Positions 1-41,697 of a DNA stretch of 41,697 nt are shown piece by piece. The position numbers and the translations under genes are program-made. The stretch is from a virus, in the IMG/VR virus record IMGVR_UViG_3300033153_006523, positions 1 through 41,697 of that record. One strand, 5' to 3'. A model generated the notes under the pieces. The model was not told where the DNA came from, searched no databases, and was given only the letters and a program-made list of their open reading frames with translations. Numbering within the stretch: position 1 is the first letter of the stretch; every line of letters begins with the position of its first letter.

Positions 1-342
1 TAATTCATTACACCAATCTTTGAGTATTTGCGTTTTTCCTTTGTAGGTAATATTTATATTGCGTTTTGTGTTTCTTAATTGTTCAGATCTTGTAACCCAT
101 CTACAGTTTTCTTTATAGTATCCTTTATTATTATTAATTCTATCTAGAGTGAGTTCATCGTGATACCCATCCTTCACATCTTTCCAAAAATTGGAAAAAC
201 TTTTTCTCCACCTTCTACATACTTTGATTCCACAACCGCCATAGCATTTATAGTTTTTATTATTAGGATTATGACACCGCTGGATCATACTTGCCCAGAC
301 TGAATATTGCCTTCCTCTATTTGGCCTATTATTAGCTTTCAT
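1..342 (-). CDS. HNH/AP2-like phage protein, 3' end cut off by window edge
   Basis: The reading frame starts at the ATG at 342 and stays open to base 1, giving 114 residues without a stop. The visible protein has the pattern of a widespread phage family related to HNH or AP2-type homing endonucleases: YSVWASMIQRCHNPNN, then a YGGCGIKVCRRW stretch, F-x-NFWKD, a TLDRINNNKGYY motif and NCRWVTRSEQ-x-RN. Conserved Cys and His residues suggest metal binding. The start overlaps the end of the upstream gene by 11 bases, so translation is probably coupled. The C-terminus, where this family often has a helix-turn-helix, lies outside the window. Confidence 0.7.
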   Translation of the reverse strand, partial: MKANNRPNRGRQYSVWASMIQRCHNPNNKNYKCYGGCGIKVCRRWRKSFSNFWKDVKDGYHDELTLDRINNNKGYYKENCRWVTRSEQLRNTKRNINITYKGKTQILKDWCNEL

Positions 343-691
343 TTGGAAACATAGTTAATAGAAACTTAAATAATTGCCTCCCCTCTTCCGTATCCTCTTC
401 CTTAATATCCTGTAATGATTTGGTGAAGCCGCAAGGCCTCCAGAATCGTAGAAGTTTGACACTTTTAGAGAGATAGAAGTTTGAAGGTTCTTCAAAGTTC
501 AGTCTCAGTCCTCCATGATGGTATATCTCTTCTAAAACATCACCAATATTAACAGGACTATTTATCTCTTCGTAGCAAAGCTGCCCTTCCTCTGTAATCT
601 TTCGTTCAAATGGAAATTCATCTTCTAAATCTGGAGCCATCATCTTTCTTGCTAATCTATCGATCAAATTTTCTACCTGTTCTTTCTTCAT
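332..691 (-). CDS. Hypothetical early protein, 119 aa
   Basis: I do not recognise this protein. It is soluble and charged, with an acidic N-terminal half (DLEDEFPFERKITEEGQ) and no membrane segment or cysteine cluster; single Cys residues lie near 39 and 87. Its start has the leader AACCAAAAAGCTC just before ATG, almost the same as the leaders of the next two upstream starts. It sits 11 bases from the neighbouring gene in the leftward operon. A small regulatory or host-takeover protein is possible but nothing in the sequence shows this. Confidence 0.6.
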   Translation of the reverse strand: MKKEQVENLIDRLARKMMAPDLEDEFPFERKITEEGQLCYEEINSPVNIGDVLEEIYHHGGLRLNFEEPSNFYLSKSVKLLRFWRPCGFTKSLQDIKEEDTEEGRQLFKFLLTMFPNES

Positions 692-702
692 GAGCTTTTT
701 GG

Positions 703-909
703 TTAAAATGTTAAGTCTTTATAGCTAGTTGCAGCGGCAGTATAGTCTTTCCAGTGGTCTAGATCCCAGTTCCCATTTGCCTTATATACCACAAATGCTG
801 TGCCGCTGAGATCAGAAAAGGATTTGATCTTCCCCCTCTCCTCTTCCAGGCTTCCTTTCCTATAGTAGACCCACTGTCCCAAGTCTTTTTTTGTTAGTGC
901 TTTAATCAT
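703..909 (-). CDS. Small conserved-type phage protein, 68 aa
   Basis: This is a short protein of a type often seen in phage early regions: an N-terminal LTKKDLGQWVYYRK block, a beta-rich middle (KIKSFSD, TAFVVYK) and a C-terminal WKDYTAAATSYKDLTF block. It looks like a small beta-barrel, but no function is known to me. Its start is in the 8-base overlap ATGATTAA with the stop of a 14-codon reading frame at 902-946. The leader repeats the AACCAAAAAGAT motif of the adjacent starts. Confidence 0.65.
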   Translation of the reverse strand: MIKALTKKDLGQWVYYRKGSLEEERGKIKSFSDLSGTAFVVYKANGNWDLDHWKDYTAAATSYKDLTF

Positions 910-946
910 CTTTTTGGTTACAAGCGTCTAATATTTCTTTATTCAT
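902..946 (-). CDS. Possible 14-residue leader peptide
   Basis: ATG at 946 opens a 14-codon frame (MNKEILDACNQKDD) that ends in an ATGATTAA overlap with the next gene. Both this start and the following one are preceded by the same AACCAAAAAGAT sequence, so the segment may be a duplicated initiation site rather than a functional peptide. No homology can be judged at this size. Confidence 0.25.
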   Translation of the reverse strand: MNKEILDACNQKDD

Positions 947-993
947 GATCTTTTTGGTTATGATATCTTCCACACACCAGAATCCTCAGTCTG

Positions 994-1194
994 TCACAAT
1001 TTGTGACAATCTGCACAAATGGCTTGATCTATTAGCCCATGTGGGGTTTTCGTCGGTTTTAATTCGTGTGCTTCAAAGCGTCGATGACAATTAATGCAAG
1101 ATTTATAAACCTTGAAGGCGCAACAAGGTTCTATGTTCCCAGGAACTTGATGCATAGGATCTTCACACATAAATGGTGTGTAATCTTGTTTCAT
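994..1194 (-). CDS. Small Cys/His-rich (zinc-ribbon-like) protein
   Basis: The 66-residue protein has three cysteine pairs or near-pairs: CC near residue 24, C-x2-C in SCINCHRRF, and C-x2-C in ICADCHKL close to the C-terminus. The last two pairs are about 25 residues apart, as in treble-clef or zinc-ribbon knuckles, so one bound zinc is likely. The start codon overlaps the stop of the upstream gene as ATGA. Such proteins in phage early operons often bind nucleic acid or act as partners of HNH enzymes; the role here is not known. Confidence 0.6.
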   Translation of the reverse strand: MKQDYTPFMCEDPMHQVPGNIEPCCAFKVYKSCINCHRRFEAHELKPTKTPHGLIDQAICADCHKL

Positions 1195-1376
1195 AGTTTG
1201 AAAGCACTTAAAAAATAAAAATATACCCTTTCTCCATATTGACTTTCTACCTGATGCATAGCCTCTTGTATACTCCAGCCTTTTCGTAATTGCCCACTAA
1301 AAAACTTTAAAGCCCTCAATACTTCTATTGAAAGGGCTTTCTCATCTCTAATTTTGATTCGCGCTTCTTTATTCAT
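1191..1376 (-). CDS. Hypothetical protein, 61 aa
   Basis: The frame can be extended upstream to 1505, but I prefer the ATG at 1376. It overlaps the previous stop as ATGAATAA, the same 8-base join used at 1988 and 29063, and it removes a long overlap with the previous gene. The protein MNKEARIKIRDEKALS... is basic and mostly helical, with a GWSIQEAMHQVESQYG segment that could be part of a small helix-turn-helix. No function is recognised. Confidence 0.55.
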   Translation of the reverse strand: MNKEARIKIRDEKALSIEVLRALKFFSGQLRKGWSIQEAMHQVESQYGERVYFYFLSAFKL

Positions 1377-1779
1377 GATCTTTTTTAAAGAATAATGAGT
1401 GCTGTTCAATATATTTCTCGGCTTCTTGTTTTCGCTTTTGATATAACATATGTAGAATTTCCTCTGAACGAATTTTGTAATACTCTCCAAAGAATGAACT
1501 AGCATACTTACAAGCTATATCATTAAGGAAGTCGTAGGCTGGAAGCGGGGATGATTCATTATACCCTTTGTTTGGGAAGGGTTCCTCGTTTTTCACAAGT
1601 TCACATTCATAATCACTCTCATCTATATCATTGAACGGAATGAATCCCTTTGTATTATAGTGGTTATATTTCTTCCAACTCTTCCTTGTATCCACATAGA
1701 CATACTCACTCTCCAGCTTACACCCAGCCTCATGGAGCTTTCGAGATAATTCTAGTGAAGTGTAGTTTTCTTTTTTCAT
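1369..1779 (-). CDS. Conserved-type phage hypothetical protein, 136 aa
   Basis: The pattern is one I recognise from many phage and metagenome early regions, though without known function: an N-terminal LSRKLHEAGCKLESEYVYV block, a variable middle, a LPAYDFLNDIACKYA block and a C-terminal helix ending QKRKQEAEKYIEQH. It has no membrane segment. Starts 6 bases from the previous stop and is followed directly by an overlapping gene, so it belongs to the leftward operon. Confidence 0.65.
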   Translation of the reverse strand: MKKENYTSLELSRKLHEAGCKLESEYVYVDTRKSWKKYNHYNTKGFIPFNDIDESDYECELVKNEEPFPNKGYNESSPLPAYDFLNDIACKYASSFFGEYYKIRSEEILHMLYQKRKQEAEKYIEQHSLFFKKDHE

Positions 1780-1784
1780 ATGAC

Positions 1785-1988
1785 TTAAAAATTATATTTA
1801 TAAAATTTATCAATAACTTTAAATAGCTCATGCGTGTCAATGGTCATTCCTTCCCCTTCCCATGTTTCAATCCATACGGTTTTCTTGTCAAGTTTCATGA
1901 TTGTATATGTTCCTATTTCAATAGAACATCCTGATTCTTTAGCTTTGTTGATTTCATGATCAATGGGTTTTAGTTCTTTTTTATTCAT
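1785..1988 (-). CDS. Hypothetical protein, 67 aa
   Basis: The ATG at 1988 is preferred over the one at 1997 because it forms an ATGAATAA overlap with the upstream stop, as at 1376. The protein begins MNKKELKPIDHEINKAKESG and continues with short beta strands (IEIGTYTIMKLDKKTVWIETWEGEG), then a C-terminal helix. It resembles a small alpha/beta fold. No function is recognised. Confidence 0.55.
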   Translation of the reverse strand: MNKKELKPIDHEINKAKESGCSIEIGTYTIMKLDKKTVWIETWEGEGMTIDTHELFKVIDKFYKYNF

Positions 1989-2193
1989 AATCTTCATGGG
2001 TAATTACCGTTCCATTGGCTGTATCCACTAAAACAAAATCTTCCCTTTTATTATAAAAATGTTTATCATCCTTTGGCAACAAAGTGCATGGCACCCACAC
2101 ACCTATCACACCGTCTCTACCATGTACTTCTACTTTCATGTGTTTGTACTTGGAGAACTTTTGCTGGAATAGTCTGGCAGTTACTTTGTTCAT
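1981..2193 (-). CDS. Hypothetical protein, 70 aa
   Basis: A small protein with a helical N-terminus (NKVTARLFQQKFSKY) followed by beta strands around VEVHGRDGVIGVWVPCTLLP and an acidic end. The start overlaps the previous stop as ATGA. It resembles small beta-barrel phage proteins, but I cannot place it in a family. Confidence 0.55.
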   Translation of the reverse strand: MNKVTARLFQQKFSKYKHMKVEVHGRDGVIGVWVPCTLLPKDDKHFYNKREDFVLVDTANGTVITHEDYE

Positions 2194-2432
2194 TTAATTA
2201 TTATTAAATATGTCAACATCCCTAAAAAGATAAACTCAACTACGCCAATAAATATATATACTATATTTGTATGCAAATTTCTCCTGTCAATTTCCTTATC
2301 TATTCTTTCCTTTGTTAAATATTTTCCGTAAGGCTGCAACCTCAACAGCGCAAGATATGGAATGCTTAGCGCGTTGCGAGCTTGTCCCTTTTCTATAATA
2401 TCAAAGATTTCGTTTACATTATCTTTCTTCAT
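2190..2432 (-). CDS. Small membrane protein, one C-terminal TM helix
   Basis: Residues 1 to about 54 are soluble and charged (with SIPYLALLRLQPYGKYLTKERID); residues 56 to 78 form one strongly hydrophobic segment, IVYIFIGVVEFIFLGMLTYL, so the protein is likely tail-anchored in the inner membrane. It lies with other small membrane proteins in the early operon, close to a lysozyme-like gene, so a lysis or membrane-modifying role is possible. This is inference from context only. Confidence 0.55.
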   Translation of the reverse strand: MKKDNVNEIFDIIEKGQARNALSIPYLALLRLQPYGKYLTKERIDKEIDRRNLHTNIVYIFIGVVEFIFLGMLTYLIIIK

Positions 2433-2441
2433 AAGTTGTTA

Positions 2442-2753
2442 TTAAGATACTTCCCATACACCAGACTCTCCATCATCATTATCATACTGTGAGCTCGGAA
2501 TTGTATCTCTTGCAGGCGGCACATTTCTTGATGGTAACGTATCAGGGATTTTTTCGTCCTCAGCTAACGAATTAATAGTAGGAGCTACGGCATCTATTGT
2601 CACAATAACCTGCTGCGGGTCATTAGTTCCTATGGCTTCTCTAATTTTCTTCTGAACGGCATCAATAGTCCATGTATTTTCTTCAGTTCTGAGCTCTTCT
2701 ATTGCAAATCCTAATTGGAGAAGTGTGTGTTCTGTTGATAAAGGTTGTTTCAT
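2442..2753 (-). CDS. Acidic hypothetical protein, 103 aa
   Basis: An upstream ATG at 2792 exists, but the ATG at 2753 (MKQPLSTEHTLLQLG) is preferred because it lies 2 bases past the stop of the previous gene and avoids overlap. The N-terminal 60 residues look helical and include a repeated-charge stretch (AIEELRTEENTWTIDAVQKK). The C-terminal 35 residues are proline-rich and acidic (DNDDGESGVWEVS) and probably disordered. Function unknown. Confidence 0.55.
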   Translation of the reverse strand: MKQPLSTEHTLLQLGFAIEELRTEENTWTIDAVQKKIREAIGTNDPQQVIVTIDAVAPTINSLAEDEKIPDTLPSRNVPPARDTIPSSQYDNDDGESGVWEVS

Positions 2754-2755
2754 TT

Positions 2756-3193
2756 TTATTGGTTGTAATAATAATTTACGATCCTTAGCCAATTGTCAGG
2801 TCTGTCATTTCCAGTATACAGTTTAGCTAAACTATAATCAGGATACCTTTTATATACGCGCTGCCATAATTCCTTGAATGCTGCATAACTTTCTTCTTTG
2901 CTATTGAACCTTCTCAATTGCCTCTTCCCGTTTGGCCAGTGCATAATGCCGTGACAATTTAAGTACTTTCCAGCTCCGAGTGTACAATCTTTAGTCTCGG
3001 CCATGGCTACAGCGTAGGCCAACTTGTTAAGGTCAACAGCAGTAGTCCCGCTATTAGTAATGTCATGGCTGCTACTATAATTACTATCACTGCTACTGTT
3101 GCTATTTTTATTATTCTCTTTGCTGTTATTTCCATTTTGATTATCGTTAATAATATTTAGTTTTACATCTGCTTGCGGATGATTTAAAAACAT
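2756..3193 (-). CDS. Lysozyme/transglycosylase-like protein with Asn/Ser-rich N-terminus
   Basis: Residues about 20 to 50 are an Asn/Ser/Asp-rich low-complexity linker. Residues 55 to 145 form a compact domain beginning LAYAVAMAETKDCTLG, with a likely catalytic Glu in AMAET, a CHGIMHW block, a SKEESYAAFKELW helix and a C-terminal DNWLRIVNYYYNQ. This layout resembles a small lysozyme-like or glucosaminidase-like fold acting on peptidoglycan. No signal peptide is visible. The start overlaps the end of the upstream membrane-protein gene by 10 bases, so the pair may act together. The assignment rests on pattern only. Confidence 0.5.
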   Translation of the reverse strand: MFLNHPQADVKLNIINDNQNGNNSKENNKNSNSSSDSNYSSSHDITNSGTTAVDLNKLAYAVAMAETKDCTLGAGKYLNCHGIMHWPNGKRQLRRFNSKEESYAAFKELWQRVYKRYPDYSLAKLYTGNDRPDNWLRIVNYYYNQ

Positions 3194-3501
3194 CCATTAA
3201 ATTCTTCATCAACCTCTAATCCTTTCATTTTCTTATAAGCTTTTAAAGCTTTCCATGATTGACACATTGTCTCCTTATTAGCCTCATGTGCCTTTTTTGC
3301 TGCTTCGAGAGTATTTACTCCTTCCTGATACGATACAGATACGTTTTTAAACGTCATATTAAGCGATTCTAGCGTTGCATCTTTCTCATAGGCCTCAACC
3401 GTCGCAATTAAAATTAGAAGCCCAAATACGAAGAGTATGATAGCGATTGTGACTTTTGTGACTTTAGATTTTAGTGTATTGTCAAAGTTTAAATTTTTCA
3501 T
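3184..3501 (-). CDS. Membrane-anchored protein with helical outer domain
   Basis: The 105-residue protein has a basic N-terminus (KNLNFDNTLKSKVTKVT), one transmembrane segment at about residues 18 to 37 (IAIILFVFGLLILIATV) and then a helical exported part of about 65 residues with two cysteines near 80 and 104. This is the N-in, C-out layout of i-spanins and similar lysis accessory proteins. It directly precedes a lysozyme-like gene with a 10-base overlap. A spanin-like role is suggested by topology and position but not proven. Confidence 0.5.
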   Translation of the reverse strand: MKNLNFDNTLKSKVTKVTIAIILFVFGLLILIATVEAYEKDATLESLNMTFKNVSVSYQEGVNTLEAAKKAHEANKETMCQSWKALKAYKKMKGLEVDEEFNGCF

Positions 3502-3542
3502 GTTTGTTTTAGGTTATTTGTTTTAAGATTTAATAGAAGTTT

Positions 3543-3758
3543 TTAGCCATCGCCAGAGCCATAGCCATCGCCAGAGCCATCGCCAGAGCCAGAGCCATCG
3601 CCATCGCCAGAGCCATAGCCATAGCCATCGCCATAGCCAGAGCCATAGCCAGAGCCAGAGCCATAGCCAGAGCCATAGCCAGAGCCATAGCCATAGCCAT
3701 CGCCAGAGCCATAGCCAGAGCCAGAGCCAGAGCCAGAGCCAGAATTTAGTGTTCCCAT
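3543..3758 (-). CDS. Gly-X dipeptide repeat protein (X = Ser, Tyr or Asp)
   Basis: After a unique start MGTLNS the whole 71-residue protein is an unbroken Gly-X array in which X is only Ser, Tyr or Asp. The X codons are TCT, TAT and GAT, which differ by single bases, and Gly is almost always GGC. The DNA is a near-perfect hexamer array. I chose this frame because it has a unique non-repeat start 4 bases after the upstream stop; a second frame of the array reads Met-Ala/Leu-Ala and is also open. The product would be silk-like and disordered. It may be a linker, an adhesive or a surface peptide. Function unknown. Confidence 0.45.
   Translation of the reverse strand: MGTLNSGSGSGSGSGYGSGDGYGYGSGYGSGYGSGSGYGSGYGDGYGYGSGDGDGSGSGDGSGDGYGSGDG
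3546..3741 (-). repeat. Hexanucleotide tandem array, about 196 bp
   Basis: On the plus strand the array is made of GCCAGA, GCCATA and GCCATC units in irregular order, about 33 copies. It is uninterrupted. Variation affects only the last bases of each unit, which produces the Ser/Tyr/Asp choice in the encoded Gly-X protein. Such an array can expand or contract by slippage. Confidence 0.9.
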
Positions 3759-3762
3759 ATTT

Positions 3763-4206
3763 TTATAAGTTAGATAATTTAAGTTTAGGTTTGTTTCTTC
3801 CCTCCCCTGCGTACCTCAACCTATCGCACGCTCTGCAAATTCTGCTAGTATTATACATTCTGGTGTTTAATTCGTCATATTTATGGTCACGCTTGCAATG
3901 TGTTTTGTTTTTCTGTCCATTCCTATTCCTGATTAAACAATCATTGCTATTTTGTTTTTTAGTGCCCTCGTAAAGATGTTCAGGGTTTATACATTTTCTG
4001 TTGTCACATTTATGGAGTAAGCAATTGGTTGTAATTTCTCCATTCACTAGTTCCCAATAAAGGCGATGTAATATTCTTGTCTTGCATTGATAACTAATTA
4101 TCCCATATCCAGAAGTATTAAGGCTTCCTTGCCACTCCCAACACCTTTTGTCAGTCTTGATTATATTGTCAAATATTCTACTTTTAATTGGAGGAGGATA
4201 TCTCAT
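3763..4206 (-). CDS. HNH endonuclease (HNH_3-type) with C-terminal zinc finger
   Basis: The protein follows the phage HNH_3 pattern: CWEWQGSLNTSGYG near residue 22, LHRLYWELVNGEI, a NCLLHKCDNRKCINPEHLYEGT core with the HNH His and Asn positions, and a KKQNSND tail. After it comes a second metal-binding knuckle with CKRDH and CRACDRLR. It is a free-standing nuclease gene and cuts DNA at a specific site in related cases. It sits 3 bases after the upstream stop, within the operon. Confidence 0.85.
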   Translation of the reverse strand: MRYPPPIKSRIFDNIIKTDKRCWEWQGSLNTSGYGIISYQCKTRILHRLYWELVNGEITTNCLLHKCDNRKCINPEHLYEGTKKQNSNDCLIRNRNGQKNKTHCKRDHKYDELNTRMYNTSRICRACDRLRYAGEGRNKPKLKLSNL

Positions 4207-4209
4207 GGA

Positions 4210-4584
4210 TTATTGCGACCAAATTGCCACGGATTTAATGGATAATTTAGCTTTTTCAGTAACGTCCAGTACTTCAATTACTTCCGTAAGATCAATACTG
4301 TCGACTTCACATGGAAATTTGCAACCAGCAGGGTCGGATGTTCCATCGGTTGCTAGTTGAGATAATGAGGCCGCCCCCTTCCAATACCAAATTCTACGAG
4401 CATCCTTGATGGTAGCTTCTTTTCCTTTCCTTTTCTCGAGATAACCTGCAAATACTCCAGCGGAATATGTACGTACAATTACGTATTTCATCCCATCTCG
4501 TTTCTTTGCAGGAGTTTTAGATTCACTACCTTTTGGAACGTAGTCTATGCCATCTATGGTGATGGTCTTTTGGTCTTTTGTCAT
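4210..4584 (-). CDS. DUF6948-like phage protein
   Basis: A recurring phage family of unknown function. The key block is MKYVIVRTYSAGVFAGYLE, followed by RRIWYWKGAASLSQLATDG and a CKFPCEVDSIDLTEVIEV stretch, ending KSVAIWSQ. I recognise this pattern from many phage genomes as a DUF6948-type domain; the number is from memory. The first 30 residues are a variable extension. It is likely a small cytosolic beta-rich protein. It starts downstream of an operator-like palindrome at 4663. Confidence 0.6.
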   Translation of the reverse strand: MTKDQKTITIDGIDYVPKGSESKTPAKKRDGMKYVIVRTYSAGVFAGYLEKRKGKEATIKDARRIWYWKGAASLSQLATDGTSDPAGCKFPCEVDSIDLTEVIEVLDVTEKAKLSIKSVAIWSQ

Positions 4585-4662
4585 AGTTGATTATTAAGAT
4601 TTAAGTTTGTATCTATCTTTCTGTAGCTGTATACAAAGTGCATATGTTTGTTGTTGATCTAT

Positions 4663-4678
4663 TTGTTGATATCAACAA
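4663..4678. promoter_or_regulatory. Perfect 16-bp palindrome, operator-like
   Basis: TTGTTGATATCAACAA is a perfect palindrome. A second TTGTTGAT half-site lies at 4650-4657 and a partial inverted half (CATCAAC) lies at 4686-4692. The cluster is in one of the few non-coding gaps of the early operon (4585-4721). That gap otherwise holds only an 18-codon frame (minus strand, 4659-4715) that I do not call as a gene. Two-fold symmetry fits a dimeric repressor such as the XRE protein encoded nearby at 5509-5811; that link is inference. Confidence 0.45.
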
Positions 4679-4721
4679 TATGATCCATCAACGGCCTGAT
4701 TTTGTTTTTGTTCATAGGCGA

Positions 4722-4907
4722 TTATTTTATGTAGTAACATGATTTTAGGTATTCTGATAAAATTGCACCAATAACAAAAAGAATTGCTATTACTGTGCTT
4801 TCGATACTTAAGAACTCTACGTTATTATAAGCAATAAGGAATGTGCAGCCCAATATCCAGTCCCACCATGAAAATGTTATTTTCGCTAATTTTGATGGAG
4901 TCTTCAT
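4722..4907 (-). CDS. Small membrane protein, two TM helices
   Basis: The 61-residue protein has two hydrophobic segments, roughly residues 13 to 28 (WWDWILGCTFLIAY) and 35 to 54 (IESTVIAILFVIGAILSEYL), joined by a short acidic loop. The small size and two-helix layout resemble class II holins or small accessory membrane proteins. It starts 2 bases after the stop of another tiny membrane protein at 4909-5010. Confidence 0.5.
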   Translation of the reverse strand: MKTPSKLAKITFSWWDWILGCTFLIAYNNVEFLSIESTVIAILFVIGAILSEYLKSCYYIK

Positions 4908-4908
4908 A

Positions 4909-5010
4909 TTAAGTAAAAATTAATTGATATATCACTATCGGAAGTAGTATTACTGAGGCTGTCAGAAGGAAGCCTGCGGTAAAGTAAATGATTTTGTCTA
5001 TTAATGGCAT
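4909..5010 (-). CDS. Tiny membrane peptide, 33 aa
   Basis: ATG at 5010 opens a 33-codon frame whose product begins MPLIDKIIYFTAGFLLTASV. Residues 7 to 31 form one hydrophobic helix. It ends 2 bases before the next membrane-protein gene and shares its A/T-rich leader. Its tight spacing between genes supports it being real. A holin-like or regulatory membrane peptide is possible. Confidence 0.45.
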   Translation of the reverse strand: MPLIDKIIYFTAGFLLTASVILLPIVIYQLIFT

Positions 5011-5031
5011 AGTGTTTTTATTAAGGAATCA

Positions 5032-5172
5032 TTATATCATATCATTCTTTGGTTTCTTTGTCAATAGTCGTTTGCCGCCCTGTCGTGTCCTCAACCCCCT
5101 ATGAATTCTTGACCCAAAGAGAGTAAGTAGGATCACGAGCAGCGCAGCAAGTTGGTTATTTTTTAAGTTCAT
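5032..5172 (-). CDS. Small membrane protein with basic C-terminus, 46 aa
   Basis: The frame can be extended to 5217, but the ATG at 5172 is preferred because it begins just before the hydrophobic segment and cuts the overlap with the upstream gene to 17 bases. The product MNLKNNQLAALLVILLTLFG has one N-terminal TM helix followed by a strongly basic tail (RGLRTRQGGKRLLTKKPK). It may be anchored in the membrane with its tail inside. Function unknown. Confidence 0.4.
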   Translation of the reverse strand: MNLKNNQLAALLVILLTLFGSRIHRGLRTRQGGKRLLTKKPKNDMI

Positions 5173-5407
5173 TGATTTCATCATTAAGCATTGCGTATAA
5201 TTCTCCAATATCTCCATAGGAGCTGGTCCCTATTGCTGCTTCAAGCTCATCTATTACTCCATCCTTTGCAGCTTCGCGAAGCTCTTTCTTGTTGAGCACT
5301 GCTTTGTTGATACATCTTATAGCGTTTCTTATATTTACTTTGGCTACACCTAGCCACACTATGCGAGCCTTAAGCCTATCAATTTTCTCCTGTTTTGAGT
5401 GTCCCAT
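5156..5407 (-). CDS. Helical hypothetical protein, 83 aa
   Basis: I use the ATG at 5407 (MGHSKQEKIDRLKARIVW) rather than the one at 5449, because the extra 14 residues are hydrophobic and look like translated leader. The product is nearly all helix, with a basic first half and an acidic second half ending ELYAMLNDEINELKK, so a coiled-coil dimer is likely. No known family is recognised. Confidence 0.5.
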   Translation of the reverse strand: MGHSKQEKIDRLKARIVWLGVAKVNIRNAIRCINKAVLNKKELREAAKDGVIDELEAAIGTSSYGDIGELYAMLNDEINELKK

Positions 5408-5508
5408 AGTAGTGATGTTAATGATTATGGTTTGGGCTGGAAGGACCAAGGATGCAAGTTCACAACATCCCCTGCATATTCCCCATATTTTGCAGGACTC
5501 CAGTTTAT

Positions 5509-5811
5509 TTAATTAATTTTGTTTTCAGAAGAGTCTTCTCTTTTAAATTCTTCAATAAGCTTATATACAAGATCGAAATCGAAGTATATTAAATCCTCTG
5601 GTATGCATTCAAGGGCAATACAAAGTCGAGCAAGTCTATAGATGCCTGGTTGATTTTTTTGTTTTTCAACTAGATAAATATATGGATGTATTGATTTAGT
5701 TATTTTTTCAAGAGCATATTGAGATAATCCGTGATTAATCCTAACATCTTTTACATTATTTCTGATGCACCGCGTCACTGTTGAATGTTTTGTTATTTGC
5801 TTTTCGGACAT
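5509..5811 (-). CDS. XRE-family helix-turn-helix regulator
   Basis: Residues 16 to 75 form a Cro/C1-type helix-turn-helix domain: NNVKDVRINHGLSQYALEKI, then IHPYIYLVEKQKNQPGIYRLARLCIAL and IPEDLIYFD. The usual positions for the turn and for the fifth helix are present. It is about 100 residues, with only a short acidic tail and no cleavage domain, so it acts as a small repressor or activator. It likely controls part of the early operon and is a candidate for the palindrome at 4663. Confidence 0.8.
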   Translation of the reverse strand: MSEKQITKHSTVTRCIRNNVKDVRINHGLSQYALEKITKSIHPYIYLVEKQKNQPGIYRLARLCIALECIPEDLIYFDFDLVYKLIEEFKREDSSENKIN

Positions 5812-5842
5812 AGTGTTTTGTTAAGTTTTAATGGTGGTTATT

Positions 5843-6328
5843 TTACCCTTTACGTTTCTTTTTCTTTTCTTTCTTGAAGTATGATTTATTTCCATGGCGT
5901 TCACACCCCATGCACTTACCTGATTTGCCTGCGATGAATCCGCATTTACATAACTTGTCATTGTCATTGAGCTGCACTCTTTGGCCATTAGGAAGGATAT
6001 GATCCGTTGGATTTTCTATCGCTTTTCTATTGCCTTCTATCGCTCCTTCTAACTCTTCAGGCTCCGTCTCTGGGATTTCAACTTCTCCTTTATGAGCTTT
6101 GGTATGGCAGCTTTTTGATTCACATATACATACACCATTATCAGTGTCAAATTTTAAATCTGGACGAGCTTTTTGAGTGTGGGGATGGTGATGCGCGCAG
6201 ACATAAGTGTTTAATCCATTTTCATTAAAATACATAGAATATGAATAGTCAGTGCCACATACGCAACAGATATATTTGTCACGCTCACATACTACCTTGT
6301 GGAATTCTTGTAGGTTTTTTACTATCAT
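5843..6328 (-). CDS. HNH-like metal-binding protein with second zinc knuckle
   Basis: The N-terminal 90 residues carry C-x2-C (CCVCGTDYSYS), a YVCAHHHPHTQKARPDLKFDTDNG block and CICESKSCHTKAHKGE, which is the layout of HNH proteins with several added metal ligands. A charged linker follows, and then a zinc ribbon with CKCG and CMGCERHG. The last 15 residues are poly-basic (KKEKKKKRKG), fitting DNA binding. It probably nicks or binds DNA; catalytic activity cannot be judged. Confidence 0.65.
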   Translation of the reverse strand: MIVKNLQEFHKVVCERDKYICCVCGTDYSYSMYFNENGLNTYVCAHHHPHTQKARPDLKFDTDNGVCICESKSCHTKAHKGEVEIPETEPEELEGAIEGNRKAIENPTDHILPNGQRVQLNDNDKLCKCGFIAGKSGKCMGCERHGNKSYFKKEKKKKRKG

Positions 6329-6334
6329 ATGAAA

Positions 6335-6832
6335 TTATTTTAAATGTTTCCATCCACGCGTATTAAGCCACGAGACTGTTGACTGTGATATCTTCAGCAT
6401 GACAGCAATGTCTTTTTGTGTATATTTTTTACAGAGGTTCCTTACTTTTAATACAAACTTCTTATTGTGTTTGTTCATCCCATGGCTTTCCCCCTGGTTC
6501 CCAGTTCCATGCAATTCCCTATCTTGCTGATTTTCTGCCCGTGTTCCCCATTTCAAATTACTAAGCCTATTATCTGTTTTTAATCCATTTAAGTGGCGAC
6601 ATTGATAGCCTTTAGGCGATAATCCTACAAAGGCTTCAAGAATCAGTCGGTGAATATATTTTTTATAACATCTTCCATTCTTCTGTAAATCTATTGCCCA
6701 ATATCCATGCTGTTTATAGGGTTTTAATTTAACTGGCTTAATAGGTCTACCTCTATTGGCCCTTGGAGCAATAGAGTAAATATTTCCATTCTTCGTGATA
6801 TAATAATCAGGAAATTCTTTTATTTTTTTCAT
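6335..6832 (-). CDS. NUMOD4-HNH homing endonuclease with C-terminal HTH
   Basis: Domain order is typical. The NUMOD4 region covers residues 1 to 30 (FPDYYITKNGNIYS). The HNH core is at about 55 to 105, with IHRLILEAFVG, YQCRHLNGLKTDNRLSNLKWGTRAENQQD. The C-terminal 40 residues form a helix-turn-helix (CKKYTQKDIAVMLKISQSTVSWL) that would provide site specificity. The gene lies 1 base from the upstream stop. Homing endonucleases of this kind spread by cutting genomes that lack them. Confidence 0.9.
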   Translation of the reverse strand: MKKIKEFPDYYITKNGNIYSIAPRANRGRPIKPVKLKPYKQHGYWAIDLQKNGRCYKKYIHRLILEAFVGLSPKGYQCRHLNGLKTDNRLSNLKWGTRAENQQDRELHGTGNQGESHGMNKHNKKFVLKVRNLCKKYTQKDIAVMLKISQSTVSWLNTRGWKHLK

Positions 6833-6833
6833 A

Positions 6834-7256
6834 TTAAGGGATTACTTCATTAGGGGTTGGTATTTCTATACCTAGAAATTGGGCTGCCCATCTACGTATA
6901 CTATCTAAATATTCTTCAAACTCTACCGTTGAAAGTTCTGTTGTCGACTTTGTTCTAGTAAATTTGAGGGTTTTATTGGTATTACCTATTTGTTTATATT
7001 CTATAGTTGTTAAAAATAAAACCTTTAAATATTCATGCACTTGTCTTTTGTTTTCTTCACCTATGTAATCTGCAATCATCTTTACAGGAATTCCATGATA
7101 GTACCTATTTTCCTTATCACTCCTGGGTTTTCGGAATTTTCCAATGGTTACAGTTATTCGTTTTCCTTCTAGACTTTTAAATCCATCTATCAAATATCTA
7201 GGATGATCTGGAACGAATTTGCCATTTTTTACTCCACCGTGGTTGATGTATTTCAT
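6834..7256 (-). CDS. NinB/Orf-like recombination protein
   Basis: The protein contains RSDKENRYYHGIPVKMIADYIGEENKRQ, a pattern written here in part (RSDKENRYYHG), and a C-terminal TRTKSTTELSTVEFEEY followed by IRRWAAQFLGIEIPTPNEV. These are features of phage NinB-type proteins, which help recombination by binding single-stranded DNA and aiding strand annealing. Length (140 residues) fits the family. It lies near a Sak4 ATPase, an exonuclease and an SSB-like gene, which supports a recombination role. Confidence 0.55.
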   Translation of the reverse strand: MKYINHGGVKNGKFVPDHPRYLIDGFKSLEGKRITVTIGKFRKPRSDKENRYYHGIPVKMIADYIGEENKRQVHEYLKVLFLTTIEYKQIGNTNKTLKFTRTKSTTELSTVEFEEYLDSIRRWAAQFLGIEIPTPNEVIP

Positions 7257-7268
7257 AGTTTGGATTTA

Positions 7269-7706
7269 TTAGAACGGATTCTTAGCTTCATTGCTCCTGT
7301 GCCATTCCTTGTGATGCTTGCTGCAGAGCCACTGAATATCAAATGGTTTGTCATAGTCAGGGTGGTGGGCCTCAACAAGTTTTGTAGTTCCACACTTCTT
7401 ACAGGGCAACTTGGGTATTGATCCATATCTGAATTTATTCCAGAACTTTTGGCCTGCAGATTTTTTCTTTTTGTGCTTAACCCTCATCTCAGCAGAATAC
7501 TTTCTTTGCCACGCCTTCCTTTTTGGCTTTTGACCTCTTCTCTTGTCAACTTCTTTGCCATTTCCATTTCTCCAATAATTATGCGCCCTGGCCTTTACAC
7601 ATTCCTTGCATTCGCCCCACCTTCGACCTGTTTTTTTATAAAGATAATATTCTGTTACAATCTTTGCTTCACCGCATTTTATGCACTCCTTGTATAAATC
7701 ATTCAT
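7269..7706 (-). CDS. HNH-type endonuclease-like zinc protein
   Basis: The N-terminus has a zinc knuckle (CIKCGEAK, later CKECVKARAHNYW). A basic linker follows. The C-terminal part has C-x2-C (PCKKCGTTKLVEAHHPDYDKP) and then IQWLCSKHHKEWHR, the AHHPDY and CSKHHKEWH elements of a well-known group of phage HNH proteins. The start codon lies exactly where a transcript from the promoter at 7713-7741 would begin, so it may be expressed from a leaderless mRNA apart from the operon. Confidence 0.75.
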   Translation of the reverse strand: MNDLYKECIKCGEAKIVTEYYLYKKTGRRWGECKECVKARAHNYWRNGNGKEVDKRRGQKPKRKAWQRKYSAEMRVKHKKKKSAGQKFWNKFRYGSIPKLPCKKCGTTKLVEAHHPDYDKPFDIQWLCSKHHKEWHRSNEAKNPF

Positions 7707-7712
7707 ATTCTA

Positions 7713-7741
7713 ATTTTACCACCAAATGGTTTGTAAATCAA
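7713..7741 (-). promoter_or_regulatory. Sigma70-like promoter, leaderless position
   Basis: Read on the minus strand: -35 TTGATT at 7736-7741, a 17-base spacer and -10 TAAAAT at 7713-7718. The predicted start point is at 7706, the A of the HNH start codon. The promoter lies in a 39-base gap, so it would serve this gene independently. Confidence 0.5.
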
Positions 7742-7745
7742 CCTT

Positions 7746-8216
7746 TTAAGAGAAGGGCAAATCTTCGTCAACCTTCTCATCTTTGCCAACTGGTGGAGTA
7801 AGTCCCTCAGATTGTGGGGGCTGCTTATCGTCCGCAAGAGGTACTATTTTCATAATTGTGTCATATTCTTTATTTTTTTCTTTATTTGCCCTTTTCCCAA
7901 AACTTGCAATCCCCTTCACCCCAACAAACTTTTGCTCATCATGTTCCCCACCATCTTTATCTGGAAGCTCTCCAAGAATATCTAAAAGATCCTGGAATAA
8001 ACCTCCACCTGTTACTGGATTAACAAACTTTTGAGTAAATTGTGTTACTTCTCCTGTTCCAGGGTCGTTAATATTAAACACGATGGTTAAAACTTCTTCT
8101 GTTGAATCCTCTCTTGAGGGATCATACATTCCGTTATTTTCAACGGTTACTTCAGCGACCTCTACTTGGTAGTCACCTTTATATTCTTTCCACTTTCTTG
8201 GCTTATATGCAATCAT
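7746..8216 (-). CDS. Putative single-stranded DNA-binding protein
   Basis: The 156-residue protein has a beta-rich first two thirds (GDYQVEVAEVTVENNG, LTIVFNINDPGTGEV) and an acidic, disordered C-terminus ending DEDLPFS. An acidic tail with a terminal Phe is the signature of proteins that recruit replication partners, as in bacterial SSB (DDDIPF) and T7 gp2.5-like proteins. It is next to an exonuclease and a Sak4-like ATPase. The tail and context support the role; the core fold cannot be confirmed here. Confidence 0.5.
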   Translation of the reverse strand: MIAYKPRKWKEYKGDYQVEVAEVTVENNGMYDPSREDSTEEVLTIVFNINDPGTGEVTQFTQKFVNPVTGGGLFQDLLDILGELPDKDGGEHDEQKFVGVKGIASFGKRANKEKNKEYDTIMKIVPLADDKQPPQSEGLTPPVGKDEKVDEDLPFS

Positions 8217-8246
8217 GTTTAATTTGGTTAATGAATAAAATGATTG

Positions 8247-9065
8247 TTATTTTTTCTTTGAATAATATCCGTGTTCTTTCTCCCATATTTTATCTTGCTT
8301 CTTGATTTCTAGGCACCCCAAAAAGCCCTTGAAGTGGCTTTCATGTTCTGAAGGTAAAAATTCTTTTGCACAAAAGTCCCCTGCAGATTGAGTGAGTTTG
8401 CCGTATTTATCAAATTTATCTTCTTTGATAAATCTTATAATCCACTTACTACCAAACTTTGTGCCATGCTCTTCCGTTTCTGCTGCTTGGTAAGCTGATA
8501 CCTGAAAGGCCTGATCTGCATAGATTCCGCTTCCTGTTTTAAAATCTCCAGCATGAAGGATTTTGTGGTCTTCGCATTCCATTGTAAAAATGGCATCCAT
8601 CGTTCCTACATATTCATGCTTTTTACTATAAACTTTCTTTTCACTAGCTTCAAAATTAACTCCATTCTCATTTACCCACTTCATGAAAGCCAATACCCCG
8701 TTTCTAACTTTTTCATCTTCTGGAACTTCTGGGTTTTTACCTTTGATGTATTGTTCAGCCCAATCGTGGACCATCGTTCCTGATGTAGCGGCTTCTTCAC
8801 GCTTCACATTGTATAGATTAACTGCTTCTTCAATTAATTCTGGAGTTACTAACTGAAGACCATCTTTTATTGCATCAATTAAGAAATCCCTTGTTAGTCT
8901 ACTAGCCCAAATCATTAATGGACGGCTCTTATCTTTCATTCCAGTGGCTGTAGTCACTCCAATTAGAAAATCTTTCCTTCCATCGAGCTTGTATTTGTGG
9001 CTGTCTGGATAAAATTTAATTATTGCAGAATTATCGTAGTGAAATGACGTTTGTACGTTTGTCAT
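8247..9065 (-). CDS. PD-(D/E)XK exonuclease (Cas4/RecB-like)
   Basis: All core motifs are visible: SGTMVHDWAEQY with His near 100, VGTMDAIF with the first catalytic Asp near 157, HAGDFKTGS with Asp-x-Lys near 174 to 176, and QAFQVSAYQAAE (the Q-x6-Y motif) near 186 to 192. Such phage enzymes resect double-stranded ends for recombination and replication. It forms a set with the Sak4 ATPase at 9071 and the SSB-like gene at 7746. Spacing of 5 bases to the ATPase gene suggests a single transcript. Confidence 0.85.
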   Translation of the reverse strand: MTNVQTSFHYDNSAIIKFYPDSHKYKLDGRKDFLIGVTTATGMKDKSRPLMIWASRLTRDFLIDAIKDGLQLVTPELIEEAVNLYNVKREEAATSGTMVHDWAEQYIKGKNPEVPEDEKVRNGVLAFMKWVNENGVNFEASEKKVYSKKHEYVGTMDAIFTMECEDHKILHAGDFKTGSGIYADQAFQVSAYQAAETEEHGTKFGSKWIIRFIKEDKFDKYGKLTQSAGDFCAKEFLPSEHESHFKGFLGCLEIKKQDKIWEKEHGYYSKKK

Positions 9066-9070
9066 AGTGA

Positions 9071-10270
9071 TTATTTTTTAGTGGATTTTTTAAGTTTTTT
9101 CAAGGATGTTTGCGCTTCTAATGTTATTTTATCATGAGTTGCTAGTGTGATTTCACCGTTTTTAAGAAGTATTTTTAATTCATCCAAAAATCCATCTATT
9201 TCCAGCTTCATTTTTAATTTAATCGCAATTCTCTTGAGGGAAGCAAAATCGGTTGGTAAACTTGAAGCTTCGGTAGATTCAACTTCCTTTTTCTTTTTTG
9301 GTCTAGGGGTTGGTTTCGTGACTTCTTTGCTGAGTTCCTTGTGCACTTTCGTTTCTTCTTTGGCTTGTGTCTTGGGGATTTGCAAGAGTTTAATTAATAT
9401 TGAGCTGGCGTCTTGTTCTGATAGGTCAAGAGTCCCAAAGATTATGTCGCTGCCAAATTTTACCAATAGATTATTTAAAAGATTCAGCGCCTCTTCTTTG
9501 TTTTTAGCACCCCTTGCCATTAATTCTTCCTGAAGAGCCCTGAGGTGTTTCTTTGATCCTGATGGTGAAGCAGCTTGAGTAGGTGCTTGTACATGAGTGG
9601 CTTCAACCTTCTGCTTTCCAGTTTTAATTTTTGAAGCGAATTTCAACCATTCTGAAAAATCCATCTTGGCATCATTGCTAATTACATTTGTGCGATCTTT
9701 GGTAAGCAATTTTCTATTAGAGCTGGTTTCTATCCATCGTGACCCATCTGGTTCAAGATGAATATATCCTACAACATCCATGAAGTAAGCTATTTCAGTA
9801 GCAGCCTTCCCGTTTAGAGATGGAACAACTTTTTTAATTTTGTCTTCATCTGTGATGTATGATTCTTGAGCGATAAGAATTACATTCATTGGTAAATCAC
9901 GGAAGTCTCGGAATAATTTTCTGATCTTTGCAGCTAATGTTCCCCAATCTTGTAGCTGCATAGTGTGACCTGTCTTCTTTTCGATTTCTGCTTTTATAAT
10001 TTCGTTAATTTCCGTAATAGAATCAATAACTATAGTTTCATAACCGTGTTTTTCTTTAGTGAGATATGAATACAAATCTGCTAAGTCTTTCAGGGATTTG
10101 ATTTCAGCAAATTGAGGGTTTTTATCTGCAATGGAAAGCAAACCTCCTTCAGCGGAAGCATAGATAGCTTCTTCTGCAGTACCAGTAAAAACTGTTTTAC
10201 CAGAACCAGAAGGCCCATAAATTAAACACTTTAAAAAATGATCTGTTGGTATAAATGTTCGTATTTCCAT
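9071..10270 (-). CDS. Sak4-like RecA-fold ATPase (AAA_24)
   Basis: Walker A is GPSGSGKT at 19 to 26, and Walker B-like VIDSITEI lies at about 81 to 88. The pattern LQDWGTLAAKIRKLFRDF, then VILIAQESY, then GKAATEIAYFMDVVGYI matches phage Sak4/AAA_24 proteins, which have a RecA core and act in strand annealing. The C-terminal 170 residues are an unusual extension with a charged linker and two helical segments. It carries its own promoter at 10305-10333, 34 bases upstream, with a short leader of about 27 bases. Confidence 0.8.
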   Translation of the reverse strand: MEIRTFIPTDHFLKCLIYGPSGSGKTVFTGTAEEAIYASAEGGLLSIADKNPQFAEIKSLKDLADLYSYLTKEKHGYETIVIDSITEINEIIKAEIEKKTGHTMQLQDWGTLAAKIRKLFRDFRDLPMNVILIAQESYITDEDKIKKVVPSLNGKAATEIAYFMDVVGYIHLEPDGSRWIETSSNRKLLTKDRTNVISNDAKMDFSEWLKFASKIKTGKQKVEATHVQAPTQAASPSGSKKHLRALQEELMARGAKNKEEALNLLNNLLVKFGSDIIFGTLDLSEQDASSILIKLLQIPKTQAKEETKVHKELSKEVTKPTPRPKKKKEVESTEASSLPTDFASLKRIAIKLKMKLEIDGFLDELKILLKNGEITLATHDKITLEAQTSLKKLKKSTKK

Positions 10271-10304
10271 AGGATTTTTGTTATGAAATGGATTTTATAC
10301 TTTC

Positions 10305-10333
10305 ATACTATCACGTTATAGGAGGTAAGTCAA
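10305..10333 (-). promoter_or_regulatory. Sigma70-like promoter of the recombination gene set
   Basis: Read on the minus strand: -35 TTGACT at 10328-10333, a 17-base spacer, and -10 TAGTAT at 10305-10310. The predicted start is near 10298. It lies in the only long gap of the operon and would start the transcript for the ATPase, exonuclease and genes beyond. Confidence 0.65.
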
Positions 10334-10352
10334 GAGTTTTATTTGATTTTGT

Positions 10353-10667
10353 TCATGGTGTTGCATGTAGGTCTTTTTTATCAAAAACAATCCAATATTT
10401 TATGCCTTTTTTTAAAGATATTGGATTGTCGCTTGATGGCCTTCCAATATATTTACAATCTGCTTCTATGTTCTCTACCGTTGTTGCCTTTTGGTCATGT
10501 TGCTCATAGAATTTAGGGGATGCACTAACAGCCCCCCATCCATTATTTGGAAATTTAGTTTAACAAGTTACGCTAGTACAATCTACCCGAAACTGTATCC
10601 AAAAAAGTAATTTTTGCCACCATCTTTTTTGCATTTTTATTTGTTGTGCAACTTTACTGATCTTCAT
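10353..10667 (-). pseudogene. Small early gene interrupted by in-frame TAA
   Basis: ATG at 10667, 7 bases after the upstream stop, opens a 35-codon frame ending in TAA at 10560-10562 (…RVDCTSVTC). The same frame then stays open for 68 codons to a TGA at 10353. The second part looks like real protein (FPNNGWGAVSASPKFYEQ; IGRPSSDNPISLKKGIKYW). The single in-frame stop most likely makes this a decayed gene of about 104 residues, but readthrough or a sequencing error are possible. The gap 10271-10352 otherwise holds only the promoter. Confidence 0.4.
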
Positions 10668-10674
10668 ATGGTGT

Positions 10675-10863
10675 TTAATTAATTTTTAAGTTGTGCCACT
10701 CGTTCTTTGTCATTAATTTGCATGCTGATTGTCCGCAACTTAATGCATTTTTACCTAATGGATATAATCCTTCTGGGTAACGAAGCCTATCATTGTCATT
10801 AATTTTAGCACGAAAGCACCAACGTTCATGAGCCCAGACGTGTTTACATTTTGTATTATCCAT
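10675..10863 (-). CDS. Small Cys/His protein, 62 aa
   Basis: The 62-residue product MDNTKCKHVWAHERWCF carries Cys at about 6, 16, 43 and 48 with nearby His residues, so zinc binding is possible but not typical. Its start overlaps the previous stop as ATGGATAA, the same 8-base type of join used elsewhere in this genome. Function unknown. Confidence 0.55.
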   Translation of the reverse strand: MDNTKCKHVWAHERWCFRAKINDNDRLRYPEGLYPLGKNALSCGQSACKLMTKNEWHNLKIN

Positions 10864-11113
10864 TTTTTAGTTGATTAGGGGACAAATAGTCTTCAAGTTT
10901 TGGAACCTTGGAATTATTCCCAAGGGAAATAAGGTCTTTAAGTTCTTGCCCTCTTATTGGCGCGATTGAGCATATTTGATGGGTTGCATATCCCCCGCCA
11001 TTAAAAATAAACACCTGAGTGCCACCACTCCAAGCCTGGATGACCTTTGCAGCTTCTTCGGCTGTTAGGTCGACGTGGCTTTTATCAATAAATTTCACTC
11101 GATAATTTTTCAT
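10856..11113 (-). CDS. Small hypothetical protein, 85 aa
   Basis: The pattern YRVKFIDKSHVDLTAEEAAKV, with an IQAWSGGTQVFIFNGGGYATHQICSIAPI stretch written here in part (GGTQVFIFNGGGYATHQ), is of a compact alpha/beta protein seen in phages, with a variable C-terminus (LEDYLSPNQLKNG). It has no membrane segment. It follows the replication-initiator gene by 9 bases and so is co-transcribed with it. Confidence 0.55.
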   Translation of the reverse strand: MKNYRVKFIDKSHVDLTAEEAAKVIQAWSGGTQVFIFNGGGYATHQICSIAPIRGQELKDLISLGNNSKVPKLEDYLSPNQLKNG

Positions 11114-11122
11114 AATTAAACA

Positions 11123-11833
11123 TTAAGAAATAAATGATGTTGATTTTGGTTTTAAGTTGCCACCTTGCCTAGAACTAAATTTCTCAGCATTTGATAACCA
11201 TGTGCCCACCCTTCTTTGAACCTCAAAAGTTTTTTCCATCTGCCACCGCTGTTTAGTGCCAACCTTATTGAGTTCAGACCAGTAGTTCACAAACTTGTCA
11301 AGCTCCGCACGGATGATTCGCTCTGCGAGGCTAGAACGAACACTGATAGCGGAAACAAGTTTTTCGTACCTTTCGTTTTTATTCTCCATGGTCTCTAAAA
11401 ATTCTTTCATTTTTTGTGCGGGGGTATCCTTTCTTTCATTCTTTTCATTCTTTTCATTCTTTCCTTCTTGTTTGTGGTTACTTGCTGGTTGCTTGCTGGT
11501 TACTTGTTGGTTGACTTGTTGGTTGATTACTTGGTAGTTACTATAGTTATTGATTGTTATTAAGCTATATCTATTGGTTATTTTGATGGTTAGTTCGTTG
11601 GTTGATTTTAGGCATTTTAGTGCCGACCTTATTGATTGCTCAGAAACCTTTAGCTGCTGCGCCAATTTTCTTCTACCTGTTATTGCCTGTCCACGTTTCA
11701 CCTCTATGCCTTGCCATATTTTGTCTTCGTGATTAGCTTTTAGTAAAAGATGAAAAAAAAGACGACTTGCTACTGGGTGCTGATACCATCCCCAATTTAC
11801 AATTTTTCTATGTAATTTTATCCACCCTTCCAT
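11123..11833 (-). CDS. Replication initiator-like protein (winged-helix N-terminus)
   Basis: The N-terminal 90 residues fit phage replisome-organiser proteins: MEGWIKLHRKIVNWGWYQHP, VASRLFFHLLLKANHED, then GQAITGRRKLAQQLKVSEQSIRSALKCL, a winged helix that binds DNA. A Gln/Asn/Lys-rich linker at about 100 to 135 is encoded by repeated DNA. The C-terminal domain (ELDKFVNYWSELNKVGTKQRW...GTWLSNAEKF) resembles domains in phage replication proteins. It is the first gene of the leftward operon, behind a strong promoter and a 120-base leader. Like lambda O, the origin may lie in the gene itself. Confidence 0.65.
   Translation of the reverse strand: MEGWIKLHRKIVNWGWYQHPVASRLFFHLLLKANHEDKIWQGIEVKRGQAITGRRKLAQQLKVSEQSIRSALKCLKSTNELTIKITNRYSLITINNYSNYQVINQQVNQQVTSKQPASNHKQEGKNEKNEKNERKDTPAQKMKEFLETMENKNERYEKLVSAISVRSSLAERIIRAELDKFVNYWSELNKVGTKQRWQMEKTFEVQRRVGTWLSNAEKFSSRQGGNLKPKSTSFIS
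11481..11540. repeat. Iteron-like array of 11-12 bp, candidate replication origin
   Basis: Five near-identical tandem units lie within the initiator gene: CTTGCTGGTTG (11481), CTTGCTGGTTA (11492), CTTGTTGGTTGA (11503), CTTGTTGGTTGATTA (11515) and CTTGGTAGTTA (11530). A very A/T-rich stretch follows at 11541-11590, and TTTTCATTC repeats lie at 11430-11460. This resembles the lambda-type origin (iterons plus A/T-rich unwinding element inside the O gene). The Gln/Asn-rich protein linker could also explain the repeats. Confidence 0.5.
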
Positions 11834-11849
11834 ATTTGTTTATTAACAA

Positions 11850-11911
11850 AAAGAACCCCCCAAGTGTACATTAAAGGGTTTGCAGACCACGAATGGCTTG
11901 GAGAGTTCTTT
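11850..11911 (-). terminator. Attenuator-like hairpin in early-operon leader
   Basis: On the minus-strand RNA the segment from 11911 to 11900 pairs with 11861 to 11850 as a 12-bp stem (AAAGAAC plus UCUCC with two G-U pairs), closed by a 38-base loop and followed by five U residues. It ends about 15 bases upstream of the initiator start codon. Position and U-tract suggest transcription attenuation, or control of access to the start. The long loop makes a plain terminator less likely. Confidence 0.4.
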
Positions 11912-11944
11912 CTATAAATAATGATTTGTACATTATGGCCTGCA
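11865..11944. repeat. Direct repeats TGTACATTA ... TGCA in early-operon leader
   Basis: TGTACATTA occurs at 11865-11873 and again at 11927-11935, each followed within 5 to 7 bases by TGCA. Both lie downstream of the leftward promoter and inside the transcribed leader. One copy falls in the hairpin loop. They could be regulator-binding sites or alternative pairing partners. No protein is known to bind them. Confidence 0.35.
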
Positions 11945-11962
11945 ATTAATTTGATGCCTTCA

Positions 11963-11991
11963 ATTATACTATGGTTTGTGATTAACTGCAA
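11963..11991 (-). promoter_or_regulatory. Main leftward early promoter (sigma70-like)
   Basis: On the minus strand: -35 TTGCAG at 11986-11991, a 17-base spacer and a perfect -10 TATAAT at 11963-11968. The start point is predicted near 11956, leaving a leader of about 120 bases before the initiator gene. It is divergent from the rightward promoters in the same control region. Confidence 0.7.
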
Positions 11992-12011
11992 ATTTTATTT
12001 AATACGATCTG

Positions 12012-12020
12012 TGATATAGT
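12012..12020 (+). promoter_or_regulatory. Extended -10 promoter candidate
   Basis: TG-A-TATAGT at 12012-12020 matches the extended -10 form, but no good -35 hexamer lies at 16 to 18 bases. Transcription would start near 12027 and run into the terminator at 12095-12123. This would give a transcript of about 97 bases. Confidence 0.35.
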
Positions 12021-12026
12021 AAAAGG

Positions 12027-12123
12027 GTGATCAGGGGATGCTAGCTTCTCGTTCACATGAACCATCTTCCTTACTTCTATACGAGGCAAGATGCAAGCTC
12101 CCTTTCGGCCAGGGGAGCTTTTT
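12027..12123 (+). ncRNA. Candidate small RNA with its own terminator
   Basis: The segment between the extended -10 site and the terminator codes for no protein. It can fold: CTTCTCG near 12043 pairs with CGAG-GC-AAG near 12082 with a two-base bulge, and enclosed GTTCA/TGAAC forms a small hairpin. It matches no riboswitch or sRNA family I know. Existence depends on the weak promoter being used. Confidence 0.3.
12095..12123 (+). terminator. Rho-independent terminator
   Basis: An 8-bp perfect stem, AAGCTCCC at 12095-12102 and GGGAGCTT at 12113-12120, with a 10-base loop, followed by TTTTT overlapping the stem end. This is a standard intrinsic terminator on the plus strand and would stop rightward transcription before the late promoter. 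Confidence 0.75.
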
Positions 12124-12145
12124 CGTAAAATCACTTAGGGACATC

Positions 12146-12162
12146 TATGTCACCGTGTGATA
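12146..12162. promoter_or_regulatory. 17-bp imperfect palindrome, operator-like
   Basis: TAT-GT-CAC-C-GTG-TG-ATA has symmetric outer TAT/ATA and inner CAC/GTG arms. An overlapping GACAT-CT-ATGTC palindrome lies at 12140-12151. The size and symmetry fit a repressor operator. It sits between the terminator and the structured element at 12214. Confidence 0.35.
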
Positions 12163-12213
12163 TTTTAATTATCTCGAAAAACACCTAATTGATTGCACAA
12201 CATTTTTAAAGAA

Positions 12214-12280
12214 ACTTACGGGGCCTATAATCCAGCCCTAATGGGCCATACCGAGTTTTTAACCTCAGAACCCCGTAAGT
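12214..12280 (+). promoter_or_regulatory. Structured element with perfect 10-bp outer stem
   Basis: ACTTACGGGG at 12214-12223 is exactly complementary to CCCCGTAAGT at 12271-12280. The 47-base loop contains a GCCC-TAAT-GGGC hairpin and a GAG/CTC pair, so a three-way junction is possible. It ends 1 base before an ATG at 12282. It lacks a U-tract and tRNA-like arms. It may be a cis-acting RNA switch, a protein-binding site or a recombination site. No known family is recognised. Confidence 0.45.
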
Positions 12281-12396
12281 AATGGACATAGAAAGCGATT
12301 TAGTAGCCCTGGGGGAACGTATCGATAATGCAGTAACGTCTGTTAAGATTGTGGTGGCCTGTTTCGCGATTTATTCCTTTCATATTATAACATGGC

Positions 12397-12448
12397 AGCA
12401 CCAACCTCAAAAGCTTACGCAGGCGCATCACTTCATATGGTTGGTGCT
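12397..12448. repeat. Perfect 10-bp inverted repeat, 32-base loop
   Basis: AGCACCAACC at 12397-12406 and GGTTGGTGCT at 12439-12448 are perfectly complementary. The loop contains CTTACG, as does the arm of the element at 12214. With no U-tract it is not a terminator. The stretch 12283-12531 otherwise shows no gene I trust. Confidence 0.6.
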
Positions 12449-12531
12449 CTATGCAATTCATAACTACTTTGATACATATTTGTTACAAAGTCAATATCGC
12501 TATAGGGAGAGCAAGTTGCGTTATATTACTC

Positions 12532-12559
12532 TTGATTTTATTGTTCTGTGGTATATAAT
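12532..12559 (+). promoter_or_regulatory. Rightward late-operon promoter (sigma70-like)
   Basis: -35 TTGATT at 12532-12537, a 16-base spacer and a perfect -10 TATAAT at 12554-12559. The predicted start near 12566 gives a leader of about 96 A/T-rich bases before the gene at 12662. It is the best candidate to drive the chaperonin and structural genes. Confidence 0.65.
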
Positions 12560-12661
12560 TTGGGAAGAATATTATATTTTTACAAAGCACCGATGGGCTG
12601 TGCAGTTACAAGTAAAATTATATCAAAATAAATTTTTACTTTATTTTTTAAATTCAAAATT

Positions 12662-12880
12662 ATGGCTAAAGAAACACCAGCAGAATACATAGGGGACTTA
12701 ACAGTTGGTCAAGTTGCAGCTGCTATTAGGGGCGACTTAAAGCTTCTAAGTGAGGTGGTTGGAATTAAATTAGAAGAGGCGGAGGAGGGGAGCCCTGAAG
12801 GTAAAGAGTTAAAGAGAAACCTCGATTTAGCATATCGTCATTTAAATGATGCACGTATGTTGCTTAGTCTTGTGGAGTAG
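12662..12880 (+). CDS. Small helical protein, first gene of late operon
   Basis: The 72-residue protein is predicted to be mostly helix: DLTVGQVAAAIRGDLKLLSEVVG, written in part, then acidic LEEAEEGSPEGKELKRN and a final LDLAYRHLNDARMLLSLVE. The last helix resembles the end of the phage Acb2/Tad1-type family (DUF7681), which binds cyclic oligonucleotides to block CBASS. That likeness is weak and from memory. Other explanations are a small regulator or a chaperonin partner. It lies 33 bases upstream of the GroES-like gene. Confidence 0.6.
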   Translation: MAKETPAEYIGDLTVGQVAAAIRGDLKLLSEVVGIKLEEAEEGSPEGKELKRNLDLAYRHLNDARMLLSLVE

Positions 12881-12912
12881 GTCTATTTTTTAATATTTTT
12901 AATAAAAAACCA

Positions 12913-13176
12913 ATGAAAATTCTTGGCAAAAGAATACTTGTAGCAAAAGAGAAAATTGATTCAGGAGGAATGAGATTAGCTCCTGAGACAGAAAAGGATG
13001 GATTATCTAATTCAGGAATAGTTAAAGACGTTGGCAGCATAGGGTTGATTAATCACCTGAGAGGCCTCAGGAAGGGCTGCAAAGTGTATTTCAAAAAGCA
13101 TTTCATAACAAATTCAGGCAAAGGTGGCGAAGAGTTTGTTTTCGTTAATTTAGAAGATATCCTTTCAATAGAATAA
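12913..13176 (+). CDS. groES: GroES-like cochaperonin
   Basis: The 87-residue protein follows the GroES plan: an opening strand KILGKRILVAKEKI, a mobile-loop region (DSGGMRLAPETEKDGL) shorter and different from bacterial GroES, then SGIVKDVGSIG, RKGCKVYFKKHF and a C-terminal GGEEFVFVNLEDILSIE. Length fits GroES (about 95). It should form a seven-fold lid on the GroEL-like ring encoded 244 bases downstream. The altered mobile loop suggests pairing with the phage chaperonin rather than that of the host. Confidence 0.75.
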   Translation: MKILGKRILVAKEKIDSGGMRLAPETEKDGLSNSGIVKDVGSIGLINHLRGLRKGCKVYFKKHFITNSGKGGEEFVFVNLEDILSIE

Positions 13177-13179
13177 ATT

Positions 13180-13404
13180 ATGAAAGAATTTGATTGGGAA
13201 TTTGCTAAGAAAACCAGGAGCCCAAAACCTATTGAATGGCTATTTCTTAATAAAGATAAACCAATTTCTAAGGCAGGATATATTGAAGCAATGCAAGCTC
13301 TTAGGGAATCTCGAATAAGCAAGGGCAAAAATTATAGTCCAAATCGGCTAGGTAAGTCGTACGAATATCTTAAAAAAACATTTGGGTTTTTTCCCAACAA
13401 TTAA
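13180..13404 (+). CDS. Small hypothetical protein between groES and groEL
   Basis: The 74-residue basic protein MKEFDWEFAKKTRSPKPIEW continues with KDKPISKAGYIEAMQALRESR and ends in YEYLKKTFGFFPNN. It lies 3 bases after the GroES-like gene and 15 bases before the GroEL-like gene. A TTGGG-TTTTTT-CCCAA hairpin covers its last codons (13382-13397). I do not recognise a family. Its position suggests a chaperonin partner or regulator. Confidence 0.55.
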   Translation: MKEFDWEFAKKTRSPKPIEWLFLNKDKPISKAGYIEAMQALRESRISKGKNYSPNRLGKSYEYLKKTFGFFPNN

Positions 13405-13419
13405 TCTTAATTTTAATTC

Positions 13420-15051
13420 ATGAAAATTATCAAAAAGAAAATACATAATAAAGATTCTCGAAAAATAATGATGGAAGGAATAGACGAAATGTCTGATGTG
13501 GTCGGTTCTACTATGGGAGGTCGTGGACGCAATGTAATTTTAGACAAAGAATATGGTGCTCCTCTTGTGGTTAATGATGGAGTGACCATAATCCGTGAAA
13601 TTTTCTTTGAAGATAATCTCAAGAATGTTGCAGCACAGCTCATAAAGGATGCTGCTGTTCGTACCAATGATCTTGCAGGAGATGGGACTACTGGCGCGAC
13701 TATTTTAGCTCGTTCAATTGTGAAGCAGGGGTGGAAAGCTGTCGAAGAAGGGGCGAATCCTGTTGTATTGCGAAAAGAAATCGATGCTGCATCTGTTGAA
13801 GTTTTGAAGCAGCTGAAGAGTAATGTTGATAAAGTTGACAATGTATCGCAGGCCGTTCAAGTGGCAGCGGTATCTGTACAGGATGCACTTCTTGGTGAGC
13901 AGATTGGCAGCATGATGCACGGAATAGGCGTAAATGGAGCTGTTACTATAAAAAACTCAATTAAGCGTGGAGTTTATGTTGAAAAAGATGGTGGGATGAG
14001 AATAGAGGGGCAGTTAGTTGGAGGCGTGGTCGATAATCCTGATAAATGGGAAAGTCGCTTTGAGCACGCTAGAGTGTTAATTTTAAAGGATGAGCTCCAT
14101 GACCATGAGCTTGAATCTAAATGGATTCCATTAGTTAGGCAATTTGCAGAAGCTAATCCGCAAGGACAAATGCAGAAGGTTATTGTTCCTGCATTTATTG
14201 TAGTAGCTGAAAAATTACCTCGCCGAATGATTATGATGATGAATAGCAACAAGGATATTGTTAAGTGGGTATGGTTTAGACCCACAACTGCAGGTAAAAA
14301 TATGAAAGAAATTTACAAAGATATACAAAGTATGATCGGGGGCAAAGCTGCTGAAGAGGAAGAAGGAATATTTTTACAAAAAATGACAGTTGATGATCTT
14401 GGGACTTGTGAATCTGCGATTTGTGGTAGGCATGATGTTACTTTCACTGTTTCAGAAGAGCGTATGCAAAATAATGAATATTTAGATCGTGTTGTTGTTG
14501 CGAAAGAGCAGGTGGAGAATGCTGAGGATGAAGTTGAGCAAGAACAAATCAGAGATCGTTTAGCTAATTTGACTGGTGGAGTAGCAGTAATAAAAGTCGC
14601 CGCAGCTACGGACCAAGATACGCTTGAATTAAAACTCCGCATAGAAGATGCTATAAATGCTACAAGGGCAGCGATGGAAGAAGGCACGGTTGCTGGTGGG
14701 GGTGTTGCCTTAATGAATGCTTCAAAAATCCTCAAGGGTGTAACCAAGGGGGAAAAAGTACTGAAGGTAGCATGTGAGGCAGCTATAAGGCAGATACTTT
14801 ACAATGCTGGATATGAAGATGTTACAAAAATTCTTAAAGGTCTCGATGATGGTGAAGGAATAGATGTCCTATCAGGTAAAATTGGTGACATGAAAGAAAT
14901 GGGTATTATTGATCCTTTAAAGGTCGTTCGATTATTAATGGAGAACGCTGTAAGTGTTGCAGGGCTTCTACTCACGTCCGAGTTCGCTGTCACTGACGAA
15001 GAAGATGAAGCTGATGCGGTCAAGAGGTTCTTTACTCCCTCGAAAGAATGA
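13420..15051 (+). CDS. groEL: GroEL-like chaperonin (phage type)
   Basis: At 543 residues it has full GroEL length. ATPase motifs are kept: GGRGRNV at 33 to 39, NDGVTI with Asp53, LAGDGTTGATILA with Asp88, and RIEDAINATRAAMEEG with Asp410, then TVAGGGVAL. The C-terminal IIDPLKVVRLLMENAVSVAGLLL is also typical. The apical domain (about 185 to 370) is divergent: the APGFGDRR region is replaced by FRPTTAGKN. The tail lacks the GGM repeats. It folds proteins in an ATP-driven ring with GroES. Phage chaperonins are known mainly in large phages such as EL and OBP; here it sits beside the packaging genes. Confidence 0.95.
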   Translation: MKIIKKKIHNKDSRKIMMEGIDEMSDVVGSTMGGRGRNVILDKEYGAPLVVNDGVTIIREIFFEDNLKNVAAQLIKDAAVRTNDLAGDGTTGATILARSIVKQGWKAVEEGANPVVLRKEIDAASVEVLKQLKSNVDKVDNVSQAVQVAAVSVQDALLGEQIGSMMHGIGVNGAVTIKNSIKRGVYVEKDGGMRIEGQLVGGVVDNPDKWESRFEHARVLILKDELHDHELESKWIPLVRQFAEANPQGQMQKVIVPAFIVVAEKLPRRMIMMMNSNKDIVKWVWFRPTTAGKNMKEIYKDIQSMIGGKAAEEEEGIFLQKMTVDDLGTCESAICGRHDVTFTVSEERMQNNEYLDRVVVAKEQVENAEDEVEQEQIRDRLANLTGGVAVIKVAAATDQDTLELKLRIEDAINATRAAMEEGTVAGGGVALMNASKILKGVTKGEKVLKVACEAAIRQILYNAGYEDVTKILKGLDDGEGIDVLSGKIGDMKEMGIIDPLKVVRLLMENAVSVAGLLLTSEFAVTDEEDEADAVKRFFTPSKE

Positions 15052-15299
15052 TAAAAGTAACACCAGGAAAGAATAAGTTTGATATTGAATGTTCTTGTGG
15101 AAATAAAAAAGGTGACAAATTTGGTAAATATCTTTATAATAAAGTCGTTGAAGGTGAGCGCAAAAGAAAGATAGTAATTAAAAGAGAAGGATTAGCTTGT
15201 CTTCAATGCAAGAGAGTCTTATTGACTCAATCACAACTTGAACAACAATTAAATGACTCAAAAAGAAGTTTCGGAAAAGATTGGTGGAAAACCGATTAA
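15048..15299 (+). CDS. Zinc-ribbon-like small protein
   Basis: The 83-residue protein has ECSCGNKK near residue 15 and CLQCKRV near 51, a C-x-C plus C-x2-C pair typical of zinc ribbons, and is basic overall (KVVEGERKRKIVIKRE). The start overlaps the chaperonin stop as ATGATAA. It may bind nucleic acid. No function is assigned. Confidence 0.6.
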   Translation: MIKVTPGKNKFDIECSCGNKKGDKFGKYLYNKVVEGERKRKIVIKREGLACLQCKRVLLTQSQLEQQLNDSKRSFGKDWWKTD

Positions 15300-15300
15300 G

Positions 15301-16488
15301 ATGGAAATTCAACAAATTAAAATTGATGAGATTTTGCCATATGCCAAGAATGCAAAGAAGCACCCAAAGGAACAGGTCCAGAAAATAGCTCAGTCAATTA
15401 AAAGATTCGGATTTAAGCAGCCACTTGTAATTGATAAAAACAAGGTAGTTATTGTTGGACATGGACGATTCGAGGCAGCTAAGATGCTGGGGTTAAAAGA
15501 GCTCCCATGTTTATTGGCTGATGATCTTTCAGGAGAGGAAATAAAAGCTTATCGGCTTGTTGATAATAAATTAAATGAATCTGCTTGGGATATGGACTTG
15601 GCACTGCCAGAGTTAAAGTTGCTTGATATTGGATTGCAGGAATTGACTGGCTTTGATATGGATTTGCTTATTGAGCCAGACGAAAAAGATGATGAGGTGC
15701 CAGAGTTGCCAGAAGAGCCGAAGTCTAAACCTGGTGATATTTACCAACTCGGTAATCATAGAATAATGTGTGGAGATAGTACGAAGATTGAAGAAGTTGA
15801 AAAGTTAATGGATGGGAATAAGGCTGACTGTGTAGTAACTGATCCGCCATATAATACAGGGATGAAAGGGAAAGGGGTTACATTTGATTATGACTGGAGT
15901 AAGAAAAAAGAGAAAGCTCGGCTTTCTCATATGTTCAATGATCAAATAGAAAACTGGCCTCAATTCTTAAAAGATATATTTGCTAATTATTTTGCAGCAA
16001 CTAAGGGGCAGTGCGCTTTCTATGTGTTTATAGATTGGAGGAAGGTAGGTGATGTGCGGAGTGCAATAGAGGAAATTATGGACGTTAAGAATGTTATTGT
16101 TTGGGACAAGAAAGTTCACGGATTAGGCAGCGATTATAAATCTACTTATGAGTTGTGTATTGTAGGTAAGAAAGGTAAACCAGAAATACGCAATAGATTC
16201 GGTTTAGACTACCAAGATATATGGAGGCTGCAGAGAGAGATCGGAAGAAATGAGATGCATGCTACTGTTAAGCCTGTTAAGCCTGTTGAGCTACTAGAAA
16301 AACCTATCAAGCACGCAAGCAAAGAAGACGATATAATATTAGATTTATTTTTAGGCTCAGGCTCAACATTAATAGCAGCAGAGAAAACAAACAGAATATG
16401 CTACGGCATGGAAATTGATCCTAAATATATTGACGTTATTATAAAAAGATACGAGGACTATACTGGTAACAAAGCTAAGAAATTATGA
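15301..16488 (+). CDS. ParB-like domain fused to adenine-type DNA methyltransferase
   Basis: The ATG at 15301 is 1 base after the previous stop and begins the ParB-like domain, so I prefer it to the ATG at 15253. Residues 1 to 115 form the ParB/Srx-type nuclease-like domain (ILPYAKNAKKHPKEQ, SIKRFGFKQPLVID, VGHGRFEAAKML). Residues 145 to 395 are a beta-group methyltransferase with DPPYNTG at 181 to 187 and DLFLGSGSTLIAAE near 345 for SAM binding. Phages often carry this fusion. It probably modifies phage DNA against restriction, near the packaging genes. Confidence 0.85.
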   Translation: MEIQQIKIDEILPYAKNAKKHPKEQVQKIAQSIKRFGFKQPLVIDKNKVVIVGHGRFEAAKMLGLKELPCLLADDLSGEEIKAYRLVDNKLNESAWDMDLALPELKLLDIGLQELTGFDMDLLIEPDEKDDEVPELPEEPKSKPGDIYQLGNHRIMCGDSTKIEEVEKLMDGNKADCVVTDPPYNTGMKGKGVTFDYDWSKKKEKARLSHMFNDQIENWPQFLKDIFANYFAATKGQCAFYVFIDWRKVGDVRSAIEEIMDVKNVIVWDKKVHGLGSDYKSTYELCIVGKKGKPEIRNRFGLDYQDIWRLQREIGRNEMHATVKPVKPVELLEKPIKHASKEDDIILDLFLGSGSTLIAAEKTNRICYGMEIDPKYIDVIIKRYEDYTGNKAKKL

Positions 16489-16694
16489 TATTTCAGCCAA
16501 AGGGGATAGATCAAAGAATTAAATGGGAAATAATTAAATGTTTAATTTGCGGCAAAGAAGCAATGGATAAGCCAAAGCGCAAAAGGAAAACATGTAGTCT
16601 AAGGTGTCAGTCAAAATTGAATTCTGAAAGGTTTAAAAACATTCCTTTAAAAAATCTTTATGGCGAGATCAAAAAATTGCGGAAGATGCAATAA
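16485..16694 (+). CDS. Small zinc-finger protein, 69 aa
   Basis: The protein starts in an ATGA overlap with the methyltransferase. It has CLICGKE near residue 19 and CSLRCQSK near 37, a compact C-x2-C/C-x3-C zinc knuckle within a basic sequence (DKPKRKRKTC). It overlaps the next gene by 35 bases. It may bind DNA or RNA; no known function. Confidence 0.5.
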   Translation: MIFQPKGIDQRIKWEIIKCLICGKEAMDKPKRKRKTCSLRCQSKLNSERFKNIPLKNLYGEIKKLRKMQ

Positions 16695-17100
16695 ACCTAA
16701 ATCTAAATGCAAATGTGGAAGGCCAACCAAAATGACCTCTGAAGTCATAAGTAAACTGGAGCATGCTTTTGGAATTAGTGCAACCGATAGGGAGGCTTGT
16801 TTGTATGCTGGGATATTGCCTCAAACCTTATATACATACCAGAAAAAGAAACCAGAGTTTGTTGAGCGGAAGAGCCAATTAAAGCTAAGTCCGAATTTGA
16901 AGGCTCGCCAGACTTTAGTAACAAGTCTAGATCAAGCCTCAGGAGCGCAATGGTGGGCAGAAAGAAAAATGAAGGGTGAATTTTCTGCACGGCAAGAATT
17001 AACTGGAGAAGACGGCAAGGCCCTGTTTCCTAAACCCATAATTAATGTTTCAAGAAACAACAGCAACGGAAAAGATAGTAAAGATGATAAAAAGGATTAG
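16660..17100 (+). CDS. terS: Small terminase subunit-like protein
   Basis: The 146-residue protein begins with a small zinc-ribbon-like patch (CGRCNKPKSKCKCGRP), then a helix-turn-helix (SEVISKLEHAFGISATDREACLYAGILPQTLYTYQKK, in part) and a helical region, ending in a charged tail. The layout and the place directly before the large terminase gene identify it as the DNA-recognition subunit of the packaging motor. The zinc patch is unusual for TerS. Confidence 0.75.
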   Translation: MARSKNCGRCNKPKSKCKCGRPTKMTSEVISKLEHAFGISATDREACLYAGILPQTLYTYQKKKPEFVERKSQLKLSPNLKARQTLVTSLDQASGAQWWAERKMKGEFSARQELTGEDGKALFPKPIINVSRNNSNGKDSKDDKKD

Positions 17101-18235
17101 AGCTGTACCTGGTGGTACTTCTGCATCTAAGACTATTTCGATCTTACTTTATTTAATAGCGATGGCGCAGGGTGATGATCCTAGCGACCCTACTTTAACA
17201 AGCGTAGTTTCAGAAAGTTTTCCGCATCTTCGCAAGGGAGCAATGAGGGATTTTTTAATGATTATGAAGCAGCATGATTATTATAAAGAAAGTCTTTGGA
17301 ACCGCACGGATCATGTTTATACTTTTGAAGTAGGGAGCCAGATAGAGTTTTTTGGTGCTGATGATGCTAGCAAGTTGCGCGGAGCCAGAAGGGACAGATT
17401 GTTTATTAACGAAGCTAATAATGTTTCATTTTCTGCGTTTGAAGAGTTGGAAGTTAGAACAAAGGATTTTGTGTTTCTTGACTGGAATCCTACGAGTGAA
17501 TTTTGGTATTATACAGAGACTAAGACGGTTAGGGACGATGTAGAAGAGCTCACACTCACTTACAAGGACAATGAAGCACTTGACCAGAGGATTGTTGATT
17601 CTATTGAGCAAAGAAAAAACCGTAAGGGTTGGTGGAAGGTTTACGGTTTAGGTCAATTAGGAGAAGTCGAGGGGCGTATATATACTGATTGGCAAATAAT
17701 TGATGAAATTCCTCATCAAGCCAGGTTGGCTATAAGAGGACTTGATTTTGGCTATTCAAATGATCCTACGGTCATTGTAGATATATATGAATATAATGGA
17801 GGTTTCATTCTGAATGAGCAACTGTATCAGAGGGGAATGAAGAATAAGCAGATAGCAGATTTTATTTTAGCCCTTGAAGATAATAAAATTCTTACAATAG
17901 CGGACAGTGCAGAGCCCAAGAGTATTGATGAAATAAAAGAGTATGGAGTTAATATTGTTGGAGCAAAGAAGGGGCAAGGTAGTGTAAGCCAGGGAATAGA
18001 TTTTGTACAGAGCCAAAGAATAAGTGTAACTAAAAGGAGTGTAAATACAATTAAATGTTACCGTAATTATCTTTGGAAAACTGACAAGAACGGTAGAATA
18101 CTTAATGTACCAGAGCATGAATTTAGTGATCCTATGGATGCTACTAGATATGGAATATCGAGCTACAAAAGAGCAGAAACAAGCTTAAAATCTTACAATG
18201 CAAAATATGCTAAATATCTAAAATCCTTGAAATAA
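17045..18235 (+). CDS. terL: Terminase large subunit
   Basis: The ATPase domain has Walker A GGTSASKT at 23 to 30, Walker B LFINEA at 119 to 124 and the DWNPT coupling motif at 146 to 150. The nuclease domain has LDFGYSNDPT with Asp234, IADSAEP with Asp287, and SDPMDATRYG with Asp365. It packages DNA into the procapsid and cuts it. A later ATG at 17084 (MIKRIRAV) is possible, but that would leave few residues before Walker A. Overlaps the small subunit gene by 56 bases. Confidence 0.92.
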   Translation: MFQETTATEKIVKMIKRIRAVPGGTSASKTISILLYLIAMAQGDDPSDPTLTSVVSESFPHLRKGAMRDFLMIMKQHDYYKESLWNRTDHVYTFEVGSQIEFFGADDASKLRGARRDRLFINEANNVSFSAFEELEVRTKDFVFLDWNPTSEFWYYTETKTVRDDVEELTLTYKDNEALDQRIVDSIEQRKNRKGWWKVYGLGQLGEVEGRIYTDWQIIDEIPHQARLAIRGLDFGYSNDPTVIVDIYEYNGGFILNEQLYQRGMKNKQIADFILALEDNKILTIADSAEPKSIDEIKEYGVNIVGAKKGQGSVSQGIDFVQSQRISVTKRSVNTIKCYRNYLWKTDKNGRILNVPEHEFSDPMDATRYGISSYKRAETSLKSYNAKYAKYLKSLK

Positions 18236-18244
18236 ACTTGCCAG

Positions 18245-18285
18245 AGCCTATTCATGAGGCTATAATTGAGGTAACTGTGCAGTTA
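18245..18285 (+). promoter_or_regulatory. Two hairpins between terL and portal genes
   Basis: AGCCT-attcatg-AGGCT at 18245-18261 and the palindrome TAACTG-TG-CAGTTA at 18272-18285 fill the 66-base gap. Neither has a U-tract. They may stabilise or process mRNA or bind a regulator. Confidence 0.4.
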
Positions 18286-18301
18286 TTCATTATCTAATTG
18301 C

Positions 18302-20068
18302 ATGGCTGAAATAGCAACAGATAAGGCTAGAAGCGATAATGTCCAAGAAGCAATTAAGGAGCATGAAATTGATGATGTCAATATTCAGTCTTTTTTGCGT
18401 TTGATCTCACAAAATACACTTAATGATAAATCAGAAAGGGATACTAAGAACGAGTTGATACGTGCTTTATTTGAAGAGGGATTTAATGTTAACAATCCTT
18501 CTGGAACAAAAAAAATAGGATCAAAAGTAATTCAACAAGGTCTGTGGCGTGTGATGAGTAAGATAAAGTTTTTAAATTATACTATTCATGGTACTGGACA
18601 ATCGAGTTCAGTTGAAAGACTTGTTACTGAAGGCTTTGGCACTGTTGCGGATCGGGGAGAGCTCACTACATGCTTTAGGGACAAAGGTGGAGTTTTCCAG
18701 AATAGTTTCTTATATGGAAATGGATATTTGATGTTTGGCAAAGGCGAGAATGATGATAATCCAGTCACTTATAGAGTTTTAAGAAACGAAGACGTGTATG
18801 TGGATCATCTTGCTTTTGGTATTCGTGGAGTGCGGCCAGCAAATGAGATGGTAGTTATTTACGGATATGATAAGCAGGAAGCTTATGAATTGTGGCCAGA
18901 GCTTGAAGAAGAAGGGGTCATAGGTAGGATTCCTGGGACATATCAAGATCATAATAGGGAGTCAGATAGGGAAGAAGAAGATCTTCTTGAAGTAGCGTGG
19001 GGATACAATATTGCTAAACGTAAACACATTTCGTTTGCTGGGGTGCAAGCATATGAGCTGGATCGTTTTGAAGATGAAGAGTACCCATATGTTAAAAACA
19101 GCAAACCATATATCCCTGTATTCAATTTCTTATGTCAGCCGTCAGCTGATGGTTTCTTTGATCATGGAATTGGGGACATGTTCTACGAACTTGCCCTTAT
19201 AACCAGGAAACTTCTTAATATGGAGGTAGGACATATTGAAGAAAATGTTTATCCAATTACACTTATTAACGCTCCGCAATCTAAAGTTGACGAATTGGTT
19301 GAGAAGATGGCGATGGCTAACAAAGCTCGCGCAGCAGGACTTAAGCCTTTTGTTGCTCATGAATTTAGTACAAGCGGAGGTCAGCAAAGTGTAGGAGCTC
19401 AATCGCTTCTTACTCAAAATTTATTTAATGAGTGGCAAGCAGTTTGGGACAGACTTTATAAAGAAATGTCACGACTCGGAATTAATCTTGATGATGCTGA
19501 TCGTGGGAGTGGGTACACACGAGGACAAGTAATTGCAGAAGAAGAATCAAGCAACGCCTTCATCAAGCAAATGCAGGAGTACAATGCTTCTGAGACGCAG
19601 GAATTAATTGAATGCAGTTTAGATGCCATAACAGAATATGTCAGTACCAGGAACAAATCACCTTTGAATCTTATAACAAGAATTAAACTTGATGATGGAA
19701 CTACTGAAAGGTTGGATGAGGAAGTGACGATGGGGATGCTTTCAAAGACTCTCAAGAATGGTAACTGGTTTGCGGTAACAGATTCTAGAACAGGTGCGAT
19801 AACTTCTGATTTAATGAAAATGATTAAGTTGGAAGGACAAATGCAGATAACTGCACCTGGGACACCTGAATATTCTGAATTATATCGTGAATTAGCACAG
19901 CTTAGGGGATTGGATTTAGGGGAGAACAACCCAGCACCACCACCACCTGAAGCACCTCAAGAAGGAGCCCCAGAAGGAGCTCCACCGGGAAGCGCACCAA
20001 CACCGCCTCCTTCTGAAACCGAAAGAGTATTGCCGCCGCCTGTTAGTGGATTAGCACAACCAATATGA
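18302..20068 (+). CDS. Portal protein
   Basis: At 588 residues and directly after the large terminase, it has portal-like features: a helical N-terminus (VQEAIKEHEIDDVNIQSFL), a central KLLNMEVGHIEENVYPITLIN stretch (in part) and a long helical region, KMAMANKARAAGLKPFVAHE. It makes the ring through which DNA enters and leaves the head. The C-terminal 60 residues are rich in Pro/Ala/Gly/Glu (APPPPEAPQEG) and likely disordered. Its stop overlaps the next start as ATGA. Confidence 0.8.
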   Translation: MAEIATDKARSDNVQEAIKEHEIDDVNIQSFLRLISQNTLNDKSERDTKNELIRALFEEGFNVNNPSGTKKIGSKVIQQGLWRVMSKIKFLNYTIHGTGQSSSVERLVTEGFGTVADRGELTTCFRDKGGVFQNSFLYGNGYLMFGKGENDDNPVTYRVLRNEDVYVDHLAFGIRGVRPANEMVVIYGYDKQEAYELWPELEEEGVIGRIPGTYQDHNRESDREEEDLLEVAWGYNIAKRKHISFAGVQAYELDRFEDEEYPYVKNSKPYIPVFNFLCQPSADGFFDHGIGDMFYELALITRKLLNMEVGHIEENVYPITLINAPQSKVDELVEKMAMANKARAAGLKPFVAHEFSTSGGQQSVGAQSLLTQNLFNEWQAVWDRLYKEMSRLGINLDDADRGSGYTRGQVIAEEESSNAFIKQMQEYNASETQELIECSLDAITEYVSTRNKSPLNLITRIKLDDGTTERLDEEVTMGMLSKTLKNGNWFAVTDSRTGAITSDLMKMIKLEGQMQITAPGTPEYSELYRELAQLRGLDLGENNPAPPPPEAPQEGAPEGAPPGSAPTPPPSETERVLPPPVSGLAQPI

Positions 20069-20370
20069 TTAAAAAACTAAAAAGATATTTTAGATTAGCA
20101 TGCAGGTACAAAGATATACCGAAGAAAGAATTATTGAGTACGAATGAAGCATTGAAATATTTTGGAAAATTATGGGGAGATGATTTGAAGGGGGATACGA
20201 TGATGATGTTAGCAGTAATAGAGCACGAATATATAGCCGACGGAGTATATTCACCAGAAGAAGCAGCAGCAGTAAAACGAGTATTGGGGAAGGTAGGATT
20301 ATTTTTTAGAGATTGCAAGGAAGAGTGGGATGCTCATGAAGAAAGGCAGGCAAGAAAAGTTGGTCATTGA
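20065..20370 (+). CDS. Hypothetical structural-region protein, 101 aa
   Basis: The protein has a basic N-terminus (IKKLKRYFRLACRYKD) and helical middle and end (STNEALKYFGKLWGDDL, EAAAVKRVLGKVGLFF). Its ATGA overlap with portal suggests joint translation. It might be a head-assembly factor. Not recognised. Confidence 0.6.
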   Translation: MIKKLKRYFRLACRYKDIPKKELLSTNEALKYFGKLWGDDLKGDTMMMLAVIEHEYIADGVYSPEEAAAVKRVLGKVGLFFRDCKEEWDAHEERQARKVGH

Positions 20371-20371
20371 A

Positions 20372-20457
20372 AATTAGATAGATATTATTTGAGCTTTATA
20401 TGCTCGAAAGTCCTGCACAGTGCTTTCCAGCATGTAAGACTCAAATAGGGTCTAATT
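20372..20457 (+). promoter_or_regulatory. Long multi-segment hairpin before scaffold gene
   Basis: Four nested arm pairs line up in order: AATTAGA/TCTAATT (20372, 20451), ATTTGAG/CTCAAAT (20387, 20440), CTTTATATGC/GCATGTAAG with a bulge and a G-U pair (20394, 20430), and GAAAG/CTTTC (20406, 20423). The RNA would form one rod of about 86 bases in the 108-base gap. There is no strong U-tract. It could be a partial terminator, an RNase III-type processing site or a stability element that lets the capsid genes be expressed at a different level. Confidence 0.55.
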
Positions 20458-20478
20458 ATTATTTAACACCACCTATTT

Positions 20479-21150
20479 ATGGATGATACATCAACACACG
20501 GCGATGATGATTCTCAAGACAAAGACCTTGATCTTGAAGACACAGATGCCGATGAAGGCGATGATACACCTGCAGACACTGAGGATAACTCAGATGATCC
20601 CAAGGCGGATGATGCAGCTCAAGAGGCAAAAGAACGTCAGAAGAAAGCTTGGCTCTCTAACCTTAGAGACGGCAAGAAAACTATAGACGATATGCCTAAA
20701 AACCTCGAATGGCTTAAAAAGGATAAGGAATTCGATGAATTCCGAGATTCTAAAAAGGAAAAGAAGCCTGAAAAAAAGCTTGAAGTCGAGGACGATGAAC
20801 TTGATAGCAGAGTCCGTAAAACCCTAAAGTCTGAACGTGAAGCTGAAAACTTAGAATTTCTTATTGAAGGGCTGGAAGATATGGAAATAGATTCCGAAAC
20901 TGACGCCTTACTACAAGAAGAGTATGAAGCTTTGAGAGCTGATGGCCTGTCTAAATATAAGGCACTCACCATGGCGTGTAGACTTGCGGGAATAAAAGAC
21001 ATTCAAACGATTGTTGCTGAAAGGAGACGCAAAGGTATGACTTTGCCACCTCGTGGAAGCAAGAGACGTAAGACTATAGTTAAAAAGGGTGGCAACACCG
21101 AGATGGAGACAAAATTCATGAAGAATTTGCCTCCGGGATATAAATCTTAA
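20479..21150 (+). CDS. Scaffolding protein-like
   Basis: The first 55 residues are strongly acidic (DDTSTHGDDDSQDKDLDLED). The middle is charged and helical (SRVRKTLKSEREAENLEFLI), and the C-terminus is basic (RGSKRRKTIVKKGGN), as in scaffolding proteins that bind the capsid protein by their basic end. It is just upstream of the decoration and capsid genes. It should guide procapsid assembly. Assignment is by composition and position. Confidence 0.65.
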   Translation: MDDTSTHGDDDSQDKDLDLEDTDADEGDDTPADTEDNSDDPKADDAAQEAKERQKKAWLSNLRDGKKTIDDMPKNLEWLKKDKEFDEFRDSKKEKKPEKKLEVEDDELDSRVRKTLKSEREAENLEFLIEGLEDMEIDSETDALLQEEYEALRADGLSKYKALTMACRLAGIKDIQTIVAERRRKGMTLPPRGSKRRKTIVKKGGNTEMETKFMKNLPPGYKS

Positions 21151-21161
21151 CAATAACTAAC

Positions 21162-21572
21162 ATGGATTTTGAAATAGTCGATAAAGGGCCGAGTTATAGT
21201 ACTTTGATATGCACAATTGCAACTGCTGTAGTTATTGAAGCTGGAGATATGATTGAGTATGCTTCTGGGCTGCCTGTGAAGGCTACCGCTACAGGAGCTA
21301 AACTTGCATATTCCCCAGCTGCATCAGCTAATGGAGATACGCAAATTGAATTATCAGTAGGAAATGACTTTACCGTCAAAGGGACAGGGGAAGCGGTATT
21401 TGCCGTTGACCAAAAAGGAGACGCTGTTGATTTGGTTGTTGATACTAATGTTCAGTTAATCGATAACGATACGACATCAACTTCAGTATTTATAGTGGAT
21501 GTATCAGAAAACGCGGGGACAGTTGGGTCTACTTCTGATATTCGAGCTAAAATTGCATTGCCGATATATTAA
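21162..21572 (+). CDS. Head decoration/stabilisation protein-like
   Basis: The 136-residue protein is beta-rich with a DUF2190-like opening: TATAVVIEAGDMIEYASGLPVKA, then SPAASANGDTQIELSVGNDF and DVSENAGTVGSTSDIRAKIAL (both in part). Such proteins bind the outside of the capsid lattice. It is placed directly before the major capsid gene. The stop is followed by the TAATCTTTAAC motif found at other joins. Confidence 0.6.
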   Translation: MDFEIVDKGPSYSTLICTIATAVVIEAGDMIEYASGLPVKATATGAKLAYSPAASANGDTQIELSVGNDFTVKGTGEAVFAVDQKGDAVDLVVDTNVQLIDNDTTSTSVFIVDVSENAGTVGSTSDIRAKIALPIY

Positions 21573-21591
21573 TCTTTAACCGTAAACAATT

Positions 21592-22524
21592 ATGACTAGT
21601 GCAGATTACGCTTTGCAGGCGGTGAAAGGGGTTAAGAAATCTTTTGATAACGCATTGCAAAATAAATTATCGGAGTATATGAAACAAGGTTACTTAAAGT
21701 TTTATCGAACTTCTGAAGTTTCTGAAATCTATACTTCAACGGAAGGTATGAGCGGAGTTACAGAGCTTTCTGAGGAAGGTACGCCTCCATCATTGAAGCT
21801 AGAAGACGGTTTCAGTGTGACAATCACTGAAAAACGTTTTGGTGGAGCGATTATAATTCCTGAAAAAGTATATAGACGTGACGGAAGAGATAACTCTCTT
21901 AAGGTAGATACATTCCTCACAAGACAACGTAATCAGTTGCTGATTACAAACACCCATAAGATGGTTACAAACGCGCATCTTATGTACAACGAAGCGTTTA
22001 GTAGCGGGTCAATTTATCTTGCACCTGATTCAGTAGAAATATGTGGAGCGCATACGTGGGCAAGTGGAGATACGTTCGACAACGGCATCACGAATTCTCT
22101 TGATAGTGATGAGGTCGATACTGCCTGGGATTATGCTGGTGCATTTACTGATCCAGCGGGGAAAGAGATGCCTTTGAACTGGACAACTATTGTTGTCAAG
22201 AAAGGTTCAGAAGCAAGTCGTGAAGCTCTGAGGCTTTTTGCTAAAGAGATTACACCGACTGCCATAAACGATATCAATCTTTACGAAGGGGAATTGACAG
22301 TTGTTGAAACTCCATACGTTACTGCAACGAACAAGCTTAACTGGTTTATGCTTGATTTATCAATGTACGATAGTCCTCTCTGCGTAGGTATTGGGGAATA
22401 TCCTACATTGCGTGAACCGATTAAGGAATCAAATGAAGCTATTCGCAGTAACTGTACTGGGTTCTGGAAACAAGGTGTTGTTAATATGCCTTTCCAAATT
22501 TATGGAAGTACGGGCGCTACTTAG
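21592..22524 (+). CDS. Major capsid protein (HK97-fold-like)
   Basis: The 310-residue protein starts with a helical arm (QAVKGVKKSFDNALQNKL), then EGMSGVTELSEEGTPPS and VTITEKRFGGAIIIPEKV, which match the E-loop and P-domain style of HK97-like proteins related to Mu gpT. The TNTHKMVTNAHLMYNEAF helix and the C-terminal ESNEAIRSNCTGFWKQGV support it. It follows scaffold and decoration genes. A stable hairpin lies right after it. It should be the most abundant phage protein. Confidence 0.85.
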   Translation: MTSADYALQAVKGVKKSFDNALQNKLSEYMKQGYLKFYRTSEVSEIYTSTEGMSGVTELSEEGTPPSLKLEDGFSVTITEKRFGGAIIIPEKVYRRDGRDNSLKVDTFLTRQRNQLLITNTHKMVTNAHLMYNEAFSSGSIYLAPDSVEICGAHTWASGDTFDNGITNSLDSDEVDTAWDYAGAFTDPAGKEMPLNWTTIVVKKGSEASREALRLFAKEITPTAINDINLYEGELTVVETPYVTATNKLNWFMLDLSMYDSPLCVGIGEYPTLREPIKESNEAIRSNCTGFWKQGVVNMPFQIYGSTGAT

Positions 22525-22545
22525 GCTAAATTATTATAGAGGCTG

Positions 22546-22566
22546 GGGGAGTGCCTTAAACTCCCC
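22546..22566 (+). terminator. Strong hairpin after the capsid gene
   Basis: GGGGAGT at 22546-22552 and ACTCCCC at 22560-22566 form a perfect 7-bp stem with a 7-base loop. No U-tract follows, so it is either a partial terminator or an mRNA-stabilising element for capsid transcripts. The gap 22525-22639 holds no gene. Confidence 0.5.
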
Positions 22567-22639
22567 GCTCAACCTAAGAGGATAAAACGGCCTGGCTGGG
22601 CTAAATTCCCTCCGCCTAATAATTCTTAATTAATATTAT

Positions 22640-23644
22640 ATGGCTACGAAGAAAAATTATTTTGTATCAAATCTACCAGATGCGCCAGTGATTGATGAAG
22701 ATGGAAATTTTCGTCCTTCAAGTATTTGGGGAAACACCTATTTTGTAGATTATCGAAATGGGTCTGATACAAGCAACGGTCTTTCCAAAGGAAATGCGGT
22801 AAAGACTTTGAGTACTGCATACGGAAAAATTACATCAAACAATCAAGATTTAGTAGTTGTTGATGGTGATTCTTCTGTCCAAGAGGACGGGATGATTACA
22901 TGGGCAAAGAATAGAAGTTATGTTTACGGTTGCGGTGGTGGTGTGTACAGCGGGCAAGGATTCAAGCTTACGCAATCTACTACTGGTAAAGCAGCAGCAA
23001 TAGCAGCAAATATGACTGTTACTGGTGTTAGATGTTCTTTTTCTAACATGAAAACTATTAATGAAGGTACGGATGCAGCTTCGCTTGCAGCAGTGATTGA
23101 CGAAGGTGAAGCGGGGGTATGGAGCAATGTTTCATACTTGAAGCTTTCAGATCTTGACCAAGCAACTGTAGCGAATTTCATTTGTCGCTCTGATAGTGCT
23201 TACATGAATAAGTGTGAGTTTGGATTTGATACATTGCAGCTTACAGCAGACAGGAATAATTTCTGGATTAAACATTCAGGAGGTACAAGATGTAAAGGTT
23301 TAAAAGTACATGATTGTAGATTCGTAAAAAATGGATCGGTGGCTGCTAACACGGGTTGGCAAGTAGCGGTTTATCATACAAGTTCGCTAGCGTTTTACAA
23401 TGAATTTAAAGATTGTACTTTCGCTAATGCGCTTGTTGGTTCTACAAGTTCGATTGCTGCAACTGGAGCAATCAGTTCGGTAGCTTCCTTAGGAGAAGGA
23501 AACATTTTATTTGTAAATTGTGTTACGAATGCAGATGATATGTGTGATGCTACTGGTGCTGGGGATAGTACTCAAATCAAAGTGGTTAATCCTGCCTCTG
23601 ATGATGCAGATTGCGGATTGGGACTTACACCAGTTAGTACTTAA
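22640..23644 (+). CDS. Beta-helix-like structural protein
   Basis: The 334-residue protein starts with NTYFVDYRNGSDTSNGLSKG, a pectate-lyase-type opening, and continues with repeated short strands and turns (SNVSYLKLSDLDQATVANF, YMNKCEFGFDTLQL, KGLKVHDCRFVKNGS), which fit a right-handed parallel beta-helix. It lies just after the capsid gene, so a head fibre or a carbohydrate-binding surface protein is likely. Related opening in the protein at 27619. Confidence 0.6.
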   Translation: MATKKNYFVSNLPDAPVIDEDGNFRPSSIWGNTYFVDYRNGSDTSNGLSKGNAVKTLSTAYGKITSNNQDLVVVDGDSSVQEDGMITWAKNRSYVYGCGGGVYSGQGFKLTQSTTGKAAAIAANMTVTGVRCSFSNMKTINEGTDAASLAAVIDEGEAGVWSNVSYLKLSDLDQATVANFICRSDSAYMNKCEFGFDTLQLTADRNNFWIKHSGGTRCKGLKVHDCRFVKNGSVAANTGWQVAVYHTSSLAFYNEFKDCTFANALVGSTSSIAATGAISSVASLGEGNILFVNCVTNADDMCDATGAGDSTQIKVVNPASDDADCGLGLTPVST

Positions 23645-23661
23645 TCTTTAACTTTTCAGTT

Positions 23662-23772
23662 ATGTGTAAATCAGACATGGAGGAATTGGGGTTGCATCAG
23701 CCTTTAGGTGATGAATCTCCCAAAAAGGAAAAAACTCCAAAAAAGAAAGAAGTGGAAAAGGTAGAAGAGTAA
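23662..23772 (+). CDS. Small charged protein, 36 aa
   Basis: ATG at 23662 starts a 36-codon frame with product MCKSDMEELGLHQPLGDE and a Lys/Glu-rich end (KKEKTPKKKEVEKVEE). It uses the TAATCTTTAAC join of neighbouring structural genes. The product is probably disordered and may tie head proteins together. Spacing suggests a real gene. Confidence 0.5.
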   Translation: MCKSDMEELGLHQPLGDESPKKEKTPKKKEVEKVEE

Positions 23773-23783
23773 AATCTTCTGAT

Positions 23784-23805
23784 GGGGAGTGAGAAATCAC
23801 TCCTC
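23784..23805 (+). terminator. Hairpin with GAAA tetraloop
   Basis: GGAGTGA at 23786-23792, loop GAAA, TCACTCC at 23797-23803, extended by a G-U and a G-C pair to 9 bp. It lies between two genes and has no strong U-tract (GAGTATTTTAT follows 11 bases later). It could be an mRNA processing or stability site. Confidence 0.5.
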
Positions 23806-23832
23806 GGACTGAGTATTTTATAACTAATACAC

Positions 23833-24384
23833 ATGCAAACATGGACAATTAAGGGTAAAACCTATAATCATGAGCAGCTAATGGAGCTGAAGAAGCAAGG
23901 CTTAGATCCTCACAAAGATGAAATAACTATGGTATTTGTTACACCTCACAAGGGTGAAACAAAGGCTCAGGAGAAAGCTAGAAAAGTATCTGCTAGGGGC
24001 GCTGCAGATGAAGCTGCAAAGGTTGCTGATGAAAAAGCTAAATTAGCAGCTGAGAAGGGGGCTTCTGATAGACAAAAAGAAGAAGCTCAAAAGGCTGAGG
24101 CTACCGAAGACAATCCGACTGATGGGGCAAAAGATGAACTTACTGAAGAGGAATGTAAGAAATTTTTAGCAGAAAGAAATATAGATGTCCCAGATGGAGA
24201 GTCACTAGAGAATCTTCGCAAATCTGTTGCTAGTATTGTTTCTAAAGAATCACCTGAAGAATTATCTGGCAAGAAAGAAGAAACAAAAGAAGAGGAATTT
24301 GAAAGACTCAAAAAAGCCAAGGCATGGTTAAGGGCTGAAACTAAAGAAAGATATAATGAACTTAAAAAAGAATTAGCTGTGTAA
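23833..24384 (+). CDS. Coiled-coil structural-region protein with SAP/HeH-like segment
   Basis: The first 40 residues are ordered (WTIKGKTYNHEQLMELKKQG). Residues about 45 to 95 form an Ala/Lys/Glu-rich coiled coil (ADEAAKVADEKAKLAAEKG). A segment LTEEECKKFLAERNIDVPDG then SLENLRKSV resembles a short SAP or HeH helix-extended-helix module, which often binds DNA. The end is again helical (FERLKKAKAWLRAETKERY). It could join head or fibre to DNA or mediate assembly. Function unproven. Confidence 0.55.
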   Translation: MQTWTIKGKTYNHEQLMELKKQGLDPHKDEITMVFVTPHKGETKAQEKARKVSARGAADEAAKVADEKAKLAAEKGASDRQKEEAQKAEATEDNPTDGAKDELTEEECKKFLAERNIDVPDGESLENLRKSVASIVSKESPEELSGKKEETKEEEFERLKKAKAWLRAETKERYNELKKELAV

Positions 24385-24408
24385 TTTATCATTTAATCCT
24401 AACACACT

Positions 24409-26175
24409 ATGAAAGGATCACAAAATGGATACAGGTTGAGAAGCGCACATGGAGATACAATAGATCCACGTCAGCCGCTACCTACCGACAGCGTTGAAGC
24501 TCAGGAAACAACATCTGTGTCTCCAACCTTAACATATACGGGAAAAGCCGCTGCAGGGGCAATTTCTATTGCTTCTGTTTCTCTTAAACCGATAATCGAA
24601 GATTTGGGTAGTCGAGTCGGTTCTTATTGGGGGCAAAAACAGAACATGGTTTATTCAGCACAGATAGATAATAGTCCCAAGAAAGGACCAGAATGGTTGA
24701 CTGCTGTTGTTGAAACCGACGGAAGTGCAACATGTTCTATCTTTGATCCAAGCAAGAATCTTGAAGAAATGTTTGAATCGCTTACTACTACAGTAAAAAG
24801 ATTTATCTTAAAAGTGTATGACAAAGATGGTAGTTCACTTTATGGGTGGGTCATGGGAGTTGCGGTTGCTAGTAATTTGTATACATTTGATATATTTAAT
24901 AATAGATTGACTGAAGGTGCTCAAAACTGGGTTGGGTCTCAGGCTGATTTTGATAGTACTGCGTTAGATAGAGCAGAAATTTATCTTTATAATTCTTCAA
25001 TAGCTTTTGGAACAGGAACAGCTTATACGGAAGAAGTTGAGTGTCCTAAAGAGTATTCAAAAAATAGAGCATTGCAGCTTAAACATGCTGAAACATTGAG
25101 TAATGGTCAATATTTTGTTGATTATATGAGAGGCGAATTTATAGGGCCAAAAGCAGATAATACTGCAAGTGAAACAGTTACATACAATGTTTGGAGTGCT
25201 ATAATTGGAACTTCTTCTGGTGGTCCAACGACAAATGTAAATGTAGATAAAGTAGGAGGAATAGCAGTTAGTGTCAAAAACGACCCTGCTGCTGAACCGC
25301 CTCTTTTTGTAGGTGGAGAGTATGAACTTTTGGGGGCATTGACTACAGATGCAGGCACAGCAGGAGACAAAGTGCCATTCAAAGGGAGCGCATTAGGTGT
25401 TATATATACAAATTTAATTAATATAGCGGGAACGAAAGAGGCAGTACTTTTGGGAGGGGCTACACAGGCTGCGGGTGATGCGGGGGTACAGGCTTTGGTA
25501 GTTAGAAATGATACTTTGGCAGATTTATCAGGTGGTGATGGTAAGTATGGTCCGTTACAAGTAGATGCTACCGGCTCACTGTATGTGAAAGATGCAAACA
25601 GTACTAATATCCCTAATGTAATTGGGACAGACGGGAGTGCAGGGCCAACTATGTGTCTTTCCATGGCTGGAACAAATTCAGGGAACATACAAGAGCTAGA
25701 AGTGAACGCTTCTGGAGAAGTGCATGTAGTACAAGATGTAGCAGCTAATTTGAATATGACTGAAGCAAGTGCGGCTACTATTGCAGGTGATACTACTTCG
25801 ATAGATGGTAAGATGACAGCATGTAATACAGGAGCGATAGTTGGTACAGTGTTACCAACTGCTGTCACAAATATTAATACTTCTGCGGCGGCGGCTAGTT
25901 TGGTAGTCAAAGCAAGTCCGGGAACAGCTTATGAAATTAGAGGACATAACGATAAAGCTTCATCGCAGTATATCCAAGTGCATGATGCATCATCTTTGCC
26001 TGCTGATACAGCAGTCCCAGAAGATGTAATTATAGTACCTGCTGATAGCAATTTCTTTATTTCATATCCGCAGGGCAAAGTCTTTGCAACAGGAATTGTT
26101 GTTAGTAATAGTTCGACTATGGCTACAAAGACAATCGGTTCAGCAGACTGCTGGATTTCGGCAGAATACCTTTAG
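24409..26175 (+). CDS. Large structural protein, fibre or decoration type
   Basis: The 588-residue protein begins MKGSQNGYRLRSAHGDTIDP. The middle has Gly/Thr/Ser-rich, beta-type sequence (VKNDPAAEPPLFVGGEYEL, DGKYGPLQVDATGSLYVKD), and the end is a compact beta domain (GTAYEIRGHNDKASSQYIQVHD, in part; ISAEYL). Low charge and many small residues fit a virion surface protein with several beta domains. It is followed by an HNH gene with its own promoter and then by more fibre-like genes. Confidence 0.55.
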   Translation: MKGSQNGYRLRSAHGDTIDPRQPLPTDSVEAQETTSVSPTLTYTGKAAAGAISIASVSLKPIIEDLGSRVGSYWGQKQNMVYSAQIDNSPKKGPEWLTAVVETDGSATCSIFDPSKNLEEMFESLTTTVKRFILKVYDKDGSSLYGWVMGVAVASNLYTFDIFNNRLTEGAQNWVGSQADFDSTALDRAEIYLYNSSIAFGTGTAYTEEVECPKEYSKNRALQLKHAETLSNGQYFVDYMRGEFIGPKADNTASETVTYNVWSAIIGTSSGGPTTNVNVDKVGGIAVSVKNDPAAEPPLFVGGEYELLGALTTDAGTAGDKVPFKGSALGVIYTNLINIAGTKEAVLLGGATQAAGDAGVQALVVRNDTLADLSGGDGKYGPLQVDATGSLYVKDANSTNIPNVIGTDGSAGPTMCLSMAGTNSGNIQELEVNASGEVHVVQDVAANLNMTEASAATIAGDTTSIDGKMTACNTGAIVGTVLPTAVTNINTSAAAASLVVKASPGTAYEIRGHNDKASSQYIQVHDASSLPADTAVPEDVIIVPADSNFFISYPQGKVFATGIVVSNSSTMATKTIGSADCWISAEYL

Positions 26176-26181
26176 ACTGCC

Positions 26182-26210
26182 TTGTTATCCATTTTAGCCT
26201 ATGCTATGAT
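26182..26210 (+). promoter_or_regulatory. Sigma70-like promoter, leaderless position
   Basis: -35 TTGTTA at 26182-26187, a 17-base spacer, and -10 TATGAT at 26205-26210. The predicted start is at 26217, the A of the HNH start codon. It lies in a 41-base gap inside the late operon. The mobile gene may thus be expressed apart from late transcription. Confidence 0.55.
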
Positions 26211-26216
26211 GGATAT

Positions 26217-26711
26217 ATGAAACTATGTAAAATATGTAGAAGGGCAATACAGAAGGGTTGTAACGAATCGAAGAGATTATTTAAAAAGAGAAAATATTGC
26301 TCGCGTGAATGCTTTTATGTCGGCCATGCTGAATGGATGAGTAATAGGATAATTTCAAAGGAGACGCGGGGAAAACTGAGTAAAGCATTCAAGGGGAGAA
26401 AATTAAGCGAAGAGCAAAAAAGGAAAATTTCGAAATCGAGAAAAGGGAAGATGAGGCGAAGCAACCATTGGAAATGGAAGGGTGGTCGAATTATGCAGAA
26501 TGGTTACTGGGTAATCCTTGTAGGAGCAAATAAATATCGAACTGAACAGCGATTGATTATGGAAGAATATTTAGGGCGAAAATTAAAGAGAGCTGAAATT
26601 GTTCACCACATAAATGGAAATAAATTGGATAATAGAATTGCAAATCTTAAAGTGATGACTCGCGCAGAACATGCAAAATTGCATTATAGTATAGCCAATT
26701 TACTGAATTAA
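26217..26711 (+). CDS. HNH homing endonuclease inserted among fibre genes
   Basis: The protein starts with a zinc ribbon (CKICRRAIQKGC, CSRECFYVGH), then a NUMOD3-like basic region (GKLSKAFKGRKLSEEQKRK, with a second SKSRKGKMRR), then the HNH core: RLIMEEYLGRKLKRAEIV, HHINGNKLDNRIANLKVMTRAEHAKLH (in part). The HNH residues are HH, N and H. It is a free-standing homing endonuclease, likely to cut near its insertion site, in phages that lack it. It breaks the run of structural genes. Confidence 0.9.
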   Translation: MKLCKICRRAIQKGCNESKRLFKKRKYCSRECFYVGHAEWMSNRIISKETRGKLSKAFKGRKLSEEQKRKISKSRKGKMRRSNHWKWKGGRIMQNGYWVILVGANKYRTEQRLIMEEYLGRKLKRAEIVHHINGNKLDNRIANLKVMTRAEHAKLHYSIANLLN

Positions 26712-26730
26712 TCTTTAACAACAATAAATT

Positions 26731-27603
26731 ATGCCAACAAGTGAAGAATCCTTTACACCGGCCAGCACGGCCACATTGACAAATAAAACATTTGATGCGA
26801 ACGGGACGGGGAACTCTTTATCCAACGTAGATATAGCAGATTTAGCTAATGGGACAGATGGGGAACTTATAACGTGGGATGCTAATGCGGCTCCCGCCGC
26901 TGTAGCTGCGGGCACAGCAACGCATGTATTAACTTCAAATGGTGCAGGTGCAGCTCCGACATTCCAAGCAGTGGCTACGGGGGGCGATCCTAAGATGAGA
27001 GTAGCAACATCTTTTGAAACGTCTGGGCGTTTTGGGCAAGCGGTTTTGGGGTCAGGTGTGGTTTCTTTTTCTTCGGATGGGTTAATTATAGACGCTGCTG
27101 CGGCAGCAGCTAGTTCTGCTAGGGCGACCTGGAGTATTGAGGGGAAATTGGGTATAGCGCTAGGAAGTCCTACATTCTCTTGCGGGATAGGACTTAAAAA
27201 TAAAGGGACTGATTGTGATTCGTTTTTTGGATTAGGTAACATTACGGTTGCCACAGCTGGAATTACATATACTGACTTACATATTGGATTTAAAATTACG
27301 TGGGCATCAAGTGGGGCAGCTAGTCTTTATGCTACGCAGGCTGATGGATCTACTGAGACTGCTAGCGGGGCATTGACAACGATAGCTGCTAACGATTTTT
27401 TGGATTTGATTCTTGTCGTTAACTCGACTACTAGTGTTGATTATTACTGGCGTAAAAATGGGGGATCGCTTTCATCGGCGACTAATTTGACAGCGAATTT
27501 AGATGTAGCGTTAGTGACAGGGACAGCTGGATTTGCTGTTTCTAATAAGGATCAATCAAGTCAAACAAGATTTAATCCTTTTCAAGCATCTTGGGAACGT
27601 TAA
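26731..27603 (+). CDS. Tail fibre-like protein
   Basis: The N-terminal 90 residues are a classic phage fibre motif: TNKTFDANGTGNSLSNVDIADL, in part, then DGELITWDANAAP and THVLTSNGAGAAPTFQAV. The C-terminal 180 residues look like a jelly-roll or lectin-like domain (FSCGIGLKNKGTDCDSFFGLG, in part; VDYYWRKNGGSL). It probably binds host surface sugars. It shares its first codons and 22 bases around the start with the next gene. Confidence 0.7.
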   Translation: MPTSEESFTPASTATLTNKTFDANGTGNSLSNVDIADLANGTDGELITWDANAAPAAVAAGTATHVLTSNGAGAAPTFQAVATGGDPKMRVATSFETSGRFGQAVLGSGVVSFSSDGLIIDAAAAAASSARATWSIEGKLGIALGSPTFSCGIGLKNKGTDCDSFFGLGNITVATAGITYTDLHIGFKITWASSGAASLYATQADGSTETASGALTTIAANDFLDLILVVNSTTSVDYYWRKNGGSLSSATNLTANLDVALVTGTAGFAVSNKDQSSQTRFNPFQASWER

Positions 27604-27618
27604 TTCAATTAATAAATT

Positions 27619-28851
27619 ATGCCAACAAGTGACCCTATAGCAAAGTCGACAATAACTGATGGGATAGAAAATATACCTCAATTTGGAGGGAAGATTCATT
27701 ATGTGGATGGAGGTGCGGGTTCAGATACGAATGGAGGAAATTCGCCCAATGATGCTCTTTTGACTATAGGTCAAGGTTTCACTAATGCTAGTGCTGGAGA
27801 CGCGATAAATATTAAAGCAGGAACTTATACTGAAACAGGGTTAACTCTTGGAGTGGCGGGAACTAAAGATTATTTAGAAATGTGGTGTGAGATTGGAACG
27901 CTTTTAGATCCTGCTTCGGGTAATGCATTAACGATTGCAGGGAATTCTTGTAAAGTCTTAGGGCAACTAAAAATCACACCCATTTCTACAGTATCGGGCG
28001 TGGTAGTCAGTGGAGCTGAATGTGTGGTAGAAGATGTGAAGGTTGTCGGTGGGCTGGATTGTTATAGTGTCACGGGTGCAGGAACGATTCTAAACAGATG
28101 TGCAGCAGGATTCCCAGCAGCGGGCGGGTCTGGATATAGCCTCGCAGGAGCGCGAACTAGATTGAGAGGATGTAATACAGTAGGGAATACAACTACTTAC
28201 GGATATAAGATTAGTGGTAATGTAGACACAGGGGTTCTGGAAGATTGCACGTCTGTTGGACATCAAACATCGGGATTTTATATCGCTACAGGTTCACAAG
28301 ATTGGACGTTGTTGAGATGTTCAAGTGGTGCAGGTGATGGAAGGTGGGTAGATGTAGACCATGCAAATGTATGGAGTAATTTCAGTTATGATGATGAGGT
28401 TCACAGTGTTACTACCTTCGCAGGAATCCCTACTGTATATAATATATTTAAGCTAACGGGTTCAGTCAGGATAAGTAGCATATATGGCTCAGTAGAGACA
28501 GTGATACCTAATACTGCTAGTACCATTTATCTACAATTATATTCATCAAATGGGATAGTAGATATGACTGATGCCCCTGGAGTAGATATAAACCAAGCTG
28601 TTCAGGGTGCATTGCTAGTTAGAAACGGTCCATCTACAAGTGAGCTAGATTTAGCAAACCCAAACGCTTTGCCCAAAATGGCTGAAAATACAGACTGGAG
28701 AGACCCGAATACTTTTATAGATATAGTCAAAGATAACGGCGCTGATACTTATGTGAGACTTGTTTTAAGTGCAGCTTTAGCAAGTGGAGCCATAGACTGG
28801 CATTGTCATTGGGAGCCGTTGAGCGACGATGGCTTTCTTGAAGCAGTTTAA
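27619..28851 (+). CDS. Beta-helix tail spike-like protein
   Basis: The pattern IHYVDGGAGSDTNGGNSP, then DALLTIGQGFTNASAGDAIN and IKAGTYTETGLTL, is the opening of pectate-lyase/DUF1565-type beta-helices used in phage tailspikes. Repeated turns (KVLGQLKITPISTVSGVVVS) follow to residue about 260. The C-terminal part is a separate beta domain (GSVRISSIYGSVETVIPN). It may bind or degrade surface polysaccharide. Confidence 0.7.
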   Translation: MPTSDPIAKSTITDGIENIPQFGGKIHYVDGGAGSDTNGGNSPNDALLTIGQGFTNASAGDAINIKAGTYTETGLTLGVAGTKDYLEMWCEIGTLLDPASGNALTIAGNSCKVLGQLKITPISTVSGVVVSGAECVVEDVKVVGGLDCYSVTGAGTILNRCAAGFPAAGGSGYSLAGARTRLRGCNTVGNTTTYGYKISGNVDTGVLEDCTSVGHQTSGFYIATGSQDWTLLRCSSGAGDGRWVDVDHANVWSNFSYDDEVHSVTTFAGIPTVYNIFKLTGSVRISSIYGSVETVIPNTASTIYLQLYSSNGIVDMTDAPGVDINQAVQGALLVRNGPSTSELDLANPNALPKMAENTDWRDPNTFIDIVKDNGADTYVRLVLSAALASGAIDWHCHWEPLSDDGFLEAV

Positions 28852-28869
28852 TAATTTAAAAAATAATTA

Positions 28870-29070
28870 ATGGCTACTGAAATAAACAAAAAGGCAAAAG
28901 TAAGCATTGGATTACTTATTACGATAAGTATTGTAGTGTTTTCTTGCGGAGTATTATGGACGAAGGTTGATTATATGGAGGGGGAACTGAGTAAATTGAC
29001 TATAGAAGTGGCTTCTTTGCATGATGCTATTAAATCTAATTTAGCTTTTAATCCAAAACAGTATGAATAA
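28870..29070 (+). CDS. Membrane protein with outer coiled coil (spanin/holin-like)
   Basis: One TM helix at about residues 12 to 30 (IGLLITISIVVFSCGVLW) is followed by a helical stretch (YMEGELSKLTIEVASLHDAI) that is likely a coiled coil in the periplasm or outside. The size (66) and layout resemble small i-spanin or holin-accessory proteins. The stop overlaps the next start as ATGAATAA. Confidence 0.5.
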   Translation: MATEINKKAKVSIGLLITISIVVFSCGVLWTKVDYMEGELSKLTIEVASLHDAIKSNLAFNPKQYE

Positions 29071-29278
29071 AAAAGTAATTAAATCGCTTCTAATTTCCTT
29101 GGCAGGAATAGCTTTGACGGCGGGAACATATCTAGGCAACGAGGTCATAGATTATCTTTCTACAGGAAATCCAGTCGACTTCAAGACGGCCCTAATAATG
29201 TCTTTATCTGCTATCGGAGCATGGGTAGCAAATACCATAAGGGAGTATGTGAAATTTGCAAAGAAGGAAGGTGAATAA
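29063..29278 (+). CDS. Holin-like small membrane protein
   Basis: The 71-residue protein has two hydrophobic segments, about residues 7 to 24 (SLLISLAGIALTAGTYLG) and 42 to 60 (TALIMSLSAIGAWVANTI), with a charged C-terminus (REYVKFAKKEGE). Two TM helices, small size and a charged end are typical of phage holins that let the endolysin out. It is coupled to the gene before it by an 8-base overlap. No sequence motif proves it. Confidence 0.6.
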   Translation: MNKKVIKSLLISLAGIALTAGTYLGNEVIDYLSTGNPVDFKTALIMSLSAIGAWVANTIREYVKFAKKEGE

Positions 29279-29311
29279 TCTTCAATGTTAATATTTCTTA
29301 ATAAATAAATT

Positions 29312-29431
29312 ATGTCACAATTAAGAGTAACCAAATTATCTAAGAAAACGAAGGGGGGAAAGAAGGGCTTGAGGAAGCCGTCTAACTCCAAGATGAAAGT
29401 ACGAAAGGTCACAAAAGCAAGAGGTTATTAA
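29312..29431 (+). CDS. Very basic 39-residue protein
   Basis: ATG at 29312 opens a 39-codon frame (product MSQLRVTKLSKKTKGGKKG, ending KVRKVTKARGY) with about 15 Lys/Arg and no acidic residue. It sits between the holin-like gene and the adaptor gene, with A/T-rich leaders matching its neighbours. A DNA-binding or internal virion peptide is plausible. Confidence 0.6.
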   Translation: MSQLRVTKLSKKTKGGKKGLRKPSNSKMKVRKVTKARGY

Positions 29432-29442
29432 TAAAATAAATT

Positions 29443-30588
29443 ATGCTTACTGTACAAAATGTATATGACGCTTTTGCTCGCTATAAGCAAGATATTGATG
29501 ATGTGGGGGAAGCTGAATTTATTGAATGGACTAATTTCACTGCCCGTTTCATATATGATAAAGTTAAGCGTGTTGATCCTGAAAGATATGTTAATACGCA
29601 GCTGTATACTGTGGTTTTAGATCCACAAACAGAAAGTTTACCTACTGATCTCAAAGATTTGAGGCAGACGGCATGTGGATTGTATTTTTATGACACACGA
29701 AAAAGATCGGTAGTAACTTTTGATTCTACGGGTGACAGTGATGTGACTTTTAGTGATTCAGGAGGCACGAGTGCATACAATACTAATATTAAAGTGCAGG
29801 GCAATAGCTCAAGAGGGTATACAGGAGACGCAGCAGCCACTCTTATGTTGAGTTTTGGAACTGCTATAAATTGGGAAGATTTTGATGATGATGGACCTGA
29901 CAGTCCCAACAATGATTATATTTCTATTTGGGTTTATGTAGGCAACAGTGTGCCAACAAGTGCAACAATCGAATTTTCTACTTCAAGTGATGGATCGGAT
30001 GTTGGTGTAGAGCAATTTTCATATACTGACAGTTCATTATCGGCAGGATGGAATCAAATTAAAGTTCTAAAGAGTGCATTCACAGAAACTGGCAGCCCAG
30101 ATTGGGGGAGCCTAAGTTATTTGAGATTGATTTATACTGGTGGGGATACGACAACCAATGTTTATTGGGACAAGCTTGAATTAGTTGAAAGTGAGGTGAA
30201 CGGGAACGATGAAACCCAAGATAAACTTGCTTTACTGGGGTACGGGAATAAAAAAGAAGGATATTATTTCAATAAATCTAATATAGTTTTTACTGGAATT
30301 ACTGACAAAGATTATGTGATGAGGTACATTCCTTCATTGACAAAGTTTACAGCTCTTACGAATTCTATTTCAGTTGATGGGACTGCTACGGGAGCAGCAA
30401 TTGTTGATGATGAAGATTTAGAATATCTCGTAAAAGCTGTTGATGTACTTTATGAACAGTGGGATGTTGATCCATCGAAGGAGAGTCTTGCTGACTTTAG
30501 ATTTGTTAGAGCCTTAGGGGATACCATAGATGGTCACAGCCGTACTCCACAAATTGCTCAATCGTATGATTTTACTAATGATTTTTAA
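29443..30588 (+). CDS. Head-tail adaptor with inserted jelly-roll-like domain
   Basis: Residues 1 to 85 match podovirus head-tail adaptors (P22 gp4/T7 gp11-type): MLTVQNVYDAFARYKQDI, FIEWTNFTARFIYDKV, LPTDLKDLRQTACGLYFY. Residues about 90 to 235 form an inserted beta-sandwich like a carbohydrate-binding module (DYISIWVYVGNSVPTSATIEF, in part; YWDKLELVESEV). Residues 240 to 381 return to adaptor (KKEGYYFNKSNIVFTGI, DLEYLVKAVDVLYEQWDVD). It would close the portal and expose the extra domain. The insert is unusual. Confidence 0.65.
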   Translation: MLTVQNVYDAFARYKQDIDDVGEAEFIEWTNFTARFIYDKVKRVDPERYVNTQLYTVVLDPQTESLPTDLKDLRQTACGLYFYDTRKRSVVTFDSTGDSDVTFSDSGGTSAYNTNIKVQGNSSRGYTGDAAATLMLSFGTAINWEDFDDDGPDSPNNDYISIWVYVGNSVPTSATIEFSTSSDGSDVGVEQFSYTDSSLSAGWNQIKVLKSAFTETGSPDWGSLSYLRLIYTGGDTTTNVYWDKLELVESEVNGNDETQDKLALLGYGNKKEGYYFNKSNIVFTGITDKDYVMRYIPSLTKFTALTNSISVDGTATGAAIVDDEDLEYLVKAVDVLYEQWDVDPSKESLADFRFVRALGDTIDGHSRTPQIAQSYDFTNDF

Positions 30589-32168
30589 TGTACGCACCTC
30601 TTGATGTAAAAACTAGGGAAGGTCCAAAATATACAACCTCAATGATGCCAAAAAAGGGATTGAATTTTGAGGATCTACCACAAACGATGGATCTAGAGCA
30701 TGCCCTAAAGATTATAAATTATATCCCACATCGCTACGGAATAGAAAAGCGTAGGGGGTTAGCCAAGATCTTTGAACGAGTAGGCGCATTGCCAATATCG
30801 TTGCTTAAAGAATTCACGACGGGAGTATGGATTTTTGGATATTCAACCAAGATAGAAGCTTACGATACTGCAACAGAAACTTTTACTACTATTAAGAGCG
30901 ACTTCAGTGCCAATGATGGATTTGATGGTCAAAGATATGGTCAATACTTCTTTGTGTGCAATGGTGTAGAGAAGATATGGCGCATTGATAATGCTTTGGC
31001 TATTGGTGAAATAGCAGCTTCACCTATTTGTTCGGGGTTAAAGGTGATTGGCCCAAGGATGTATGCTTTTAATCTTTCTACAGATGAAACAGCAGTCCGA
31101 TATTCAGAAGTTGATAATGCTTCCAATCCTCCATTTGATGCTTGGACACAAACAACCGCTGCTGATACAGGCGGAACGGTAAATTATCGTAATGCTGGAA
31201 CCGCTAGGTCTGTTGTTCAGGTTGGTCCATACACAGCTGTTTTCTCTGATGATGGATTCTATTCATTTGTTATTAAGACGTTTGATTCTGCTGGGACAAC
31301 AAAGAAAACTGAAGTTATACAGAATTATACTGAGGATTATGGTGGAGCAAGGGGGGCTATTGAAACTAATGTGGGGATATTTTACACAAACGAAGCAGGT
31401 CTTTGGCAAATGGTGGATGTAGGTTTGACTGACACCCCCATGAGTCGACAACAAATTTTAACTTCAGAATTACTCGGAGGTGATTATTTTGAAGATATAG
31501 ATCAATCAAGTACCGATTTGGTTTATGATGCTAATCAAAAGTGCATTTTTGTTACAGTAGCCAAAGAGTCAGAATTTAATAATTTGGTAATTGGGTTTAA
31601 GCTTGATTTGAAGGCTTTTTTTGAAATTAAAGGTTGGAATATTAATAGATTTGCAAAGATCGGCCAAGTGATTTACGGAGCATCTTCGATAAAAACTACA
31701 GTTTATAAATTATTTGATGGCTACGATGATGATGGATCAGATATTGGAACAGAACTTTATCAGGAGATCCCGCTTGGAACATTATTTCATAAACATTCTC
31801 TTCTTGGAGTATATGCGGGTGGATTCTTAAGTCCAAGTACAGAATTGACAATTTCTTTTGATATTTATGATAAAGACGGTGTATTTATTGAAAATAAAGA
31901 ACAGTACCTATGGTCTCCTGAAGGCTCTTCTGTAGAATATGACGAATGGGGAAGTGCTCAATGGGGGGCAAGTGCTTGGGGTGGTGATTTCAATATTTCT
32001 GGTCTTGTCGAGAGCTTCGGTGGTGGTAGTCCTAAAATTGCTAATTTTCAGCGCCTCAGGATGCGTGTAACGAGTGGAGACACCTTAAGACACATTATTA
32101 ACTGGATCGTCCCTAAAACGCGAAGTAAAGAAGCAATAAAGAGGCGTAATATTTCACAAATAACTTAA
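30588..32168 (+). CDS. Tail nozzle/hub beta-propeller protein
   Basis: The 526-residue protein starts in a TAATG overlap with the adaptor. It has repeated beta units with aromatic ends, as in beta-propeller nozzles of P22/T7-like tails: GVWIFGYSTKIEAYDTAT, YFFVCNGVEKIWRIDNAL, GRMYAFNLSTDET-type strands, YTAVFSDDGFYSFVIKTF, and IFYTNEAGLWQMVDVG. Its N-terminal DLPQTMDLEHALKIINYIPH fits a tail nozzle. It forms the short tail tube through which DNA leaves. Confidence 0.7.
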   Translation: MYAPLDVKTREGPKYTTSMMPKKGLNFEDLPQTMDLEHALKIINYIPHRYGIEKRRGLAKIFERVGALPISLLKEFTTGVWIFGYSTKIEAYDTATETFTTIKSDFSANDGFDGQRYGQYFFVCNGVEKIWRIDNALAIGEIAASPICSGLKVIGPRMYAFNLSTDETAVRYSEVDNASNPPFDAWTQTTAADTGGTVNYRNAGTARSVVQVGPYTAVFSDDGFYSFVIKTFDSAGTTKKTEVIQNYTEDYGGARGAIETNVGIFYTNEAGLWQMVDVGLTDTPMSRQQILTSELLGGDYFEDIDQSSTDLVYDANQKCIFVTVAKESEFNNLVIGFKLDLKAFFEIKGWNINRFAKIGQVIYGASSIKTTVYKLFDGYDDDGSDIGTELYQEIPLGTLFHKHSLLGVYAGGFLSPSTELTISFDIYDKDGVFIENKEQYLWSPEGSSVEYDEWGSAQWGASAWGGDFNISGLVESFGGGSPKIANFQRLRMRVTSGDTLRHIINWIVPKTRSKEAIKRRNISQIT

Positions 32169-32174
32169 AATCTT

Positions 32175-34502
32175 ATGGGCAATGCAACAAAATTTCCTAC
32201 AATAGCAGAATTGGTATTATATCAATGGTCAAGGAAGGGCGCTCCATCTCCTAAGCTAGGAGCTCCTATTAGTGCCACTGCAACAACATTAACTTTTACA
32301 TCAGCCCTGAAGGATGAGACTGGAACTGTTATTGCAGGAAAGGCTTTTCCACTTGGTATCAAAAAAGCGAATAATTGGACTGAGACATGTCTCGTGACAA
32401 GTGGGATACTCCTGTATGATGCGCAGTCGGCTAATTTTACAGTAGGTGATATTTTAACTGGTGGGACGAGTGGAGCAACAGCTCTGATTGTTGAAGATAC
32501 TGATTCTGGAGCTACAGGAACATTAAATTTAATAGTAACGTCTGGAACATTCCAAAATAACGAAACAGTAACAGATTCTGCAGGAGGAAGTGCAACATCC
32601 AATGGGACATTGACTAATTCGGTTAGTGCAGATGGATTGACGGCTTCTAACGTAATTCGTGGTATAGATCCAGGGGGTTATGATTATACTGTTGGAGATA
32701 CAGATTTTGCTGATACTCATTTGGCTGATGAGCCTGTGTTTTGCAATATACCTGCATTTGTTCCAGAATTAATACGGTCTGTATTGCAAGGATTAATAGC
32801 TACTGGTGCTTCTGATCTCATTATTGGTATAGATATAGCTGGAACAGTTACCGTGAGTAGAAGTACTGGAGTGGGTACAAAGGCTGAATTTATTAGATGG
32901 AGTTCGGTTAATTCTAAAGTAGAATATTCAAACAATGGATCTGCATGGACAGCGATTGATGATACTGTCGCGAGTGTGCTATTCAAAGTTAGTTCAAACG
33001 ACACTACTCCTGGCTATTTAAATGGAAAAGCCGTTGGTGGTGACGGAATTGGTCTTACGGAGAATAATGATGGTGGAGATGAGACTTTGACGTGGGCGGC
33101 AGTGGTTGCAGATTTCGCGGGTGACGGAATCGAAGATGATGGATCAAACAATTTACAAACTTCATTTCCTCCTGATGGAGGACTTGAATTCAGTTCTAAT
33201 AAATTGAGAGTAAAAGTAAAAGCAGATAGTGGAATAACAAGAGATTCTGATGGAATATCTTTAACAGATGCTTACGATCCAACAAGAGAATTTACGGCTT
33301 ATGAAGCAGTAACAGCAGATCAAGCTGTAGCACTTCTGCCTATTGAAGTCCAATGGTATGACCAGTTGGCGGAAGCAGATTTAGCGCTTGGGGACGATAA
33401 TGCTAGACGTAAATATGCAATAAAAATTATTCCATCAGTTACATCTTCAACATTAACAACGATGTTATTTCGAGGGAATGAAATCGTTGGGGCTTCAACA
33501 TTAACTCTTACGATTTCTATCCAAGGAGACAATGCGGGTGAACCTGATGGATCTGCAATTACAAATGGAACAGCAAATACAATTGATGTTTCAACTTGGA
33601 CAACGAATTATGCTAGTAGGACAGCTACATGGGCAGCTGCGCCTACATTAACAGCAGGCACGACTTACTGGTTAGTATTTGAAGTAGATGGAACTGAAGC
33701 TGCCCAGGGAATAAATCTTGGAGACAATAGTACATATGATGAAAACTATCTTACATTCACACGATTAACATATGATTTGGATGCTGGCACTTGGGGGAAT
33801 TCTGCAACAAATGCGACACCATTCTTTTGGTTTAATACTCAATTAGTTTTACTTGGGATGGGTCTTTGTCCAACAGATGCTAGTTGGGGGGGCAGAACAT
33901 GGCCATTTGTAGGATTCGCGAGAGCCAATATTTCAGCGAATGCCACTGGTGATGTTTATGGGGATACTGTTCCAGGATTAAGTTTAACGCCTGGTCTGCC
34001 TTATTATCTTTCAGCAACTCCGGGAGTAATTACTCCAACTGCACCTTCTAGTTTCTATGATGGTGTAACAGCCCCAACAGATTTCACATATAGAGTTGGA
34101 AGGGCGGAAGATACTACTAATTTAAAAATAGAAAAAGGGCAAAAGAGGGTATTAATAAAAGAAACAGGTGCAGCGATTACTGCAAATACGACAAGGCAGT
34201 ATATAACATGGTTCAAGCCAGAAGTTATACGAGTTTCAGGAGTGCAAACGGGTGGAAGTAATTCGTCTATATCGGCAGGATTAGTAACTGCAGGAGCGAT
34301 TGATTCTGGGGTAGGAATGACGTATGATAATGCAGCAGCAGGGGCGGTAACCTCAGACGATACAAGATCTATAGTTGAGGACCCCACCGAGGGAAATGAT
34401 ATTGTTGGTGCAGCTTCTGGGTTTACTACGGCAGGGTTCACTTACACTTATACGGAAACTGGAACGTCTTCGCTTTTTGCATTATTAGAAGCAATACAAT
34501 AA
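32175..34502 (+). CDS. Large tail fibre-like protein
   Basis: The 775-residue protein is Gly/Thr/Asp-rich and beta-type. Fibre-like features are LTFTSALKDETGTVIAGKAF, SGATALIVEDTDSGATGTLN, GDGIGLTENNDGGDETLTW, and ANSDGISLTD-type turns. The N-terminus (FPTIAELVLYQWSRKGAP) may bind the nozzle. The C-terminal quarter (KRVLIKETGAAITANTTRQY) may be the trimerising tip. It probably recognises the host. Confidence 0.6.
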   Translation: MGNATKFPTIAELVLYQWSRKGAPSPKLGAPISATATTLTFTSALKDETGTVIAGKAFPLGIKKANNWTETCLVTSGILLYDAQSANFTVGDILTGGTSGATALIVEDTDSGATGTLNLIVTSGTFQNNETVTDSAGGSATSNGTLTNSVSADGLTASNVIRGIDPGGYDYTVGDTDFADTHLADEPVFCNIPAFVPELIRSVLQGLIATGASDLIIGIDIAGTVTVSRSTGVGTKAEFIRWSSVNSKVEYSNNGSAWTAIDDTVASVLFKVSSNDTTPGYLNGKAVGGDGIGLTENNDGGDETLTWAAVVADFAGDGIEDDGSNNLQTSFPPDGGLEFSSNKLRVKVKADSGITRDSDGISLTDAYDPTREFTAYEAVTADQAVALLPIEVQWYDQLAEADLALGDDNARRKYAIKIIPSVTSSTLTTMLFRGNEIVGASTLTLTISIQGDNAGEPDGSAITNGTANTIDVSTWTTNYASRTATWAAAPTLTAGTTYWLVFEVDGTEAAQGINLGDNSTYDENYLTFTRLTYDLDAGTWGNSATNATPFFWFNTQLVLLGMGLCPTDASWGGRTWPFVGFARANISANATGDVYGDTVPGLSLTPGLPYYLSATPGVITPTAPSSFYDGVTAPTDFTYRVGRAEDTTNLKIEKGQKRVLIKETGAAITANTTRQYITWFKPEVIRVSGVQTGGSNSSISAGLVTAGAIDSGVGMTYDNAAAGAVTSDDTRSIVEDPTEGNDIVGAASGFTTAGFTYTYTETGTSSLFALLEAIQ

Positions 34503-34512
34503 TAAATAAAAT

Positions 34513-36999
34513 ATGCCACAATCATATGAGGAATTAAAAAAGCCGAAAGTTGCTACTTATCCTGGCACTACCATACCTTTGACAGAAACTATGAAAAAAG
34601 GAAATCAAACTTTTACGGCTTCGGGGTTTAATACTATGTCTAAACAAAAAGAGAAAGGGACGAAGACTAAAGCAGGATTTTTGAAGTTGACGGAAGGTGT
34701 TGGAACTCCTCCAACGGAAGTTAATGCTCCAGGAGATAATTCAGGAGTATCTGCAGCAGCGGTTAATGTTGCAGTTACACCATCCCCTGCAGATACAGCA
34801 ACTCCTCTTGAGGAATTATCAGCAGAAGAATTAGAAAATCGAGATAGGCTGGCCCAAGAAGGATTAGTAGAAAAGGGTTTGAAAGAAGGTGTGGCGGTTG
34901 GGGAAAGGTATGGTGTTTACGGTGAAGAAGATAAACCATCCACTTCAATTGAAGAGGTGGTGGGCAAATTCAAAAAGCGTCAACAAGAAGATACAGGCTA
35001 TTTAACACAGCAGCAGGCAAGACAAAAAGAGCTAGATGTGGCTGAAGCTGAAAGATTCAAAAAACAAGCGCGAGGTGCGACAGGTGCTACAGCGGCAGCA
35101 TTTGCCCAAGGACGTGAGGGGGCAATGAGTGGTACAGCTCCTACTATTTCAAAGGAATTCACTACTGAAATGGATAAAAGAATTGTGGAGAATTCTACAC
35201 GAATGAATGCGGCTCAGGCCCAAAGAGATAATTTGCAATTACAGCTTAAAAGAGCACAAGAAGATGGCAATGATGCACTCGCGACTTCATTAGGAAGATC
35301 TTTGGCTGCTGCACAAGTTGAAATTGACCAAACAAGGTCCAATTATCTAAATTCTCTTACGCAAGCTAACCAAGAGGCTCGTTTGGCAGGGCAGGCTACA
35401 AGGCAGGGCATAGCATCGTTTACGGGTATGGTGGACACAGGTGCCACAATGACCACAGAAGGTATAATGGGGATGGCGAAATCATTAAATATTCCAACTG
35501 AGGTAGCGCTTGATTACTACCAAGGGGCTGAGAATATAAGGACTGATAAGCAATTAAATTTAGAAGAAAAAGCTATTAAACTTGATGATCTCAAGTTTGG
35601 ATTTGATGAAAAGATCCAAGGAATAAGAGGTGAAGAAGCACAAAAAGTATCAGATTTTGGCAAATTAGCTAAATCAGGAAATTATTCACCAGAACAGTTA
35701 GCGACTTTTGCGCAGGCGATGAATATACCGAACGATATGAATCCTATGTACCAATCTGACATGAGGATGAAAGAAGCTGAACTTAAGGTCGCAGAATATG
35801 AAGCTGCAAACTTGGGGAAAGGTCCACGTCCAGGAACTTTAGAGCATTTACAATATCAAAAAGCTAAATTAGATTTACAAATTGCACAAGCTGAAAATAC
35901 GGAATATACGGGCCAAGTACCCGAAAGTGCATATAAAGACATATTTTTTCAAGGAGGCACAAACAGAAGCCAGAGAAGTAAAATAGGTGGAGATAATATT
36001 AGAGAATGCGGGGAGGGTTATAACGATATAACTAATGGAGGAAATGTTGGAAATGGTTTCAATACGGGGCCTGGCAACAAGATGTCATTCGTTACTAAAA
36101 GGAGCAATCCAGTAGTGGGGAATGGTTTAGTTACAAAGCATGGCGGGAAAACATATGGTCACATGGAAACTGTCATAAATTTTAATCCTATAACTAATAC
36201 GGTAGTGGCTGGAGGATGGAATTATCGTGGAGACGGTAAATGGAGTACTCGAACATTGACTGTGGATGAATTAAATCAGAAGTATGGAGATGACTGGGGT
36301 TTTACAGATTCTACTCTAAAAGGAGAATATGCTGATAAGCTTTCAGCAGCAAGTATCGCAGCGACACCAGACAATGAAGTCGAGAGAAGGACGCAAGAAT
36401 GGATCGATAAAGGTGTTGGTGCTGAGGCTGCAAGAAAGAGGGCTGAAGAAGATGTTTTGGCAGGAGAGGAAGAGGCAGAAGTTAAAGAGAAAAAGCAGTT
36501 ACCTCCTAATCAGGTGGTTATGCTCGAAGATGCTAAGTTCTTGCCTGGGACATTGGATAAATTAGAATCTACAATACAATCAGGGGCTGGGTCGTTTGAT
36601 CCAATTTGGGGAAATATTGATGTAATCAACCCTCTAGCTTGGTATGATACAAATAAACAGGTGATGAATGCAGAAGTAAGATTAGCTTCTCAATTGATTG
36701 GTAAATATATGGAAGGTGGAGTCTTGAGAAAAGAAGATGAAATAAAATATAGAGAAATGTTACCAAAGAATACTGATACAAGGGATGTTGCTTTGGGTAA
36801 ACTGGAACAAGTTCGATCAATGTTAAAATCAAAGACTCAAGGATACGTCGAGGGATTCAATAATTCAGATTACGATGTAACTAATTACATGGGTCAACTC
36901 AATGAACTTGGTGGGACCGTGGAGGTTGCTGATAGTTATGGTGGATATAGTATTCCTGTTGCAAATGATTCACATATTAATTCTTTAGACGATATATAA
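34513..36999 (+). CDS. Internal virion protein with CHAP-like peptidoglycan hydrolase domain
   Basis: Residues 1 to 490 are helical, with long coiled coils (ARQKELDVAEAERFKKQARG, LQLQLKRAQEDGNDALATSL). Residues about 490 to 600 carry a CHAP or NlpC/P60-like domain: RECGEGYND with Cys499, YGHMETVI with His550, then GGWNYRGDGKW for the third polar residue. The C-terminus is helical. It is probably ejected with the DNA to open the cell wall during entry. The catalytic assignment is from spacing and needs a structural check. Confidence 0.6.
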   Translation: MPQSYEELKKPKVATYPGTTIPLTETMKKGNQTFTASGFNTMSKQKEKGTKTKAGFLKLTEGVGTPPTEVNAPGDNSGVSAAAVNVAVTPSPADTATPLEELSAEELENRDRLAQEGLVEKGLKEGVAVGERYGVYGEEDKPSTSIEEVVGKFKKRQQEDTGYLTQQQARQKELDVAEAERFKKQARGATGATAAAFAQGREGAMSGTAPTISKEFTTEMDKRIVENSTRMNAAQAQRDNLQLQLKRAQEDGNDALATSLGRSLAAAQVEIDQTRSNYLNSLTQANQEARLAGQATRQGIASFTGMVDTGATMTTEGIMGMAKSLNIPTEVALDYYQGAENIRTDKQLNLEEKAIKLDDLKFGFDEKIQGIRGEEAQKVSDFGKLAKSGNYSPEQLATFAQAMNIPNDMNPMYQSDMRMKEAELKVAEYEAANLGKGPRPGTLEHLQYQKAKLDLQIAQAENTEYTGQVPESAYKDIFFQGGTNRSQRSKIGGDNIRECGEGYNDITNGGNVGNGFNTGPGNKMSFVTKRSNPVVGNGLVTKHGGKTYGHMETVINFNPITNTVVAGGWNYRGDGKWSTRTLTVDELNQKYGDDWGFTDSTLKGEYADKLSAASIAATPDNEVERRTQEWIDKGVGAEAARKRAEEDVLAGEEEAEVKEKKQLPPNQVVMLEDAKFLPGTLDKLESTIQSGAGSFDPIWGNIDVINPLAWYDTNKQVMNAEVRLASQLIGKYMEGGVLRKEDEIKYREMLPKNTDTRDVALGKLEQVRSMLKSKTQGYVEGFNNSDYDVTNYMGQLNELGGTVEVADSYGGYSIPVANDSHINSLDDI

Positions 37000-39167
37000 T
37001 GCCAAATCAAACAATACAATCATATTTAGAGGACAATACTGTTGATCTTGCTAAAAGAGAAAAGGTCTTAGGAGCTTTGAAGGCTGGACAAGATGAGGGG
37101 AAACTAGCAGAAATGATTTCGCAAAAATATCCTCAATATAAATCAGCAACAGGTCCCGCACCTGGTGCTGCCCCAAGTATTCCCGGATATACTGCTGTCC
37201 CTGATGTTGGAGGAAAAGCTCCTTCGATCATAGAAAGAGTTCAGCAAGGCCCTGCTGGCGAATTGGCAGGGAATGTAGCGGAAGCAGTAAAGGCGGGCGT
37301 ATTAAAGGGTGGCGAAGGGGTACAAAAGGTTGGAGCAGCAGTCACTGGTGATACTGCAGAGTTGGAAGGATATAGGCAATTTTATGGAATAAAAAAGCCA
37401 GAAGAATATAGTGAACAAAAATTATCGCCAGAAGAGCGTGGCTTAATAGCAGGGGAAGGAATTACAGAGACAGTAAGTGGGACACTTGAAGGGGCTTTTA
37501 GTCCTGTTACTGGGACGATAGAGTCTGTAGAGCCATTGAAGGCTATTGCTCAACCTGTTTTTGCTGCAATAGGTGAAGTTGCACAAGCGGGATCGGGTCA
37601 ATTCAAGAATGCTCTAAAGGGGGCAGGGGTTGAGTTATCTCCTGAGCAAGAAGCTGTTATAGATGAAGGAATGGCGAATCTTACTAATTTATTTTTAATA
37701 AAAGCAACTGAGAATGTAGGAAAATACAAAAGTTTAGAAACAGCCAAGGCTAAATCTTATGGATTGATTAATGAAGCAATGAAGAAGGGGGATTTAGGTA
37801 AAGTGAAGACAATAATATCAGATTTAGAAGGATTAGCTTCCAAGACTGCTCCATTGACGGGGAGAACGATAGGTTCAGCTTTAGAGGGCGTAAAAAGTAT
37901 TACTAGGCCATTTGCGGAAGGCCTTAAAGGTACAGCAGGATCTGCAGGGGTAATTGCTGGTGAGATGGCAGGAAAAGTACTACCTTCAACTAAAAAGGCT
38001 ATTAATGCTTTAGAGCAAGATTATTATAAATGGTCTGGAGCTACAAAGGCAGGAGTCAAAAAGATGCGTGCAGCAGAAGCCAGGACACTTAAAATGGATA
38101 AATCTGGAACGACTGGAAGAGCTCCGCAAAGAGTATTAGCAGAATCAGGAATTATTCCTAAGACGGAAGGCACTAAATTCTCAACAATGGATCAAGCTAT
38201 TGAGCTCAGAGGGAAAATCGAACCTTATGTAAAAGCTCAACAGGAGGCAGTAGCCGCAGCAGAAAAGACAACAGCTCCAATCAAAACGGCTGAATTTATG
38301 GAGAAAGTTATTGAGGATATAAGAACCAAGGAGAATGTTGCGAGCGGGAAAGCTGCAAAGTTAGAGGCTGAAATTAGACGTGAATTCAATAATTATAAAA
38401 AAGAATATGGAGAAGAAATGCTTTTAAGCACAGTCAATGAGATTAAATCTGCTCGCTGGAAAGATTCCAAATTTGATTTTACGCAACCATTAAAAGGTGA
38501 TGTGAATTATGCTATTGCTAAAGCAGCCCAAAAGAGTATTGAAAAAACCGCGAAAAAAGCTGGGTTAGATGATGTTGCTCAACTTAATAGAGAAATCGGG
38601 GATGTGTTGGAAGCGTCTAAATTCCTTGAATCCTTAGATGGAAATACATTAAAGGGAGGACGGTTGGGTAAATATGCGTTTGGTACTATAGGGGCAATTG
38701 GTGGAACGTCAATAGGGCCAGTAGGGACTTTCCTTGGAGCAGTTGGTGGAAACGTTATAGCAGACCTATTAATGAAAAGAAGCGTTTCTCCTATTGTTAG
38801 AAGGACTATTCTTAAGGCAATAAAAGATAAAGATCCTGTAGCATTTACTAAGGTGAAAGAATGGATGAAATCGCCAGAAGCTAAACAAAGACTCTTGGAG
38901 TCTCCCAAAAAAGGATCTTCAACTAAAATTGAATCTACTGAGACAGTAGAGTTGCCAGCAAAGACGGGATCAACTATAGAAGCTCAAGAGGCTGCTCGGA
39001 TTGCTCCTCAGAAAGCAACGCAAGAATTCGTTGAAAAAGCTTTAACCCCGCAAGAACAGAAATTATTGCAAGCTCCAAAGGGTGAGAAATCAACAGGGGA
39101 GCCTATAAGTTTGCATAGCCGTTCGCAATCAACAATTGAGGCCAAAGAAAAATTATCTAGAAGTTAA
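36999..39167 (+). CDS. Internal virion/DNA-ejection protein-like
   Basis: The 722-residue protein starts in a TAATG overlap with the previous gene. It is Ala/Gly/Lys-rich and helical (VQQGPAGELAGNVAEAVKAG, KATENVGKYKSLETAKAK-type stretches). A Gly-rich hydrophobic region lies near residues 560 to 595 (FGTIGAIGGTSIGPVGTFLG), which could cross a membrane. The layout resembles large ejection proteins of podoviruses that form a channel into the cell. No enzyme motif is seen. Confidence 0.55.
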   Translation: MPNQTIQSYLEDNTVDLAKREKVLGALKAGQDEGKLAEMISQKYPQYKSATGPAPGAAPSIPGYTAVPDVGGKAPSIIERVQQGPAGELAGNVAEAVKAGVLKGGEGVQKVGAAVTGDTAELEGYRQFYGIKKPEEYSEQKLSPEERGLIAGEGITETVSGTLEGAFSPVTGTIESVEPLKAIAQPVFAAIGEVAQAGSGQFKNALKGAGVELSPEQEAVIDEGMANLTNLFLIKATENVGKYKSLETAKAKSYGLINEAMKKGDLGKVKTIISDLEGLASKTAPLTGRTIGSALEGVKSITRPFAEGLKGTAGSAGVIAGEMAGKVLPSTKKAINALEQDYYKWSGATKAGVKKMRAAEARTLKMDKSGTTGRAPQRVLAESGIIPKTEGTKFSTMDQAIELRGKIEPYVKAQQEAVAAAEKTTAPIKTAEFMEKVIEDIRTKENVASGKAAKLEAEIRREFNNYKKEYGEEMLLSTVNEIKSARWKDSKFDFTQPLKGDVNYAIAKAAQKSIEKTAKKAGLDDVAQLNREIGDVLEASKFLESLDGNTLKGGRLGKYAFGTIGAIGGTSIGPVGTFLGAVGGNVIADLLMKRSVSPIVRRTILKAIKDKDPVAFTKVKEWMKSPEAKQRLLESPKKGSSTKIESTETVELPAKTGSTIEAQEAARIAPQKATQEFVEKALTPQEQKLLQAPKGEKSTGEPISLHSRSQSTIEAKEKLSRS

Positions 39168-39281
39168 TTCTTCTAAGCCCATTACTACCAAAGGAAAGAA
39201 TAGGCACATTGCCATACTCCAAAATCCAATAAATGGGAATGCAATAATTACAACTGTGGCAAGTAAGATTTTTACAAACAT
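39153..39281 (-). CDS. Small membrane protein, 42 aa
   Basis: ATG at 39281 starts a 42-codon frame (product MFVKILLATVVIIAFPFIGF) with two hydrophobic stretches and a short end MGLEELTSR. It converges with the ejection gene, overlapping its last 15 bases. It follows the Rha fragment at 39304 by 22 bases. Function unknown. Confidence 0.45.
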   Translation of the reverse strand: MFVKILLATVVIIAFPFIGFWSMAMCLFFPLVVMGLEELTSR

Positions 39282-39303
39282 GTAGTAGTTTTTAATTAAT
39301 AGA

Positions 39304-39879
39304 TCATACAGTATCACAAATAGCAGCGGGTGTCAAGGGGCTGAATTTAAATTGTAGTTGTGATTTTCCAAATGTACATACTTCTTGCTTTGCCAGCAGA
39401 TATATTTCCTTGTAATGTAAATTGGCTTCTATGCCTTGTTCTATGACTCTTGATGCCAGCGTTTCAGCAATAAATAGTTCTGCGAGCTGGAAATTATCAA
39501 GATGATTCCTGAATTCAGAACCTACCTTCTCGCCTTTGGCAAGATAGCCTAATGCTTTGTATGTTTCTTTCGTAAGTGTTGAATAATAAAACTTGGCATT
39601 TGTACTTCCTTGGCTTATTGCATGATCTACGAGATCCTTGATTGAGTCTGTAACTTCGGATCTTGCAATCTTCCCTTGTTCTCTTGCGGCCTTGAATTGT
39701 GAATTTTCTAGTTTTAGTATATAGCGCTCCATATCATAGAATGCATCATTAAACATGCATTGGATATCAAATGCTTTCTTCCCGGACATTTGCATAATTA
39801 GCAGAGTGAACGCTGGTTTATTCATTTTGTATCTTTCGTAAGTATGTCCATTTTCAGAAATATACTTTTCTAAAATCAA
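39304..39879 (-). CDS. Rha-type regulator, C-terminal part (split gene)
   Basis: Begins at a TTG, in frame with the upstream fragment. It holds the rest of a Rha-type DNA-binding domain: YISENGHTYERYKMNKPAFT, LLIMQMSGKKAFDIQCMF, FYDMERYILKLE. The rest (about 100 residues) resembles the Rha C-terminal region (FYYSTLTKETYKALGYLAKG, EANLHYKEIYLLAKQEV). Two in-frame stops, TAG and TAA, separate it from the N-terminal part at 39886-40050. The original protein was probably one of about 245 residues. It may be a pseudogene or two subunits. Confidence 0.65.
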   Translation of the reverse strand: MILEKYISENGHTYERYKMNKPAFTLLIMQMSGKKAFDIQCMFNDAFYDMERYILKLENSQFKAAREQGKIARSEVTDSIKDLVDHAISQGSTNAKFYYSTLTKETYKALGYLAKGEKVGSEFRNHLDNFQLAELFIAETLASRVIEQGIEANLHYKEIYLLAKQEVCTFGKSQLQFKFSPLTPAAICDTV

Positions 39880-39885
39880 TTATTT

Positions 39886-40050
39886 CTAGTCTTTTTTCAC
39901 TGTCAGATTCTCGATGGTCGATTTGTCTAGATCGGATAAAAGCTTTCTAATCTTTTCCAGCACGTGGAAGTGACTCTTCTTGAGTTTTTCGGCGACCAAA
40001 TTACTAGTCGTCCAATTTTCTCCTTTCTTGTGTGTAATTAAATTATTCAT
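39886..40050 (-). CDS. Rha-type regulator, N-terminal part (split gene)
   Basis: The ATG at 40050 is preferred to the one at 40098 because a strong promoter overlaps the extra codons and would place the transcript start within 1 base of this ATG. The 54 residues (MNNLITHKKGENWTTSNLV, then AEKLKKSHFHVLEKIRKLL) are the helix-turn-helix start of a Rha protein, which interferes with host growth or lysogeny in some phages. It ends at TAG, then AAA TAA, then the TTG of the second part, all in frame. Confidence 0.6.
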   Translation of the reverse strand: MNNLITHKKGENWTTSNLVAEKLKKSHFHVLEKIRKLLSDLDKSTIENLTVKKD

Positions 40051-40057
40051 TGCAAAT

Positions 40058-40086
40058 ATAATACACAAACAAAAAACGAAAGTCAA
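40058..40086 (-). promoter_or_regulatory. Sigma70-like promoter, nearly leaderless
   Basis: On the minus strand: -35 TTGACT at 40081-40086, a 17-base spacer and -10 TATTAT at 40058-40063. Start point is predicted at 40051, 1 base from the ATG at 40050. It is the strongest match in this part of the window. Confidence 0.65.
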
Positions 40087-40104
40087 GGAATCTTTCATTG
40101 AATC

Positions 40105-40350
40105 TCACTCCTGCAACACCTTCCTTTTACATCTAGCGATAGTGGCCTGCTTTGGCAGTTGCTGCATATCAGATAGATAAATGAATTTTCTTTTTCCGCT
40201 ACCGTTGAGGATATTGCTATAGAATTCGTTCCATACCTTTGTAGCTAAATCTGTATCATTTTGAGGATTGGCAGTCCTTAAAATATACCTAACTTGATCT
40301 ATAAGAGTATCGTTGGGTTTGGTTTCAGCTTTTAATTCTGTATCAAACAT
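40105..40350 (-). CDS. Small phage protein, possible DNA-binding type
   Basis: The 81-residue protein has the layout of a widespread phage family: DTLIDQVRYILRTANPQNDTD, in part, then ATKVWNEFYSNIL and a C-terminal YLSDMQQLPKQATIARCKRKV, which in relatives reads LP-x-x-x-TI-x-R-x-R-x-K. The C-terminal part may be a short helix-turn-helix. It has its own promoter, with a transcript start predicted 2 bases upstream of the ATG at 40350. Confidence 0.6.
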   Translation of the reverse strand: MFDTELKAETKPNDTLIDQVRYILRTANPQNDTDLATKVWNEFYSNILNGSGKRKFIYLSDMQQLPKQATIARCKRKVLQE

Positions 40351-40358
40351 AGGGCCAT

Positions 40359-40386
40359 ATTATACATTTATCTTGGGACATGTTAA
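40359..40386 (-). promoter_or_regulatory. Sigma70-like promoter, nearly leaderless
   Basis: On the minus strand: -35 TTAACA at 40381-40386, a 16-base spacer, and a perfect -10 TATAAT at 40359-40364. The start point is predicted at 40352, 2 bases before the ATG at 40350. It lies in the divergent gap with the endolysin gene. Confidence 0.55.
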
Positions 40387-40411
40387 GGTGAAAGCACCAT
40401 AAGAATTTCTT

Positions 40412-41416
40412 GTGAAAAAAGCACTCCCACAAAATGTAGCGCAATTTGAAAAGAATCCTTACAGAAAAAAGCGCAGCATATATCATTCCAAAAAGGGTCA
40501 TACAGGGCGAGATTTGAGATACGATGTAGGTGACGTGCTTCTTTCGCCTATTACTGGTACAGTTGTTAGAATTCTTGATCAGAAGCAGATGGGGCGCTGT
40601 ATGTATATTAAGCATCACGCTACTGGCGATATACATGTATTTGCTCACAATAGAGCTTTCCTTGTTAAAGTGGGCGATGATGTTTCAAGATTGCAAGAAA
40701 TTATTGTAACAGGAAATACTGGTACGGCAACTTCGGCCCCTCACGTCCATTATGAAATAATTACTGAGGAGCCTATCAATGTAGAAGATAAAATAATGAC
40801 ACGTAGCTTGGCAGGATTTGTTGGGTACAACACCAACCCGCACAAAAGACTGAAGGAGTTGTATGAATTGCATAATATTGATTTTGAAACAGGCAAACGC
40901 AAAATCATACTTTATCCAGCTTGGCTAAATAATATAATTAAAAGAATATTTTACCCCATATCCGTGCCAGATTCTCATAGAATAAAGAAAGTTAAACAAT
41001 TGAAGCAAGGCTCATCTAATGCATGTAGTGTATATGCATGTTTGCACGCTTTATTGGTGATAGGCAAGCTCGGTAATTTAAAAGGAGCAGAGATTCACAA
41101 GGCGATACTTCTCAAAAGGTACGACAAGTACGATCCTTGGAGAAGCGTATCTACCATAGAAGTATTGAAATATTTAAAAGAGCGTGGGTACATACGCAAA
41201 TACAGGAAAATCAGAAACTCTCTTGGGAATTTTAGAATTAAGATATTTACAGGTCACCCCATAATCGCATCCATCCAGGCGACTAATATGTCGCATGCTG
41301 TGTGTATCAATGAATATAACGAAAAAGAGTTTATAGCGTTGGATTCCAATAGCTACAAAAAGATGGCCATAAAAGATTTCGATACAATAAAAGATTCTTA
41401 TATTTTATTTGTATAG
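40412..41416 (+). CDS. Two-peptidase endolysin: M23 plus papain-like (C39-type) domain
   Basis: The start codon is GTG. Residues 25 to 120 form an M23 zinc peptidase: HTGRD with His30 and Asp34, VFAHN with His79, and HVHYE with His111 and His113; these residues bind zinc and cut peptide cross-links. Residues 195 to 334 look like a C39/papain-type cysteine peptidase: Gln199, GSSNACSVYACLHALL with Cys205, MSHAVCINEY with His295, and ALDSNS with Asp311 or Asn313. The pair in one protein is unusual for an endolysin. No signal peptide is seen, so it needs a holin. Confidence 0.75.
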   Translation: MKKALPQNVAQFEKNPYRKKRSIYHSKKGHTGRDLRYDVGDVLLSPITGTVVRILDQKQMGRCMYIKHHATGDIHVFAHNRAFLVKVGDDVSRLQEIIVTGNTGTATSAPHVHYEIITEEPINVEDKIMTRSLAGFVGYNTNPHKRLKELYELHNIDFETGKRKIILYPAWLNNIIKRIFYPISVPDSHRIKKVKQLKQGSSNACSVYACLHALLVIGKLGNLKGAEIHKAILLKRYDKYDPWRSVSTIEVLKYLKERGYIRKYRKIRNSLGNFRIKIFTGHPIIASIQATNMSHAVCINEYNEKEFIALDSNSYKKMAIKDFDTIKDSYILFV

Positions 41417-41418
41417 CA

Positions 41419-41565
41419 TTAAGTGGCAGTGGCTGCTTTTAATTCTACAATAAATATTTCTAGTTCCTCTACGGTCACTGGGATTCCGCTCTTTTTATTT
41501 ATTATTAGGTATTTTTCAAATAATCTTTCGATATCTTCATTGTGATTGTCTTGGGAATTCATCAT
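41419..41565 (-). CDS. Small acidic helical protein, 48 aa
   Basis: ATG at 41565 (or 41562) starts a 48-codon frame, product MMNSQDNHNEDIERLFEKYL, with IPVTVEELEIFIVELKAATAT at the end (in part). It overlaps the upstream gene by 29 bases and converges on the endolysin gene, 2 bases apart. Unknown function. Confidence 0.4.
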   Translation of the reverse strand: MMNSQDNHNEDIERLFEKYLIINKKSGIPVTVEELEIFIVELKAATAT

Positions 41566-41697
41566 AGATTTTGTGATTAAGTTCATAATGCTCATCTCTC
41601 AATCTATCATCTTTTTTCTGGATGCCAACTTCATATGCTTGCTGGCTTTTGAATTGTTCTTGCTCACTTGTACGACCAACACGGTTCGCGGATTGGG
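41537..41697 (-). CDS. C-terminal part of an unknown gene cut by window edge
   Basis: A frame is open from the right edge for 52 codons to a TGA at 41537. Its product contains NRVGRTSEQEQFKSQQAYEV and DDRLRDEHYELNHKIYDEF, charged and helical. Its 5' end lies outside the window. No family is recognised. Confidence 0.45.
   Translation of the reverse strand, partial: QSANRVGRTSEQEQFKSQQAYEVGIQKKDDRLRDEHYELNHKIYDEFPRQSQ

Follow-up and report, generated by a model that had tools for sequence, protein, structure and literature searches.

Phage lambda relies on the host GroEL-GroES chaperonin (PMC9598537), and a number of other phages carry part or all of such a system in their own genomes. T4 gp31 and RB49 CocO are phage lids that replace GroES for capsid folding (PMC9598537) and are used with the host ring, and a lid is also carried by the Pseudoalteromonas siphovirus B8b (PMC4294664). 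Phage-encoded GroEL-like rings have been described from the giant phages EL (gp146) and OBP (gp246) of Pseudomonas and AR9 (gp228) of Bacillus, and these rings are reported to need no lid in order to function (PMC7185714, PMC9598537). The combination of lid and ring in one phage is on record as well (PMC7185714, with reference to a survey of virioplankton chaperonins), and among Bacteroidetes phages a GroEL gene is carried by 36 genomes of the phi38:1 group that come from environmental samples (PMC5332604). Flavobacterium elemoviruses, podoviruses of about 60 kb, have adjacent GroEL and GroES genes, the 72.5-kb Cellulophaga calleviruses (phi40:1, phi38:1, Calle_1) have GroES, a small ORF and then GroEL, and the small TM7 phage DolZOral124_53_65 (38.8 kb) has a Cpn60 gene close to a point where the coding strand changes. 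Two GenBank records labelled 'phage', L002 (MT835992.1) and L109 (CAKLQH020000021.1), appear from their gene content to be bacterial chromosome around a bacterial groESL operon and were left out of these precedents; they would mislead counts of phage chaperonins.

The window analysed here is the whole of the linear IMG/VR record IMGVR_UViG_3300033153_006523, 41,697 bases long, in which no terminal repeats of at least 15 nt were found within 2 kb of the record ends. An earlier sequence-only reading had described a podovirus-like genome of about 42 kb with a late promoter ahead of a chaperonin module. The size is the length of the linear record, for which no completeness is stated, and no tail-type marker was found in the window. 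The late promoter is not supported, since promoter-like matches occur at chance level, with 19 of the sigma-70-like type where 19.6 are expected and 8 of the Bacteroidota type where 9.5 are expected. A leftward early block, encoding a recombination exonuclease, Sak4-like and DnaD-like proteins and HNH endonucleases, faces a rightward late block headed by four co-directional ORFs of 72, 87, 74 and 543 aa, whose positions had been given correctly. The features of this leading part are as follows.

12662 to 12880, plus strand: 72-aa predicted helical hairpin, an orphan (AF2 pLDDT 88.6; helices 6-11, 15-39 and 45-71)
12913 to 13176, plus strand: GroES-like co-chaperonin (lid), 87 aa (Pfam Cpn10, identity to relatives' GroES)
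13180 to 13404, plus strand: 74-aa orphan between GroES and GroEL (homologue searches negative)
13420 to 15051, plus strand: GroEL-like group I chaperonin (ring), 543 aa (Pfam, PHROG, AF2 model, ATPase residues)
approximately 14128 to 14190, plus strand: apical helix H of GroEL, followed by the insert peculiar to the clade (GroEL alignment, AF2 strands)
14995 to 15048, plus strand: C-terminal tail, EEDE...VKRFF, replacing the GGM repeats (alignment)

Beyond GroEL come two short ORFs, of 83 and 69 aa, with a ParB–methyltransferase fusion between them, and then the genes for both terminase subunits, small and large. The fusion (15253-16488) joins a ParB N-terminal domain to an N4/N6 DNA methyltransferase, and a relative with 45% identity is present in L027. 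In-frame codon usage is coding-like for all four leading ORFs, at 0.29 (72 aa), 0.17 (GroES), 0.22 (74 aa) and 0.29 (GroEL) bits per codon, with one antisense frame slightly outscoring that of GroES. At the right end of the window a 334-aa ORF (40412-41416, plus strand) overlaps minus-strand ORFs and has a codon score near zero (0.045).

Phage GroES/GroEL pairs, and a 38.8-kb phage with GroEL alone, are thus already known, and what is found here is a divergent small-genome variant. The window pair shares domain order, fold, ATPase residues, adjacent groS-groL order and the mobile-loop core with the GroEL-GroES of E. coli and the Bacteroidota, but its ring is only 33-38% identical to those proteins, has a beta-hairpin insert in the apical domain, lacks Tyr199, Ser201 and Tyr203 and ends in a VKKFF-type tail instead of GGM. 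The elemoviruses differ in that GroEL precedes GroES, the orientation is opposite to that of the neighbouring annotated genes and the ring is about 30% identical, whereas in the calleviruses the chaperonins are found among the replication genes, next to those for DNA polymerase and exonucleases, and the ring is about 33% identical to that of the window. In the TM7 phage GroES is not annotated and the ring is 23.5% identical, whilst the match of the EL chaperonin to the window ring is confined to the initial part of the latter.

The 543-aa protein is a complete group I chaperonin in which the fold and the ATPase residues are kept. It matches Pfam Cpn60_TCP1 (PF00118) over residues 25-520 (E 1.2e-44, 153 bits against a cut-off of 34.3), and its best PHROG is PHROG 5725 (phrog_5725), 'chaperonin groEL', over residues 5-530 (E 2.6e-97). 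An AF2 model built from eight sequences (pLDDT 83.5) has the three-domain fold, and its top matches among solved structures are all GroEL/Hsp60, with Z about 42 over 510 residues (42.5 over 510 residues for GroEL 4ki8). The built-in apical lid of group II chaperonins is missing from the model, the apical insert being a short hairpin and not the group II helical protrusion. The retention of the ATPase residues Asp53, Asp88 and Asp410, claimed at the outset from the letters, was confirmed by alignment with E. coli K-12 GroEL, used as reference alongside host GroELs, in which they correspond to Asp52, Asp87 and Asp398, Ser152 to Ser151 and Asp498 to Asp495; the ATP-site residues retained comprise Thr31, Asp53, GDGTT (87-91), Ser152, Asp410, Gly427 and Asp498.

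As a single-protein query against IMG/VR the window GroEL returned nothing, but a two-member profile, made from the window and a fragment (L009) whose GroEL is 62% identical to that of the window, recovered two intact relatives, L101 (GroEL 56%; 39.4-kb record G052) and L102 (GroEL 59%; 21.6-kb record). In L009:1-241 the GroEL homology has a sharp onset at residue 90, the sequence ahead of that point being unrelated, and this fragment is possibly an assembly chimera. Across the four-phage clade the E. coli residues Tyr199, Ser201 and Tyr203 of the apical substrate and lid surface are lost, so substrate binding must differ from that of E. coli GroEL. The positions of Phe204, Leu234, Leu237, Leu259 and Val264 are still hydrophobic, Phe204 itself being swapped for other hydrophobics, Asn265 is retained and the position of Val263 is variable. 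The insert after helix H is modelled as a beta-hairpin at about residues 243-254 (AF2 strands 243-245 and 251-254). The tail of the clade ends in EED...VK(K/R)FF, of which VK(K/R)FF is conserved in all four members, and the GGM repeats are absent, whilst the inter-ring positions vary within the clade. The apical domain had thus rightly been called changed and the GGM tail rightly called missing.

It might be supposed that such a locus is a recent capture of a host groESL operon with no specific virion role. The fold and ATPase residues are of the bacterial group I type, and the best pairwise matches of the ring are bacterial GroELs, at 36-38% identity. However, in a tree of 35 proteins the four clade phages form one group (support 100%) that lies outside every sampled Bacteroidota GroEL and is set off by a very long stem of 1.81 changes per site, although several other phage rows are also long-branched and the deeper placement of the clade is unsure. 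The insert and tail are moreover specific to the clade and conserved within it, and the position ahead of the head block is retained across phages with different terminases, so that recent capture appears highly improbable.

The 87-aa protein is a real phage co-chaperonin. It scores above the family cut-off for Pfam Cpn10 (PF00166) over residues 2-86 (E 2.3e-5, 24.7 bits against 21.1), it is 51-52% identical to the GroES of L102 and 38-41% identical to that of L101, and a profile of the phage GroES set finds solved GroES structures. The mobile loop had been described as changed, and its letters do differ (GGMRL in the window, GGIRL in L102, GGLKM in L101 and GGIVL in E. coli), but the docking core, GG-hydrophobic-x-hydrophobic, is retained. 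The proposal that the late block opens with a lid-plus-ring pair borne by the phage is supported.

The sequence-only reading went further and proposed a four-gene module, in which the 72-aa and 74-aa proteins would be dedicated partners acting as adaptors of the ring. The coding-like codon use of the two small ORFs is in keeping with this, as is the tight spacing of the 74-aa gene, which is flanked by gaps of 3 nt on the GroES side and 15 nt on the GroEL side, and in the Cellulophaga calleviruses small ORFs occupy the same positions. Set against this, in L101 and L102 the end of GroES lies 8-11 nt ahead of the GroEL start codon with no intervening ORF, and a search through the complete records of the three nearest relatives with GroEL gave no match to the 72-aa or the 74-aa protein, a result which, with two relatives intact here, shows the rarity of the small genes better than their absence. 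Failure to find the small genes beside chaperonins in related phages was the outcome that the sequence-only reading had itself named as fatal to the module. The arrangement of small gene, GroES, small gene and GroEL in phi40:1 and Calle_1 is a look-alike order, the small proteins of phi40:1 being non-homologous to those of the window. For neither small protein was a homologue found in Pfam, in PHROGs, in a pattern scan of IMG/VR or, above noise, among GenBank phages. Ring adaptors are thus distinctly improbable, and judged from gene order and comparison of relatives the conserved unit is the GroES–GroEL pair and not a four-gene module, the small genes being probably later local additions that stand outside it and are not working parts.

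A fold search with the model of the 72-aa hairpin gave no significant match. The idea that it might be a nucleotide sponge like Acb2 or Vs.4 is not supported, there being no Pfam match and the comparison with T4 Vs.4 (Foldseek E 3.2, Z 7.2, rmsd 8.9, 67 residues aligned) falling in the noise range for helical hairpins.

An important consideration in attempting to establish what the pair might fold is the set of genes with which it has been inherited. The late block includes a head block with the following features.

18302 to 20068, plus strand: putative portal, 58-65% identical in GroEL-bearing relatives (role from order and size)
20479 to 21150, plus strand: acidic scaffold-like protein, 43-51% identical in GroEL-bearing relatives
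21162 to 21572, plus strand: 136-aa protein, 58-65% identical in GroEL-bearing relatives
21592 to 22524, plus strand: putative major capsid protein, 72-77% identical in GroEL-bearing relatives (role from order and size)
18302 to 22524, plus strand: head block, portal to capsid, apparently co-inherited with the chaperonins (identities in relatives)

A clear family match was found for neither the portal nor the capsid gene. The 39.4-kb record G052 resembles the window in GroES (38-41%), GroEL (56%), portal (58%), scaffold-like protein (43%) and capsid (72%), and several tail-region proteins are also held in common, so that nearly the whole portal-to-tail block is represented. The terminase of G052, in contrast, differs from that of the window, and the two have hardly any early genes in common. 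As G052 keeps the chaperonins and virion genes but not the terminase, the terminase would seem to have been exchanged while the others stayed together. A separate scan of IMG/VR with a portal profile found exactly three records (L009, L101 and L102), all three carrying this GroEL clade, whereas none of the other terminase relatives, which are without this head block, carry it. GroEL identity (56-62%) tracks portal identity (58-65%). In the closest relatives the pair therefore appears to be inherited with the virion genes, on the evidence of few records, two of them intact relatives and some retrieved via GroEL itself. That the pair goes with the virion genes, and neither with the terminase nor with the early genes, is the chief ground for taking virion proteins to be its clients. 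In the tail region the protein encoded at 32175-34502 has a short match to the N-terminal part of avian adenovirus fibre (E 4.8e-5, 29 residues), which is probably a simple repeat-like motif.

The reading that we consider likely is that the pair constitutes a phage-owned group I GroES–GroEL folding chamber for virion proteins, the small genes being later insertions. A seven-fold GroEL ring would bind unfolded virion proteins of the late block, the major capsid protein, the portal or tail proteins being the likeliest candidates, the phage GroES and ATP would close the chamber, and the client, with ATP hydrolysis as the driving force, would fold separately from the host's chaperonin and then be released. 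We infer that the ring assembles and hydrolyses ATP, that the lid encoded here works with it, and which proteins are the clients. Since the rings of EL, OBP and AR9 are reported to work lid-free, the dependence of the window ring on a lid is not given, and the chief rival explanation is that this ring too acts independently of a lid, while the phage GroES would act on the GroEL of the host. The loss of Tyr199, Ser201 and Tyr203 together with the apical insert would fit such a ring, as would the existence of three terminase relatives with GroES in which no GroEL was detected. Nevertheless, the lid adjoins the ring in both intact relatives, lid and ring have diverged together (52% and 59% respectively in L102, 41% and 56% in L101), and Asn265 and hydrophobic residues at the Leu234, Leu237, Leu259 and Val264 positions are retained, which makes a lid-independent ring unlikely. 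A more specific extension of the folding-chamber reading, which we put forward tentatively as a possibility with the odds somewhat against it, is that of a dedicated virion-folding chamber, in which lid and ring would have co-evolved away from the host pair, with an apical hairpin, changes in the surface that meets the substrate and a hydrophobic VKKFF tail where GGM would otherwise stand, and would serve only this head type, moving with the head genes as one unit.

The locus links a phage-owned chaperonin to one virion module at about 40 kb, a size at which most phages use the host chaperonin. The small and defined head block offers a tractable system in which to ask which phage proteins need a chaperonin, and the pair allows one to ask how ring and lid diverge jointly from the host pair.

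The wider distribution of chaperonins was followed through a set of 50 records whose terminase is related to that of the window, at 57-77% identity. GroEL was present in eight of these and Cpn10 above the family cut-off in three. The GroELs belong to several lineages that are 26-31% identical to that of the window, L009 (62%) being the exception, and they often sit just upstream of the terminase, which suggests that chaperonin genes have been acquired repeatedly at this locus by small phages of this terminase type. The combination of lid and ring had been called unusual in a genome of this size, and the genome here is indeed smaller than that of any isolated phage known to carry both, but the term is too strong, since other small phages with this type of terminase have GroELs of several lineages ahead of it. 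Four such lineages, 26-29% identical to that of the window, lie directly upstream of the same terminase type in L032, L040, L043 and L052. A second small-genome lid-ring pair occurs in one of the eight, the 34.5-kb record G046 (L090:1170-1430 and L089), where an 86-aa GroES-like ORF missed by Pfam overlaps the start of a divergent GroEL. Three terminase relatives (G014, G039 and G015; L098, L099 and L100) have a GroES-like gene with no GroEL detected, one of these genes being near the terminase gene and another beside a capsid-like gene, an arrangement that recalls the T4 gp31 strategy.
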